Part shown: positions 1 to 64,000 of the stretch, in pieces
Numbering within the stretch: position 1 is the first letter of the stretch
Layout of the letters: the number at the start of each line of letters is the position of its first letter
Assembly (NCBI GenBank): GCA_015660995.1
Contig: JACTUC010000005.1
Location: forward strand, 49,861 to 113,860
DNA from: Candidatus Methanomethylicaceae archaeon
Lineage (GTDB): Archaea > Thermoproteota > Methanomethylicia > Methanomethylicales > Methanomethylicaceae
Reading direction: 5' to 3'
Length of the DNA stretch: 64,000 bases
Notes under the pieces: model-generated
The model's database searches: none
What the model was told of the DNA's origin: nothing
The model's input: only the letters and a program-made list of their open reading frames with translations
Program-made: the position numbers and the translations under genes

Positions 1-287
1 GAACTAGCGGAAGTATTTATCACATTGTGCTTGGCGCCAGCAGGGACGATTGCCGCATCCCCGTCCCTCACGGGGTGCTCAACTCCGTCGATGACAACCT
101 TCCCCTCACCAGCCTCAAAGCGGAAGAATTGATCTCTGTCTTTATGGGTCTCCATGCCTATCTCTTCCTTTGCACGGAGGCTCATCAGCACAAGCTGGCT
201 ATGCTTCGCAGTGTAAAGGACATGTCGGAAATCAGTATTCTTTCTCGTCTCTTTTTCTATATGTACTATGTATCCCTTCATTTCCAT
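1..287 (-). CDS. Cupin domain protein, partial (runs off the window start)
   Basis: Not in the ORF track. Reverse complement from 287 reads MEMKGYIVHIEKETRKNTDFRHVLYTAKHSQLVLMSLRAKEEIGMETHKDRDQFFRFEAGEGKVVIDGVEHPVRDGDAAIVPAGAKHNVINTSAS, a typical small cupin pattern. Confidence 0.8.
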   Translation of the reverse strand, partial: MEMKGYIVHIEKETRKNTDFRHVLYTAKHSQLVLMSLRAKEEIGMETHKDRDQFFRFEAGEGKVVIDGVEHPVRDGDAAIVPAGAKHNVINTSAS

Positions 288-481
288 CACCTTATCATGG
301 TTACAGTTTACTATCTAACCTTGCTCTTATTTTGTGAGCCGTCCTTATTTAGATTATCAGGATTACCGACGAGAATAGTCTGCGAATTCATAGCAAATGT
401 ATTAACCTACATGAAAAGGTGCTGAAACCAATTCAGATGGCATGGATCCTGCAGTATGTGATTTTTTATCATAAATTGGGT

Positions 482-1870
482 TTAGGATTGAGCTGATTTT
501 TCCTCTAACCTATCCGTGTATCTTTTCCATCTATAGTATGATGCGAGTGCAGAGACAGCCCTCTCAGGAATGGGGTAAGCAGGTATTGCGCGCTCGTCAA
601 GCTTCCTCATTGCCTCGTCGCACTGCTGTCCCCCGATGAAGCTAGCAACTAGAGGCTTGTCGCAGTGCTGTGACTCGCAGGTGTCGATGATCGACTTGGC
701 TATTGCCACAGGGTCGGTGATAGCAGTCTGGCAGTAGAGTACGATAATGGATCCTATCCTCGGATCCTTGAAAGCTAGCTCCAAGGACTTGGAGTAGCTC
801 TCCTCGTAGGCCTGACCAGTAAGGTCCACGGGGTTCTTGAAGTTTCCGAAGACGGGCATAAGCTTCTTGAACTCTGACTGGAGGTCATCAGGAAGCGGCC
901 AGATAGTCACGCCGGACTCCTCGCAGGCATCGGTAGTCATCACGCCCACACCTCCTCCATTCGTGATAATGAGACAATTCTCGTTCTGAGGCGGTGGCTG
1001 TAGCGTCATGAGCTTGGCCCAGTCGAAAGCCTGGGCGAAGTCATACGCCCTAAGCGCGCCGCTCTGCTTGAATGCAGCATCGTAGACTTTGTCGGATCCC
1101 GCAAGCGACCCTGTATGGGAGGCAGCCGCTGAGGCTCCTTTCTCTGTCCTACCTGACTTCAAAATGATCACGGGTTTCTTAAGAGTTGAACCCTTCAGCG
1201 AAGCCATAAGGCGTCTTCCATCCTTCGCGCCCTCGATGTATATCAGCACTGCCTTAGTCATTTCGTCTCCGGTGAGATAGTCGAGCATGTCGGACTCTTC
1301 AATATCCGCTTTGTTGCCCATACTGATGACCGCGGATACGCCGATGTGGTACAGGTTAGTCCATCCCATCATGGCAATGCCCAAGGCGCCGCTCTGTGTA
1401 ATGAAGGCGATGTTCCCCGGAAAGACCCTAGAGAGACCAAAGGTGGCGTTCATGCGGGAAGGGGCATAGTAGAGGCCAAAGACGTTGGGACCCAGCATCC
1501 TCATCCCATACTTTCTCACAATAGAAAGGATTTTGTCCTCTAGTTCGGTGTTGCCGACCTCCTTGAAGCCAGAGCTGATCACAATAAGCGACTTTATGCC
1601 TTTCTGCCCACAGTCCTCGATGACGTCCGCGACGTAAACAGCGGGGACTGCTATTACCGCCAAATCAACATCGCCAGGGATGAGTTTTACACTGGTAAAG
1701 GACTTAAGGCCCATCACGTCTGCGCCCTCAGGGTTGACCGGGAAAAGCTTGCCCTCATAGCCCCCTGCCAGAATGTTACTGACGAGTTCGTATCCTATCT
1801 TCTTGGGGTTTTTAGAAGCACCCACAATGGCTACGCTCTTGGGGCAGAACAGCTTATCGAGGTCGCTCAA
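482..1870 (-). CDS. CoA-binding / ADP-forming acetyl-CoA synthetase alpha-subunit-like protein
   Basis: N-terminal CoA-binding domain (FCPKSVAIVGASKNPKKIGYELVSNIL) and succinyl-CoA ligase-like region (FITQSGALG, SHTGSLAGSD). Confidence 0.85.
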   Translation of the reverse strand: MSDLDKLFCPKSVAIVGASKNPKKIGYELVSNILAGGYEGKLFPVNPEGADVMGLKSFTSVKLIPGDVDLAVIAVPAVYVADVIEDCGQKGIKSLIVISSGFKEVGNTELEDKILSIVRKYGMRMLGPNVFGLYYAPSRMNATFGLSRVFPGNIAFITQSGALGIAMMGWTNLYHIGVSAVISMGNKADIEESDMLDYLTGDEMTKAVLIYIEGAKDGRRLMASLKGSTLKKPVIILKSGRTEKGASAAASHTGSLAGSDKVYDAAFKQSGALRAYDFAQAFDWAKLMTLQPPPQNENCLIITNGGGVGVMTTDACEESGVTIWPLPDDLQSEFKKLMPVFGNFKNPVDLTGQAYEESYSKSLELAFKDPRIGSIIVLYCQTAITDPVAIAKSIIDTCESQHCDKPLVASFIGGQQCDEAMRKLDERAIPAYPIPERAVSALASYYRWKRYTDRLEEKSAQS

Positions 1871-2204
1871 ATCAATTTACCACAACTAGCATGAATAGAA
1901 AGCCATATTTATGAAGATTCTGCAATCTTGCTGCAAATCTTTAACAACAACCTGCCCCTTCTATAAGGGTGGTTTATGGTGATTAGGGGATTAGATACAA
2001 ATTGGTTTAATGATGCTACTGAGAAAGTCACAATAACATACCATTACTAAAATGCTTTCTTTAGAATTATAATTCAATCCCCACACATACAAAGTAACAC
2101 CGGCAAGGACATTTTCAGGTTTCTCGTGGTTAAACTCCCTGAATAAACCACAAGTTCCTCTTGGCTGTGAAGGGCTGCCTCATAGGTTCATTTTACCCTC
2201 AGGG

Positions 2205-2675
2205 TCACGTAGGCTTCCCTGGAAGAGAGCCAAGCCTCTCGCCCAAGGGGTCGAAGGACGCTACCTGGTGGGTCTTGCCACGGTACTCCTCCTCTTTCAT
2301 CCTCTGGAGGATCGCCAGGATAAGCTCGGCAGTCTCTGCCATCTTGTCTCCCGATTCTTTCAGTCTCTTGACCGTCGGAATTGTTGTGGCCAGGGTCTTC
2401 TCGAGGTCCCCTGCCTTCAGCTCTATCCTGATGGTGACGTTGTCATCCATGCCTTCCAGATTGAGCTCCTTCCCGGAGCACCTGGTGGGGTAGGACTCAT
2501 CGGGGATCCCCACGAAGTAGACTCCCTCGCCAATAAGGCTCTGGAGCATGGACGCCTCGGAGATGAGATCGCCGTTTCCAGTTGAGTCAGCGTAGGATAT
2601 CAATTGCTTGGTTCCCGAGACCAACCTCTTAAGCCTGCCTGACCTCGTAAAGTACGACTGTGTTGACGTGCTCAT
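2205..2675 (-). CDS. Hypothetical protein (156 aa)
   Basis: Intact ORF with archaeal-like codon usage and AT-rich upstream region; no family recognised. Confidence 0.55.
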   Translation of the reverse strand: MSTSTQSYFTRSGRLKRLVSGTKQLISYADSTGNGDLISEASMLQSLIGEGVYFVGIPDESYPTRCSGKELNLEGMDDNVTIRIELKAGDLEKTLATTIPTVKRLKESGDKMAETAELILAILQRMKEEEYRGKTHQVASFDPLGERLGSLPGKPT

Positions 2676-2893
2676 TGCATTTCAACCCAATAATGATGAA
2701 ACAACCATATAGATAGATAAATTTTTTGCCCTCCAAACCCAAACCAATATAGTTGGCTTGCTTCATTCATGTTTTTTTGCAGCACCAGTTCCCATCGAGC
2801 GGAATGGCGCGCCTGTGTTTATTTGCATTATAAGGTATACATACTACAACTAAAGCAAAAAAATAAAATTCCGCTGATGGATGCTTAAGGTTA

Positions 2894-3937
2894 ATGGTGA
2901 AAAAAGGACAAAATTGTACTCTTTATGGTGAGAGTGTGCCAGAAATCTTCCGTATACCCAGTGGGGCTCCTCTGATTGGGTCAGTCTCATTCGGCGTTAT
3001 TGACAGGGGCACCAATGTCATCCAAGTCCGGCCATCGACTTCTTGCTCTCTGAGCTGCATCTTCTGCTCTACGGATGCCGGACCTTGCAGTAGGAGGAGA
3101 AGGGCGGAATATCTTGTTGATTTGGATCACATGATGGAGTGGGTCAGGGGACTCGTGGCAGTGAAGGGCGGGGGGGTTGAAGCACACATAGATACCGTCG
3201 GCGACCCCTTTACCTACCCGAGGCTTGTTGATCTGGTCAGCGCCATATCAGATCTTGGCGGAGTCGAGACCATATCGCTTCAGACCCATGGCTACCTCAT
3301 GAGCGAAGGCCTGATCAGCAATCTGGCAGAAGCGGGGCTAGACAGGGTGAACCTCTCTCTAGATTCCGTAGACCCGGATCTTGCAAAGAAGCTTTCCGGA
3401 GCAGAGTCCTATGATCTTAAGAAGATAGTTGACAACGCTCAGTACCTTGTTGAGAATACCTCCATTGATCTGCTGCTCGCGCCCGTCTGGGTCCATCCGT
3501 TGAACGATGACCAGCTTGAGGGGCTCATCGATCTAGCGAAGCGGCTTGGGGCAGGCAGGAAGTGGCCCCCTTTGGGCATCCAGAAATGTGAGTTCCACAA
3601 GTCCGGCAGGAGGACGAAGGAGATGAAGCAGGTAAGCTGGTATGCATTCTACAGGAGGATGCGGGAGCTTGAGAAGGTGAGCGGGGTGAAGATGGTCCTC
3701 AGGCCTTCGGATTTTGGGATTAGAGCCGCGCCATCAGTTGCCGTCCCATTTGGACGTGGCGAGAAGCTCAGCGTTAGGGTAATCGGCCCTGGGTGGCTGA
3801 AGGGGGAGAGCCTTGCAGCAACGAAGGACTTGAAATGGGCAGTCACCGTGGTTGGCCACGAACTTCCAGTAGACGAGGAAGTCCGCGTACGGCTACTTAG
3901 AACTAGGGATAACATATTGATCGGTATCCTTTGCTGA
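2894..3937 (+). CDS. Radical SAM protein
   Basis: CxxxCxxC motif in RPSTSCSLSCIFCSTDAGPC and TIM-barrel-like downstream sequence. Confidence 0.85.
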   Translation: MVKKGQNCTLYGESVPEIFRIPSGAPLIGSVSFGVIDRGTNVIQVRPSTSCSLSCIFCSTDAGPCSRRRRAEYLVDLDHMMEWVRGLVAVKGGGVEAHIDTVGDPFTYPRLVDLVSAISDLGGVETISLQTHGYLMSEGLISNLAEAGLDRVNLSLDSVDPDLAKKLSGAESYDLKKIVDNAQYLVENTSIDLLLAPVWVHPLNDDQLEGLIDLAKRLGAGRKWPPLGIQKCEFHKSGRRTKEMKQVSWYAFYRRMRELEKVSGVKMVLRPSDFGIRAAPSVAVPFGRGEKLSVRVIGPGWLKGESLAATKDLKWAVTVVGHELPVDEEVRVRLLRTRDNILIGILC

Positions 3938-4011
3938 TCGCAGGCCAAGATACTGCGGCATCATTATTAGTAGGAAAATGCTCTTGACCGTGTGTTTCTG
4001 GGGGGTGTGAC

Positions 4012-4872
4012 ATGGACCCAAAGAGAGAGGCTGTTGCAGGGCTGCTCTTTGCAACGGTCATTTGGGGCATCTCCTTTCCCGTCATCAAAGTGGCTCTCAA
4101 CGAGATCAGTCCCTCATTGTTCATTAGCCTGAGGTTCATTCTTGCCGCCCTGATCGTTCTCACATACCTGGCACTGGCGAGGAAGCCCGTGAAGAAGTTG
4201 CTGAACGAGAAGATCCTATGGATCCTCGGCATTACGAATGCAATTGGCTTCGTTATGGAGTTCTACGGCTTGACTCTCACTACAGCATCGAAGGCATCCC
4301 TGCTCGTGAACGTGAACGTGGTTTTCATGGCGATATTTAGCGCAATTATGCTGAAAGAGAAGATTACAGGCAAGGCCAAACTGGGGATATTAGTTGGTCT
4401 GATCGGGGTTTTCCTTACTACTACCGGTGGGGACCTATCGTCACTCGCGCAGGGGTCGGTGATTGGCGACCTGATAATTTTCATAGGCGGAATGGTATGG
4501 GCATTCTCGAACATATACAATAAGAGAGCGGCAACAGAGCTCGGGTTGTCGCCTATGGAGGTCACCGAGTCCATGTCAATAACGACAGCGATAACTCTTG
4601 CTCCATTGCTATTCTTTACACCCCTTGCATTTACGCTTACACCCTTCTCAGTCGGGGCTTTCTTGTACATCACTGTGATATGCACGATCTTTGGTTTCTA
4701 TCTCTTCTACAGGGCGCTCAAGACAATCACGGTGGTTAACGCAGGGATAGTGATGCTGTTCGAGATTATCGTGGCCATCGCTGTATCATTCGCCTTTCTT
4801 GGGGAGACCATAGCCCCAGTCGGAATTGCTGGAGGCGTGCTGATCGGATTGAGCATAGTCCTCGTATCATGA
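4012..4872 (+). CDS. DMT/EamA-family transporter
   Basis: About 10 hydrophobic segments with EamA signatures (ATVIWGISFPVIKVAL, GLIGVFLTTTGGD). Confidence 0.85.
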   Translation: MDPKREAVAGLLFATVIWGISFPVIKVALNEISPSLFISLRFILAALIVLTYLALARKPVKKLLNEKILWILGITNAIGFVMEFYGLTLTTASKASLLVNVNVVFMAIFSAIMLKEKITGKAKLGILVGLIGVFLTTTGGDLSSLAQGSVIGDLIIFIGGMVWAFSNIYNKRAATELGLSPMEVTESMSITTAITLAPLLFFTPLAFTLTPFSVGAFLYITVICTIFGFYLFYRALKTITVVNAGIVMLFEIIVAIAVSFAFLGETIAPVGIAGGVLIGLSIVLVS

Positions 4873-4897
4873 CAAAGCAGGGCTCAAGCGATCCATG

Positions 4898-5299
4898 CTA
4901 TGCTACTTCCATTATGAAGAAATTTAGCTGTTTTACGTGCCTATCAGCCTTCAGGCCGTCGATCAGACCCTTGAGGCGCAAAGAATCGCCTTTGACCACC
5001 ATTACTTCCAGACAGCTGTTTCCAGCCAAATGGGCATGGAGGTACTGGGTGATAATATCGTCAAACTCATGCTGAAGACGGAGCCCCTCATTCCTTTCAG
5101 CTTTCTCCTGCAGGACTGTAATGGTGGCAATTATGCTCCCCTTCACCTTTTCCAGCTCCTTATACTCCGAGATGTACTTGTGGAGTGCCTGCCTGACCAC
5201 CTCCGAGCGGCTTGCATGCCATGCCTCTCCCATGATCTTGTCGAGTTCATCAAGGAGCTCGTCTGGTATGGATAAGCTTACTATAACCATCTTTGCCAC
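4898..5299 (-). CDS. nikR: NikR-type nickel-responsive regulator (RHH/CopG plus ACT-like domain)
   Basis: N-terminal ribbon-helix-helix (VSLSIPDELLDELDKIM...SRSEVVRQALHKYI) and nickel-site pattern HxH...C (YLHAHLAGNSCLEVMVVKG). Confidence 0.85.
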   Translation of the reverse strand: MAKMVIVSLSIPDELLDELDKIMGEAWHASRSEVVRQALHKYISEYKELEKVKGSIIATITVLQEKAERNEGLRLQHEFDDIITQYLHAHLAGNSCLEVMVVKGDSLRLKGLIDGLKADRHVKQLNFFIMEVA

Positions 5300-5421
5300 A
5301 TCGAGGCACTCTCTTTAATCCGCAACTTAAAAGGACTTTCAATGGCATAATGATTACTTAAAGTCTGATCTTCGGGATGAGCAATGCTGAGAACTATCCA
5401 ATTTGATAGAAAAAAACAGGC

Positions 5422-6270
5422 TCAATAGCGGATCGTCTTGCGGGTCTTGCTGGCCAACTTCTTAAGTGCCAAAACGAAGAGCAAAATCAGAAGACCAGTT
5501 ACAACTATTGTAGCCCCAGAGGCAGTGTCCAGCGCTATTGATAAAAGAAGCCCAATAACTACGCTGAGAAGAGCGAACAGGGGAGAGAGAAGAACCGTTT
5601 CCCTTAATGATCGGCTTACCTGAAGACTAGTAATGCCAGGGAGAACGAGCAATGCAGATATAAGCAATACTCCCACGATGGGTATTGAAGCGATTACGGC
5701 GACGGCTGCCAGACCGCTGATCAGGTAATCGAAGAACCAGGTCCTCATTCCCGCAGCCCTAGCTTGAATTTCATCGAAACTAACATACGCAAGCTCTTTG
5801 TAGAAGAGAAAGACGATGGCTAGCGTCACCAATAGTATGACGGTAGCAGTTATGATTTCTTCAGTATTTACTAAAAGGATGCTACCGAACAGCAGACTTT
5901 CTAGATTAACACCAAACCCACGAGCTAGACTGAGAAGCACAATACCAGACGCCAAGCCGAGTTGCAAGAACAGCGCAATTGCTGCGTCCGAGGAGATCTT
6001 TGCAGAACGGGTTGCCTTTGTTATTCCCATTGAGCCAAGAATCACAGTGATTGCAGCAACCCAAAGTGGCTCAAGTCCGAGGTAATAGCCAAGCGCCAAG
6101 CCTCCGAAGGCGGTGTGGGCAAGACCATCTCCTATAAGAGAGTACTTCTTAAGGACGATGAACGTGCTCAAAACCGAACTAAGGATTGCTATTATGATGC
6201 CAATTAGGAATGCTCGCTGGATAAACGCCTGCTGTAGCATTGACAGGAAGAAATCAAGCGTGATCGTCAT
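5422..6270 (-). CDS. Zn/Mn-type metal ABC transporter permease (ZnuB/ABC-3 family)
   Basis: ABC-3 permease signature (YSLIGDGLAHTAFGGLALGYYLG), multiple TM segments, operonic with ATPase and binding protein. Confidence 0.85.
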   Translation of the reverse strand: MTITLDFFLSMLQQAFIQRAFLIGIIIAILSSVLSTFIVLKKYSLIGDGLAHTAFGGLALGYYLGLEPLWVAAITVILGSMGITKATRSAKISSDAAIALFLQLGLASGIVLLSLARGFGVNLESLLFGSILLVNTEEIITATVILLVTLAIVFLFYKELAYVSFDEIQARAAGMRTWFFDYLISGLAAVAVIASIPIVGVLLISALLVLPGITSLQVSRSLRETVLLSPLFALLSVVIGLLLSIALDTASGATIVVTGLLILLFVLALKKLASKTRKTIRY

Positions 6271-7015
6271 GATGCATTACCTCAACAGGGTAGCCATACA
6301 TTCCAGGAAGTACTAAATCAGGGGAGAATTCCGAATTTCTCCCGCAGAAGAAAAGTGACCTGTTTATACAGATCACCTTGTTGGCAATTTTTGTTACAAC
6401 GCCGATATCGTGGGAAGAGAGTATGATGGTTATTCCAACTTCGCTGTTCAGCTTTCCTAATATTTCGTAGAACTCAGTCTTTGATTGGGCATCTATGCCA
6501 CTCGTCGGTTCATCAAGCAACAGCAGCTTCGGATCTGAGACGAGGGCCTTGGCGACCAATACCCTCTGTGACTGACCTCCAGAAAGTTGCCCTATGCGCC
6601 TGTCTCTGAGTTCGTATATACCCAGCATTTTTAATACCTCCTCGACTTTCCGCTTGTCGTCCTCGCTCAATCCATGGAGGATGCCTGCGCGGGGAACCCT
6701 TCCCATCAGGACGGTTTCAAAGACGGTTGATGGGAAGTTCGAGTCCTGTGTTTGGGTTTTTTGGGGGACATATCCGACATATCTGAGATTATTGGGTGAG
6801 ATCTCCTCGCCGAATAGCTTAACCGAGCCGCAGCTCGGTTTTATCAAGCCCAGTATTACACCAAGGAGGGTCGACTTCCCAGCCCCGTTGGGTCCTATTA
6901 GGGCTACAAGATCACGCTCGTAGATTTCAAGCGTAATGCTGTCCAGTACGCAAACCTCGCGATATTGAACGCTTACATCTTTCAATTCGACTACGGGCTT
7001 AGCTACATCCAACAC
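6254..7015 (-). CDS. Metal ABC transporter ATP-binding protein (ZnuC-like)
   Basis: Walker A GPNGAGKST, signature LSGGQSQR, Walker B LLLLDEPTSG. Confidence 0.9.
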   Translation of the reverse strand: MLDVAKPVVELKDVSVQYREVCVLDSITLEIYERDLVALIGPNGAGKSTLLGVILGLIKPSCGSVKLFGEEISPNNLRYVGYVPQKTQTQDSNFPSTVFETVLMGRVPRAGILHGLSEDDKRKVEEVLKMLGIYELRDRRIGQLSGGQSQRVLVAKALVSDPKLLLLDEPTSGIDAQSKTEFYEILGKLNSEVGITIILSSHDIGVVTKIANKVICINRSLFFCGRNSEFSPDLVLPGMYGYPVEVMHHDDHA

Positions 7016-7961
7016 TATTTAGCGCCTCGATTATGTTCGTGACGTCTTGTTGCATCATTGTTAGATAAGTCATCCCTGCGAGTTGGTCTGCCTGGCTGAG
7101 TCCTTCAATGGGGTCCATGCGTATTAGAGTGGCATTCGTCTGGCTGCCGATCGCCTCTGAGATTGCGGGGTTCTCAAGTGACTCGTACCCCACATAGCAC
7201 AGGTGGTACTGGTGTATGGCAGCTACTACATTCTGTACGTCACTGGGGGTTGGTTCCTCCTCGAATGGGCCCGAGATAGAGACTTGGGTAAGGTTATACT
7301 GCTCTGCGAAATACCCAAAAGCCTCGTGGAAGGTCACGAAGTATCTTGTCTTTACATTCGATGCAGCATTGATGATTTCGGAGTTTAGTTGATCGAGCTT
7401 GGCTTCATATGCATGCGCATTTGCTGTAAAATACTGCTGGTCCTGAGGATCAGCTTTCACCAATCCCTGAAGAATATTCTCAACTTCCTGCTCTGCAAGA
7501 ACGGGATCCAGCCAAACATGCGGGTCAACGGTCTGGTTACCCCTCTGAAACTCTAGCGATACTGGAATCAATGTTATATTCTGGCTCGCGTCTATCACAA
7601 TAAGTTTTGGATTATTTGCGGCGCTTATGACTTGGCTTATCCAAGGCTCGAGTCCAGCACCATTATATATGAGAACGTCTGCGCTCGCAACTCTCGCTAT
7701 GTCCGAAGGCGTAGGATTGAAATCGTGCACATCGGTGGTAGCCGGAACGAGGAGGGTCACATTAACCTTGTCACCCACCACATTTTGGGCGAAGTCATAC
7801 ATTGGGTAGAAGGTCGCGATTACTTTCAATTCCCCCTCTCCAGCAGAGGGTTCAGCAGGGCGGTAAAGTTCGAAAGATGTAACGCTGGCAGCGATCGCTA
7901 CGATCGCGACAACAAACAGCGCGACAGCTTTCTTACTACCTACCATATCTCCGCTTATCAA
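6999..7961 (-). CDS. Metal ABC transporter substrate-binding protein (ZnuA-like)
   Basis: N-terminal TM/signal, ATFYPMYDFAQNVVGDKVNVTLLVP...DVHDFNPTPSDI and DPHVWLDP motifs. Confidence 0.9.
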   Translation of the reverse strand: MISGDMVGSKKAVALFVVAIVAIAASVTSFELYRPAEPSAGEGELKVIATFYPMYDFAQNVVGDKVNVTLLVPATTDVHDFNPTPSDIARVASADVLIYNGAGLEPWISQVISAANNPKLIVIDASQNITLIPVSLEFQRGNQTVDPHVWLDPVLAEQEVENILQGLVKADPQDQQYFTANAHAYEAKLDQLNSEIINAASNVKTRYFVTFHEAFGYFAEQYNLTQVSISGPFEEEPTPSDVQNVVAAIHQYHLCYVGYESLENPAISEAIGSQTNATLIRMDPIEGLSQADQLAGMTYLTMMQQDVTNIIEALNSVGCS

Positions 7962-8021
7962 TGATGGTATTATTAAATTTTTCTAATTTATTAATAAGAA
8001 TATGCCCTGCAACGCTAGTTT

Positions 8022-8528
8022 TTAACGCCTTACCACCCAGACATCGCAATGCGCGTTCTTGATTACAAAATCAGCCACGCTCCCAAGCAGGGTGCGCTTC
8101 AATCCAGTAAGTCCCCTCGAACCGATTATTATTAATGAGACTCCACGCCTCTCAGCTTCGATGACAAGGCCTGCGCCGACTTTATCCCAGATCGTGACAA
8201 TTTTAGATTCCACATTCTTCACACCAGCTTTCCTCGCCCGTTCTTCGTACTCTTTTAGCAGATCACCTACTTCTTTTGCGATGTCGCCAGGAACCTTTGG
8301 GGAAAGCGTTGGAAAATCTGTAAGTATCTGGGGATAAGGTGGCATTCCAGGCAATAGGGGGACTGAAGGCGAGTTGTGGACGCTGATTATGAGAAGCCGA
8401 GCTTCATAACGCTTAGCTGCATCGATCGCCACATCCAGCGCTGCTTCAGCAGGCTTGGAGCAGTCAACCCCGATCATTATGTAATCCATCATCTTTTCCA
8501 TCAACTCTCGTAAGTTATTTTGTTTCAA
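8022..8528 (-). CDS. Universal stress protein (UspA family)
   Basis: GVDCSKPAEAALDVAI...IIIGSRGLTGLKRTLLGSVADFVIKNAHCDVWVVR. Confidence 0.9.
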   Translation of the reverse strand: MKQNNLRELMEKMMDYIMIGVDCSKPAEAALDVAIDAAKRYEARLLIISVHNSPSVPLLPGMPPYPQILTDFPTLSPKVPGDIAKEVGDLLKEYEERARKAGVKNVESKIVTIWDKVGAGLVIEAERRGVSLIIIGSRGLTGLKRTLLGSVADFVIKNAHCDVWVVRR

Positions 8529-8661
8529 AATCTATTAAACATATGTTTTAGACTGGGTAGGGACCTGCGAACGGAGATTGATTCCGAGTTGCTTGGTTTG
8601 GACTTGCTCAAAAACACAAACCATAATTTCCTCGTTCCAATGAATAGGTTGTTGGCGGCAT

Positions 8662-9453
8662 TTGATGGCACTAAAACTAAATTTCAAGGCATTCATCTTT
8701 GATATTGACGGAAGTCTCTCTAGGGGTAACAGTCCGATTGAAGGAGCATCCGAGATAATAGCCATGCTTAGGCGAAAGGGCAAGAAGATTCTGCTTCTTA
8801 CAAACAACTCGACTGGCACGCCGGAAGGGTACGCAGAAAAGTTGGGGAAGATGGGCATAAATGTGTCGCAAGAAGAGATACTCACTTCGTCAATGGCTAC
8901 AGCAGTCTATATGAAGAAATTCAATCAGGGGAAGGTTTACGTTATTGGAGAGGAAGCGTTGTCATCAGCCATCTCCAGAGAAGGCTTTACCATCTTAAAC
9001 GAAGAAGAGGCGAGAGAGGCGAAATATGTTGTCTGTGGGCTCGATCGCCATGTCACCTACGATAAGCTGGCTGCGGCCTCTTACGCGATCCAGAATGGTG
9101 CGAAATTCATAGCGGCAAATGCAGATCGGAGCCTCCCTGTAGAAGACGGATACCTGCCCGGAGCTGGGGCGATCCTGAGCGCCATTATCAAAACTACAAA
9201 TGTAAGACCGTTAATAGTGGGTAAGCCTTCCAAGAGGATAATGAAGATTGCCATGGATCGGCTTGGAACGACCAAAGACGAGGTCGCGATCGTTGGAGAT
9301 GCCTTGGAGACTGACATCAAGGCAGGCAGGAACTCTAGGATATACAGCATCCTTGTCCTTACAGGAGTGACCAAGGAGGAAGATCTGGCAACATCGAGAG
9401 TGAAGCCAGACCTTGTGCTTGGAAGTATTGCAGGTTTGTCGGATCTTCTTTAG
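8662..9453 (+). CDS. HAD-superfamily hydrolase, subfamily IIA (NagD-like)
   Basis: FIFDIDGSLSRGNSPIEGA, LLTNNSTGTPEGYAEKL, IVGDALETDIKAG. Confidence 0.9.
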   Translation: MMALKLNFKAFIFDIDGSLSRGNSPIEGASEIIAMLRRKGKKILLLTNNSTGTPEGYAEKLGKMGINVSQEEILTSSMATAVYMKKFNQGKVYVIGEEALSSAISREGFTILNEEEAREAKYVVCGLDRHVTYDKLAAASYAIQNGAKFIAANADRSLPVEDGYLPGAGAILSAIIKTTNVRPLIVGKPSKRIMKIAMDRLGTTKDEVAIVGDALETDIKAGRNSRIYSILVLTGVTKEEDLATSRVKPDLVLGSIAGLSDLL

Positions 9454-9528
9454 AGATTGCTTTCACTGAAGAATCTTTAATAACATAATGAGCCGAAATT
9501 CAGCATATCAGGCTTTATATTTTAAACG

Positions 9529-10341
9529 GTGGTCATAATGCCCAAAGGGAAAGGTCTCAGCAGGGATAGAATTATTCTGGAGCTCGTTAATGCTCTTCGG
9601 CCATTAGATTATATTTACACATTCTGGGAGGGTGGCGCAGCTGCCTTCGGAAGAGTCGATGAGTGGTCGGACATTGACGTTAATGTTGTCGTTGATGACA
9701 ATAAGATTGACGAGACTTTTAGCCAGGTCGAGAAGGCTCTTGCAATGCTATCGCCAATAAAGCTGAAGTACGAGGTTCCTAAGGAAACATGGCAGGACAT
9801 GTCCCAGGCTTTCTACAAGCTAGAAAAAGCAAGTGATTATCACCTAATAGATCTTGCAGTCCTTAAGCTAAGCAAACGAGACAAATTTCTTGAGCCACGG
9901 GTTCATGGCAACTTAGTATTTTACTTTAAAAAAGGCGAAAAAATATCGCCTGCGCCTCTTGATGTGCAAGAATTTAATAATTCTATGCAGAAGAGACTGC
10001 TTCGTCTGAAAGCGAGATTTGATATATTCAACTGCTTCGTCCAAAAAGAGATCAACCGTAAGAATTACCTCGAAGCGCTTGATCTATACTACAATGTTAC
10101 TCTATCATCATTAGTTGAGATATTGAGGATGATGCACAACCCCTTCCATTATGACTTCAAGATGCGTTATGTCCATTATGAGCTTCCCCCCGACGTTATC
10201 AAGAGGCTCGAGTGGCTCTATTCCGTAAGGGGTCTGGAGGATCTTCAGGGAAAGTATGAAGAAGCGAGCACATGGTTCAGCAGCTTGGCAGCAAATGTGC
10301 CGGCTGGGAGCTCCAATGCAACTAAGAGCTCACCTCCATAG
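9529..10341 (+). CDS. Nucleotidyltransferase-fold protein (start may be the ATG at 9538)
   Basis: GGAAAFGRVDEWSDIDVNVVVDD resembles the GS...DxD motif of minimal nucleotidyltransferases. Confidence 0.65.
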   Translation: MVIMPKGKGLSRDRIILELVNALRPLDYIYTFWEGGAAAFGRVDEWSDIDVNVVVDDNKIDETFSQVEKALAMLSPIKLKYEVPKETWQDMSQAFYKLEKASDYHLIDLAVLKLSKRDKFLEPRVHGNLVFYFKKGEKISPAPLDVQEFNNSMQKRLLRLKARFDIFNCFVQKEINRKNYLEALDLYYNVTLSSLVEILRMMHNPFHYDFKMRYVHYELPPDVIKRLEWLYSVRGLEDLQGKYEEASTWFSSLAANVPAGSSNATKSSPP

Positions 10342-10556
10342 AGCTGCTGCCAGTAGAAAGGAGGGGTGTTACCCTATGGAATCTCAAGGAGATCTCAGAG
10401 TTGAATAATGTGAATTTTCTTCTGAAACAGACGGACAGAATATGCTGAGATTATCCGTTTCCGACGAGAACTTCGCAAAACAGCAACAATAGAGTGACTA
10501 TTGAGACGCATTTTCAGTAATGTTAAGTAACCCTGGCAGCTAATCGCAGTATATCG

Positions 10557-11501
10557 GTGGTTTCTTTGGAAATGGCTGAGGATCCGCTGACGGGGAAGCT
10601 TGTTGAGGTAGTAAGGAATTCGGATCTGGGTGTCGGTGCAGTTAGGAGGGGGAAGGTTAGGGACGTCTATGACCTAGGTGGCGAGCTCCTAATCTACCAC
10701 ACGGACAGAGTCTCCGCTTTCGATGTGGTTCTTCCCACGCTCATCCCTCGGAAGGGCGAGTCGCTGCTCAAGCTCTCGATCTACTGGATGGAAAGGAGTA
10801 GACAGATCTTCCCTAACCATCTCATCAATGTTGAGAATAGCAGGATCATCCGGGTTAAGAAGGCGAAAAGGATCGACATAGAGTGGGTAGTCAGGAAGTA
10901 CCTCTACGGCTCGCTTTGGAGGGCATATAGTAGTGGGAAGCGGGAGCTGTACGGAATAAGGTTCCCCGATGGCTTGCAGATCGCTGATGTACTGCCCGCA
11001 CCGATCTTGACCCCGACCACGAAGGCTGATGTAGGGCACGATGAGGAGATAGCAAAGAGCCTTGCAGTTGAGAAGGGGATAGTTGACAAGGATACATGGG
11101 AGGAGCTTGAGGAGGCTACTCTGAGGCTCTTCGGGTTCTATGAGTTAGAAGCAAAGAAGAGGGGCATACTGATACCAGATTTCAAGATTGAGTTCGGCAT
11201 ATGCGACGGAGAGTTGATCCAGATCGATGAGCCGCCAACCCATGACTCTGCCAGGATGTGGGCAGTCAAGTACTTCAAACCAGGTGAAGCGCAGGAGGAG
11301 CACTGCCTTGACAAGGAGTTCCTAAGGGAATGCCTTCGGCGGCTGGGATTCTCCGGCGAGGGAGCACCACCAGATCTCCCCCAAGAAGTGATCAAAGAAA
11401 TTGTAAAGCGCTGCGTCGGGGCATACGAAGTGATGGCGGGGAACTCGGCGATTGAAGCACTGCAATTAAGAAGCGTTGATGAGATTCTGCCTAAAACTTA
11501 A
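10557..11501 (+). CDS. purC: SAICAR synthetase
   Basis: GKVRDVYDLGGELLIYHTDRVSAFDVVLPTLIPRKG and DEPPTHDSARMW motifs. Confidence 0.95.
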   Translation: MVSLEMAEDPLTGKLVEVVRNSDLGVGAVRRGKVRDVYDLGGELLIYHTDRVSAFDVVLPTLIPRKGESLLKLSIYWMERSRQIFPNHLINVENSRIIRVKKAKRIDIEWVVRKYLYGSLWRAYSSGKRELYGIRFPDGLQIADVLPAPILTPTTKADVGHDEEIAKSLAVEKGIVDKDTWEELEEATLRLFGFYELEAKKRGILIPDFKIEFGICDGELIQIDEPPTHDSARMWAVKYFKPGEAQEEHCLDKEFLRECLRRLGFSGEGAPPDLPQEVIKEIVKRCVGAYEVMAGNSAIEALQLRSVDEILPKT

Positions 11502-11782
11502 GTCGAAAAGGACGATCATCGGTACCCCGAGAATAATTCGATCTTCAGGTGCTCATTAGGAATACCCCAAAGGCTTTAGCACATCAACTATAGCATCGAC
11601 TGTATGTGCGCTGATGTAGAAGATGCGATCGGCAAGACTTGAGAAATGCTGTTATAGTGCACAAGAAGGAGACAATCCAGGTCTAGATTTGCTCTCTTTT
11701 TTTTGCCATGAATATATAAATAAAGCTTTAAAAGACAAATGCAAATACAAATGTTTATAACAATAGTAGCTGGTGTCTATCG

Positions 11783-13258
11783 GTGGTTGGGGAGAAGTGT
11801 GGGGTATTTGGCGTTAAATGCTATGGTGACGACAATGCTTTCGTTTACCTATACTGGGGCCTTGTCGCCCAGAATCACCGTGGGCACGAGTCCTATGGCT
11901 TCCTCACACACTCTGAAGGCCTCAGACGCTATGTAGACCTCGGTCTTGTCCCGAGGATTGACAAGCAAGAGTTCCTCCGTTGGAACATTCTTCTGCCAGG
12001 AAAGGTCGGCATAGCCCACGTTAGATACGGAACGTCCGGGCACAAGGATGTTTACGCCCATCTGAAAGACGCGCAACCAATGGTTGTATCGAGAGGTAGG
12101 GAGAAGCTCGGGTTGGGATTCAACGGCAACCTCGTTAACATCGGCTGGTTACGTGACATTATCACGCAGAAGAACGGGAGGCTGAAGACAACCTCAGACA
12201 CCGAGCTGCTCTGCAGGTATCTCGTTGACAATGCAAGTAATGGGATCAGGGAAAGCATCAGGCTTTGCATGGAGAATGTAGAAGGGGCATTTTCGGTTGT
12301 AGGCTTGACGTCAAAAGGCGAATTCTTTGGATTCCGGGACCCGCTAGGCATGAGACCGCTCTGCTTGGGTCAAAGCAGGGATGGTTCAATCAAGGCGATA
12401 TCATCAGAATCGGTTGGGATGAACATCAATGGCTTCGACGTCGTAAATGAGGTGAAGCCGGGCGAGATGATCCTCTTTAGGGAGGGAGGGATCGAGAGGG
12501 AGAGGCTGGTCAAGGATGGCAGGTCAGCCTTCTGCGGTTTCGAGTTTGCTTACTTCGCCCGGCCAGATTCGATTGTTAACGGTAGGTATGTCTATAAGGT
12601 CAGGGAGGAGTTTGGAAGGAACCTCGGGCGGAGATATAGGGAGGTTGTGAAGGACGCCGATCTTATAATTTCCATACCCGAAACCGCGGACGACGCGGCA
12701 TACGGGCTTCACGAGGAAACTGGACTCCGATGGGAGAGGTCGCTGAGGCGTCACAGGTATGTCACGCAGAGGGCTTTCATCCTCGAGGATAATGAGCGGA
12801 CGTCCACAATTGATAGGAAGATCAACGTCATAGATGGAAGCATGAGGGGCAAGCGGGTGATCGTGGTAGAGGATAGCATTGTAAGAGGCGATACTACCAA
12901 GACCATCATAAGGAAGCTCAGGGAAAGGGGTGCGGAGAAAATATACCTGCTTGTGACGTTCCCAAGGATCTCTAATCCATGCTTCTATGGCATTGACATG
13001 GCGAGTTTCACGGAACTGATAGGGTTCTACTTAGACGAGGATGGGATAGCGAAGGAGATAGGGGCAGATAAGGTATGCTACCAGCCCCTTGAGGATTTTA
13101 TAAGGGCGACCGGCATGAGACCCGGTGACCTCTGCATGGCCTGCATAACCGGCAACTACCCGACTGAGCTAGCGCAGAGGATCGCTGACAAGGTGAGGTC
13201 GTCCGTTGAGAAGAGCGACAAGGGTAGGATCTACGAGCGTTTGGGATTGGAGGTTTAG
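11783..13258 (+). CDS. purF: Amidophosphoribosyltransferase (canonical copy)
   Basis: MVGEK/CGVFGV with N-terminal nucleophile Cys, HVRYGTSG, FNGNLVN, PRPP motif VIVVEDSIVRGDTTK, Fe-S cysteine pattern GDLCMAC. Confidence 0.95.
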   Translation: MVGEKCGVFGVKCYGDDNAFVYLYWGLVAQNHRGHESYGFLTHSEGLRRYVDLGLVPRIDKQEFLRWNILLPGKVGIAHVRYGTSGHKDVYAHLKDAQPMVVSRGREKLGLGFNGNLVNIGWLRDIITQKNGRLKTTSDTELLCRYLVDNASNGIRESIRLCMENVEGAFSVVGLTSKGEFFGFRDPLGMRPLCLGQSRDGSIKAISSESVGMNINGFDVVNEVKPGEMILFREGGIERERLVKDGRSAFCGFEFAYFARPDSIVNGRYVYKVREEFGRNLGRRYREVVKDADLIISIPETADDAAYGLHEETGLRWERSLRRHRYVTQRAFILEDNERTSTIDRKINVIDGSMRGKRVIVVEDSIVRGDTTKTIIRKLRERGAEKIYLLVTFPRISNPCFYGIDMASFTELIGFYLDEDGIAKEIGADKVCYQPLEDFIRATGMRPGDLCMACITGNYPTELAQRIADKVRSSVEKSDKGRIYERLGLEV

Positions 13259-13263
13259 TTAAG

Positions 13264-14577
13264 ATGGCGGGAATTCTCGGATTGTACCTTTTTGACAGCA
13301 GGTGGAATGCGTACAACTTTGGGGTCTTCGGACTAATGGCGCTGCAGCACAGGGGCCAGGAGACTGCTGGTCTGGAACTCTTCGGCAGCAACGAGGGAAG
13401 GAAGAAGATAACGGGGAAAGGGCTGGTTGAGGAGGTCCTGAAGCCATCAGGCGGGCAGGGACATATCTGCGTCGGCGGAGTTTCGCCTTACCCGGAGGAG
13501 AACGCAGAGGTGCTGCCTATTGCACTCTCCGATAAGGTCTCCGTGGCGATAGATGGCAAGATTCTGGCTATCGATGGCTACAGATGGAACAGGTCCCTGA
13601 AGTACGAGGATAACCTTAGGAATGGGTTCAAGGTGATAGCGAAGGGATCTTGCGCCGACATGATGAAAGATTTCTTCAGCAGATGCAGTGGTGGGTTCTC
13701 CTACGTTTCGGTCAATGATAGAAGCGAAATGATCGCTGGCAGGGGATCGTTGGGGGTAAAGCCGCTTGTTTTAGGCAAGATGGGCTTCGATGGCGGCATC
13801 ATCGCGTCGGAGAGCTGTGTGATGGACATCATCGGCGAGAGGGTGCCGATAAGCCCCGCAGAGAACATCGAGCCAGGGGAGGTCAGGGTATTCACGCCTA
13901 TGTCAGCGCACTCAGAGCGGAGCTCGGCATCGAAGAAGAGGGCGTACTGCAGCTTCGAATATGTCTACTTGGCGAGGCCTGATTCATACATTAACGATGT
14001 CCCAGTGTACAGGGTCCGGAGGAGTATAGGAAAGAAGCTGGCAGAAGAAGGGCCTGTGGATGCTGATGTCGTGATAGGGGTTCCTGAGACTGCAATTCCG
14101 TTTGCCATGTCCTATTCAAACGAAACAGGGATACCAGTTGAGAAGGGCTTCGAGTTAACGGGAAGGAGGATAAGGAGCGCCATGAAGCCAAATCAGATGG
14201 AGAGACTCAAAGGGGTCCAGCTGAAGCTTAATGTCATCAGCGAGGCTGTAAAGGGCAAAAGGGTTGTGCTGATCGACGACAGCGTCGTGCGAGGGAATAC
14301 CCTTGCAAACATAGTGTATCTCATGAAGGAGAAGGGGGCCAAGGAGATCCATGTTCGGATAGGGAGTCCCCATATAATCTCCCACTGCCCCTATGGGGTC
14401 GAGGTGCCACCAGAGGACGAACTTATCGGGAAGCACCTGTCAGAGGCGAAGATCGCTGAGGTCGTTGGCGCAGACTCCTTCAAATACCTCAGCCTTGACG
14501 GATTTACCGAGGCATCAGGAATGAACAGGGGAGAACTATGTATGGGCTGCTTCAACTGCAAGTATCCGGAGGGGTGA
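13264..14577 (+). CDS. PurF paralog with degenerate glutaminase domain
   Basis: PRPP motif VVLIDDSVVRGNT and Fe-S Cys motifs (AYCSFEYVYLARPDS, GELCMGCFNC) retained, but the N-terminus is MAGILGL (no Cys) and the oxyanion NGNL is replaced by IDGKIL. Confidence 0.9.
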   Translation: MAGILGLYLFDSRWNAYNFGVFGLMALQHRGQETAGLELFGSNEGRKKITGKGLVEEVLKPSGGQGHICVGGVSPYPEENAEVLPIALSDKVSVAIDGKILAIDGYRWNRSLKYEDNLRNGFKVIAKGSCADMMKDFFSRCSGGFSYVSVNDRSEMIAGRGSLGVKPLVLGKMGFDGGIIASESCVMDIIGERVPISPAENIEPGEVRVFTPMSAHSERSSASKKRAYCSFEYVYLARPDSYINDVPVYRVRRSIGKKLAEEGPVDADVVIGVPETAIPFAMSYSNETGIPVEKGFELTGRRIRSAMKPNQMERLKGVQLKLNVISEAVKGKRVVLIDDSVVRGNTLANIVYLMKEKGAKEIHVRIGSPHIISHCPYGVEVPPEDELIGKHLSEAKIAEVVGADSFKYLSLDGFTEASGMNRGELCMGCFNCKYPEG

Positions 14578-14580
14578 GAC

Positions 14581-16059
14581 ATGAAGATTCTTCTCATTGG
14601 AGGGGGAGGCAGGGAACACGCTGTTGCGCAGGCACTCTGCAAGAGCGCTAAAGAACCCAAGCTCTACTGCTTCTCAGATCTTGTTAATCCTGGGATCAAC
14701 GCACTTGTTAAGAAGACCAGAGGCGAATACTACAGGGGTAATATCAATGATTCCGCCGCAGTTGTAAAGGCGGCGAAGAAGTCTGGGGCAGATTTCGTCT
14801 TTGTCGGACCAGAGGAGCCAAACTTCCATGGCGTTCCCGACAGGCTCGAGAAGAATGGCATTGCTTGTATCGGTGCCAGGAGGAACGTCGCTGAACTGGA
14901 GATGTCCAAGGCGAGCATGAGAGATCTCCAATGGAAGTATAAGGTACCAGGCAGGCTCTGGTACAAGAAGTTCAAGACCTTCGAGGAGGCTGCGCCGTAC
15001 ATTGAGGAGTTCGCGGACAGTGTGGCGCTCAAGCCCGCTAGGCAGGCTGGTGGGAAAGGCGTCAAGGTCATTGAGGACTTCCAAGTGTACCTCCAAGACG
15101 ATAAGAGGAAGGTCAAGAGGGAGCATGCGGAGTCGATCATCAATGAGTACATGAAGGGATACGACGACATCGACTACAAACTCCTCATCGAGGAGAGGGT
15201 ATGGGGGCCAGAATACACCGTCCACTGCTTTACCGATGGAAGGACGGTCCTGCCTATGCCGGCAGTCCAAGACAATAAGCATGCCTTTGACGGTGATCTG
15301 GGACTGGAAACGGGCGGGATGGGGTCCATATCATGCGGGATGAACCTCAGGTGGGGAAAGGACGACGAGAGGGCTATACTGACGGATGGCGAGTACCGTA
15401 AGTCCGTGGATATCGTGAATATGATGATAGAGGCCATACAGACCGAGACCAAGGAGAAGTACCATGGCATTGTTGCTGGGCAGATGATGCTCACATCCGT
15501 ATGGGGACCGACGGTTATAGAGATGTACTCAAGGCTAGGGGATCCCGAAGCGGGGAACGTGCTGGCGGTGCTGAAGACGGACTTAGTGGAAATTTGCGAA
15601 GCAATTATTGGCGAAAGGCTCAACACGATCAAGGCGGAGATCGACGATAGAGCGGTCGTTGTGAAGGCAGTCTGCCCGGAAGGCTATCCGAACCACAGGG
15701 ATGTCGCCAGCGGTCACAAGGTCGCCATAAAAGGAAAGGATGACGGTATTCTCTGGGCGTCCGTTGACTATAGCGATAAGGGTATCATCAGTGGTGGCTC
15801 GAGGGTGGTCGAGTGTCTTGGGATGGGCGACAGCATGCCAGATGCGAGCTTGAAAGCTGAGCATCTGACGCAGAAAGTGTCGCTTGTCGATGGCTGGAAG
15901 CTCTTCCACAGGGCAGACATCGGCTCCGAGAAATCAATGCATAGGAGGATCGCGCTGGGAAACATGGCCCGTGAGATCTACCAGTACAGGGAGGGAAAGG
16001 GGCTCTTAGGGAAGAGAATGATCTGGATACCTGGTAAGGGATTGGTTGAGGTGGGCTGA
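14581..16059 (+). CDS. purD: Phosphoribosylamine-glycine ligase (GAR synthetase)
   Basis: MKILLIGGGGREHAVAQAL, ATP-grasp pattern, GDPEAGNVLAVLKTDL. Confidence 0.95.
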   Translation: MKILLIGGGGREHAVAQALCKSAKEPKLYCFSDLVNPGINALVKKTRGEYYRGNINDSAAVVKAAKKSGADFVFVGPEEPNFHGVPDRLEKNGIACIGARRNVAELEMSKASMRDLQWKYKVPGRLWYKKFKTFEEAAPYIEEFADSVALKPARQAGGKGVKVIEDFQVYLQDDKRKVKREHAESIINEYMKGYDDIDYKLLIEERVWGPEYTVHCFTDGRTVLPMPAVQDNKHAFDGDLGLETGGMGSISCGMNLRWGKDDERAILTDGEYRKSVDIVNMMIEAIQTETKEKYHGIVAGQMMLTSVWGPTVIEMYSRLGDPEAGNVLAVLKTDLVEICEAIIGERLNTIKAEIDDRAVVVKAVCPEGYPNHRDVASGHKVAIKGKDDGILWASVDYSDKGIISGGSRVVECLGMGDSMPDASLKAEHLTQKVSLVDGWKLFHRADIGSEKSMHRRIALGNMAREIYQYREGKGLLGKRMIWIPGKGLVEVG

Positions 16060-16060
16060 G

Positions 16061-17437
16061 ATGCCCTTCAAGATGGACGAGGAGGGAAGGAACAAGCTCA
16101 TTGACAGTGTGGCTTCCCACAAGAGAGAGTTCGAGGGCTTATTGCATCCCTTAGAGTCACTGACACCCGACAAACCAGCAGTCTTCATTTCGGTCGGGGG
16201 CGGCGAGCTCGGGGATCTGGCTATAACGTCGGCAAAGAGGTTGTATGGAGGCGCTTCTGGAGGTGTGAAGACCGTTGCCTTCGACAGGTACCAGGGCTTC
16301 CCCGCACAGGACGCGGCGGATGCCTCTGAGGTCTTTAACATGATGGACGGCGAGCTCCTAGAGAAGTATCTTAAGAAGTACGTGCCTGACCCCTCAGCGC
16401 CGCACGCGATCTACCTAGAGGTAGAGAAGATCGACACTTACAGGGCATTCAGGCTTGGCACGGAGAAAGGCTACAAGGTCATGTCCACGCCCTTCGGGCC
16501 GCTTGTCTGCATGGACAGGCACGCCACCAAGATAATGTTCGACAGACTGAAGCTGAAGAGGGTTGATTGGGAGTACGCCAACGATGATAGAGGCGTGCAC
16601 GAAGCTGCAAAAGATTTTGGGCTGCCTGTGATAGTGAAACCAGTAATGACCTCAAGCGGCCACGGCACCTCAATTGTAAAGACAAAGGCTGAGCTGGACA
16701 CCTCCTACGCCCATGCGGTGGAGCACGCCAGGGGAATCGGCGACGAAGTGATAGTGGAGAGGTACCTACCAGAACTGAAGGCGATGGGCACAGAGATCAC
16801 ACAGATAGTCGTGAGGCACTTCGACGAGAACGGCAAGATAACAGATTCATTCCTCCCCCCCATTGAGCATAAGAGACCGGGGGCGGCTTACCATGAGAGC
16901 TGGCTTCCTGCCTCAATATCCGGTTCAGCTGCTGAGGCATGCAAGGAGGGGGCGCAGAAGATAGCGGACTTCATGGGTGGAATAGGGGTTTATGCCGTGG
17001 AGCAGTTCGTGATAGGGGATAAAGTCTACAATAATGAAGTCGCAAACAGGCCCCATGATACAGGCTTGGTCACAAGGTGGATGCTGAACATGGACGAGGG
17101 CGGTGTTCAGCTGACTTCCACAATAGGTCTTCAGCTCAACCCATTCTCCCTGGAGATATCGAGGCAGGGAGTCTACGGTGTTGCGCATGTAGTTCTTGCA
17201 CCCCCAGATATAGAGGGCGAGATGAAGGTGTCCGGGTGGGATAGCAGCAGGCTCAGCGCGCTGCAGACGAAGGGCGTGAGGGGGGACTTCTGGTACTTTG
17301 GGAAGCCAACAGCCTACCAAGGCAGGAGGATGGGCCTTGCGGTGGCTTTCCAGAGGGACCTAGAGCTTGCAAGGAGGAATGCAGAGATAATCGCCCATTA
17401 TGCAGAGGGATGCATATCCTATGGAGGCACGTCCTGA
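16061..17437 (+). CDS. purT: Formate-dependent GAR transformylase-like ATP-grasp protein
   Basis: VKPVMTSSGHGTSIV, YAVEQFVIGDKVYNNEVANRPHDTGLVT; located in the purine operon. The ORF track start (16046) is upstream of the ATG overlapping purD. Confidence 0.8.
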   Translation: MPFKMDEEGRNKLIDSVASHKREFEGLLHPLESLTPDKPAVFISVGGGELGDLAITSAKRLYGGASGGVKTVAFDRYQGFPAQDAADASEVFNMMDGELLEKYLKKYVPDPSAPHAIYLEVEKIDTYRAFRLGTEKGYKVMSTPFGPLVCMDRHATKIMFDRLKLKRVDWEYANDDRGVHEAAKDFGLPVIVKPVMTSSGHGTSIVKTKAELDTSYAHAVEHARGIGDEVIVERYLPELKAMGTEITQIVVRHFDENGKITDSFLPPIEHKRPGAAYHESWLPASISGSAAEACKEGAQKIADFMGGIGVYAVEQFVIGDKVYNNEVANRPHDTGLVTRWMLNMDEGGVQLTSTIGLQLNPFSLEISRQGVYGVAHVVLAPPDIEGEMKVSGWDSSRLSALQTKGVRGDFWYFGKPTAYQGRRMGLAVAFQRDLELARRNAEIIAHYAEGCISYGGTS

Positions 17438-17868
17438 TGCCAAAGGTTGCGGTAATAATAGGAAGCAAGTCCGACGAAGCAGCTGGGACGCAGATAGTGG
17501 GCTTGCTCAAGGAATACGGTGTTGAATGCGATCTCAGGGTGATATCAGCCCACAGAAACCCGGAGGAGCTTGACGAATTCGTAAAGGCGAGCGATGCGGA
17601 GGTGTTCATCGCTATAGCTGGGCTTTCTGCGGCTCTTCCAGGCGTTATAGCCTCAAAAACCGTGAGACCTGTGATCGGCATGCCAAGGGAGGTCAAACTC
17701 AACGGGCTGGATGCTCTGCTCTCCATGGTCCAGATGCCTCCGGGCGTGCCTGTTGCAACGGTGGGCGTCGAGAACTGGAAGAACGCGGCATTACTAGCGA
17801 TGGAGATCCTTGCGCTAAAGCACACTGCTCTAACGAAAAAGCTCAAAGAGGGAAGGGGGATGCGGTGA
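17437..17868 (+). CDS. purE: N5-CAIR mutase
   Basis: VIIGSKSDEAAG, SAHRNPEEL, GLSAALPGVIASKTVRPVIGMP; TGATG overlap with the preceding gene. Confidence 0.93.
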   Translation: MPKVAVIIGSKSDEAAGTQIVGLLKEYGVECDLRVISAHRNPEELDEFVKASDAEVFIAIAGLSAALPGVIASKTVRPVIGMPREVKLNGLDALLSMVQMPPGVPVATVGVENWKNAALLAMEILALKHTALTKKLKEGRGMR

Positions 17869-18146
17869 GAACAATGAAGGTGAGAATTGAGGTCAGGCTT
17901 AAAGCTGGGCATTTTGACCCCGAGGGGGATGTTACCTCCAAGTCCCTGAGGGATCTCGGTTTCCCTGCAGGCGAGGTCAAGGTAGGCAAGGTCTACACCG
18001 TTGATGTCAATGCGGGAAGCAGAGAAGCCGCAGAGAAACTTGCCCAAGAGATGTGCAGGAAGCTCCTTGCCAACCCGACAAAGGACGACTTCTCTGTGGA
18101 GGTGCTCACTGTTGAAGGGCGGGCTACTCAAAAGGACAAGCGATAA
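17865..18146 (+). CDS. purS: FGAM synthase small subunit PurS
   Basis: About 90 aa: VRIEVRLKAGHFDPEGDVTSKSLRDLGFPAGEVKVGKVYTVDVNA; sits between purE and purL. Confidence 0.93.
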   Translation: MRTMKVRIEVRLKAGHFDPEGDVTSKSLRDLGFPAGEVKVGKVYTVDVNAGSREAAEKLAQEMCRKLLANPTKDDFSVEVLTVEGRATQKDKR

Positions 18147-18156
18147 GCTGGAACTG

Positions 18157-20457
18157 ATGACGCTCGACCTCTCCCTTGCGGGGGAGAAGGACCTCCTTGA
18201 AATCAGCGAGAGGATGGGTTTAGCCCTCAGCCTAGACGAGATGAAATTCATCAAAGAGCGCGCCAGCAGACCACTAACGGACGTAGAGATCCAAACCTTC
18301 GGCCAGACCTGGTCCGAGCACTGTATTCACAAGACCTTCAAAGGGGACATCTTGACGGAAAAGGGTACGGTAAGGAGTTTGTTCAAGAGTTACATTGCCA
18401 AGGCGACCAAGGAGCTAAACAAGCCATGGTGCGTCTCGGTCTTCGAGGACAACGCGGGGCTGGTTGAGTTCGACAAGGGGTATCTTGCTGCAGCCAAGGT
18501 GGAGACCCACAATCATCCCTCGGCGGTGGAGCCGTTTGGCGGTGCGGCTACGGGTGTCGGAGGTGTGATAAGAGACATACTCGGCGTCTGGGGAGAACCG
18601 GTGGCTGTGACGGACGTGCTCTGCTTTGGCCCCCTCAGCACCAAGCAGGAAGAGCTGCCTGCAGGCGTGAAACACCCAAAGTACATCTACAAGGGTGTTA
18701 TTGCAGGGGTAGGAGCCTATGGCAACAACATGGGGATACCCACAGTCTCGGGTGGGATATTCTTCGACAGTGGTTACACGGGGAATGTTGTAGTTTACTG
18801 TGGCTGCATGGGCGTTCTGCCAGGGCGGTTGTACGTCAGGAACACAAAAACAAGCGATTATGCTGTATTGGCTGGCGGCAAGACAGGGAGGGATGGAATA
18901 CATGGCGTAACCTTTGCTTCGGCAGATCTCTCGGAAAAGTCGGAGGAGCTCAGGTCTGCGGTGCAGATACCCAACCCGGTGGTAGAGGAGCGGCTGAAGA
19001 GGGCTACGATTAGGATAAGAGACGGGGCTCTAGCTTCGGGCGTGACCGATCTGGGGGGAGGCGGGCTCTCCTGTGCAACCGGGGAGATGGCGCACAGGTC
19101 GGACCTTGGTCTCGAAGTTGAGTTGAAGGGGCTGCACCTCAAAGAGGCGAAGATGGCACCCTGGGAGATATGGGTCTCAGAGTCACAGGAGAGGATGCTC
19201 TACTCCGTCCCCGAAGTGAACCTGAAGAGAGTTCTCGAGATATTCAAGGAGGAGGAGATCGAGGTCTGTATCCTCGGAAAGTTCAACAAGAGCGGCAGAC
19301 TGAACGTCACATTCCGCGGAGAGATCGTCTGCGACCTTGAACTCAAGTTCCTATACAGCCCACCAAAGGTGAAGAGGAGGGCTAGTGCATTCAGGATCCC
19401 TTTAAAGGAGTGCAAGCTGAAGGAGCCAAATGATCTAGGTGAGGAACTCCTCTCGCTACTCTCCGACCCGAATCTGAGGAGCAGGGAGGATGTGATCAGG
19501 ACTTACGACCACGAGGTAAGAGGGTGCACAGCTGGCAAACCCCTGCAAGGCGAACTGGGTGGTCCCAATGACGCAGCGGTGATAAAGCCCCTAAAGGACT
19601 CATGGATGGGGCTTGTCATCTCATGTGGCATCAACCCATTCTACGAGGATCCGTACTGGATGGCCGCATCCTCGATAGAGGAGGCGGTAAGGAACAATAT
19701 TGCGGTGGGCGGTAGAAGGGTTGCAGTATTGGATAACTTCGTCTGGGGCAATCCTGAGAGAGAGGACAGGATGGGAGCTCTGCTGAGGGCTTGCGAGGCG
19801 TGCTATGATTTCTCTCTTGCGCTTGACGTCCCGTTCATATCTGGGAAAGACAGCCTGTACAATGAATCGCCACTTGGCCCCGTCAGGCCGACGCTGCTCA
19901 TCACAGGGATCGGCATAATGCCGGACGTGAGGAAGGCTGTGACGGTCGATCTCAAGAAGAATGGAGACCTGGTCTACCTAATCGGCTTTACCAAGGAAGA
20001 AATGGGCGGTTCAGCTTATTTGAGATCCAAGGGAGCGACAGGGGGGTCGTGCCCGAAGGTCGATGCATCGATGTCCCGGAAGATTACGGAAGTGCTTGTG
20101 GAAGCCATAGATTCAGGGATAATAAAAGCGTGTCACGATCTCTCCGATGGTGGTCTGGGGCTCACCGCTGCGGAGATGGCGATCGCCTCCGGTGGGCTGG
20201 GGTTGACCCTTGACATGAGGCAGGTGTTGTCCCAAGTAAGGAGGGGAGATCTGCTGCTCTTCTCCGAGTCAACTTCGCGGTTCTTGGTAGAGGTGGAGGA
20301 GGAAAAGAGCGAGTATTTTGAACGGGCATTGAAGGGGATTGCACTCAGCCGTGTGGGCGAGGTAACTGACATGCCAGGGCTGAAGCTGATCGATCCGGCC
20401 GGAACGGAATCCGTGCTGAGCGCCTCAGAGATGAGGAAGGCCTGGAGGGGATATTGA
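18157..20457 (+). CDS. purL: FGAM synthase large subunit PurL
   Basis: QTWSEHCIHKTF, VETHNHPSAVEPFGGAATGVGGVIRD, VTDLGGGGLSCATGEM. Start trimmed to MTLDLSLAGEKDL. Confidence 0.95.
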   Translation: MTLDLSLAGEKDLLEISERMGLALSLDEMKFIKERASRPLTDVEIQTFGQTWSEHCIHKTFKGDILTEKGTVRSLFKSYIAKATKELNKPWCVSVFEDNAGLVEFDKGYLAAAKVETHNHPSAVEPFGGAATGVGGVIRDILGVWGEPVAVTDVLCFGPLSTKQEELPAGVKHPKYIYKGVIAGVGAYGNNMGIPTVSGGIFFDSGYTGNVVVYCGCMGVLPGRLYVRNTKTSDYAVLAGGKTGRDGIHGVTFASADLSEKSEELRSAVQIPNPVVEERLKRATIRIRDGALASGVTDLGGGGLSCATGEMAHRSDLGLEVELKGLHLKEAKMAPWEIWVSESQERMLYSVPEVNLKRVLEIFKEEEIEVCILGKFNKSGRLNVTFRGEIVCDLELKFLYSPPKVKRRASAFRIPLKECKLKEPNDLGEELLSLLSDPNLRSREDVIRTYDHEVRGCTAGKPLQGELGGPNDAAVIKPLKDSWMGLVISCGINPFYEDPYWMAASSIEEAVRNNIAVGGRRVAVLDNFVWGNPEREDRMGALLRACEACYDFSLALDVPFISGKDSLYNESPLGPVRPTLLITGIGIMPDVRKAVTVDLKKNGDLVYLIGFTKEEMGGSAYLRSKGATGGSCPKVDASMSRKITEVLVEAIDSGIIKACHDLSDGGLGLTAAEMAIASGGLGLTLDMRQVLSQVRRGDLLLFSESTSRFLVEVEEEKSEYFERALKGIALSRVGEVTDMPGLKLIDPAGTESVLSASEMRKAWRGY

Positions 20458-21248
20458 TGGAGCTCAAGAAGTCCAAGGCCTGCGTCCTGAGGGTTGGCGG
20501 CACGAACTGCGACCTAGAAGTGAAGGTCGCCCTCGAGGAGCTGGGCCTAAAAACAGACATCCTCCACATGAACCAGTTGGCAGATGGAACTCTTTCCAAT
20601 TACCAGATGCTCGTATTCCCGGGCGGGTTCTCCTATGGGGACTACGTCAGGGCAGGCGCAATCTGGGGCAAGGAGATCTTCACCAAGCTGAGGAAGGAGC
20701 TTGGCAAGTTCACAGATGATGGAAAGCTCGTGATCGGGATCTGCAACGGGTTCCAGGTTTTGGTTGAGGCGGGGCTTCTGCCAGGGAACAGCGTTGCAGG
20801 TGTCCCTACGGCATCACTCGCGAACAACTCTTCCGCGAAGTACGAGTGCAGGTGGATATACTTGAGGGTAGAAAGCAGACAGACCCCATTTGCACGGACG
20901 ATAAAAGTCTGGGATACCCTCTGGATGCCCATTGGTCATGGGGAGGGAAGGTTCATTCTACCCTCTGAGGAGGCACTTAACGAGCTAGTGAAGGAGAACC
21001 AAGTTATCTTTAGGTACGCGATGCCCGATGGCAGACCTGCCGATGGCAGATACCCCCACAACCCAAACGGTGCAGCGTATGATATAGCAGGCATATGCAA
21101 CAAGAAAGGCAATGTTATGGGAATGATGCCCCATCCTGAGAGGGCATTCTTCGGCTGGCAGACCCCCAGCCAGAGAGGGAAAAGGAAAGCCAGAGGAGAT
21201 GGCAGGTGCGTCTTCGAAGGTGCGGTCGAGTACATCAAGAAGTATTAG
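20457..21248 (+). CDS. purQ: FGAM synthase glutaminase subunit PurQ
   Basis: VLRVGGTNCDLEV, FPGGFSYGDYVRAGAIW, IGICNGFQVL, GMMPHPERAF. Confidence 0.95.
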   Translation: MELKKSKACVLRVGGTNCDLEVKVALEELGLKTDILHMNQLADGTLSNYQMLVFPGGFSYGDYVRAGAIWGKEIFTKLRKELGKFTDDGKLVIGICNGFQVLVEAGLLPGNSVAGVPTASLANNSSAKYECRWIYLRVESRQTPFARTIKVWDTLWMPIGHGEGRFILPSEEALNELVKENQVIFRYAMPDGRPADGRYPHNPNGAAYDIAGICNKKGNVMGMMPHPERAFFGWQTPSQRGKRKARGDGRCVFEGAVEYIKKY

Positions 21249-21282
21249 ACCGACATTCTTTGCAGAAAAGGATAAGAAGAAA

Positions 21283-21918
21283 TTACCTATAATCCGTCCT
21301 TCTGCCAGTCACTAGGTAGATCACTTCGCTCGAGATGTAGCAAGCATGATCCGCAAGCCTCTCTATAATCCTGGCTGTCAAGCCGTTGAAGAGTATGCAT
21401 TCGGTCTTGGATGTTGGTTTAGTCCTGTGCATTGACAGGATCATCCTGTACCTCTGGTCGATTGAATCATCGCTTTTTATTATCTCGGCAGCCTTTTTGG
21501 CATCACGCTCGAAGTACGCCTTAAGGCTCTGCCTTACCATCTCCCGGGCGTCATCGAGCAGGGCAGAGACTTCTTTTACATCGCAGGATTTCACTTCAAA
21601 TTCATCAAGGGTTTCAATAACGTTATATAAGTACCTGCATACCCTGGAGAGGTCATAGGATAGCTTCATGGCGACTGTTACGGCCCTCAGATCGCTGGCG
21701 AAGGGCTGGTATCGTATTATCGAACCTACGCACATCTCCATCACATCATCCTCCTTGAGCTGGATGCTCTTGGAGAACTCGTAGGCGGTAGATCTCAGCC
21801 CCTGTTTCTTGTTTTTGAGGGCATCCTGCACAATTGCGCCAAGGGTTTCGTTGATCTCCTGCATCTGCGCTATCATGGCATTTATCCTATTCAGATATTC
21901 AAGATCTGTTGTCATCAT
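21283..21918 (-). CDS. phoU: Phosphate transport regulator PhoU
   Basis: PhoU helical repeats ([34 protein letters not shown]...[23 protein letters not shown]), downstream of pstSCAB. Confidence 0.92.
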
Positions 21919-22670
21919 CCAAACCTACCTGTAATGTATCTTTCAGTGAGCTGGTTCTTTGGGGATTCGAAGATATTGGCAGTTTGGTCGAACTCGATGA
22001 GCTCTCCCAGATAGAAGAACGCTGTCATATCTGATATGCGGGCAGCCTGCTGGACATTGTGCGTGATGATTATGACTGTGGTCTCGTTCTTAAGCTTCTT
22101 GACCAGTTCCTCGATTTTCGCTGTGGAGGCGGGATCCAAGGCTGATGATGGCTCATCCATCAGTATAACCTCGGGATTCATGGCAAGCGCACGCGCAATG
22201 CATAGGCGCTGCTGCTGCCCGCCAGAAAGGCTTGCGCCAGATTTCTTTAGATCGTCTTTCACCTCTTCCCACAAGCCGACAGATTTCAGGTTCGCGTCGG
22301 AGAGCTCGCTAAGCTCCTGTTTCTTGTAGGTGCCTAGAAGCTTCAATCCAGCAACAACATTATCAGCCACTGACATATTGGGGAAGGGGTTGGGCTTCTG
22401 AAAGACCATCCCCACCTTCCGCCGGACATCCATGGGATCCATTGTGCCATAAATATCAGCCCCGTCCAAGAGCACCTTCCCAGAGACTTTTGCGCCTGGC
22501 ACAAGCTCGTGCATCCTGTTTATGCACCGTATGAATGTGGATTTCCCGCAACCAGAGGGTCCAATTACGGCAGTGACCATCTTCTCAGGAATCTTTACGT
22601 TAACGTTCTTGAGAGCCTGCTTCTGGTAGAACCACGCATTGAGATCCTGGACGTCCAGCTTAGTTTGCAT
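21915..22670 (-). CDS. pstB: Phosphate ABC transporter ATPase
   Basis: [67 protein letters not shown]. Confidence 0.97.
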
Positions 22671-22674
22671 TCTT

Positions 22675-23523
22675 TCAAAAACCTTCCTTATATTTTGGTT
22701 TTGTATAAACTCGCACTATAATGTTTATCGCCACAACGATCAACGCCAAGAACAGTGCAGCACCCCAAGCCTGTGTTACCAGGTTCGGGTAACCGCTCAA
22801 GGCGTAATTGTAGATGAGAACCTGCAAACTTGCCATCGGCTGGTTGATGCCGGTGGGCCAAAAATTGCTGAAGAGAGCCGTAAAGAGGAGGGGGGCGGTC
22901 TCGCCGCTGATCCTAGCAAAGGCCAAGAGGGAGCCCGTTAGAACGCCACCCTTGGCTATCGCCAGGACAATCCTTGTCGTCCTTATCCACTTCGGGACCC
23001 CCAGGGCTATGGCTGCCTCGCGAATGTCATTGGAGATCACCCGCATAGATTCCTCCGTAGCTTTTCCAACCAAGGGGATCATCATCAGGCCCAAGGCTAG
23101 GGCAGAGGCAATGGCAGTATAATGGCGGTCAGTGGCAGACTGTGACAGTGCTATGATAATTGTGGCATAGGCGAACAATCCCAGTATTAGCGACGGGATT
23201 CCGGACAAGGACTCCACTGTAGTTCTTACCATTGAGGCGAACCAACCCTCCTGGCCGTACTCCGAGAGGTACATGCCTGTGAGGACCCCCAGGGGTATAC
23301 CGAATAGGCATGCCATGCCGTTGATGATGAACGTCCCAAGGATAGCATTGCCTATGCCGCCCTGGATCACCGGGGAGACTAGGAAGCTAATATTCCAGGC
23401 GGCGAGACCATTGTATATCACATCTCCTATGATCCAAAGGAGGGGGATTATTACAGCAGCAGTAACCAAGAAGCATAGGATCTTCACGAAAGTCTCTTTG
23501 CGCTTTCTTGATAGCAGGTGCAT
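22675..23523 (-). CDS. pstA: Phosphate ABC transporter permease PstA
   Basis: PstA-type permease ([67 protein letters not shown]). Confidence 0.95.
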
Positions 23524-24461
23524 TAGCCAAAACCTCTCTTGGAGGTCCTTTTTATGAGAGACCGCGAGATAAAATTCACGGCGAGGCTAATGACCATAAG
23601 GATCAGGGCCATTTCTAGTAGCGCACTAAACTCGAGACCACCGGCTTCTCCCACTGCGCCCGCAATCTTGCTGGTGATAGTCGTGGCAGGTGCGAAGATC
23701 GAGTACCCAGAGAAGGGCCAATAGTAACTATTCCCGATGACCATGGTCACTGCCATAGTCTCCCCCAGTGCTCTGCCTAATCCTAAGATCACGGCAGCTA
23801 CTATTCCTAGGCGGGCGAATGGTAGACCCAGATGGCGGATGGTTTCTGACTTGGTTGCGCCTAGTGAAATCATTCCTTCCTTCAAAGGCACTGGAGTCTT
23901 TGATAAAAGTTCAATCGTAATTGCAGTGATTATCGGGATTACCATTATCGTGAGTATCACAATGGCGAGGAAGATGCTTAATCCGTAGGCAGGACCAGAG
24001 AAAAGGGGGATGAAGCCTATGGCACCGATTATCGGCTGCTCCACATTTGTCTTGATCAATGGCGCAATTATCCATAGCCCCCATATGCCATAGATAACGC
24101 TCGGGATGGCAGCGAGCAGGTCAATGAAGAGGGAGAGAACTAGTTTGGATCGGGCTGGAGCATACTCTGTGAAGAATATGGCGATACCTATGCTCAGTGG
24201 TATTGCCACTAGTGTCGCGACAGCTGCGGATATTAACGTACCGGCAATGGCTGGCAGGGCGCCAAAGATGTTATTGTTCGGATCCCAGACTAGCCCCGTT
24301 AAAAAACTCCAGCCATTCTGATAGATGGATGGAAGTGATGTCTCAAAAAGCATGAGGAAGATTGCTACGAAAAGCCCCACGACAATAAGAGAACACGCGA
24401 TTAGGAAGTACTTGAACAAAGAGTCCTGAAGTTTAAAAAAATGGGATTTCCTGGCCTTCAT
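23523..24461 (-). CDS. pstC: Phosphate ABC transporter permease PstC
   Basis: AAIPSVIYGIWGLWIIAPL, GATKSETIRHLGLPFARLGIVAAVILGLGRALGETMAVTMVIGN. Confidence 0.95.
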   Translation of the reverse strand: MKARKSHFFKLQDSLFKYFLIACSLIVVGLFVAIFLMLFETSLPSIYQNGWSFLTGLVWDPNNNIFGALPAIAGTLISAAVATLVAIPLSIGIAIFFTEYAPARSKLVLSLFIDLLAAIPSVIYGIWGLWIIAPLIKTNVEQPIIGAIGFIPLFSGPAYGLSIFLAIVILTIMVIPIITAITIELLSKTPVPLKEGMISLGATKSETIRHLGLPFARLGIVAAVILGLGRALGETMAVTMVIGNSYYWPFSGYSIFAPATTITSKIAGAVGEAGGLEFSALLEMALILMVISLAVNFISRSLIKRTSKRGFG

Positions 24462-24474
24462 TAATATCCGGGCT

Positions 24475-25602
24475 CTATTTGTTCTGTTGATATATGGTTA
24501 TCGCTGAGCCACCGTAGGTCAGGGTATTTATCGCATTATTGGCAAGAGTGACAATTGAGCTGGGCAGCTGTGGATAGTAAAGAGGCGGTCCGTATACTTG
24601 CCCCTTGTTAACGCACCACGAGATAAAGTTCGCCAAGTCTATTGCCTTGTCATGCCCCAGGTATGTCATGTTTGTATAGACAAAGATGTAAGTGAAAGAA
24701 GAGATGGGATAGACGTTGCTCCCTGGCAAGTTGACTATTAGGTTGCCTATGTTGCTCTGCAGAAGGGGTGCGCCGGCATTTGTTGCTGCAGCGATGGTCG
24801 TTAGGCTTGGAGTAACGAACTGACCATCATGGTCTTGGATATTGGCAAAGGTAATAGCATTTGAGGCAGCATAGAAGTATTCAATGTACCCAATTGAGCC
24901 CGATATCTGTTTGACTACAGCTGCTACGCCGCTATTCTGAGCCCCAGACTGCTGACCATTAGGCCAATTTATTGTGTTTCCATGGCCTGACACCCAAACA
25001 TTGCTGGCATTGGAGAGGTAGGAGCTGACGATGTTGGTTGTTCCGCTTGAGTCCGAGCGGTGAACTGGGACTATAGCCATGTTAGGCATAGTGAATCCTG
25101 GATTCAGTGACTGAATCTGGGGGTCATTCCAATTGGTTATGTTGCCCTGGAAGATTTCAGCGATCACATTGGCTGTCAGGTTCAGACCCGAAGGTATACC
25201 AGGGAGATTGTAGGCCATGGTTACGCCACCGCATGCCTCGGGTATCTCGACAATGTTGGTGTAGGTTGCCAGCTGGGCGCTTGTCAAGGGTGGATCCGAA
25301 CCGGCGAAGTCAAAGGTGTAATTGAACAGATTCTTTTGTCCGGTTCCGCTGCCCACGGACTGGTAGGTAATCTGAACAGTCGGGTTCAGATTGTAGAAGT
25401 ATGCGGTCCAGTTTGACATGAGCGGGTATACAAAAGAGGAGCCTCCACCAGTCAACGAAGCTGCAGGCAATGTGTTGTTAGTTGTGCCACCAAAGGGATT
25501 GTCAATGGCAATGTAGGCACCGACTGCGATAATTACAATAATGATTGCGGCAATGACTGCATAAACAGTATTGCTCAGACCTTTATTGCTGTTTTTTATC
25601 AT
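24475..25602 (-). CDS. pstS: Phosphate-binding protein PstS
   Basis: Signal/TM, LTGGGSSFVYPLMSNW, SVGSGTGQKNL, FAGSDPPLT, VHRSDSSGTTNI. Confidence 0.95.
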   Translation of the reverse strand: MIKNSNKGLSNTVYAVIAAIIIVIIAVGAYIAIDNPFGGTTNNTLPAASLTGGGSSFVYPLMSNWTAYFYNLNPTVQITYQSVGSGTGQKNLFNYTFDFAGSDPPLTSAQLATYTNIVEIPEACGGVTMAYNLPGIPSGLNLTANVIAEIFQGNITNWNDPQIQSLNPGFTMPNMAIVPVHRSDSSGTTNIVSSYLSNASNVWVSGHGNTINWPNGQQSGAQNSGVAAVVKQISGSIGYIEYFYAASNAITFANIQDHDGQFVTPSLTTIAAATNAGAPLLQSNIGNLIVNLPGSNVYPISSFTYIFVYTNMTYLGHDKAIDLANFISWCVNKGQVYGPPLYYPQLPSSIVTLANNAINTLTYGGSAITIYQQNK

Positions 25603-25675
25603 AATAGATTCCCGTGTTCACAGGAGGTGTAAATGGATATATTTCCTTCCCAAATAGTATATATAAAATAAAAAC

Positions 25676-25704
25676 GAATATATACTTCAAAGGTTGATAT
25701 ATTC
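25676..25704. promoter_or_regulatory. Inverted repeat GAATATAT-N13-ATATATTC in the pstS/AbrB-PhoU divergent promoter region
   Basis: Perfect 8-bp arms read directly from the sequence; lies between divergent phosphate genes. Confidence 0.55.
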
Positions 25705-25723
25705 TTTAAGGAAGGGCTGGGGA

Positions 25724-26737
25724 ATGGGTATCAGGAGAGTACAGAAGGTAGGTAAATCTACATACACAGTCTCACTTCCCCAAGATTGGGTGAAGGCCAA
25801 GAGCCTCGCTCCAAAGGCAGAGGTGGACGTCCGCTCGCTGCCCGATGGCAGTTTGAGGGTCGCTACGCTCGACTCGATCAAGAATGATTCCAAGACAAGG
25901 GAGATAGTGATAGCTCCAAGGGATCCTGACTCAGGTTTCATAATAAGAAAAGCACTCGCTGCGTATGTGTCCAATTACGACGTGATCAAGCTAGACCTCT
26001 CCAAAGTAACCCTAGAGCCGGGTGGTAAGGAGAAGATCAGGAAGATAATAAAGAGCAAAATGGCTGGTGGCGAGATTATAGAGGAGAGCGTGAACCAGAT
26101 AACCATACAGATTCTACTAAGGCCCTATGAGTTCCCCCTGGACAAGCTTCTCCTCAGGATGGCCACCATGGCGCGCGACATGATGGCGGATGTGAGCAGG
26201 GGTATAAACGAGAGAGCAAGGAGCATGCTTGAGGATGTTACCGAGAGGGACGAGGATGTGGACAAGCTCTACTTCATGGCAAGTAGATGGCTGACCAGCA
26301 TGATTGGCGACCAAGCTTCGCTTCAGAACTATGGCCTCAAGCAAGCCAAAGACTGCCTGGAGTATGGGCTCGCCTTCAGGCACATGGAGAGGATCGCTGA
26401 CCACATCAACAGGATCGCTAGCAATTTCCTTGTCGTGATCGATGAGGTAGACAGGGATACCGGCACCTCTTTCGCAACAGTCCTTGATGGAGCGAGTGGG
26501 GTCCTCATAAGATCCGTTAATTGCCTTCAGAGCGGCAGCCTGCAGGAGGCCAACAGGTCGATACATGATGCGAGGAAAGTCATCCTTTCAGCTGAGGACC
26601 TGATGAACAAGATCGTAGAGCTAAAAATGAAGGCAAAAACAATTGGAGCCCTCATAATTGTTGTAGATAGCATAAAAAGGATTACTGAGTATGGCATAGG
26701 GATTTCTGAGATTGCTTTCGATCTCCATGCAGATTGA
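25724..26737 (+). CDS. AbrB/SpoVT-PhoU domain regulator
   Basis: MGIRRVQKVGKSTYTVSLPQDWVKAKSLAPKAEVDVRSLPDGSLRV (swapped-hairpin AbrB) followed by PhoU-like helices; divergent from pst. Track start at 25694 uses a TTG. Confidence 0.88.
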   Translation: MGIRRVQKVGKSTYTVSLPQDWVKAKSLAPKAEVDVRSLPDGSLRVATLDSIKNDSKTREIVIAPRDPDSGFIIRKALAAYVSNYDVIKLDLSKVTLEPGGKEKIRKIIKSKMAGGEIIEESVNQITIQILLRPYEFPLDKLLLRMATMARDMMADVSRGINERARSMLEDVTERDEDVDKLYFMASRWLTSMIGDQASLQNYGLKQAKDCLEYGLAFRHMERIADHINRIASNFLVVIDEVDRDTGTSFATVLDGASGVLIRSVNCLQSGSLQEANRSIHDARKVILSAEDLMNKIVELKMKAKTIGALIIVVDSIKRITEYGIGISEIAFDLHAD

Positions 26738-26750
26738 GAAAAGGGAATAA

Positions 26751-27356
26751 TTAGATGGACTTCACGACGTCATTAAGGCCTTTTTTCCTGTGCCTTGGCG
26801 ATTTCTTTTCCTTTGGGTAGCCGAAGCCTAATACGCCCGCAAGCTGCATTTCCTCCCGCTTTGCGCCCAGAAGATCAGAAAAGTCGTTATCCATGAGCAG
26901 CGGCACGCCAAACCAACAACCTCCAATTCCTAGGCCCGTTGCTGCTAGCAGCATATTTTCAATGGCTGCTGCGACGCTCTGATGCGCCCATAGCTCCTCG
27001 ATTCGGGGAATGGTGCAGAACCTCTGCCTCAAGTCTACAAAAACAGCTACATAGAAGGGTGCCTTGAAGAGCCCCGCCTCAGCGTCCTTTAACCACTTAT
27101 CTATTCGCTCATTGGACCATGGTTTTTTTAGCATCTTGCTGAAGTAGACCTTCTGGGCTTCTGTGAGAAGGTCATAGAGCTTATTTCTCTTCACCACCGA
27201 ATCGACCGTAACGAAGATCCACTGTTCGCTTCCTGAAGCGGTTGGAGCCCTGATCGCAGACTCGAGGATCCGCTCTTTCTCCTCTTTCTTTAATGGGGTT
27301 TCCCTGAACTCCCTGACCATTGTCCTATTATTCATAGTGTCGAAGAGATCTGCCAT
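26751..27356 (-). CDS. Nitroreductase-family protein
   Basis: MNNRTMVREFRETPLKKEEKERILESAIRAPTASGSEQWIFV, ENMLLAATGLGIGGCWFG. Confidence 0.9.
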   Translation of the reverse strand: MADLFDTMNNRTMVREFRETPLKKEEKERILESAIRAPTASGSEQWIFVTVDSVVKRNKLYDLLTEAQKVYFSKMLKKPWSNERIDKWLKDAEAGLFKAPFYVAVFVDLRQRFCTIPRIEELWAHQSVAAAIENMLLAATGLGIGGCWFGVPLLMDNDFSDLLGAKREEMQLAGVLGFGYPKEKKSPRHRKKGLNDVVKSI

Positions 27357-27642
27357 TAAGTCGCACCACTAGTGCAAATATTCATAGGTTCTTTTATACG
27401 GGTTGTGCTAATCCGAAATATCTGTTGTAACACTACCAAATTATGTCTTTTTTCATTTCGACATCTAGTATGTGTATATGATTTTTTTTGGGAATAATAG
27501 GTAATTGAGCATTACGAAGCGGATCCTTTGTTTCTGATCAGTCCTTGGAAAGGTGTTTTTGGTGCAGAATCGCAATTCCCTTAATTCCACTGCGGCCTGC
27601 CAACTCCTTTAGCAAAATGCCCTCATGAGAAGATCGGCATTA

Positions 27643-28131
27643 CTAGATGACTACAAAGTGAAGTAAGATTAGTTGCCCCCACTCGTCTCCTCCTGCTACG
27701 GTGTAAATTCCAGACGAGAAATTGCTGAATTCCGTATGACCCAATAGGCCTCCTGTCCAGTACCCGCTTGCCGTCACGCTAGAGACCATTGACAGGTTGA
27801 AATTGGGGTACGGAGCGTTCACACTGGCCATGTCACTTATGGGCTGGAAGGTATAGGAGATTATATCCAATAGAATATCAGGGCACATATAAGTGCCGGG
27901 TTGGTAGAGTTTCAGAGCTTCCTCGTTGATGAGTGTCTCGAGGGTCTGCCTCTCGCCTACCTTTATCCTAGGGATTTCCACCATCGATTCAAAGTAGTCA
28001 TTGAGTTTATCCATCATGTCTTTTGTTTTCAGGTCGTTAAGGTACTCTCTCTTTCCTTTCTTGTTTCTTGTTGATGTTTCAGCCTTGGTGATGAAGTCCT
28101 TGACCGTTACTCTCTGGCAGTACTGTATCAC
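27643..28131 (-). CDS. Hypothetical protein (162 aa)
   Basis: Isolated ORF, no family recognised; flanked by AT-rich intergenic DNA. Confidence 0.45.
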   Translation of the reverse strand: MIQYCQRVTVKDFITKAETSTRNKKGKREYLNDLKTKDMMDKLNDYFESMVEIPRIKVGERQTLETLINEEALKLYQPGTYMCPDILLDIISYTFQPISDMASVNAPYPNFNLSMVSSVTASGYWTGGLLGHTEFSNFSSGIYTVAGGDEWGQLILLHFVVI

Positions 28132-28324
28132 AAAATCATCAATGAGATAGCGGTAAAGCTCTTGGAAGTCGCAAAATTAGATTAATAACTAACTCTGCTT
28201 ACAAATCTTTAGACTCTCAGTTTTTCGGATTGATCAAATGTTTATTAATTCTAATTTTTGAGTGGACCATCAACCATCATCAGAATTGAATTTTATTAGT
28301 TGAAGAAGGTGTAAGTTTATAATA

Positions 28325-28346
28325 ATATCCTCTACTGGTAGGATAT
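28325..28346. promoter_or_regulatory. Inverted repeat ATATCCT-N8-AGGATAT upstream of the CaCA-family exchanger
   Basis: Perfect 7-bp arms just downstream of a TATA-like tttataataa and upstream of the gene start. Confidence 0.45.
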
Positions 28347-28372
28347 CATAAATCATAATAGCTAAAAATGAG

Positions 28373-29395
28373 TTGAGAACCACATCAGTTCGTGATCCCA
28401 TGCTAGAGAATGTCGCAGGTCTCATCTTCGGCATGGCTATCGTATTTGTTGGTTCTCTACTCTTCGTAAATGCAATTGAGTATCTCGGCTTCAGGTTTCA
28501 GCTGGGGGGTTCATTTGTCTCTGCCACCCTCAGCCCCCTTTTCACATCACTCCCTGAGATGATAATATTCCTCGTAGCAATATTCAGCTTAGGGGGGATA
28601 AGCGGGCAGGAGATCGGGGTGGGTACGCTCTTTGGGGAGCCATTCATGGCCTCAAGCCTTTCATACGGCCTGGTGGGCCTGGTAGCGATAATTGGCTATA
28701 GGCTGAAAAAGAGGCAGGATACGGTGCTGGAGGTTAGTAAGCACCTCGTACTCCCCTACGCTTTCATAATCATCCTCTTCCCCGCAACATTGATTCCATC
28801 TTTGTTCAACAGCAGCATTGTGAGGTATGGCTTTGCGCTCCTCTTTTTCGGGGCGTACGCGGTCTATGTCATATTAACTGTCAGGACGAAGAACCTTGAG
28901 TCCATTGAGGAGGCGGAGGACCCTTACATTGGCAGGTTCGTTAGCCACCTGACCTATGGAGGGATAGTCCAGCTGATAGCCGCTGTAGCCCTCATATACT
29001 TCGCTTCAACACAGATGGTCGCATCGGTAAAGGCTATCGCTGAGGCTATAGGAATCAGCGCACTAGGGCTCTCGATAATCCTCATCCCTGCAGCAACAGC
29101 AATACCGGAGACCGCAAGCGCGATCATATGGACGTGGAGCGGCAAGGACACGCTGGGTGTTGGTGCACTTGTGGGCGAGAAGATCCTCTTTGCAACCTTC
29201 TATCCTGCTTTGGGACTTTTGCTGACAGCATGGATCCTAGACATTTATGCCTATGTTAGCGTTGCAGCAACAACCGTTGTATCACTAATTCTCCTCTACT
29301 TCGTCTATAAGCAGAGGATCCCTTGGTACGCAATGCTATCAGGACTTGCCTTTTTCATTGCCTACGCTGTGATAATCTTCTTCCGTCCAGTATAA
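28373..29395 (+). CDS. Sodium/calcium exchanger (CaCA) family membrane protein
   Basis: Two alpha-repeat-like motifs (SATLSPLFTSLPEMIIFLVAIF and IPAATAIPETASAIIWTWSGKDTLGVGALVGEKI). Start is TTG 28373 or ATG 28400. Confidence 0.8.
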   Translation: MRTTSVRDPMLENVAGLIFGMAIVFVGSLLFVNAIEYLGFRFQLGGSFVSATLSPLFTSLPEMIIFLVAIFSLGGISGQEIGVGTLFGEPFMASSLSYGLVGLVAIIGYRLKKRQDTVLEVSKHLVLPYAFIIILFPATLIPSLFNSSIVRYGFALLFFGAYAVYVILTVRTKNLESIEEAEDPYIGRFVSHLTYGGIVQLIAAVALIYFASTQMVASVKAIAEAIGISALGLSIILIPAATAIPETASAIIWTWSGKDTLGVGALVGEKILFATFYPALGLLLTAWILDIYAYVSVAATTVVSLILLYFVYKQRIPWYAMLSGLAFFIAYAVIIFFRPV

Positions 29396-29410
29396 TGATG
29401 ACTGCATATG

Positions 29411-30571
29411 CTATGGGATTTTGCCCATGAACTTTTCCATCCTGTCCATAGCCTCTTCTAGGTACTTCATGGCGGTTGCGTAGCAGAGCCTCAGGTGATT
29501 CACCCCGTACTTACCGAATGTCGAGCCCGGCACCGCCGCGACTTTAGCCTCCAACAATAGTTTCTCGGAGAGAGTGACGTCGCCCCTGCCTTTAACCCTT
29601 GGGAAGATGTAGAATGCTCCTCCAGGTTTTGAAACTTCCATCCCATCCATATTTCTCAGCCTGCCGTAGACGTAGTTCCGCCTCGACTCGTACTCACTCC
29701 TCATAGCCTCGATTGAAACCTTACTGCGCGGATCTCCGAGAGCCTTTGCTACCGCGTACTGTCCAAACGACATTGGGCACGCGTCAAGGTACATCTGGAG
29801 CTTGGTCATCTTCGCGATGGTCGATTCGTCCGCGACAGCGTAGCCTAGCCTCCAGCCAGTCATGGCATAGGTCTTGGAGAAGCTGTTTATGGTCACTACC
29901 CTCTCTGACATTCCATTCAGCGAGGCCAAGCTCACATGCTCCTCGCCGTCATAGATCACTTTCTCGTAGACCTCGTCGGAGATGACCCTCAAATTTCGCT
30001 CTGCTGCTATCTCTGCGATCTCCTCGAGGTCTTTCCTTCGGAGCACTGAACCCGTAGGGTTGTTGGGTGAGTTGATGATTATACAGCGGGTTTTACGCGT
30101 CATCGCCTTTCTCAGGTCTTCCGGAGCAACACGGAACCCCCTGCCGATGTATGTGCCGACCTCAACCGCCTTGCCCCCGACGAGCCTCACTGCCGCGCTG
30201 TGCGTGACGAAGCAAGGGGAGGGAATGAGGACCTCTTCCCCCTCCCTCAGGAAGGTTGATAGGGAGAGCAAGAAAGCTTGGTTCCCACCGGCCGTGACCA
30301 TTATATTCTTGTCGGGGTCAGCCTGTATCCGGTTATCCTTCAGGAGCTTGACAGAGATCGCATCCCTTAGTATCTTGAGACCGTTGTTGGGGGTGTAGTG
30401 GGACATCCCCAGGTCCAAAGCCTCTTTGGCGTATTCCTTGATATGTGAGGGGGTGTCGAAGTCTGGCTCGCCTATTCCCAAGGAGATGACACCCTTGTGC
30501 CTACCCGCAAGTTCGAAGAGTCGCCTTATCCCCGACGGGGGGATTTCATCAAGCCTATCCGGGATCGACAT
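29411..30571 (-). CDS. Class I/II PLP aminotransferase (aspartate aminotransferase-like)
   Basis: GIGEPDFDTPSHI, NSPNNPTGSVL, SFSKTYAMTGWRLGYAV. Confidence 0.93.
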   Translation of the reverse strand: MSIPDRLDEIPPSGIRRLFELAGRHKGVISLGIGEPDFDTPSHIKEYAKEALDLGMSHYTPNNGLKILRDAISVKLLKDNRIQADPDKNIMVTAGGNQAFLLSLSTFLREGEEVLIPSPCFVTHSAAVRLVGGKAVEVGTYIGRGFRVAPEDLRKAMTRKTRCIIINSPNNPTGSVLRRKDLEEIAEIAAERNLRVISDEVYEKVIYDGEEHVSLASLNGMSERVVTINSFSKTYAMTGWRLGYAVADESTIAKMTKLQMYLDACPMSFGQYAVAKALGDPRSKVSIEAMRSEYESRRNYVYGRLRNMDGMEVSKPGGAFYIFPRVKGRGDVTLSEKLLLEAKVAAVPGSTFGKYGVNHLRLCYATAMKYLEEAMDRMEKFMGKIP

Positions 30572-30646
30572 CTTTGACCAACCATTCAGAAAGCGTTGGA
30601 TGGACTAAAAAGCATTCTGGACATCGGAGGCTGTCTATTGGCAGGG

Positions 30647-31852
30647 TCAGTAATCGAATTTCCCGTGTTCCGATTTTATCAGCACCGAGTTGCCCGATGG
30701 AGATTTCTCGCAATAGCCGATCACCCGGGCTTCGATCCCGTACTTTTTGGAGGCTTTCAGGACAGGTTCCACCTCACCCTTTGGGACAATGAACTCAAAG
30801 CCTATGCCCATGTTGAATTCCCGATACATATCCCTCCACTCCTCGGTGGACTCGCCTTGGATCAGTTCGAATATGGGATCGGCCTTTGGCAGCTTGTCCT
30901 TTACGAAGCGGATGTTTCTTCCGAGTCGTTTGCACTTTGTGAGCCCCCCTCCGGTGTTGTGCACCATGGCATTAACCTTGCCATTCTTTAGCACTTCCAA
31001 GGCCACCGGGAGGAATATTCTGGATGGCGAAAGGAGCGCCTCGGCAACAGTCATTTCCAGCTCTTGTGGCACAGAGTCCAGCTTGAAGTGACCTGTATAT
31101 CCCTTCAAGCGCTCGCTGCCTACTTCAGGGTACTTCTGGTTGTAATCAGGGCAGAGAAGGTTGTGCCTGGCCAGGGTTACTCCGTTGCACATTAGGCCAC
31201 TGTTCTCTTTGGTCTCGTACTTTGATCTGCCGCCACTCCTGAGGCCGACAATCAGATCACCCGGGGCTATGTTTTTGCTGGTAACTATCTTTGAAAGCTG
31301 GACCTCGGCATAAACAGTCCCAGAGACATCGAAGGTCCTCACAATGTCAGGAAGGTCCGCAGTCTCCCCGCCGCTGAATAGTATCTGCGTTCCTGCCGAG
31401 AGGAGGTTTGAAAAGGTCCTGGAGAACCCGCCTGCCAACCCAACCAAGAGGTCCTCTTTGTCAATCATGAAACCGTTCAGCGCTACATAGTCAGAGAAGG
31501 CGTGCGGTATCCCTCCGACGCAGATGACGTCGTCCACATTCATCGCAATCACATCGGCAGCCAAAGGCTCGAACCACTTACAGTCACCAGTCTCCTTGTA
31601 ACAGAGGTAGGAGACCAGAGGTTTGCTGCCCGCCCCGTCCTCATGGAGGATGATCCCTTTCTTAGAATCGGATGGGTGCCTGACCACTGAGCAGAAAGCC
31701 TCGGGGAATAGATCATCGGTTATTGCCCGAAGGTATTCTATCCCTTTCTTGCTTACATCAACGCCCAGTGACTCGTATCTTGACGGCAATGCCTCCCAAC
31801 CTCGTTGAGAACTGGATTCGTTTTTCTTCATAAAGGTTGCCTTCTGTGTCAC
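30647..31852 (-). CDS. purM: AIR synthetase (PurM)
   Basis: HEDGAGSKPLVSYLC, AADVIAMNVDDVICVGGIPHAFSDYVALN, LFSGGETADLPDIV, HNTGGGLTKCKRLG. Confidence 0.85.
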   Translation of the reverse strand: MTQKATFMKKNESSSQRGWEALPSRYESLGVDVSKKGIEYLRAITDDLFPEAFCSVVRHPSDSKKGIILHEDGAGSKPLVSYLCYKETGDCKWFEPLAADVIAMNVDDVICVGGIPHAFSDYVALNGFMIDKEDLLVGLAGGFSRTFSNLLSAGTQILFSGGETADLPDIVRTFDVSGTVYAEVQLSKIVTSKNIAPGDLIVGLRSGGRSKYETKENSGLMCNGVTLARHNLLCPDYNQKYPEVGSERLKGYTGHFKLDSVPQELEMTVAEALLSPSRIFLPVALEVLKNGKVNAMVHNTGGGLTKCKRLGRNIRFVKDKLPKADPIFELIQGESTEEWRDMYREFNMGIGFEFIVPKGEVEPVLKASKKYGIEARVIGYCEKSPSGNSVLIKSEHGKFDY

Positions 31853-31933
31853 GATCGCGCCAATCTCGAGGCAGTTCGGAAACCCAACAAGCTTTAATAA
31901 TTATGGAGTCCCGATAATCACCTGTGAGATCGG

Positions 31934-32266
31934 ATGAGTGAGGAGCTCAAGAAGTACGTCGAGGATGCCCTTCATAAGTGGATAATGAAGCAGATCGAGG
32001 AGGGCAACTTCAAAGCAAACCTCAGGATCGAGATAGATAGCCCCATAGAAGTAAAAGGTATGAAGGGCAGGGTTGTGGGCGAGATCATCTTATCGGAACA
32101 AGTTCCAGAGCGGCTTCCATCGATCCCTGCAGAGTATCCGAAGAAGGCGGAGGGAGAGTCCGCTGAGGCAAGCAGTGGAGAGCAGAAGAAAGAAGGGCGG
32201 GCTCAAAGTTCCGAGGATATGAGCCTCTCAGACGTTGACAAGCTGCTCAGGTCCCTGGGCGTATGA
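31934..32266 (+). CDS. Hypothetical protein (110 aa, charged)
   Basis: Intact ORF with TATA-like tttaataattatgg upstream; no family recognised. Confidence 0.55.
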   Translation: MSEELKKYVEDALHKWIMKQIEEGNFKANLRIEIDSPIEVKGMKGRVVGEIILSEQVPERLPSIPAEYPKKAEGESAEASSGEQKKEGRAQSSEDMSLSDVDKLLRSLGV

Positions 32267-32284
32267 GCGTAATGGGCATCAAGG

Positions 32285-33442
32285 CTATTTTTTACTAGCT
32301 TTCGTGACGTCGATATGCAGCCCAGTGTGCATTTCCAACTCCTTCACCTTCGACTCGACTAAGCCACAGAGTGATGAGTCAGTGTATATGGTGAAATCGC
32401 TTCCTTGGCTTGCTGCCAGAAGCCCAAACTCCACAGCATGAAAACGGTAGTGGACATCAAGCTGCCTCTTCCTTGCTATCCTGCGTGCAGTTGACCCGAA
32501 AACACCCGAATGCATGTGGGAAACAGAGAGCAGATCGTCCCGAGGAGCCATTTGCTGGATGTCCTCTTCATCGACACAGACCAGCGTAATCTTGCCAACC
32601 GACTGGTTGGTCGTTGAGAAAAACTTTTGCGAGAGCTCGACGATATTCCGTGGGTAAGGTTTTTCAGGTGAACCAGTCCTCAAGTGGAACTGCTGGTTGA
32701 GGAGGAAGGCCAGAGGCGGCATAAGGCCGAGGTCGTGAAGGAGCTCAGCCTGCTCGAAGAACTCATCCGATCCACCCGAGAAGACCAAGCGCCCTGCATT
32801 CAGCGCCCTCACCTCGTCCGCCCACTCGTAAGCGGTCTCAACATCGTGTGTCGAGATGATAACAGTCAATCCCCTGTTGTTGAGTTCGTCAGATAGCTCC
32901 AGCAGCTCGTGCACCATCTCATAGTCGAGGCCAGCCGTCGGCTCATCCATGACCAGAACGTTTGGCTTCATGGCGAGCGCGCCAGCTAGCGCAACTCGCT
33001 TCCTCTCCCCAAAGGAGAGCTGCTGAGTAGGCTTTTCGCGGCTATTTTCCAGCCCTATCCATGATAGGGCTTCATCCACCCTGCGCCCAACCTCCTCCCT
33101 ATTGAGCCCCAAGTTCAATGGGCCGAAGGCGACATCCTCCTCTACCGTGGCTGAAAAAATCTGATCATCAGGGTTCTGGAAGACAAGAGCTATGTTTTTG
33201 CGCAGTTCAGCCAGTGATGAAGAATCGTAGGAGATCTTCTTTCCTTCATAGAAGACAGTACCACTATCAGGTTTGAGAACGCCGTTGAGATGAAGAAAGA
33301 GCGTCGATTTGCCAGCGCCATTGGGGCCCAGAAAGACAGTCTTCTTCCCCTTGGGTATGTCGAGTGTGACGCCGGACAATGCCATAGTCACATTATCATA
33401 GGAGTATGAGAGATTCTCTGTGCGAAGAATTGGCTGTGGCAT
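32285..33442 (-). CDS. cbiO: Energy-coupling factor ATPase CbiO-like (Co/Ni uptake) with C-terminal extension
   Basis: GPNGAGKSTLFLHLNGVLKPDSG, LSFGERKRVALAGALAMKPNVLVMDEPTAGLD; operonic with CbiQ/N/M. Confidence 0.9.
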   Translation of the reverse strand: MPQPILRTENLSYSYDNVTMALSGVTLDIPKGKKTVFLGPNGAGKSTLFLHLNGVLKPDSGTVFYEGKKISYDSSSLAELRKNIALVFQNPDDQIFSATVEEDVAFGPLNLGLNREEVGRRVDEALSWIGLENSREKPTQQLSFGERKRVALAGALAMKPNVLVMDEPTAGLDYEMVHELLELSDELNNRGLTVIISTHDVETAYEWADEVRALNAGRLVFSGGSDEFFEQAELLHDLGLMPPLAFLLNQQFHLRTGSPEKPYPRNIVELSQKFFSTTNQSVGKITLVCVDEEDIQQMAPRDDLLSVSHMHSGVFGSTARRIARKRQLDVHYRFHAVEFGLLAASQGSDFTIYTDSSLCGLVESKVKELEMHTGLHIDVTKASKK

Positions 33443-33451
33443 GCTGCATCC

Positions 33452-34237
33452 TCACAGTACGAGCCATCCAGACGTAAGATAGCCAAGGTAATACAGTATA
33501 AAAAAGATGGCGATCGGAACTATGACCCAGACTGCAGTCATCTTTGGAGGCGTCTTGAAGGAAGGGAAGCTTCCTTGAAAGTTGCGGCAGTAGAGGGCAT
33601 ATTGCCCCCTTTCAGCGAGATCCATGGAGCGGCTGAAAACGCAGGCTGTTATTATGGAGATTGTCCTGATTGAATTCCGCAACCCCTTGAAGCCCAGACG
33701 GCACTGTGCAGCAGTTATCATTAGCTCGACCTGATCCGCAAGCAGGAATGAGTACCGGTAAATTAAGACCGCCAACTCGCTGATGCTAGCTGGGAGACCT
33801 ACCTGCCGCAGGGCAGTGAAGAAGTGGGGGATCGAGGTCGAAGATGCAAAGAAAAGAAGGATTGACAGATCAGCTACCGCCCTTAAGAAGACGAGTACAC
33901 CCAAATTCATTCCTTCCCGTGTCAGATAAAGAGTCAATGGGCCCAATTCTGCGCTAAGGAGCGTCGACCCTGGGGTCAACAAGGCTATGATAAGGGCTCC
34001 AATCAGAATTACCAGCAGGGTATCGATGCAGGCAAATAGAAATATCCTTGGGAGGTAAAACTTGCTCGAAAGGCTGAAGAGGATTGTTCCAATGGCAAGA
34101 ACAACCAATGGCACGGCAGGAGAGTTGGTGAAGAGCGTGGCAAGTATTAGCGCCAAAGAGAGAACAAGTTTCCCCAAAGGGGGCCAGTTCCTGAACGGGC
34201 TGTGGAGATAGAGCCTGTCCATGGAGGTCTCGTGCAT
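33452..34237 (-). CDS. cbiQ: Energy-coupling factor transmembrane protein CbiQ-like
   Basis: ECF-T family TM pattern and position between CbiO and CbiN/M. Confidence 0.87.
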   Translation of the reverse strand: MHETSMDRLYLHSPFRNWPPLGKLVLSLALILATLFTNSPAVPLVVLAIGTILFSLSSKFYLPRIFLFACIDTLLVILIGALIIALLTPGSTLLSAELGPLTLYLTREGMNLGVLVFLRAVADLSILLFFASSTSIPHFFTALRQVGLPASISELAVLIYRYSFLLADQVELMITAAQCRLGFKGLRNSIRTISIITACVFSRSMDLAERGQYALYCRNFQGSFPSFKTPPKMTAVWVIVPIAIFFILYYLGYLTSGWLVL

Positions 34238-34245
34238 TTATGGCC

Positions 34246-34560
34246 TCAACCTTCTCCATTCTCCTTCTTTTTCTCTTCCTGCTTCCGGGCGATTGATTCA
34301 GAGGGCGTGTGCCCTATGAAATACATTATTACAAATGTTCCAAGAACAACAGCTACGATTAAGAATAGTGTCTCGATCTCGGGAGGGAGCTGGTAGATCG
34401 GAGCGAACCATGATTTGAAACCAGGATAGGTATTTCTGATCATATTGCTGATGATATCGTCTGATCCCTGAGAGCTGGCATTGGCGTTGATGACGAGCAC
34501 GAAGGCAATCATGGCAATGATAAAAGCCACTCCTAGTGCATATCTTATCGAAGCCCTCAC
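34246..34560 (-). CDS. CbiN-like small membrane protein
   Basis: Two TM segments with intervening SSQGSDDIISNMIRNTYPGFKSWFAPIYQLPPEIETLLF-like region; overlaps the start of the CbiM-like gene. Confidence 0.75.
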   Translation of the reverse strand: MRASIRYALGVAFIIAMIAFVLVINANASSQGSDDIISNMIRNTYPGFKSWFAPIYQLPPEIETLFLIVAVVLGTFVIMYFIGHTPSESIARKQEEKKKENGEG

Positions 34561-35219
34561 ATCTTGTCCCCCAGTATCTGAACGACAAGTTTCGGCCTTG
34601 ATCTCTTCAAGTAGTCAAAGAATATGATGAAGAGTATTCCCTCCACTATTGCGAGGGGTATTTGGGTAATTAAAAATATCCCCAAAAAAGTTGTGAAGGA
34701 TCCCATTATGCCTCCACTGGCCGAAGGGTATACGACTGCCAACTGCAGAGCCGTTATAACATAAGTAACCAAGTCTGCCACGACTGCGGTGGAGAAGACC
34801 TGAATTGCCAATCTTGCTTTGAGAAAACGGAGGATTCTGAAGGTTAAAAAACCCGCAGTCGGTCCAGCAATTCCCATGGAGAAGATGTTTGCGCCAAGGG
34901 TTGTCAATCCCCCATGCGCCAAAAGCAATGCCTGGAATATGAGGACTATGGCAGAGAGGAGTGATGTGGTTGCCGGACCATACAGGATAACTGACAACCC
35001 TGTTCCAGTTGGGTGGGAGGATGAGCCAGTCACAGACGGAATATGCAGCGAGGAGAGCACGAATATAAATGCCCCTGACACTGCAAGTACGAGCTTCTGC
35101 TCAGGTCTCTCGCGGAATATTTTCGCGACATTCCGAGCGCCCCATACCACAAAGGGTATCGCCACCAAGAACCAGAATAAACACCAGATAGGAGGCAAAA
35201 AGCCTTCGGCAATGTGCAC
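34557..35219 (-). CDS. cbiM: CbiM/NikM-like substrate-specific membrane component
   Basis: N-terminal MHIAEGFLPPIWC and SLHIPSVTGSSSHPTGTGLSVILYGP motif. Confidence 0.93.
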   Translation of the reverse strand: MHIAEGFLPPIWCLFWFLVAIPFVVWGARNVAKIFRERPEQKLVLAVSGAFIFVLSSLHIPSVTGSSSHPTGTGLSVILYGPATTSLLSAIVLIFQALLLAHGGLTTLGANIFSMGIAGPTAGFLTFRILRFLKARLAIQVFSTAVVADLVTYVITALQLAVVYPSASGGIMGSFTTFLGIFLITQIPLAIVEGILFIIFFDYLKRSRPKLVVQILGDKM

Positions 35220-35322
35220 ATTCCATCACGCTCTTAAATAAACCATGATGACCCAGCTTAGACTTGTAAACGAATGATCACAATTTGTGAGGATGAATTT
35301 AGGTTTTCCTGTAGAGGATCTG

Positions 35323-35745
35323 CTAGGTCATGCCCTTCTTATCCAGAGCAGTAGCAGTGAAACCATACCTTTCAGGAATTGCTTTGCCTAACGTTTTTGT
35401 TATGTCAATGATCTTATTCTTGTCAAGCCCGACAATGATGGAGTTTATTACAAGGGTGCCCTCGCTCTGCGGATTTGCAAGCTCGCTCTTCACATAGACG
35501 CCATACTTCGCCCCGATTGTGTCAGCCTTGACCCAGCCGCCAGTGGTGTGCAGGATGCATTTGACATGCCCAATCATCGTTGCGCCCTGCTTGACGCACT
35601 CGTCGGCTATCTCCTTCATCAAATCCCGCGCCATATCTTCAAGTCTAATGGGATCTAGTGGTTGTGGGGCAACGAGCTTGAAGGCGATTCCATAACCCCA
35701 TTCGTGGTCCACCTCGTAGTGCGGCAGCCCCCAGTTCGTGCTCAT
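35323..35745 (-). CDS. Conserved-looking small protein of unknown function (140 aa)
   Basis: Abuts the CobW/HypB-like GTPase (start/stop adjacent) on the same strand. Confidence 0.7.
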   Translation of the reverse strand: MSTNWGLPHYEVDHEWGYGIAFKLVAPQPLDPIRLEDMARDLMKEIADECVKQGATMIGHVKCILHTTGGWVKADTIGAKYGVYVKSELANPQSEGTLVINSIIVGLDKNKIIDITKTLGKAIPERYGFTATALDKKGMT

Positions 35746-36390
35746 CTAGCCCACCCTACCGCCTATGGGCGTACCGCCAGGCTCGAGGAGGATCCTTATC
35801 AACTCGTCCATACCATCCCCCCTGACCACGGAAAGCCGGATTATCAGGGCGCGTGTATTTATCCCCCTAATCATCCTCTCACAATATCGAATTCTCTCCT
35901 CATCAACAAGGTCGACTTTGCTTATGGCGACAACATCGGCATTTAGCACCTGCCGCATGATGAAGTTATTGACTGTCTCATTTTCAAGCAATTCGTCGAC
36001 CCTGAAGGCGTCATAGAGAACTATGACTGGACCAATCTCTATTTCAGCATCTGTGTCCCGGGTACTCATCGCTATGGCTACCTTCACCTGGTCAGGTATC
36101 GCCACTCCAGTTGGTTCAATCAGTACGAGATCCGGCTTGAAGTAATCCGCGAGGTCGACCAAAGAAGCGGCAAGGCTGGGGCCAAGCTCGCAGCAGATGC
36201 ATCCACCTGCAATCTCCTTGACCTTCATTCCAGCGACCTCAATGACTTTTGCATCAACTGGTACGTCCCCTATCTCATTTACGACCAATGCCACCCTTTT
36301 TTTGTAAATTTGGGAGATCTTGCTTGAGGCTTCAAGCAGGATTGACGTCTTCCCGCTGCCCAAGAAACCAGCTATTTGGACAACCTTCAT
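35746..36390 (-). CDS. CobW/HypB/UreG-type P-loop GTPase
   Basis: Walker A GFLGSGKTSILLE, metal-binding-like GGCICCELG, LVLIEPTGVAIPD, ISKVDLV. Confidence 0.88.
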   Translation of the reverse strand: MKVVQIAGFLGSGKTSILLEASSKISQIYKKRVALVVNEIGDVPVDAKVIEVAGMKVKEIAGGCICCELGPSLAASLVDLADYFKPDLVLIEPTGVAIPDQVKVAIAMSTRDTDAEIEIGPVIVLYDAFRVDELLENETVNNFIMRQVLNADVVAISKVDLVDEERIRYCERMIRGINTRALIIRLSVVRGDGMDELIRILLEPGGTPIGGRVG

Positions 36391-36391
36391 T

Positions 36392-38356
36392 TTACTTGAG
36401 CTCCTTGGATTCCAATGCTGGCCTTCCGGTGGCCGTCACTCTTATGTCGCTCCACATGAAGCCAATCTTTGAAAATACCTTATCCTCTCTTTTCACCTTG
36501 AACTCTATATCGATTGCGCCTGTCTTTTCTGCCTGTTTATACGCCTCTTCTTTGCCCATTTTTATCGCGAACTCTGCTGCGGATTCGAGGTCAGAGAAGA
36601 CATGCCTCCCCGGGAAGACAACATAGCATTCAGGCATGACCTCCTTTCGCACGAGAAGATCGAAGGTGCTGACGACGTTCCCTACGAGCGAGCCTATGGC
36701 AGCTCCAACCTCATAGTGCTGGGGTATTATTGACTCGGTCTTCAGCCTTTCAGCGATCTGGGGAATGAAGAACTGGGCTGGCGCACCTATGCCCACGATG
36801 GGGACATTGAGTGAGCATGATACAGAGATATCGCCAAGAGATCCGCGTATAATTGAGTCAAGGATCTCCACCGCTGGGTTTGGCTTCTCTGAATTTTCCA
36901 TGATCATGTTTCCAAGGGGGGTCTGCAGCTCAGCTAGCCGCAGTGCATTCTTCTGGACCATCAGGTCCCATACCTTCTCGTAAAGCTGATCCTGGGTTAT
37001 GTTGAGCCTTTTTGCCAGGATCCCCGTGCCCAACATGGAGGCCTCGACGTCTCCCAAGGTAAAGAGACCTTTCACGTGCATGAGGTCTGTCGGCGTTAGA
37101 CCTATCCTGGCCATGTAGCCGGAGTCCTCGAGCATACCGATCAGCAGGTCAACTGGTGTGCTCTTCAGCTCCTTCTTGATTTCAATAATGGTAGCAGGCT
37201 CAAGATTCAATACAGCATCAAATAATTTTTGCGAGAGCCCGCCCGCATCGGGTCTTCTCATCGCCTTCGAGGCGCTAAAGAAGTCTACCGTTTCGAACTG
37301 TTGCATCTTCCCCTTGAGGGAAGGGAAATCTTTGGATGCAAAAGCAAGCGGTATTACTCTTCTTGGTCCTACCTTGAGGATGCCCATACTGTCGACAGAT
37401 ATCCAGCTGTCACCACCATTTCCGAGGGCATCTGCGTCCACTGCCCTGACTCTGGTCTTCCACCCCGCTATGGTGGCGCCGCTCTCATCTATCTTGGGCG
37501 CACCGGCCTTGACGGAGCAAATGATGGTCGTAGTACTGCCGATATCCATAACTACCACATCTTCTTTGGATGATAGGAACTTCCCCCCGATGACGCTGGC
37601 GGCAGGGCCGGACTGGATCGTTTCAATAGCGCGTTCCATGGCAACAGCATCATTCATAAGGGCGCCATCTCCTCTCACAAGCATCAAAGGGGCACAGATG
37701 TTTCGCTGTGACATGGCAGCTTTTACGGACATTATAAGGCGCTCAACTATGGGCATTATCCTGGCATTCAGCACGGCCGTGACCGTTCTTTCATATATCC
37801 CCAGTTTACCCGCGAGCTCAAAGCCGCACACTACGGGCTTATTGGTGTGGCGGCTTATTATGCGCTTAACAGTCATCTCGTGGATAGGGTTTCTAACACT
37901 GAATAAGCCTGAGACAGCAAATGAATCCACGGCATCTTTACTCCTTTTCACCCCATCCTCGATAGCGTCCAAATCCAGCGGGCAGATCTCGATTCCGTCT
38001 GGTCCGTGCCCGCCATTAAAACTCATGATATTGTGAACAGGGAGATCCCGGGCATTTTCGGGCTTTGAAATTAACATGTCTGACTGCTGGAAGCCGAGGA
38101 GGATTAGTGAGACCTTTCCGCCCTTGTTCTCGATGATTGCGTTCGTCGCCAGCGTAGTTGCAAGGGAGACAAGGCCGATCTCTTCGGGGCGGACATTGCT
38201 ACTGGACAGCACCTTGTCGAGTGAATTTATTATTCCCAACGAAAAATCATTGTAGGTGGTTGGCGACTTCGCCTTAGAGACTACGTGCCAATTCTTGAGA
38301 TCCATGATAACGGCGTCAGTGAATGAGCCACCACTGCTAATGCCAATGCCAAACAT
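36392..38356 (-). CDS. Hydantoinase/oxoprolinase (HyuA)-family ASKHA protein
   Basis: GIGISSGGSFTDAVI N-terminus, ATTLATNAIIENKG, RGDGALM, SGPAASVIGGKFL, VVMDIGSTTTII. Confidence 0.87.
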   Translation of the reverse strand: MFGIGISSGGSFTDAVIMDLKNWHVVSKAKSPTTYNDFSLGIINSLDKVLSSSNVRPEEIGLVSLATTLATNAIIENKGGKVSLILLGFQQSDMLISKPENARDLPVHNIMSFNGGHGPDGIEICPLDLDAIEDGVKRSKDAVDSFAVSGLFSVRNPIHEMTVKRIISRHTNKPVVCGFELAGKLGIYERTVTAVLNARIMPIVERLIMSVKAAMSQRNICAPLMLVRGDGALMNDAVAMERAIETIQSGPAASVIGGKFLSSKEDVVVMDIGSTTTIICSVKAGAPKIDESGATIAGWKTRVRAVDADALGNGGDSWISVDSMGILKVGPRRVIPLAFASKDFPSLKGKMQQFETVDFFSASKAMRRPDAGGLSQKLFDAVLNLEPATIIEIKKELKSTPVDLLIGMLEDSGYMARIGLTPTDLMHVKGLFTLGDVEASMLGTGILAKRLNITQDQLYEKVWDLMVQKNALRLAELQTPLGNMIMENSEKPNPAVEILDSIIRGSLGDISVSCSLNVPIVGIGAPAQFFIPQIAERLKTESIIPQHYEVGAAIGSLVGNVVSTFDLLVRKEVMPECYVVFPGRHVFSDLESAAEFAIKMGKEEAYKQAEKTGAIDIEFKVKREDKVFSKIGFMWSDIRVTATGRPALESKELK

Positions 38357-38397
38357 GGAAGACCCTACAAAACTCTCGCTTTAAAACTTTGGTGTCT

Positions 38398-38412
38398 AAA
38401 AAAAAATAAAAA
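38398..38412 (-). terminator. T-tract terminator of the methyltransferase gene
   Basis: On the minus strand TTTTTATTTTTTTTT begins about 17 nt after the stop codon at 38429. Confidence 0.55.
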
Positions 38413-38428
38413 GGGATTATGTGTGGTG

Positions 38429-39493
38429 CTATGTCTTCTTGTAGGGATTGTACATCTTGCAGGCGTCAACCATGGCCTTTGCATTCAGCAACGATGCATT
38501 GGGTGGGAACTCACATCCCGAACACAGGAGGAAGCCTCCGCCAGCCGCGAGGGCATCGATCTGCTTCTTGGACTCCCTTAACACCAAGTCCTCGTCTCCC
38601 ATGTAAAGCACGTTGGGGTTGTCCATCATTCCCAAGAGCACTACCTTCTTGCCCCACTTCTCCTTCAGTTCCTCAAGCGAGCTGATTCCATCTGGGAGGT
38701 AGTGGAAGGAGATTCCCAATGGATTGTACCACTTGGTCATTGTGTCGAAGTAGGTTGCGTTGCCACAATTATGTAGGATGACTGGGACGTTGCGCTTATG
38801 GCATTCATCTGAGAGTTTCACGCAGAACTGCCCTTCGAATTCATCGTAGACAGGTCTGCTCCATATGAACCTCGAGGCGAATAGCACATCTAGAACTATG
38901 GCGTGCACTCCTGCCTCTATCTGCTGAACCGTATAGTCGAGGAGCACATCATTGACTACCTTGAGAGCCTTCTTGACTGCTGAAGGGTTCCTCTTCAGAT
39001 CGAGGCTCATTTTTTCCAGTGTTCGCATCATGGATAGCACCCCTGCCGGACCATACACGAAGCCCATTATGGCGACTTCCTTGCCCTTCTCCTTAGCTAC
39101 CGTTGACGCTACCTGCACCGAATTCTTCATTCTGGTTGCCTTTTTGGCATCAACCCACTCGAGCTTTTCGTAGTCCTCTACGGTCTTGATCAGTGGATCT
39201 CCTTTGAAAGCCATTGTAATTGGCGTGCTCTCCATTGGATAATCGACCTTTTGACCCCACGCCTCACACTCGACGCTTAGGTCTGTCAGCAGCAGGAATC
39301 CATCGAACCCTAGGAGTTTCTGCGCTTGGATGAGAGACTTGGCTGTCAACTCTGGCTTTTTCGCCCATTGTGCATAGGTAATGCCTAGAACCCTTCGGGA
39401 GGCACCGCAGACTAGTGGTCCAGCTGGAACTCTATCCGATTCCCTGAAGGACAGTGCATCAACTACTCTTTCTAAAGATGTTTTTTCTGGCAT
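38429..39493 (-). CDS. Uroporphyrinogen decarboxylase-family methyltransferase (MtaA/MtbA/CmuA-like)
   Basis: Zn-ligand-like HNCGN (VILHNCGNAT) and C-terminal LLCSGCEFPPNAS; adjacent corrinoid protein. Confidence 0.88.
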   Translation of the reverse strand: MPEKTSLERVVDALSFRESDRVPAGPLVCGASRRVLGITYAQWAKKPELTAKSLIQAQKLLGFDGFLLLTDLSVECEAWGQKVDYPMESTPITMAFKGDPLIKTVEDYEKLEWVDAKKATRMKNSVQVASTVAKEKGKEVAIMGFVYGPAGVLSMMRTLEKMSLDLKRNPSAVKKALKVVNDVLLDYTVQQIEAGVHAIVLDVLFASRFIWSRPVYDEFEGQFCVKLSDECHKRNVPVILHNCGNATYFDTMTKWYNPLGISFHYLPDGISSLEELKEKWGKKVVLLGMMDNPNVLYMGDEDLVLRESKKQIDALAAGGGFLLCSGCEFPPNASLLNAKAMVDACKMYNPYKKT

Positions 39494-39495
39494 GT

Positions 39496-40143
39496 TTAAG
39501 CCCCCTTCATTAGTTTTTCAAATGCCTTTACAGCCTCAGTGGCATCAACAGCATATGCATCTGCTCCGACATTCTGTGCGAAGGCTTGTGAAGTTGGTGC
39601 GCCCCCGACCATGACCTTAACCTTTTGCCTGAGGCCTTGCTCGACCAGCATATCCACAACATCCTTCATCTTGAACATGGTGGTGGTCATTAGCGATGAC
39701 ATGGCAATTACATTTGCGTTTGTCTCCTTTGCTTTCGTAACGAAAGCCTCTATTGGAACATCTCTGCCTAGATCATAGACCTTTACCGATGAAGCTTCCA
39801 GCATCATCTTGACGATATTCTTACCAATATCGTGGACGTCGCCTTCGATGACTCCTATGACAACACTGGCGGGAACAGTGGACTGGACCTTTATGTACGG
39901 TCTGAGAACATCCATCGCAGAATATAATGCCTCTGCTGAAAGCAGAATTTCTGGGATGAACATCGTACCGGCAGTGTATCTGTCACCTACTACCTTCATT
40001 CCCTCTTGGCATCCCTTGGTCAGAGCCTCATAAGCGTCCATTTGTGCGTTGAGAGCCTTTTGCGCCCAGACCTTTGACACATCTGGGTCTCCATCGATGA
40101 CGGCCTTTGCTAGGCCAGCTAGGATATCTTCTCTTGTAGACAT
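39496..40143 (-). CDS. Corrinoid (B12-binding) methyltransferase protein (MtaC/MtbC/MttC-like)
   Basis: Helical cap plus B12 signature GVIEGDVHDIGKNIVKMMLEASSVKVYDLGRDVP, GGAPTSQAFAQNVGADAYAVDATEAV. Confidence 0.95.
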   Translation of the reverse strand: MSTREDILAGLAKAVIDGDPDVSKVWAQKALNAQMDAYEALTKGCQEGMKVVGDRYTAGTMFIPEILLSAEALYSAMDVLRPYIKVQSTVPASVVIGVIEGDVHDIGKNIVKMMLEASSVKVYDLGRDVPIEAFVTKAKETNANVIAMSSLMTTTMFKMKDVVDMLVEQGLRQKVKVMVGGAPTSQAFAQNVGADAYAVDATEAVKAFEKLMKGA

Positions 40144-40214
40144 GAATAATTTTCTGATATTAAGGTGTAATTAAGGATTTTGGTAAAAAAAAGTTGAGGT
40201 TTTTAGAATAAACT

Positions 40215-40240
40215 CACCATTAAACACCATAGGGATGGTG
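40215..40240. promoter_or_regulatory. CACCAT half-site plus inverted repeat CACCAT-N4-ATGGTG upstream of the corrinoid protein gene
   Basis: CACCAT at 40215, CACCAT at 40225, ATGGTG at 40235. Confidence 0.4.
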
Positions 40241-40343
40241 CAACCGTCTACCATGAAATCAAGTTCTGCGCTAGGCTATGTCACAGCGTGTAAAACATCC
40301 TAGCCAATATTCATAAAACAAAAACTGCAAACGGTTACAGGGC

Positions 40344-41840
40344 TTAAGATTTTTCCTTGCCATTGTGCGAGTCATGGTTGCAGGTATCATTGTGGTCGCA
40401 CTCTTCGCTTTCAGATTGTGGAGGCTGCTTCAGAGCTTCTTTTTGCAATTCTACAGAATTCAGGCGCTCAAAGGCGGAGAAACGATCCAAGGCATCTTTT
40501 CTGTAAACCGAGCTATGATCAAGGGCTTCAAGGACAATTCGGACCTCTTCCTTTGAAAAGTTGTAAAGCTTGAACGCGAGGGCGTCCAACTTCGCAAGAG
40601 TATCTGCAAGGTACCGCTCCACGCCGATGAGATTCTCTGGAACATCGAGGGGCTCGCTATCAATAATCTTGAAATCATATGTGACGTACTTCTCAACCAT
40701 AATGTAGTTATGGAAATCGATTGCAACGGCCTTAAAAATGTAATCAGTCTGTCTTTCTGTATCCTGCTCTCTCAGAGGGACATCGGTCCCTTCCATAATG
40801 TCTTTAATGCTGGTGTGCTCCAACCGGTTAGCGGAGAGAATTGAGCAATAGACATGGAGCAAAAGCTCCTTCTTGCTGAAGGATAGGATGCCCAGCTGCG
40901 CGCTACCACTCAGGCTCTCACCATGGAAGGTCAGTGAATTGTCTTTGAGATCAGGCCTGACGATAATATGTTCAAAGGTTTTGCTGTACATTGGGTCGTC
41001 GGGCTGTGGTATTTCTGCCCTCAGAAGCCACTGTTCGAAGGCACCACTGCACTCCGCATGAACGCTTTCTACAATGACCTTCAGCCTCTTAGAATTAGAC
41101 TTGAAGAATGCAGAGTAGGTGCGCCAGAGATCAATGTATGTGCGTCTCGCCTTCTTCAGGTTATAGGCGTCATTCGCGATTTTTTTCAGCACACTGTTGA
41201 AATTATCTTCGGGCATTATCAGCGGTATAGTGCTTATAGTTTTGGCATCCATTGTGATTTGTGTCTTGACTTTTTCCCCACCATACTTTACTAAAAACCA
41301 GACGACAGATGAATTCAGGAGCGCAATCAAGCATCTGGGATCGATGTCGATGGGTTCGATGTAGTATGCTCCACTGTCAACATAGTATGGGATGTTGACA
41401 AAGGCAAACCGGGGGTATTTGGTTACTGTGGCAGAGACTATTTTCTTTGGGTTCGTTGCTGTTTTCATAAGGCTGGGATCCAACAGCTTTGGAAGCACAA
41501 CTCTTGCCTTTGGCTTATCAGCGTAGTAGAATGGCTCGATCTGGTCAGCCCCATACAGAGGTTTGATCCTTGACCTGATTGCTTCCAATGGTTCAATAGA
41601 GTCATACTCAGCCTGAGTGATTGTAGTAAAATCCTTAAGCTTGTCCATATCATTACGTCTTGCAAAACCCTGCCGATCCATGTACACCGTAATGCCAGAA
41701 GTGATTTGTTCTCTTGGAAGCCTAAAGTTCGATGCAGCTTGGATCTTTTCCAGTATTTGATAGCTCATGCTTTCTGGCATTTTTGATGGTTGATTCTGCT
41801 CTAAAGTATTGCCCTTCGTTCTGACCTCACTCCTGCACAT
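40344..41840 (-). CDS. TaqI-like / type IIG target-recognition-domain protein without a methyltransferase or nuclease domain
   Basis: LPREQITSGITVYMDRQGFA...IKPLYGADQIEPFYYADKPKARVVLPK and DPRCLIALLNSSVVWFLVKYGGE...ISTIPLI resemble type IIG C-terminal TRDs. No NPPY motif found. Confidence 0.55.
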   Translation of the reverse strand: MCRSEVRTKGNTLEQNQPSKMPESMSYQILEKIQAASNFRLPREQITSGITVYMDRQGFARRNDMDKLKDFTTITQAEYDSIEPLEAIRSRIKPLYGADQIEPFYYADKPKARVVLPKLLDPSLMKTATNPKKIVSATVTKYPRFAFVNIPYYVDSGAYYIEPIDIDPRCLIALLNSSVVWFLVKYGGEKVKTQITMDAKTISTIPLIMPEDNFNSVLKKIANDAYNLKKARRTYIDLWRTYSAFFKSNSKRLKVIVESVHAECSGAFEQWLLRAEIPQPDDPMYSKTFEHIIVRPDLKDNSLTFHGESLSGSAQLGILSFSKKELLLHVYCSILSANRLEHTSIKDIMEGTDVPLREQDTERQTDYIFKAVAIDFHNYIMVEKYVTYDFKIIDSEPLDVPENLIGVERYLADTLAKLDALAFKLYNFSKEEVRIVLEALDHSSVYRKDALDRFSAFERLNSVELQKEALKQPPQSESEECDHNDTCNHDSHNGKEKS

Positions 41841-41887
41841 TATGTGAATGAAAAATTCGAGTATATAAGTGATGAACGGGGATTATT

Positions 41888-42505
41888 TTAAAAGCCAAGC
41901 TTCTCCTTCACGAGTATCAGGGTAGTTCTGTTTTCAATTGTCTCCCTGTTGATTATGACCCATTTTGCCATATCGCAGGAAAATCCATACGCTTTTTTCA
42001 CCATCTGGTTTGTGAGGGGGAATGCATGCTCCTGAACCCTGCGCATGGCGTCTTCGAGGTTGCTAGTGATTTTATTTGCTCCACTCACGAGCATCAGGTG
42101 CTTTGCCGCGTATAGATACGCACCGATCCTTGAGCCGGACATGTCGCAGGCGACAAGCTCGCCCTTGAGCGTTATTGCGTTGACACTGCCCAAGTAGTAT
42201 TCGGCTGTGACAGACTTACGCCGGAGCTCTTGGCGCACTGAATCGTCTTTCTCCATCTGGATCTCTGCGTATAGGTCTTTCCAGTCATGTTTCCCTGACT
42301 TCAGGTACGCCTTGAACCCAATCTCCTCCAGTGTAACCGAGCTGCCGCTCATCACCTCTGCCCCGCGGGGGATGATTCTCTTTATATGTGCGAGAGCCTC
42401 CTTGCCATTTTCAGCCAGTATCGCATTTATCCCGTTTCTTTTTATGGCATCAAAGGTTGTTTTCACAGCCCCTTCGTCAGGCATCTTTGACCATTTTTCG
42501 CTCAT
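41888..42505 (-). CDS. LUD-domain protein (LutC/YkgG-like)
   Basis: IIPRGAEVMSGSSVTLEEIGFKAYL, GSVNAITLKGELVACDMSGSRIGAYLYAAKHLMLVSGANKI. Confidence 0.85.
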   Translation of the reverse strand: MSEKWSKMPDEGAVKTTFDAIKRNGINAILAENGKEALAHIKRIIPRGAEVMSGSSVTLEEIGFKAYLKSGKHDWKDLYAEIQMEKDDSVRQELRRKSVTAEYYLGSVNAITLKGELVACDMSGSRIGAYLYAAKHLMLVSGANKITSNLEDAMRRVQEHAFPLTNQMVKKAYGFSCDMAKWVIINRETIENRTTLILVKEKLGF

Positions 42506-42516
42506 CTTGAATCCCC

Positions 42517-42666
42517 CTAATCCACGAAGAACTCATCAAACAGAAAGAACGGATCCACATAATTAGAATCTTGCGTGGGGAAGAGCCCCCTTACAAAAGC
42601 GCCCTCTTCCTCCTCAGTTTCAACTGCTTTCTTTATTTCTACAGCTGCATTGTTTGCAATGGGCAT
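42517..42666 (-). CDS. 49-aa microprotein resembling only the pirin N-terminus
   Basis: Not in the ORF track. Translation: MPIANNAAVEIKKAVETEEEEGAFVRGLFPTQDSNYVDPFFLFDEFFVD*. Ends at the pirin DPFxLxDEF motif; GGAGA upstream of the ATG; lies between HycG-like and LUD genes. Confidence 0.7.
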   Translation of the reverse strand: MPIANNAAVEIKKAVETEEEEGAFVRGLFPTQDSNYVDPFFLFDEFFVD

Positions 42667-42729
42667 AATTCTCTCCCCATCTTGGATTTTTTCCTTTGCA
42701 GCAAAAAGAAACGGTAGAAGGAAGAAAGA

Positions 42730-43185
42730 TTAGGCTTTCTTGACTGCTTTCTTCTTCTCGGCTAGCTTGAGTATGCCCTGCACTATGCCGTTGATTATAG
42801 CCTCTGGCTTTGGTGCACACCCTGGTACATAGACATCCACAGGCACAAGCAGGTCAGGCGAGCCAAGTATGGCGTAGTTGTCCGGATCCTCGTTGTAGAA
42901 GAGGCTGCCACCACAGGCGCATCCACCGATCGCTACGACAACTTTAGGGTCGGGCACCTGTTCGTAGACCCTTTTTACCATGGGTATGAACTGCTTCGGC
43001 ACACAGCCGGTGGCTATGAGGATGTCGGCGTGCCTGGGGGAGGGTACGAGCTGTATCCCGAACCTCTCAGGGTCCCACCTCGGCGAAAGCGCAGCGAGAG
43101 TCTCGATGTCGCAGCCATTGCAACCTCCACAATGGAAGTGGAAGAGCCACGGCGAGTAAATCCTAGACTTGGCCATTATTCCCAT
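42730..43185 (-). CDS. Group 4 [NiFe]-hydrogenase-like small subunit (HycG/NuoB family)
   Basis: HCGGCNGCDIETLAAL, ATGCVPKQF, IGGCACGG, VYVPGCAPKPEAIINGI. Confidence 0.92.
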   Translation of the reverse strand: MGIMAKSRIYSPWLFHFHCGGCNGCDIETLAALSPRWDPERFGIQLVPSPRHADILIATGCVPKQFIPMVKRVYEQVPDPKVVVAIGGCACGGSLFYNEDPDNYAILGSPDLLVPVDVYVPGCAPKPEAIINGIVQGILKLAEKKKAVKKA

Positions 43186-43779
43186 CTATTTTCCCTCCAG
43201 CCATACGTGCTTCTTGGTATGTGTGTCCAGCTTGTATGCCAGGGCACGCCTGCAGTCCGGACAGTACCCCTCTACCTTCTTGAAGTCGGCGGACACTACA
43301 TCTTTTACCGCCGGGTGTATGTCCTCCATGAGCCACTCGTATGCCTTGTCAACGTACTTCTTAGGAAAGAAAGTCTTGCCGCAGTTCTGGCATCTTAGCA
43401 GATCAAGTGTCGTGTCCACGTAGTTCGCAGGATCCTCCCTAGTCAGGGCAAAGGGCTCGAACTTCTTGGACATCGTTAGAGCTTCTGTTGGGCACTCGTC
43501 AACACAGTGCTGGCAGAATGTGCATCTGAAGAGGAATATCTGGACAAGTCTCTTGGCATCCTGCTCGTTGTCGAATATCTTTGTGGCCATCCCCGAACAG
43601 ACATTAGCGCAGGCTTTGCAGCCTATGCACTTCTCTTCGGATCTCTCAGGTATACCCCTCAGGCCATCAGGCACGGAGCTGACCCTTCTATTTGGAGCAG
43701 TATTTGATGGATACGTCAGGGTCATTGGAGAGCTATATTTCGCAAGCACTTCCAAAAGGATCTTTATTCTAGCGGACAT
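43186..43779 (-). CDS. HycF/HyfH/NuoI-like 2x[4Fe-4S] subunit with C-terminal zinc-ribbon-like motif
   Basis: CIGCKACANVC, CTFCQHCVDECP and C-terminal CQNCGKTF...CPDCRRA as in HycF-type proteins. Confidence 0.9.
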   Translation of the reverse strand: MSARIKILLEVLAKYSSPMTLTYPSNTAPNRRVSSVPDGLRGIPERSEEKCIGCKACANVCSGMATKIFDNEQDAKRLVQIFLFRCTFCQHCVDECPTEALTMSKKFEPFALTREDPANYVDTTLDLLRCQNCGKTFFPKKYVDKAYEWLMEDIHPAVKDVVSADFKKVEGYCPDCRRALAYKLDTHTKKHVWLEGK

Positions 43780-43780
43780 T

Positions 43781-44764
43781 TCAGACCACCACCCAATTAT
43801 AGCTCAAAGCAAGCGCCACCATTATCACCGCAAGGATTGCGAAGACAGCGATCAAAAGCCCGTAGGATCTCATGGCCCTATCTATCTTCCATCTGGGGTG
43901 TAGGACGTGCACTATGGACAGGAAGAGCACTACAACGATGGCACTGATTATGTAGACTGGAATCCAGAGGGCTGTCCCGAACATCGGAGCAAGGAAGAGG
44001 ACAATGAAGAGCCCGACCATGTCATAGAACAGGAATCCTTTGGTAAGCTGGAGCATGCCCAGATATTTGCCAGAATATTCTGTATAGGGACCGCCGACTA
44101 TCTCAGTCTCGGCCTCGGCAATATCCAATGGTTTTATGCCCAGTTTCCCTATCATCACAAGGAAGAGCAGCACGGCTGCAAAGGGGTTGAGGAGAAGCAA
44201 TGGAAGGCTCGAGGTTGTGGCTATGGTCCATATGGAGAGAGTACCATAGGTCATGGCTGCCGCGAAGAGCGCAACAACAAAGCCTATCTCATAAACCAAG
44301 AAGATCTCGCTCTCCCTCCTTGCACCAATGGCGCTCCATGGAGAACCGCTCGAGGCAGCGCCGAGTATTGTGAACATTACGGCCGCAATCAGCAGGTAGG
44401 AGGCGATGACAAGGCTGTCATCCAGGTAAGATAAGAGCGGCACTCCTGGCAGTGGAATGAAGAATATAGCCCCAAATGCGCAAGCCAACGCCAGGTAAGG
44501 GGACGCCTTGAAAAGGGTTTTACGAGCCACCGACGGCACTACGGTATCCTTGCCGAAAAGCTTGAGAATATCGTAGAGTGGCTGCAGAATCCTAGATCTG
44601 CCCAGTAGCGGCTTAAGATCGGCATACATGCTGATCACAGGGCCAACGCGCCACTGGAACCTAGCCGAGAACTTCCTTAGCAGGAACAGGTAGATTATGC
44701 TTAGGAAGAAAGCTACAGGTATCATGATTATTGCGGTTATGGTTGTGAACAATGCATCTGGCAT
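43781..44764 (-). CDS. HycD/NuoH-like membrane subunit
   Basis: About 8 TM segments, RVGPVISMYADLKPLLGR, PLDIAEAETEIVGGPYTEYSGKYLGML. Confidence 0.92.
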   Translation of the reverse strand: MPDALFTTITAIIMIPVAFFLSIIYLFLLRKFSARFQWRVGPVISMYADLKPLLGRSRILQPLYDILKLFGKDTVVPSVARKTLFKASPYLALACAFGAIFFIPLPGVPLLSYLDDSLVIASYLLIAAVMFTILGAASSGSPWSAIGARRESEIFLVYEIGFVVALFAAAMTYGTLSIWTIATTSSLPLLLLNPFAAVLLFLVMIGKLGIKPLDIAEAETEIVGGPYTEYSGKYLGMLQLTKGFLFYDMVGLFIVLFLAPMFGTALWIPVYIISAIVVVLFLSIVHVLHPRWKIDRAMRSYGLLIAVFAILAVIMVALALSYNWVVV

Positions 44765-44766
44765 TT

Positions 44767-46524
44767 TTAGGCCCTCCCTTTCCGCTGACTCATCCTGACT
44801 AACTCATCCCAGCTCAGCGAGTATGAGGACTCGGTCTTCGCATCTATTACCTCGACCCTGTCAGTGCATGCCTGGCACTGATCGATGCTACCCATTATTA
44901 TGGGTACATCGGCAAGGGCGCAATCCTTAAGCATGAATGGCAGCGCTGCATTATTCCTATAACTCGGGGTCCTTATGCGTACGCATTGGGGCTGGTTCGA
45001 TCCCTGAACGTTATGCTTCCCCTCTGGCATCATGTACTCGGGGAGTTCTGTGCCTCCGGCCCTCATGTAGTAGAATAATTCGCCTCTTGGTGCCTCGTCA
45101 AGCCCAATCCCTTCCGTGCCCGGCTCAATGGTGCGGGGCTTGGCCCTTATCTCGCCGGTTGTCTTTGCCAGATAGTCGAGGCACTGCACGACTATATCCA
45201 TGGAGACGAAGAGCTCCTTGACACGGACGAGGACGCGACCATACATATCGCGGTGGTCGTCCGTGATGACTTCCCAACTGATCTTCTTGGGGTCGTAGAT
45301 CGCGTGGGGTGGGTTATCCATCCTTACGTCTATCTTCCAATTGCTTGCTCTTGCCACTGGACCCACTACGCCTGTCTCGAAGCATGTTGCGAGGTCAAGT
45401 GTGCCGACACCAATGCACCTCGACTTTAGTATTGGATGATCGGCTACTGGAGGCAGGAGTTTTGCCAAATCCTCTTTGAGAGCGAGAAGGGTCCTCTTGG
45501 AGGACTCAGCCAATTCCTGCTTTACGTCCCTACTGACGCCGCCGAGCCTCCATATCCCGTAGTTGACCCTGTTGCCAGTTATGGCCTCGATTATGTCCAT
45601 CACACGTTCCCTCAGGCCCCATGTGAGCATGAAGCCAGTCTTCCAGCCAATCAAGTCAGCTGCAACTCCGATCCACAGTATGTGGCTATGAACCCTGTTC
45701 AACTCTGCCAGCAGGGTTCTGATGTAAAGGGCTCTCTCGGGTACTTCTGCGTCATAGAGGTTCTCGGCCGCTGTGACGAATGCGATCCCGTGGTGGGCGC
45801 TACAGATTCCACATACTCGTTCGGCAACGAAGACGCCCTTGTTGTACCCTCGCCTCTCGATTAGCCTTTGTATGCCTCGGTGGTGGTAGCCAGTCTTTAT
45901 ATCGGCGTCGATGACATGCTCACCTTCCACTTTCACATAAACAGTCTGCCCCTCAATCACGCCGGGGTGGTACGGCCCTATCGGCACAAGCGCAGATATG
46001 GCATCCTTGGGGCTTATCCCCACCGGGAGCCACTTCTCGCCTGGCTTTGCCTCGACCGGGTAAGTTGTCGAGTTTTGCGCGGGTGAGATGCCGGTTTCCG
46101 GATTCTTTGGCCACTCGTAGGGTAGGAATTGGTGCCTCGGGTCGGGCATCCCAATAAAGTTGATGCCCAGGAACTCCTTCATTTCCCGTTCGGCCCAGAC
46201 AGCCTGCCAAGTAACCTTTCCGACCGAATTGATCGTGGGATTTTCCCTCGGTAGATTTGCCTCGAGGACGATCTGGAGTCTTTCCTTGTACTTGGTGAAG
46301 TCGTATGCATAAATGATGTCGAACCCAAACTGCTGGAGGTCGACACCCGAGGCGTGACTCAGACGGACGCCTAGTTTCTTCGTGAAGCGCTCGGCCAGTT
46401 TGTCTACGTCATCTGGCTTTACCCTCACAAATACCCTGTTCTCCCTTCCCATTTTGTACTCGAGCCCTTCTGGCACGACCTCTTGAACATACTGCATTAT
46501 CGCTGAATCTGATGTGGCAGCCAT
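44767..46524 (-). CDS. HycE-like fused NuoCD large subunit with CxxC-type NiFe ligands
   Basis: NuoC-like N-terminus, then HHRGIQRLIERRGYNKGVFVAERVCGICSAHH (L1) and SIDQCQACTDRVEVID (L2). Confidence 0.92.
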   Translation of the reverse strand: MAATSDSAIMQYVQEVVPEGLEYKMGRENRVFVRVKPDDVDKLAERFTKKLGVRLSHASGVDLQQFGFDIIYAYDFTKYKERLQIVLEANLPRENPTINSVGKVTWQAVWAEREMKEFLGINFIGMPDPRHQFLPYEWPKNPETGISPAQNSTTYPVEAKPGEKWLPVGISPKDAISALVPIGPYHPGVIEGQTVYVKVEGEHVIDADIKTGYHHRGIQRLIERRGYNKGVFVAERVCGICSAHHGIAFVTAAENLYDAEVPERALYIRTLLAELNRVHSHILWIGVAADLIGWKTGFMLTWGLRERVMDIIEAITGNRVNYGIWRLGGVSRDVKQELAESSKRTLLALKEDLAKLLPPVADHPILKSRCIGVGTLDLATCFETGVVGPVARASNWKIDVRMDNPPHAIYDPKKISWEVITDDHRDMYGRVLVRVKELFVSMDIVVQCLDYLAKTTGEIRAKPRTIEPGTEGIGLDEAPRGELFYYMRAGGTELPEYMMPEGKHNVQGSNQPQCVRIRTPSYRNNAALPFMLKDCALADVPIIMGSIDQCQACTDRVEVIDAKTESSYSLSWDELVRMSQRKGRA

Positions 46525-47457
46525 CTATTTCCCCTCCTTTATCTTCGAGATCAGCTTTGTAGGCGAAACGGTCCTGAATACGTCCATGCCGAAGTCCTCA
46601 GGCTTGTAGCCCATCGCCAGCGCAAGTATCTCTGAGAAGTGGAGCACTGGGATATCGAACTCCGTGATCTCGCCTGTCGGGTCCCCTTCTTCCTGGAGGA
46701 CCTTGACGCCCCTGTCGAACTGGTCGTAGCAGCCCGAGCAGATAACAACGATGCCGTCGACAGCGAGGTCTTGAGCGAACTTGAACTTCTTGAAAACGTT
46801 TCTATAGATGGCGATCTTGGGGTCTGAGAAGTAGACCAGCAGGCCGCAGCACATTGAATCGTAGGGTGTGTTCACAAGCTGAACGCCCGTGGCTTTGAGG
46901 ATCTCGTCAAAGTACCTTGGAAGGACATCGTCGCCAAGCTTCCTGCCATGGCACCCTACGTGGCGCATTACCCTCACGTTGGTGAGCGGGTTGGTGATAT
47001 TAGCCTTGATCTTCTCTATCCCAACGTCTTCATAGAGGACCTGTAGAAAGTGCTTTACCTTCACTGTGCCCTGGAAGTCCATGTTGGCCTTCCTGAGGTG
47101 CTCCTTGACCATCTCCATCTTCTCTGGTTCATCCTTGAGCTCCTCCAGGGCTTCGTAGTGGGATATCCAGCACCCATTGCACGAATCCACCAAGGTCACT
47201 CCCTGCTTCTCGGCAAGTGCAAGGTTTTGACCCGTCATGGTCAGCCAGGTGTCCGGATCCAGTGTCTTCCAAACACCAGGTCTCACGCAGCAGAGGGTCT
47301 CCTTCATGTAATCCCAATTTAGCCCGAGCTTGTTGGCGACTAGGAAGGTTGCCTTCTCTGCCCAAGGCATCTTAGCAGGCATGACGCAGCCTAGGAAGTA
47401 GCCATACTTCTCTCCGGTAACATTCGAATTTGTTGTCAGTCTTGTCTCCCCCATCAA
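46525..47457 (-). CDS. HdrB-like CCG-domain protein
   Basis: YFLGCVMPAK...LCCVRPGVWKTLDPDTWL...DSCNGC and HVGCHGRK...MCCGLL...VICSGC: two cysteine-rich CCG modules as in heterodisulfide reductase subunit B. Confidence 0.88.
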   Translation of the reverse strand: MMGETRLTTNSNVTGEKYGYFLGCVMPAKMPWAEKATFLVANKLGLNWDYMKETLCCVRPGVWKTLDPDTWLTMTGQNLALAEKQGVTLVDSCNGCWISHYEALEELKDEPEKMEMVKEHLRKANMDFQGTVKVKHFLQVLYEDVGIEKIKANITNPLTNVRVMRHVGCHGRKLGDDVLPRYFDEILKATGVQLVNTPYDSMCCGLLVYFSDPKIAIYRNVFKKFKFAQDLAVDGIVVICSGCYDQFDRGVKVLQEEGDPTGEITEFDIPVLHFSEILALAMGYKPEDFGMDVFRTVSPTKLISKIKEGK

Positions 47458-47804
47458 TAATCATAAACCCTTTTCTTGGTATCGAAAGCCAGCTTCTTAC
47501 CTGTCCCCATATCATCCAGAATCGCGCGTTTCTTGTCTGCCATCTCTGGAAACTTATGTGCCGTCGGTGGCATCGGATCCAGATGACAGGCCTTCCTCGC
47601 TCCCATGACTTGTTCCGTTATAGGATAAACCAATCCCAGCTCGAAGTCTCTCTTCAGTGATGGCTTCGCAACGTCCGGAGCCGTGGACATGAAGGATTTC
47701 CTCCAAGGATAAATCTCAATCTCCTCTTCAATCTTATGTGTCGTATTCTTCTTTCCGCCATCTATCAGCTTGTCCCAGCTTTTTGGATGTTTGTCGGTTG
47801 ACAT
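47454..47804 (-). CDS. Uncharacterised 116-aa soluble protein in the hydrogenase-like operon
   Basis: Intact ORF overlapping the HdrB-like start and close to the upstream Fe-S gene; no family recognised. Confidence 0.7.
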   Translation of the reverse strand: MSTDKHPKSWDKLIDGGKKNTTHKIEEEIEIYPWRKSFMSTAPDVAKPSLKRDFELGLVYPITEQVMGARKACHLDPMPPTAHKFPEMADKKRAILDDMGTGKKLAFDTKKRVYDY

Positions 47805-47807
47805 TTT

Positions 47808-48338
47808 CTAAACACCTCTCATGGTATTTACGAACTTGAAGGCTTCTTCCCTGTGCATTAGCCGAAGGGCATTGGTGCTGCACATCTTGACGCAGTTGGG
47901 ATATTCGCCGTTGCACATGTCGCATTTCACATATATTTTCTTCAATGTGTCTGGCCTGGGAATTGCTATCGGGCAGGCTTGAGCGCATATTCCGCAGCCG
48001 ATGCATGTCAGCGCTGATATCCTGACGATCCCCAAATCATCCTTGTATATTGCCAGCGCCGGGCATGATGCAAGGCACATAGGCGAGACGCAGTGTGAAC
48101 AGTTTGCATTTACCCAAGATCCTAGCTTCGCGGGATCCTCATTGACATAAAGAAGAGAGTAATTCAGGTCGTAGGTTTTGTAATGGCTGTAGGCGCACCC
48201 TATCATGCACTGCATGCATCCAGTACAGAGGCTCGGATCATGGATAATGACATTTTCAGTTACCTTTTCATTGATTGCAGGCACCGTCACCGGGTACCTG
48301 AGCCTTCTTGATACTTTTACTTGTGTTGCCATATTCAC
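47808..48338 (-). CDS. HycB/DmsB-like four-cluster [4Fe-4S] protein
   Basis: CTGCMQCMIGCAYSH, CSHCVSPMCLASCP, CIGCGICAQACPIAIP, CDMCNGEYPNCVKMC. Confidence 0.92.
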   Translation of the reverse strand: MNMATQVKVSRRLRYPVTVPAINEKVTENVIIHDPSLCTGCMQCMIGCAYSHYKTYDLNYSLLYVNEDPAKLGSWVNANCSHCVSPMCLASCPALAIYKDDLGIVRISALTCIGCGICAQACPIAIPRPDTLKKIYVKCDMCNGEYPNCVKMCSTNALRLMHREEAFKFVNTMRGV

Positions 48339-48340
48339 AC

Positions 48341-48787
48341 CTACTTAGACTCCTTCTTCGGTCTGTCAATCAGATAGTATACACCCGCAATCAGCAGGAT
48401 CAAAATGGTTGCGACGTTGATGTAAATCGGTACTTCCTGTATCAAACTGACAGCTTGGAGCAACCAGAAAACGACAATGCCAACCGTTAGCACTGCAATG
48501 TGCATTACAGGAATCTTGGGTCTGTATACCTCATCGTTGCTGATATATGGTTCCTTGCCAAGTCCGCTGTAGAATATTGACTCGACATCTGCTTTGCTTG
48601 GAAAAGCACCTGTTACAAAACTAAGGAAGAGAATCGCAATGAAGCCCACCATCGCAAGTTCAATAAAACCGAGATCCAAAACAAGGTATTCTATATTGGT
48701 CGCATATACACTGCCAGCGAGCCCAATAATAATTGCAGCTGAACTGATTAAAAGAGAAATCCTCTCGTTAGATGTGTAAGACCCCAC
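48341..48787 (-). CDS. Four-TM membrane protein, first gene of the hydrogenase-like operon
   Basis: Four hydrophobic segments; TATA-like GTTTTATATACATC on the minus strand at 48819-48832. Confidence 0.7.
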   Translation of the reverse strand: MGSYTSNERISLLISSAAIIIGLAGSVYATNIEYLVLDLGFIELAMVGFIAILFLSFVTGAFPSKADVESIFYSGLGKEPYISNDEVYRPKIPVMHIAVLTVGIVVFWLLQAVSLIQEVPIYINVATILILLIAGVYYLIDRPKKESK

Positions 48788-48847
48788 TTTCCCACCTCAT
48801 TATTCTCTTTAGACACCAATGATGTATATAAAACATATTTTGAACCC

Positions 48848-48877
48848 TGGTGTTCACTGATTTCCTAAGGAACACCA
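48848..48877. promoter_or_regulatory. Inverted repeat TGGTGTTC-N14-GAACACCA with nested palindrome TTCCTAAGGAA, upstream of the operon promoter
   Basis: Perfect 8-bp arms; nested palindrome at 48862-48872. Confidence 0.55.
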
Positions 48878-49006
48878 TCAGTTGATTGAGCGGATTGACG
48901 ATATATACATTACGACATATTACATTTTGTCTATTTTCAGAGATTGTATTACAGCGTAATATGACAAAGGGTTCCTCCGAATGATAGGAATAACTCGATG
49001 CAGACC

Positions 49007-49249
49007 TTACTCGGAGATGATGTCTTGCTCGCCACCGCGGCACTCCTTGAACTTCAAGATGTAATTGTCTTTCTTCTTGGCTGGCGTAATCTCGCCAGCT
49101 TCGAGGAGTTTCTGTAAAACGTTTACAGGGTCCTGAACCCCACCCTGCTTGAGTTTCTTCAGGAGGTTTTCCTTAGTCTCCATGTAATTGCCAATGGAGC
49201 AGAGGTAGGAAAGACCCTTGTCATAATCAGTAGTTCCAGTTTTGCTCAT
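49007..49249 (-). CDS. Small protein (about 80 aa), possible winged-helix fold
   Basis: MSKTGTTDYDKGLSYLCSIGNYMETKENLLKKLKQGGVQDPVNVLQKLLEAGEITPAKKKDNYILKFKEC. The track start (49363) is probably too far upstream. Confidence 0.6.
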   Translation of the reverse strand: MSKTGTTDYDKGLSYLCSIGNYMETKENLLKKLKQGGVQDPVNVLQKLLEAGEITPAKKKDNYILKFKECRGGEQDIISE

Positions 49250-49450
49250 AACAATCTTCTCCCAATTACACTGTTGAATATTCATAATGGGACTAATATA
49301 TTTTCTAGACGAGGTGGGAATGCACTTAGATGACCTTCCATTACTCATTAATTGAGAGAACACTAAAACGGGCTAAAGTGTATAAATCTCCGAACCTCAG
49401 AATAAGAAAACCGTATCAGAGAGATTCCTATTCCAGAGGATGCAGACGAC

Positions 49451-49867
49451 TTGATCAACAGAGCATCGAAGATAGTCAAGGGAATTAAGCTTACTCCGAA
49501 GAACATGGACTCTTACGAGGATTGCGAGATCATGGCCGATCTGATGGATGACGAGATGCCAAAGCAGATCGATGATGAAGATCTCCGCGGGCTTATACAG
49601 CAGATGAGGAAGATGCACCTCGAGGTAAGGAGGATCAACTACAAGGTCTACATAGATACTGCTAGGGAGATCTTCGGAAGGATAGCCAACAGAAGCTCCG
49701 TCCTACAGTACCATCAGGCAGAGCAGCTGGTTAAGAGGATCAGTGAGGAGGATATTGGCGGGGTCAAGGATCCTGAATTGAGGGAGACCCTCTTTCGTCT
49801 GAAGCATATCCATGACAACATAGCTGAGAAGAAGGCTAACGTGATCCGAAGGATGAAACTTTACTGA
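49451..49867 (+). CDS. Hypothetical helical protein (TTG start)
   Basis: Intact charged helical ORF; no in-frame ATG upstream before the stop at 49403. Confidence 0.6.
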   Translation: MINRASKIVKGIKLTPKNMDSYEDCEIMADLMDDEMPKQIDDEDLRGLIQQMRKMHLEVRRINYKVYIDTAREIFGRIANRSSVLQYHQAEQLVKRISEEDIGGVKDPELRETLFRLKHIHDNIAEKKANVIRRMKLY

Positions 49868-49942
49868 CATTACGGGCCCATTTGGGACTCCAAACCAAAG
49901 ATGTTAAGAATCAGAAGATAAAGACTCAGTCTGGGTACTTTT

Positions 49943-51289
49943 ATGCCGATCTGCCCCATTGATTCAGGGAGATACGGGAGCAAGGAAATGAAGGATCTTT
50001 TTGAGGAGGATAACAGGCTCCAAAGACAATTGGATGTCGAAGCAACGCTGGCGGAGACCCTCGCAGATCTCGGGGAGATCCCAAAAAGTGCTGCCAAGGA
50101 AATAAGGCGCAGGGCGACTGCAACCACGGTAACCCCGGAGATGGTCAAGGAGCGGGAGAAGAAGACTCACCATGACGTAGCAGCAATGGTCGAGGTACTG
50201 GCAGATCAGTGCGGGGAGAGTGGCAAGTACGTCCACTGGGGTGCGACAAGCTATGATATTGTGGACACAAGCTGGGCGCTCATAATGAGGGATGCCGTCT
50301 CAATCCTTGATAAAAGGATCTGTGAGCTGAGGGACGTTCTCTGCGACCTGGCAATAAAGAATAGGGAACTCGTGATGGTCGGCCGAACCCACGGTCAGCA
50401 TGCAACTCCGATAACATTCGGCTTGAAGATGGCGGTATACGCAGCGGAGACAGCGAGAAATATTGAGAGGCTCAAGGAGCTGAAGAAGAGGCTTATAGTC
50501 GGCAAGATGAGCGGCGCGACGGGAACCATGGCAAGCCAGGGCAGGAAGGCGCTGGAGATAGAGGAAGGAGTAATGGAGAGGCTTAGCCTGAAGCCAGCCG
50601 AGATCACGACCCAGGTGGTTTGCCGCGACAGGATAGCAGAGTTTGTATGCTGGGCTGCCATCACTGCGTGCAGTCTGGATAGAATTAGCACTGAGATAAG
50701 GAACCTCCAGAGGACTGAGATACTTGAGGCAGCGGAGGGCTTCGAGGCGAGTTCGCAGGTGGGTAGCAGCACAATGCCCCACAAGCAGAACCCTATCGAG
50801 TGCGAGAAGATATCCGGACTGGCAAAGGTGATGAGGGGGATGGTGGTCCCAGCGCTGGAGAACATACCGTTATGGCATGAGAGGGACCTGACGGATTCGA
50901 GCAGCGAGAGGTTTGTGCTACCGCTTACCTTCATCATACTCGACGAGATGCTAATGACAAGCTGCAAGGTGCTGAAGAACCTGCGCATATTCCCGCTCAA
51001 AATGAGGGCAAATCTGGGAATAACAAAGGGGGCAATACTTACCGAGGCGGTCATGATGGCGCTCGCTAGGAAGGGCGTGGGGAGACAGGAGGCACATGGT
51101 GCCCTCAGGAAAGCCTCGGAAAAGGCGTTAGCGGACGAATCGCCTATAAGCGAGGTGCTTGCAAGGATGCCAGAAGTGACAAGACTTCTCTCAAAGAAGG
51201 AGCTAAAGAAGCTCCTTGACCCGAACAAATACATCGGGAAGTCGAGAGAGCTAACAGACCGAGCAGTCAAATATGCAAAGCGTGCCTGA
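49943..51289 (+). CDS. purB: Adenylosuccinate lyase
   Basis: YGSKEMKDLFEEDNRLQ, KTHHDVAAMVEVL, GATSYDIVDTSWAL, GRTHGQHATPITFGLK, GSSTMPHKQNPIECEKI. Confidence 0.96.
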   Translation: MPICPIDSGRYGSKEMKDLFEEDNRLQRQLDVEATLAETLADLGEIPKSAAKEIRRRATATTVTPEMVKEREKKTHHDVAAMVEVLADQCGESGKYVHWGATSYDIVDTSWALIMRDAVSILDKRICELRDVLCDLAIKNRELVMVGRTHGQHATPITFGLKMAVYAAETARNIERLKELKKRLIVGKMSGATGTMASQGRKALEIEEGVMERLSLKPAEITTQVVCRDRIAEFVCWAAITACSLDRISTEIRNLQRTEILEAAEGFEASSQVGSSTMPHKQNPIECEKISGLAKVMRGMVVPALENIPLWHERDLTDSSSERFVLPLTFIILDEMLMTSCKVLKNLRIFPLKMRANLGITKGAILTEAVMMALARKGVGRQEAHGALRKASEKALADESPISEVLARMPEVTRLLSKKELKKLLDPNKYIGKSRELTDRAVKYAKRA

Positions 51290-51358
51290 TATGGGAAGGC
51301 AGGCATGCGGTGTAAGATTTATCTGCCTGCAATAAGCATCTGAAGGGGAGGGCCATCC

Positions 51359-51562
51359 TTGAAGAAACAGAGGCGCGACTGGTCCAAAATAGCAAAATAT
51401 GACTTATTAATCGTTTTTGTAGTCGTAGACGTATTATTAATGTTGATCTATGCACTTGCCATGTATCCGATCCAGATAACGCTGGGTTTTCCAATCGTGG
51501 GGGGATTTATTGGAGCTGCGATATACTTCCTTTTTTCCAGAAACAGACGACGAAGAAGGTAG
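51359..51562 (+). CDS. Small two-TM membrane protein (67 aa)
   Basis: Two hydrophobic segments bracketed by basic residues. GGAGG sits about 15 nt upstream of the TTG start. Confidence 0.5.
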   Translation: MKKQRRDWSKIAKYDLLIVFVVVDVLLMLIYALAMYPIQITLGFPIVGGFIGAAIYFLFSRNRRRRR

Positions 51563-51587
51563 CTTATTCATTTTTGAGCTCAAGAAT

Positions 51588-52820
51588 CTAGAATGAATCA
51601 ATACGTACCGAAGCTCTTTTTTGAACTCTCCTAAAAATATAGTAGGAGATGAAGCCTGCTAGTAGTGCATTAATTGGGGGTATCCCAAGAGTTATGAAAA
51701 ATCCGACCAGCGCCCCGATCAGCCACGCCAGAACACCCGCCATCATGGTGCCCTTTCTCATGGTCAGAACCCTCTTTGATAGGAGATAGTACTCCGCCAG
51801 ATTCATCCCAATGAGCGGAGGGAGAAGGATCCCGATAAACCTCAGGAAGTAAGTGATACTGTCCACTATCCCCAAGTAGGCAAGGACGAGCCCGCCGATC
51901 GCTGCAAAGATGGTGGCGTATTTGCGCTGGATCTTTGTGATGTTTGCCAAGGCAAGAGAGGGAGGGTATAGTGATGAGGCGGCGGCGCAGGAGCCCAGGA
52001 GGAGGAGGAGGTTCGCCAGCAGTGGAAGCCCAATGGCGACGAGTGCGAAGACAGGATTGGAGATCGAAGTGTAAGCCCCCATAATATTTCCCGAGATGAG
52101 CGTGAAGAGGATCAGAGGCATTATGATGACGAAGCTGGTGATCCTAACATCCCTAGAGCCCCTCGCATCTTTCAGGAAGTCCGGTGAGACTGTGGATATA
52201 GAGGTTGCGCCTCCGATGGCAAGCCCAGCAGCGTAGAGGAGCCCTTCGGTTGAGTATGGAGGCGATACAAAGGAGGGCTGCTGTAACATAACGGCATAAA
52301 GCGACCAGACAGAGAATGCTGCGGTCAGGCATGCAGTCACTTTCGTAAAGTTAGACAGTTTACTGAATCCTGAATAAGTGACTAGAGCCATTGCAACGCC
52401 GAAGGCAGTTATCATCACATAGCTGTTAATCCCGGTGAGCTGGGATGCCGCCTCTCCTCCAAGTGTAATTCCAACGGAGTACCAGCCGATCTGCGTAATT
52501 GTGATAAGAGGTGAGGCAAGGAACCTTGAACCGCTAGCGCCGAGCGAAGCCTCCATCAGCTTGGTAAAGGGCAGGTGCTCCCTTGCGCCAACACCTCCAT
52601 GAAGGTATATGAACAGCGATATGGTTACCCCCGTTATTATCGATGTGGCAATGGCGTACCAGAATGGGAGCATCGTGCCGAGGGTGCACCCTACGGTCAG
52701 TATGGCAGGGCTAACGAAGATGACGCCTAGAGTCGGGGCAACCTTTGTCCATGAATAGAGGAGAGGTTTAGCCATAATCGTGTTCGCCCTCACGAATCGG
52801 GTCAACCCATTTTTAACCAA
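51588..52820 (-). CDS. NCS1-type (cytosine/purine permease family) transporter
   Basis: About 12 TM segments, overall pattern like CodB/NCS1 permeases; overlaps the upstream Mrp gene by 8 nt. Confidence 0.7.
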   Translation of the reverse strand: MVKNGLTRFVRANTIMAKPLLYSWTKVAPTLGVIFVSPAILTVGCTLGTMLPFWYAIATSIITGVTISLFIYLHGGVGAREHLPFTKLMEASLGASGSRFLASPLITITQIGWYSVGITLGGEAASQLTGINSYVMITAFGVAMALVTYSGFSKLSNFTKVTACLTAAFSVWSLYAVMLQQPSFVSPPYSTEGLLYAAGLAIGGATSISTVSPDFLKDARGSRDVRITSFVIIMPLILFTLISGNIMGAYTSISNPVFALVAIGLPLLANLLLLLGSCAAASSLYPPSLALANITKIQRKYATIFAAIGGLVLAYLGIVDSITYFLRFIGILLPPLIGMNLAEYYLLSKRVLTMRKGTMMAGVLAWLIGALVGFFITLGIPPINALLAGFISYYIFRRVQKRASVRIDSF

Positions 52821-53862
52821 CGATCTTGGCTACGATCTCTTTGAAGTCGGTATTACTGTACTCCTCAATCTTCCCCTCGTCACAGGCCTTTGAGAGAGCA
52901 GAGTCAATGGGCAGCGATCCAAGGAATTTCGTGTTAATCTTCTCTGCTAGAAGCTTTCCCTTGGATTCACCGAAGAGATGAATGACTTCACCGCAGTTGG
53001 GGCACTTCACATAGCTCATGTTTTCTATGATCCCAAGGATCGGGACGGTCATCATCTTTGTCATATGGACTGCCTTTGATACTATCATGCCAGCAAGCTC
53101 CTGGGGAGATGTCACGATAATGGCGCCGTCTACGGGGAGGAGTTGCATGACGGTCAGCTGGGCATCGCTAGTACCTGGCGGGAGATCGAGAATCAGATAA
53201 TTAAGCTCTCCCCACTCCACGTCCGCGTAGAACTGCCTTATGGCACTGCTGACCAGTGGACCCCTCCAAATTATGGGGGCTTCCTCCTCCCCAGTCAGCA
53301 GGTTCATCGACATTATCTTTATGCCTCCTTTGGACGCCGAGGGGACGATCTTTCCCTCCACTACGAAAGGTTCTGCCAACTCGCCGAAGATCTTCGGTAT
53401 GCTGGGCCCAGTGATATCCGCGTCCAGAACGCCTACTTTATAGCCCCTGCGCGAAAGCTCGACGGCTAGCATTGCCGCAATGGAGGACTTCCCCACACCG
53501 CCCTTGCCAGAGAGGACAGCGATAATTTTTTCTATCCGCATCTTTGGCAGCTTGCTAGGAAGCTGTGTCGGCTTGCCCTTTGATTTCAGCTTTTCTATGA
53601 GCTTGTTTCGCTCCTCTTCGTTCATCACCGAGAGCTGGATGTCCACCGAACCCACACCCTCAAGCTGCGTTATTGCCTGTTGGGCATCGTCCCGGATTCT
53701 GTTCCCGAGCGGGCAAGCATCGGTTGTGAGGGCTATTACGACCGTCACAGAGTCACCCTCGATGCGGACCTCCCTTACCATTTCCAGGGAAACAATATCG
53801 ATACCAAGCTCTGGATCAATGACACCCTTCAAAGCATTGGTCACATCATCTTTCGTTACCAT
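52813..53862 (-). CDS. Mrp/ApbC/Nbp35 P-loop Fe-S carrier with N-terminal MIP18 domain
   Basis: MIP18 N-terminus (ALKGVIDPELGIDIVSLEMV), deviant Walker A SGKGGVGKSSIAAML, CPNCGEVIHLFGE. Confidence 0.95.
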   Translation of the reverse strand: MVTKDDVTNALKGVIDPELGIDIVSLEMVREVRIEGDSVTVVIALTTDACPLGNRIRDDAQQAITQLEGVGSVDIQLSVMNEEERNKLIEKLKSKGKPTQLPSKLPKMRIEKIIAVLSGKGGVGKSSIAAMLAVELSRRGYKVGVLDADITGPSIPKIFGELAEPFVVEGKIVPSASKGGIKIMSMNLLTGEEEAPIIWRGPLVSSAIRQFYADVEWGELNYLILDLPPGTSDAQLTVMQLLPVDGAIIVTSPQELAGMIVSKAVHMTKMMTVPILGIIENMSYVKCPNCGEVIHLFGESKGKLLAEKINTKFLGSLPIDSALSKACDEGKIEEYSNTDFKEIVAKIVG

Positions 53863-53973
53863 CTAAGAGTCACCTTTATACGAAGGTTCTAGAAATCCAT
53901 GTTTCTTATAAACTTCACCAACAAGACCAAAGAGTTTTTTAGCTGGATGGATACACTATCCATATGATAAACG

Positions 53974-54552
53974 ATGAAGAACGGAAAGATCGGTCTAAGC
54001 AGGACGAAGAAGATCACTTTTACGGCCATGCTGATAGCCCTAGCAGTCTCACTGAGGATTATCAAATATAGCATGTTCGGGCCGCTGCAATTTGTTAACT
54101 TCCCAGCCATCTTCACAATCGTGGGTGGAGTTGTCTTCGGACCCATTGTCGGCTTGACCGTTGGCTTATCATCGTACCTTCTCTCAGACATGGTTCTCGG
54201 TGCAGGGCCGTGGACGGTGGTCAACGCATTATTCATAGGAGTGGTGGGCATCATCACTGGGTTGATCTGGAGTAGGAAGCCGTTCCTCAAGATCAATAAG
54301 ATTGGGCTTGGCATCGGGGTCTATCTTCTAATGCTTAGTTTTGACATCTTCAATTCCTGGGTTCTCAACATCATTTGGGGCTATCCATGGCTATGGTCGC
54401 TCATCTACGGCATATTGGGTTTGCTCATGCCTGCAGGAGGCGGCTACATGATAGGTGTGGGACCCATCACCGAGGCGACAACGACTATCTTGACCGTGTC
54501 TATCGTATTTGTATTAGCTAGAAGCAGAATAAATCTCAACCATAAAACCTGA
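53974..54552 (+). CDS. ECF transporter S component
   Basis: Six-TM S-component pattern (FTAMLIALAVSLRIIKYSMFGPLQFVNFPAIFTIVGGVVFGPIVGLTVGLSSYLLSD). Confidence 0.85.
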   Translation: MKNGKIGLSRTKKITFTAMLIALAVSLRIIKYSMFGPLQFVNFPAIFTIVGGVVFGPIVGLTVGLSSYLLSDMVLGAGPWTVVNALFIGVVGIITGLIWSRKPFLKINKIGLGIGVYLLMLSFDIFNSWVLNIIWGYPWLWSLIYGILGLLMPAGGGYMIGVGPITEATTTILTVSIVFVLARSRINLNHKT

Positions 54553-54634
54553 AATGGGTAGGCAACTGTTTATTACCAAGAAATTAGCTACTTCAAGATC
54601 TTTCAAATAAAAAAAGAGGTATGTTTGAAGGAAT

Positions 54635-54696
54635 AATTTTCGAGTTTCCAAACCAGTATGTCACCAATTTTCGAATGTCCAAACCAATATGTCACC
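54635..54696. repeat. 31-bp tandem duplication (28/31 identical) at the 3' end of the DUF4430-like gene
   Basis: 54635-54665 AATTTTCGAGTTTCCAAACCAGTATGTCACC; 54666-54696 AATTTTCGAATGTCCAAACCAATATGTCACC. Confidence 0.9.
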
Positions 54697-55125
54697 GTGT
54701 ATCATAAGGTACTGATCAGCGCCAACGTATGGCGAAGTCGAGGTACCATTTTCCCATACGCTGTAAACCCAGGATTGGCCCGAAGTCGGTGATGTTACTG
54801 TATTATTTACGCCATTTATGCCTGTCACAAGGTATTCGCCAAAAGAAGCGTAGTAGGTAGCAGCGACATTTGCCACCATACGTGTTGCATTCAGCGCATT
54901 CACGCCAATGGGAGCATATGTGTTATTGTACCAGCTGACAGTGCCATTCCCATAGTCAATCCCAATGCTCACCTGTATTGCAGTTTCATTTACAGCTGAC
55001 TGGAGATTTGAGATGGTAGTTGCTTGGTTTTGCGAAGTTTGATAGTAGCTTGCTGCCATTCCAGATGCTGCAACAGCCCATATTAAGAAAATTAAAGTGG
55101 CGACAGTCCAAATATTAAACTTCAA
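54661..55125 (-). CDS. Membrane-anchored DUF4430/transcobalamin-C-like protein
   Basis: N-terminal TM, then ALNATRMVANVAATYYASFGEYLVTGINGV...QSWVYSVWENGTSTSPYVGADQYLMIHGDILVWTFENW. Confidence 0.7.
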   Translation of the reverse strand: MKFNIWTVATLIFLIWAVAASGMAASYYQTSQNQATTISNLQSAVNETAIQVSIGIDYGNGTVSWYNNTYAPIGVNALNATRMVANVAATYYASFGEYLVTGINGVNNTVTSPTSGQSWVYSVWENGTSTSPYVGADQYLMIHGDILVWTFENW

Positions 55126-55230
55126 ATTATATCTCCTCTATTTGGATAGTTAATCCATCCATATAAATCAATTGCCATTTGTGACAACCTGTTTTTATAG
55201 CCATTCTGCACCTCTGAATAACGATCCGTG

Positions 55231-55677
55231 ATGCGCGAGCTAATACCCGAACTAGAGATGGAGCTCACTGATGCGATTCCTGGTTTTTCATGCAGGAAGT
55301 GCGCCAGGTGCTGCACCCACAAACTAGTGACGTTGTACGATGGGGATTTAGAGAGGCTCGAGCAAACCGGCGAGGGGAAGAGGGTCTATGAAAAAACGAC
55401 AACTCAGGAGAGAACCCTGACCGGTGCAGAGTATAAGATGATCATGGAGAATGGAAGGTGCGTTCTTCTAAAGGGTGGACTTTGCAGGCATTATGACCTT
55501 AGGCCTGACACATGCAGAAGGCATCCCTTTCTCGAAACCGAGAGACACATCCTTGTTGCTTCCACCTGTCCAGGCGTAATCTGGGAGGAGGTAGGGAAGA
55601 TATCAGATTACAAAAGGCTATCAAAAGGGATCTCTGAGAAGATAGATGCGTATCTCGATTCAAGGGAGCAGGTCTAG
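55231..55677 (+). CDS. YkgJ-family cysteine cluster protein
   Basis: CRKCARCCTHKLVTLYDGDLERL...CRHYDLRPDTCRRHPF. Confidence 0.88.
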   Translation: MRELIPELEMELTDAIPGFSCRKCARCCTHKLVTLYDGDLERLEQTGEGKRVYEKTTTQERTLTGAEYKMIMENGRCVLLKGGLCRHYDLRPDTCRRHPFLETERHILVASTCPGVIWEEVGKISDYKRLSKGISEKIDAYLDSREQV

Positions 55678-56687
55678 TTTTTATCGGTCGATTCAAGGCG
55701 CACTCCCGTGCCAGACAGCGAAGCTTCAAAGGGAACGCCCCCAACCACCTTTATCGCAACTGCTACTTTGTCTGTCTTTCCAAGGCATAGGGCGATCATG
55801 CAACCACCCCCGCCTGCGCCGGTCATCTTTGACCCGACAGCACCAGCGCTCCTTGAAGAGTAGACCATGTCGTTGAGCTTTTGGGATGAGACCCCTAGGG
55901 ACTCAAGCTGACCGTGGTTGATGTTCATGAGCATGCCCAAGGACTCCAAGTCGCCTTTTATAATGGATGATTTCGCTTCCTTGACTATCTCACCTATCGT
56001 GGCCATTATGGAGTCCACTGCTCTAGGCGAGGCTTCCCTGAGCGCCCGGACCCTCTTCAGAAGATCTCCGGTCTTGGCTTCGCGCTCGGTGTATCCTACG
56101 ACTGAGGGCAGCTTACGCCCGATCTTCAGCTTTTCAATGTGTGGTGCAGGCTTGCCAGGTTCGATGTAGATCGTGCCGCCATAGGTCGAGATGGCGGTGT
56201 CCATGGGACTGGCAGCCCCTTGGACTTCAAGCTCGGTGGCGTGACCCAAATGAGCTATCTCCTCCTGCTTGAGCTCATGGCCCATGAGGTGCGTGTAGGC
56301 TGCAATGGTACCAACGGCTATTGCAGCAGACGTGCCGAGACCTGCACCTACTGGCATCTCCGACTTTATTGTGACATTAACGCCTTGCTTTTTGTCAACA
56401 TGCTTTGACGCCAGTTCAATTGCCTTGCGGACATAGCTCATCGCGTCGATTATGCGGTCGTAGTCGGTCTCGACTAGTAGGTCGTTGGATCCCTCCCTGA
56501 AGGTTAGGATTAGACCTGGGATATGGAGGTCCAGGGCCGATACTTTTATGGATGAATCACCCCTCTCCTCGACCGTGACATATAGCCGCCTGTCTATGGC
56601 GCTCACCAAGGCGGGCTTCCCATATACGACGGCATGCTCTCCAAAGAGCGTGATTTTGCCGGGTGCGGAGGTAGTAACCTTCATCAT
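55674..56687 (-). CDS. mvk: Mevalonate kinase
   Basis: SAPGKITLFGEHAVVYGKPALVSAI, PVGAGLGTSAAIAVG, KMTGAGGGGCMIAL. Confidence 0.95.
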   Translation of the reverse strand: MMKVTTSAPGKITLFGEHAVVYGKPALVSAIDRRLYVTVEERGDSSIKVSALDLHIPGLILTFREGSNDLLVETDYDRIIDAMSYVRKAIELASKHVDKKQGVNVTIKSEMPVGAGLGTSAAIAVGTIAAYTHLMGHELKQEEIAHLGHATELEVQGAASPMDTAISTYGGTIYIEPGKPAPHIEKLKIGRKLPSVVGYTEREAKTGDLLKRVRALREASPRAVDSIMATIGEIVKEAKSSIIKGDLESLGMLMNINHGQLESLGVSSQKLNDMVYSSRSAGAVGSKMTGAGGGGCMIALCLGKTDKVAVAIKVVGGVPFEASLSGTGVRLESTDKN

Positions 56688-56902
56688 GATCTACTCGCGA
56701 GTACATTTTGAAGTTGGGGCACCATCATTCTTTATCCCGTGGTTTAATAAAACGTTTCGATGATCGAACATATCTGCCAAGGAATTTAGCTCTGCTGCAA
56801 CAGTCAGTGCCATAGAATTGTGTGTCTAAAATTGCTGACATAATTTAAAATATGTGGAAGGTTCTAAGGCTAAGATGTCTGTTTTATGGAGGGTTCATTG
56901 AG

Positions 56903-58228
56903 ATGAAGGAAGAGCTCTTTCTGCTGGCTGAAAAAGTTTCGAAGGAGATGCGTAGGAGGGGAGCTAGCGAAGTAATGGTTCTCCCGACGCAGAATGAGAG
57001 CCTGATGGTAAGGTTCAGCAACAACAAGGTCACTGTGGTCCAGAGCTGGAGCGTGATCAGCATCGATATGCTTTCCATATTCGGAAAAAAGAGGCTCATA
57101 AGCAGGTTTGAGAATATCGGTGAGAATGCGCTTGCAGAGAGCATCGAGAGGGTCATCAAGGAATCGAGCTTTGTTCAGGAATCGGAGGAGCTAGCACCAC
57201 TTCCCACCAGCGTCAAATTTAAGGACAGGCGGACGACCCAGAAGATCGATGCTAACAGAATAAACGATTATGTGAGCCTTGCCATCAACTCCGCTACGCG
57301 CGAGGGGGCTGAAAGGGTCTCTGGCGTCTTCACAGGAAGCATTGTGCGCGACGCAATAATTGGCAGCAATGGCGCGGAGGGGTATGACGAAAGGGCTTCC
57401 TTCGATCTGAATGTGAGGACTTTCACGGGCGATAATTCTGGGCAGGGTCTCAGCTGCGCAACCATGATGAGCCAGCTCACGCCTGAGGAGGCTGGGAGAG
57501 AGGCGGGTTTTATAGTTCGCATGGCAAAGAACCCTGCTAAGTGGTCCGAGGGCAAGTATTCAGTTCTGCTCGGACCAATAATCGGGGCAGAGCTTATCGG
57601 CCACGTCGGCGATTCGTGTTCAGCCTTCAACGTCGAGGCGGGTACATCTTGTCTGACTGGAAAAATAGGGAAGGAAGTATTGTCCAAGGAACTGACCATT
57701 GCAGATGATGGTTCCAGTAAAGATGGACTTAGCTCCAGATCATTTGATGATGAAGGTACGCCGACCAGAAAAACGGTGCTTATGGAAAAAGGAACGCTCA
57801 AATCTTATCTACATAACGTCAACACCGCTAAGAGGTTCAAGACCTTCAGCACAGGCAACGCAGGTTGGATTGCGCCAAGCGCCTGGAATTTAGTCATCGA
57901 TCATGGGAAGCTCTCCTTCGAGGAGAGCCTGAAGGAACTTAAGAATGGAATATATATGGTGAGCAACTGGTACACGAGGTTCCAGAACTACAGCACGGGT
58001 GATTTCTCGACCATTTGTCGGGATGGCACATTCCTCGTCGAGGACGGAGAGCTAAAGGGGTCGCTGAAGGGGGTCAGGATTAGCGATAACCTGTTGAAGA
58101 TCTTCAGATCGATCAAATGCATGGGGAAAGACAGAAGGTGGGTAAGGTGGTGGGAGGTAAGGACGCCTACGTTCCTCCCTGCTATGGTGTTGCCAGAGGT
58201 TAGCTTGACCAAAGCGCAAGAGAGCTAG
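56903..58228 (+). CDS. TldD/PmbA (TldE)-family metalloprotease-like protein
   Basis: PmbA-like organisation (DDGSSKDGLSSRSFDDEGTPTRKTVLMEKGTLKSYLHNVNTAKRF). Start trimmed to MKEELFLLAEKV. Confidence 0.88.
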   Translation: MKEELFLLAEKVSKEMRRRGASEVMVLPTQNESLMVRFSNNKVTVVQSWSVISIDMLSIFGKKRLISRFENIGENALAESIERVIKESSFVQESEELAPLPTSVKFKDRRTTQKIDANRINDYVSLAINSATREGAERVSGVFTGSIVRDAIIGSNGAEGYDERASFDLNVRTFTGDNSGQGLSCATMMSQLTPEEAGREAGFIVRMAKNPAKWSEGKYSVLLGPIIGAELIGHVGDSCSAFNVEAGTSCLTGKIGKEVLSKELTIADDGSSKDGLSSRSFDDEGTPTRKTVLMEKGTLKSYLHNVNTAKRFKTFSTGNAGWIAPSAWNLVIDHGKLSFEESLKELKNGIYMVSNWYTRFQNYSTGDFSTICRDGTFLVEDGELKGSLKGVRISDNLLKIFRSIKCMGKDRRWVRWWEVRTPTFLPAMVLPEVSLTKAQES

Positions 58229-58312
58229 TATTAATCTAACTAACTCTAACTCACCTTGCCCCAATCTAGCGGAAAATGAACGAACGGACAAATGGACGCA
58301 TGGAGCAAGACC

Positions 58313-58321
58313 AAAAAAAAA
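58313..58321 (-). terminator. T-tract terminator of the catalase gene
   Basis: Minus strand shows T9 just after the catalase stop at 58327-58329. Confidence 0.5.
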
Positions 58322-58326
58322 GGAGA

Positions 58327-59790
58327 TTATGTTGCTTCATCTAGGGATATTCCTAGAGCGTCTGCCACTCCTTTGCCATAAGCAGGATCAGCCCTCAGAC
58401 AGTTCTTGATATGTCTTAGCTTGACTTCTTTTGGACTATCTCCCATCGCACGTGCTGTGTTTTCAAACAATACCTTTTGCTGTCCTGGGCTCATCAACCT
58501 AAACAGTTTACCTGGCTGAGTATAGTAGTCATCATCGTCTTCTCTGAAGTTCCAATGGTCTGCAGCACCACTCAACTTTAGTGGCGGCTCTCTGAAATCT
58601 GGCTGTTCCTGCCATTCACCATAGCTGTTTGGCTCATATCCGATAGTGCTACCTGCGTTATTGTTGACCCTCATCTGACCATCTCGGTGATAGCTATTGA
58701 CGGGGCAACGAGGAGCATTCACAGGTATCTGATGGTGATTTACGCCAAGTCTGTAGCGTTGCGCGTCACCGTAAGAGAAGAGTCTACCCTGCAACATTTT
58801 GTCTGGGGAAAAGCCAATACCTGGAACCACATTAGCAGGATTGAACGCGGATTGCTCTACCTCCGCAAAGTAATTCTCGGGATTGCGGTTTAGCTCAAAA
58901 TACCCGACCTCGATCAGTGGAAAGTCTTTATGATACCACACCTTGGTCAAATCGAAAGGATTGTATGGCATTTTCTTTGCTTGGTCTTCAGTCATGACCT
59001 GTATGAGCATCTTCCAGCGAGGGAACTCACCCCGTTCGATGCTTTCGTATAGGTCACGCTGATGGCTCTCGCGATCCTTAGCGATAATGGCTTCAGCTTC
59101 TGCGTCAGACAGGTTTTTGATACCCTGCTGAGTGACAAAATGGAACTTGACCCATACGCGCTCATTCCTATCATTGATCATGCTATATGCATGACTGCCA
59201 AAACCGTGCATGTATCTGTACGATAACGGAATGCCGCGATCGCTCATAACGATAGTGACCTGATGTAATGCTTCAGGAAGCGATGTCCAGAAGTCCCAGT
59301 TGTTTTTTGCGCTTCGCATATTTGTCCGAGGGTCCCTTTTTACTGCATGGTTTAGGTCTGGAAACTTGAGCGGATCACGAAGGAAGAAAACGGGTGTATT
59401 GTTTCCGACAAGATCCCAGTTACCCTCTTCCGTATAGTATTTCATTGCAAAGCCACGAATATCACGTTCAGCATCGGCAGCACCGCGCTCCCCAGCAACT
59501 GTTGAGAAACGGACAAACATTTCCGTTTTCTTGCCAATTTTCGAGAAGATTTTGGCTTTCGTGTATCTTGTAATATCATGGGTCACGGTGAAGGTGCCAT
59601 AGGCACCTGATCCTTTGGCATGCATTCTTCTCTCAGGAATGACCTCTCTGTCAAAATGACCCAGCTTCTCAAGGAACCACACGTCCTGAAGGAGCATAGG
59701 ACCTCGAGGGCCAGCAGTCATAGCATTTTGATTGTCAGGTACAGGCGCACCGGCAGCAGTAGTTAGTTTTTTCTGAGATTTTTCCTTCAT
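58327..59790 (-). CDS. Monofunctional heme catalase
   Basis: [122 protein letters not shown]. Confidence 0.97.
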
Positions 59791-59975
59791 AAAAATCCCC
59801 TTTCAAATTTTTCGTGTGCGCCTATATTAACATATACATTAAAAATCGAGCTAAATTGCTTCATACTTGCCAACATAAAGTTTCGGTTTTCTCAATTATT
59901 GAAAAAGAAGGGATAGATAATGGCAAATTTGCTTGGGTTGAACTTGGTTGCCTCTTTTTGTTTTGCAAAGCCAGC

Positions 59976-60185
59976 TTAATCTTTGGCTATCATAACGCTT
60001 GTCGATTTGATTATTGCAATTGCTTTTTCGCCACGTTTCAGACCCAAGTCTTTCACTGCTTCTTTTGTAATGACAGCTGTTAACGTAATTGGCATTTCAA
60101 TTTTTATTTTTACTTTAGACGTAACGACTCCATCTTCAACATCCTCTACAGTTCCCCGGAAACAATTTCTTGCACTTATTTTCAT
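59976..60185 (-). CDS. Molbindin (Mop/TOBE domain) protein
   Basis: MKISARNCFRGTVEDVEDGVVTSKVKIKIEMPITLTAVITKEAVKDLGLKRGEKAIAIIKSTSVMIAKD. Confidence 0.92.
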   Translation of the reverse strand: MKISARNCFRGTVEDVEDGVVTSKVKIKIEMPITLTAVITKEAVKDLGLKRGEKAIAIIKSTSVMIAKD

Positions 60186-60288
60186 AAAATCACCCATAGG
60201 TCATTATATGGATTCAACAAAGCTAAATTCGTTTACGCTAATTTTCTGGAAAGATTATCATAAAAAATAAAAAAAAGGTAGAGGAATC

Positions 60289-61644
60289 TTACTGTGGCTC
60301 TACCTCTGCGTCCGAGACCTTCAGCGCCTCGTCCAAGGCGTTCACGCCGAAGTCGATCTGATCCCTGTTTATAATCAGCGGCGGGGCAATGACGAAGTGA
60401 CTGAGCCAGGTCTGGATATATACGCCTCTCTTGCTCATCTCTGCGCCGACTTTGTCCACCATCAACGGTAATCCTGTTGCTTTGTCCACCCTTGTGTTGA
60501 ATGGCTTCTTCGTCTTCCTGTTCTTCACGATCTCGACCGCCCAGAAGAGGCCGATACCCCGCACGTCACCTATTGAGATGTGCTTCTCCTTCAGTTCGTT
60601 GAGCCTCTTGCCCATGTGCGCTCCCATAACCTTGGAGTTCTCCATCAGGTTCATCCTCTTGTACTCGTTTATCGCTGCGGGGACTGGAGACAACGCCAGC
60701 GGGTGCGCTTCATAGGTGTGACCGTGGGCGAAGTAGTTCTCCTCGAAATAATCTGCGATCTTTCTGGTGGTTGCAGTTATGCCCAGCGGAGTGTATGCAC
60801 CGGTGCTACCTTTGGCAGTTGTAAGTATGTCGGGCTTGACACCCCAGTTGTCAACTGCGAACCAAGTGCCGGTCCTTCCCCAGCCGGACATGACTTCATC
60901 AACAATCAGGAGTACGCCGTTCTCCTCGGTGATCTGCCTGATCCTTGGTAGATACTCTTTTACAGGAACTATTACACCGTTCGTTCCGACTACAGGCTCG
61001 ACGATCATGGCAGCCACGTTGGCCTCATTCTTGATCATATAGTCGACGTACTCAGCGCAGGTCAAGCCGCAGCTTGGGTACTCCTGCTTGAACGGGCACC
61101 TGTAGCAGTAGCAGTCTGGAGCGAAGATGGCGCCGTCAAGTTTGCTTGTTGGTTCTGCGAACCATCTTCTAGGATCGCCGGTGCACGAAATTGAGGCAGC
61201 TGTCGAACCGTGGTAGGATGCATACCTCGATATCACCTTGTAAGCTCCCTTTGGCTTCAGGTACATTCTAGCAATCTTGAGGGCTGCCTCGTTTGCCTCT
61301 GTTCCAGAGGTCGAGTAAAAGATCTTCTCAAGCCCCTGTGGCAGAACCTTCACAATCTCACTGCTTGCCCTGGCGCGTATATCGATGGAGTAGGCAGGGG
61401 CGATGTATGGCATCTTCCTTGCCTGTTCCACGATGGCCTCGATCAGGGCTTGATTTTTGTGGCCGAGGTTCGAGCACATCAGTTGGGAGGAGAAGTCCAG
61501 GGTTTTCTTCCCCGTCATGTCTGTGAAGTAAACCCCTTCTGCATCCACTATGTGCGGCGGCTTCTTCCAGCCCCTCTGAAATCGCCATGTGCCGTAGGTG
61601 TACTTAGCGACTGTGTCTTGGATCTCATCTGGTTGTCCTGACAA
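60289..61644 (-). CDS. Class III PLP aminotransferase
   Basis: IFYSTSGTEANEAALKIARMY, IVDEVMSGWGRTGTWFAVDNWGVKPDILTTAKGSTGAYTPLG. Confidence 0.93.
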   Translation of the reverse strand: MSGQPDEIQDTVAKYTYGTWRFQRGWKKPPHIVDAEGVYFTDMTGKKTLDFSSQLMCSNLGHKNQALIEAIVEQARKMPYIAPAYSIDIRARASSEIVKVLPQGLEKIFYSTSGTEANEAALKIARMYLKPKGAYKVISRYASYHGSTAASISCTGDPRRWFAEPTSKLDGAIFAPDCYCYRCPFKQEYPSCGLTCAEYVDYMIKNEANVAAMIVEPVVGTNGVIVPVKEYLPRIRQITEENGVLLIVDEVMSGWGRTGTWFAVDNWGVKPDILTTAKGSTGAYTPLGITATTRKIADYFEENYFAHGHTYEAHPLALSPVPAAINEYKRMNLMENSKVMGAHMGKRLNELKEKHISIGDVRGIGLFWAVEIVKNRKTKKPFNTRVDKATGLPLMVDKVGAEMSKRGVYIQTWLSHFVIAPPLIINRDQIDFGVNALDEALKVSDAEVEPQ

Positions 61645-61787
61645 ATTTTTTCCTCCTTAAAGTGAGTGAAAATTGTTAGTTAATGGTAATAAACTTTCGC
61701 CCCCGCTGCATAAGAGGCAAACTGGAAGCAGGGCAGCAAAAAGGCGAGCCGCAGGCGCCAGAATTATCAACATTTAATTGCAGGCGT

Positions 61788-63731
61788 ATGCAATTGAATG
61801 GCGTGGACAGGAAAATAATTATTCTTGTTTTGATAATCTTTGCCCTTGCCTTGTCCGTATCGATCCACGCGGTAGCAGCTGATGGGGATTACAAGGTGCT
61901 CGTGTACAACGAGACGGTCACGGTCCTTGATGACAGGACGGTAATGGTCTCCCTGGACTACAACTTCTCATGGAACCAGGATGGCTACATTGTCAGAGAC
62001 TGGAGCATGAATATCCCGAGCGGAGATGCCTATGGGATCGTTGTGGAGAACGATAACGGCCCTCTACCCTTTACCTCAACCGCTTCTGCGAACTGGACCT
62101 CACTGGATATCGACCTTATGCAGGACGTACATGCGGGGCAGACATACATGTTTAAAGTCAGCTACCTTTCACAGGACAACATTCAATCAATCGGACCGGA
62201 GAGAGATCTCTCAATGTGGACCATTTCAGACAATGTCCCCAAGGATAGTGTCTCCCTGACAGTAAAGATTCCTAATAGCTATGGGGTCGTCAATTGGGAT
62301 CCTCAGTTCATGACGGAGACCAATAATGCCAACGAGACGGTGCTGAATGGGCAGGCTGCAAACGTTAGCGCTGACACCAACCTCATGCTCAACGTCAATT
62401 ATGCCACGACAGAAGTAAGGTACGACATAGTCTACCAGTACCTATTCAATAACACCGGGTCCAGCACGGACTTCGGCTCTGAGTTTGAGCTCCCGATCTA
62501 CACCCAATCGGTAGATCAGGAGAACACACCGTACAGCTCGATCCCTGCGCCCGTTAGCACATGGAATGACTCCTCCGAAAATTTGAGAGCAAACTATACT
62601 TTTGCTCAGATAGGGCCAGGCGACATAGCCAACATTACTGTGAGCTACCAGACAGAAATAATGTTGCCACCTACGATTGATCCATCGAGCTCGGGCACGC
62701 TAAGCGACATACCTTCCAGCTATCTTGGTTATACCTCAGCGGACAAGTATTGGGAGATAAACGATCCTGCGATAGTAAGCCTTTCGCAGAACCTAACCAG
62801 AAATGAGCAGACGGTTCTAGGGATGGTCAAGTCGATCTACAATTTTACAACTACAAACATCTCTTACGATTACGTAAAGTATGATTTGATAATTAGCGGA
62901 GTCTCCGTTGAGAGGTACGGCGCGGTCAAGACGCTCTCGCTGGGCATGGGCGTCTGCGAGGACATCACGGATCTATTTGTCACCCTCTGCAGAGCTGCGG
63001 GCATCCCTGCAATTGAGATCACGGGACCCATCTACAGCCAAGATGGCCTAATGGGGATCGGGGAGACGCATGCATGGGCTGATGTCTACGTGCCCGGGTA
63101 TGGCTGGCTCGAGGTAGATCCCACCTGGAAAGAATTCGGAACGCTGGATGGCAGGCATATCGCTGAAAGCACCTTCAGCAACTCATCCGAGCCGGACTGG
63201 ATTATCTTAGGAAATTTCCGGTCGGGGACTTATGAAGTATTGACATACATAACGATGGTCACCAGCTCTTCCTTATACTTGGCTAATCCGAGCATAACTG
63301 CTGTAGCAGTCGGGGATCTTCAGACGGGCACGCCGATTGATCTGAAGGTGTTGGTAAGTAACTTCGGCAACGGGACTGCATATTCAACTAATGTGACCGT
63401 AATTGGATCCGCGAATTTGACTGTTTCCAATGCCAGCATCTCCTTCGGCAATGTAAGGGGGTACGATACGGAGACCGCTAGTCTCGTGGCAAGCACCGAG
63501 ACAGCTGGCAATTATTCGGTCGTGTTCAATCTGAAGTACTTGACGGATGCAGGTCAGGCTGTCAATCAGAGCTACATTTGCAATTTCCTGGTGACGAAGA
63601 AGCCAGCGTTCACGCTTGATGAGTTAGCTAGTTCTGTGAACGACATGATCTGGATGGGGTTGGGAGTGGGTTTCCTCATTGCGCTTGTAGCGATCCTAGC
63701 GGTCTGGAGGACCAAGCGTTCGGGGTTCTGA
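61788..63731 (+). CDS. Membrane-anchored extracellular transglutaminase-like protein
   Basis: N- and C-terminal TM segments; transglutaminase core LGMGVCEDITDLFVTLCRAAGIPA...GETHAWADVYVPGYGWLEVDPTW; CARDB-like C-terminal region. Confidence 0.87.
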   Translation: MQLNGVDRKIIILVLIIFALALSVSIHAVAADGDYKVLVYNETVTVLDDRTVMVSLDYNFSWNQDGYIVRDWSMNIPSGDAYGIVVENDNGPLPFTSTASANWTSLDIDLMQDVHAGQTYMFKVSYLSQDNIQSIGPERDLSMWTISDNVPKDSVSLTVKIPNSYGVVNWDPQFMTETNNANETVLNGQAANVSADTNLMLNVNYATTEVRYDIVYQYLFNNTGSSTDFGSEFELPIYTQSVDQENTPYSSIPAPVSTWNDSSENLRANYTFAQIGPGDIANITVSYQTEIMLPPTIDPSSSGTLSDIPSSYLGYTSADKYWEINDPAIVSLSQNLTRNEQTVLGMVKSIYNFTTTNISYDYVKYDLIISGVSVERYGAVKTLSLGMGVCEDITDLFVTLCRAAGIPAIEITGPIYSQDGLMGIGETHAWADVYVPGYGWLEVDPTWKEFGTLDGRHIAESTFSNSSEPDWIILGNFRSGTYEVLTYITMVTSSSLYLANPSITAVAVGDLQTGTPIDLKVLVSNFGNGTAYSTNVTVIGSANLTVSNASISFGNVRGYDTETASLVASTETAGNYSVVFNLKYLTDAGQAVNQSYICNFLVTKKPAFTLDELASSVNDMIWMGLGVGFLIALVAILAVWRTKRSGF

Positions 63732-63841
63732 GAGTTCATTGCAGCCTTCCACGGATTCATTAAGGCTAATTCTGGTCCAGAAAGTCACGTAAAGTTATAT
63801 TTTGAAGTCATGAATAAGTTATATTGGAATTTTCACAGGGG

Positions 63842-64000
63842 ATGCGATTGAGAAGGATGAGAGGATTTAACAGGCTCACCAAAGTTGATGATGCCCAGAG
63901 TATAATCATGGACCGCTGCGGAGACGATTTCAGAGAGACTGAAGTAGTTGGAGTGGAGGAGGCATGGGGTAGGGTACTGGAGGAAGACGTTGTATCCACT
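63842..64000 (+). CDS. moeA: MoeA-like molybdopterin molybdotransferase, N-terminus only (cut by the window end)
   Basis: Not in the ORF track. Translation MRLRRMRGFNRLTKVDDAQSIIMDRCGDDFRETEVVGVEEAWGRVLEEDVVST. Confidence 0.75.
   Translation, partial: MRLRRMRGFNRLTKVDDAQSIIMDRCGDDFRETEVVGVEEAWGRVLEEDVVST

Follow-up and report, generated by a model that had tools for sequence, protein, structure and literature searches.

A 49-codon open reading frame homologous to the pirin N-terminus in a Methanomethylicaceae archaeon: a probable relic of a truncated gene

Between the last gene of a redox operon and a gene for a LUD-domain protein, a 64,000-nucleotide stretch of DNA from Candidatus Methanomethylicaceae archaeon (assembly GCA_015660995.1, contig JACTUC010000005.1), hereafter the window, contains a short open reading frame (ORF) whose translation resembles the very beginning of a pirin and nothing beyond it. 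Does this frame encode a working peptide, or is it what is left of a truncated gene? The original prediction, made from the letters of the DNA, named both readings, a pirin relic and a peptide docking to a redox complex. The frame that it described is present and lies on the minus strand, which had not been specified (Table 1). It starts with ATG and, according to the ORF listing for that strand, is translated into MPIANNAAVEIKKAVETEEEEGAFVRGLFPTQDSNYVDPFFLFDEFFVD (49 aa); the plus-strand translation of the same interval is unrelated to this peptide. The predicted gap of 63 nt between the stop of the NuoB/HycG-like gene and the ATG, the distance of 11 nt from the stop to the LUD start, and a plausible Shine-Dalgarno site were all confirmed in the sequence.

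Table 1. Features of the locus, in positions of the window.
Feature	Position	Strand	Remark
Stretch unshared with sister genera at the locus	31853..42729		From the AIRS-like gene to NuoB/HycG; ORF at its edge
LUD-domain protein, 205 aa	41888..42505	minus	Next gene after the ORF
ORF stop TAG and 11-nt spacer to the LUD ATG	42506..42519	minus	TAG, then GGGGATTCAAG, then ATG
49-codon ORF	42517..42666	minus	Residues 11-46 homologous to archaeal pirin N-terminus; 1-10 and 47-49 not
Shine-Dalgarno-like GGGGAGAG (GGGGAG) 5' of the ORF ATG	42671..42678	minus	Resembles GGGGG/GGAGGG of neighbouring genes
Pyrimidine-rich tract directly after the NuoB/HycG-like stop	42698..42729	minus	28/32 pyrimidines, 18 T
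NuoB/HycG-like small subunit	42730..43185	minus	Last gene of family-conserved Nuo/Fpo/hydrogenase-like operon

The signals on either side of the ORF bear on how it might be expressed. On the upstream side, the pyrimidine-rich tract is a possible archaeal transcription terminator dividing the redox operon from the ORF, which suggests that transcription may end before the ORF is reached. Downstream, the G of the ORF's TAG is also the first G of a GGGGG that is likely to be the Shine-Dalgarno site of the LUD gene and, judging by this spacing, translation of the two frames is possibly coupled. The codon content of the ORF (16.1 bits) is higher than that of 63% of 50-codon segments of genes and of 99% of other ORFs of 40-70 aa; this gene-like score comes from amino-acid content, synonymous choice by itself being neutral. 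GC at third codon positions is 0.45, whereas genes average 0.60; the value is at the low end among the genes of the window.

The predicted likeness to the N-terminal motif of pirin was borne out by a blind search across 400 phylum genomes and by shuffled sequences. The top non-self matches were full-length archaeal pirins (best E 1.5e-6), which align to the peptide at their own N-termini, and a few weaker matches (E > 0.01) were other proteins; such 400-genome sets are samples of the phylum, not all of it. The best match, the pirin of genome G340, shares 59% identity with the peptide over 34 residues, and 56% over 36 columns in a pairwise comparison. In the reverse direction, a search of the ORF's own genome with the full G340 pirin matched the ORF alone, through pirin residues 2-37 of 237. 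An ORF that resembles pirin by accident would be compatible with the lack of any Pfam, NCBIfam or PDB match to the peptide alone, but this lack is unsurprising because the homologous part comprises only 36 residues. Moreover, the local alignment score against archaeal pirins is 94, compared with a maximum of 55 among 2,000 shuffles and of 48 among the approximately 480 other short ORFs of the window, and the blind search yields pirins in the right register. An accidental motif was rejected on the basis of the shuffles and these other ORFs, and is extremely improbable; the comparisons indicate homology to the pirin N-terminus rather than chance. Within the motif, DPFxLxDE and the second glycine are kept, and the first glycine (G20E) and the arginine (R27G) are lost. 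These two are the only losses among eight positions that are invariant in 20/20 pirins (19 archaeal and the human protein), the other six being kept.

The ORF was also said to stop short of the metal-binding core, and it does. In human numbering, obtained by aligning the ORF to human pirin via the G340 sequence, the homology extends up to DPFxLxDEF (Phe45) and so stops 11 residues short of the first iron ligand, while the last residue of the ORF itself corresponds to position 48. The iron ligands of pirin are His56, His58, His101 and Glu103 (PMC11304471), so none of the four is present. Both cupin barrels, PF02678 and the C-terminal domain, are absent from the peptide. In agreement with the claim that no remainder of pirin follows downstream, no further piece of a pirin was found nearby in any frame, and searches of the ORF's own genome with PF02678 and with the full-length G340 pirin found no pirin elsewhere.

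At the scale of the lineage, the peptide is absent from 21 family and 39 class genomes, and no second copy of the ORF was found in 61 relatives, in 400 phylum genomes, or in class sets of 40 and 257 genomes. A search for the peptide at the same locus in related genomes gave no counterpart, and a full-length pirin gene there in close relatives, the outcome set beforehand as counting against the original prediction, was looked for and not found. PF02678 has no match in 40 class genomes (the ORF's own and 39 others), and a profile of the pirin N-terminus detected nothing else pirin-like in class genomes, a single weak match in G021 (E 0.03) lying inside a 434-residue frame. Contig scans for sister species with the LUD protein and with the peptide gave no match, within a method that uses exact peptide words, may omit records near the ORF's own genome and reaches very close relatives only. 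No relative was found in viral contigs, and no literature on pirin fragments together with LUD was found. Other short frames with a pirin N-terminus were sought in the phylum, and the sole candidate (G326, 92 aa) was set aside because its pirin gene is interrupted by one frame change and continues directly downstream. This broken gene (L074, 1492-2350) lies in a single-contig genome.

The genomic surroundings place the ORF at the edge of a slot that varies between relatives. On one side lies an aminotransferase/AIRS-like gene pair and on the other the Nuo/Fpo-like operon with HdrB, both well conserved in the closest relatives. Among the sister genera that could be compared along a long stretch, the identity of NuoB/HycG is 84-94% (G003, G001, G002), with 79% in G005 as the exception. 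Within the operon, a family-conserved NuoC/NuoD fusion adjoins an HdrB-like subunit (44767-47457). The slot, bounded by the AIRS-like gene and NuoB/HycG, measures ~1.1 kb in G001, ~4 kb in G003 and 10.8-10.9 kb here. In sister genomes, NuoB/HycG ends the operon at the syntenic site and is followed by unrelated genes, without the peptide and without LUD. In G003 these encode superoxide dismutase and a DEAD-box helicase; G001 and its kin have a short gene whose product is a putative DNA-binding protein, and G002 and its kin carry DNA methyltransferase-like genes (the latter two named from translations, not by family search). Here, the slot contains cobalt transport and corrinoid methyl-transfer genes, a gene for a 498-aa protein, LUD and the peptide. 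As the slot is variable and lies between conserved blocks, the peptide at its edge does not belong to the conserved redox operon. A tRNA as integration site was considered and rejected, no tRNA gene being located within the window.

The other genes of the slot can be described briefly. The stretch 32285-40143 encodes cobalt transport components (ABC ATPase, CbiQ, CbiM), a CobW-like GTPase, a hydantoinase-A-like protein, an MtaA/CmuA-like methyltransferase and a corrinoid protein, and no MtaB/MttB-type substrate methyltransferase was seen beside them. The 498-aa protein (40344-41840) has a weak TaqI_C match below the Pfam cut-off. Its homologues were found in G003 alone among 250 phylum genomes, as two copies of similar length with 34-35% identity, which indicates a narrow family; the similar length also led to rejection of the gene as a truncated one. 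No strong match to the LUD protein was found in other genomes of the family. A LUD paralogue at G000:C4 (L110, 7135-9017) is 60% identical and has no pirin-like ORF upstream, and a duplicate of the peptide was sought beside it and not found. This paralogue is divergently oriented from two ferredoxin-type 4Fe-4S proteins, as read from their translations. An ancient pirin-LUD gene pair was also considered. In G224 a pirin and a LUD homologue share a contig, but two genes lie between them, and there is no such neighbour at the G340 pirin nor at the LUD homologues of G360 and G332; the idea was rejected.

Altogether, the ORF is probably a relic of a horizontally acquired, truncated pirin gene; it may still be translated, in coupling with LUD. 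It displays partial homology with the rest of the gene missing, as in a truncated-gene remnant, relaxed constraint being read from the two lost invariant positions. A pirin gene would have been acquired from elsewhere into the variable spot just downstream of the Nuo/Fpo-like operon, and a rearrangement placing LUD alongside would then, in the order of events proposed here, have removed all of the pirin after DPFxLxDEF. What survived would be the ribosome site and start codon of the pirin with 46 sense codons, in a frame that would read on for three codons within the LUD leader and end at the TAG overlapping the LUD ribosome site. Such a stub may perhaps still be translated and pass ribosomes to LUD, without pirin activity. 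Counting against a relic, the frame, start codon and plausible ribosome site are intact, six of the eight invariant positions are kept, no trace of the lost 3' part was found, and neither a donor gene nor an intermediate was found, pirins outside the phylum having been sampled via PDB entries only. Indirect signs of selection point both ways. The ORF is 56% identical to its nearest pirin (36 columns) and that pirin is 50-58% identical to other pirins, so that either the truncation is recent or constraint persists. As a rough guide, a simple neutral simulation, in which the present ORF sequence was mutated until 2/11 conserved positions had changed, ended with start and frame still intact in 22-68% of runs, a share that varied with the indel rate, and an intact frame is thus not evidence of function.

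The same intact frame and ribosome site, together with the six conserved positions, would also fit a functional microprotein, in which the pirin N-terminus docks to, or competes at, an oxidoreductase (the Nuo/Fpo-like complex, LUD or a ferredoxin oxidoreductase). In Bacteroides fragilis, Pir1 and Pir2 bind pyruvate:ferredoxin oxidoreductase by two-hybrid, and contacts of Pir1 with the enzyme were predicted at Ala28, Asn29 and Tyr31 (PMC11304471). Mapped by numbering offset, these contacts would fall in the stretch kept by the peptide. However, the peptide occurs in one genome only (0/21 family and 0/39 class genomes), and the redox complex thus functions in its absence; the invariant G20 and R27 are lost; the pyrimidine tract separates the operon from the ORF; and AlphaFold gives no predicted structure for the peptide alone (pLDDT 54), in a single-sequence model that is uninformative. 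A functional microprotein is therefore unlikely. The more specific proposal that a pirin fragment was recruited as a stand-alone regulatory peptide, keeping the surface with which pirins may contact ferredoxin-linked oxidoreductases but not the iron site, and sharing a transcript with LUD, has a slim chance of being right. Between the two readings of the original prediction, the relic is the better supported, by the confinement to one genome, the lack of pirin in the class, the position at the edge of an unshared stretch and the loss of two invariant residues; redox docking is unsupported, the operon being found without the peptide in every relative examined.

The translation of the ORF could also matter while its product does not. 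As a leader ORF for LUD, it would bring terminating ribosomes to the LUD ribosome site and tune LUD output, the peptide itself being irrelevant. The TAG overlapping the LUD Shine-Dalgarno-like site, 11 nt before the LUD ATG, is consistent with this, and a coupling role alone could keep a relic in place. However, overlapping signals and short spacing are common in prokaryotic operons, the LUD paralogue lacks a pirin-like ORF upstream, and the single copy leaves no second one to compare, which makes a leader function improbable. Finally, a foreign pirin gene could have been mis-joined to LUD in the assembly, the genome being a draft of 28 contigs whose pirin content is limited to the ORF fragment, with no second assembly found. 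Against this, the junction lies within a continuous contig of 114 kb, the flanking genes are on the same strand, the ribosome-site signals fit both neighbours, and a chimera is unlikely to stop three codons on, upon the ribosome site of the next gene. An assembly artefact is very unlikely.

If the ORF is a relic, it adds one more case of acquired genes trimmed at variable sites, leaving microprotein-like translatable stubs, and it teaches that function is not demonstrated by homology, a ribosome site and an intact frame, even in combination. If it is functional, the pirin N-terminus could act without the iron site, and the peptide would offer a small test of pirin-oxidoreductase contact through the N-terminal segment. 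Among known systems, MicroProteins (PMC5381583) derive from individual domains of larger proteins. The ORF resembles them as a short protein matching part of a larger one, but it differs in having no full-length pirin partner in its genome, no conservation and less than a whole domain. With the pirin family itself (PF02678; human PIR, PDB 1j1l/4gul; the G340 pirin, locus L046), it shares a gap-free N-terminal alignment, T-x-E-x-x-G, FPT and DPFxLxDE, at 56-59% identity to the G340 protein. Pirins are, in contrast, ~240-310 aa long, and the ORF ends before HPH and the four ligands, so no cupin barrel is possible, and within the EGxG...VxR motif both G20 and R27 are replaced. Gene-fragment pseudogenes are similar in comprising a 5' fragment with the rest absent, in a single genome, at a variable locus and with invariant residues lost; the ORF differs from them in having kept its start, ribosome site and frame, with a stop that abuts the ribosome site of the next gene, so that it may still be translated.
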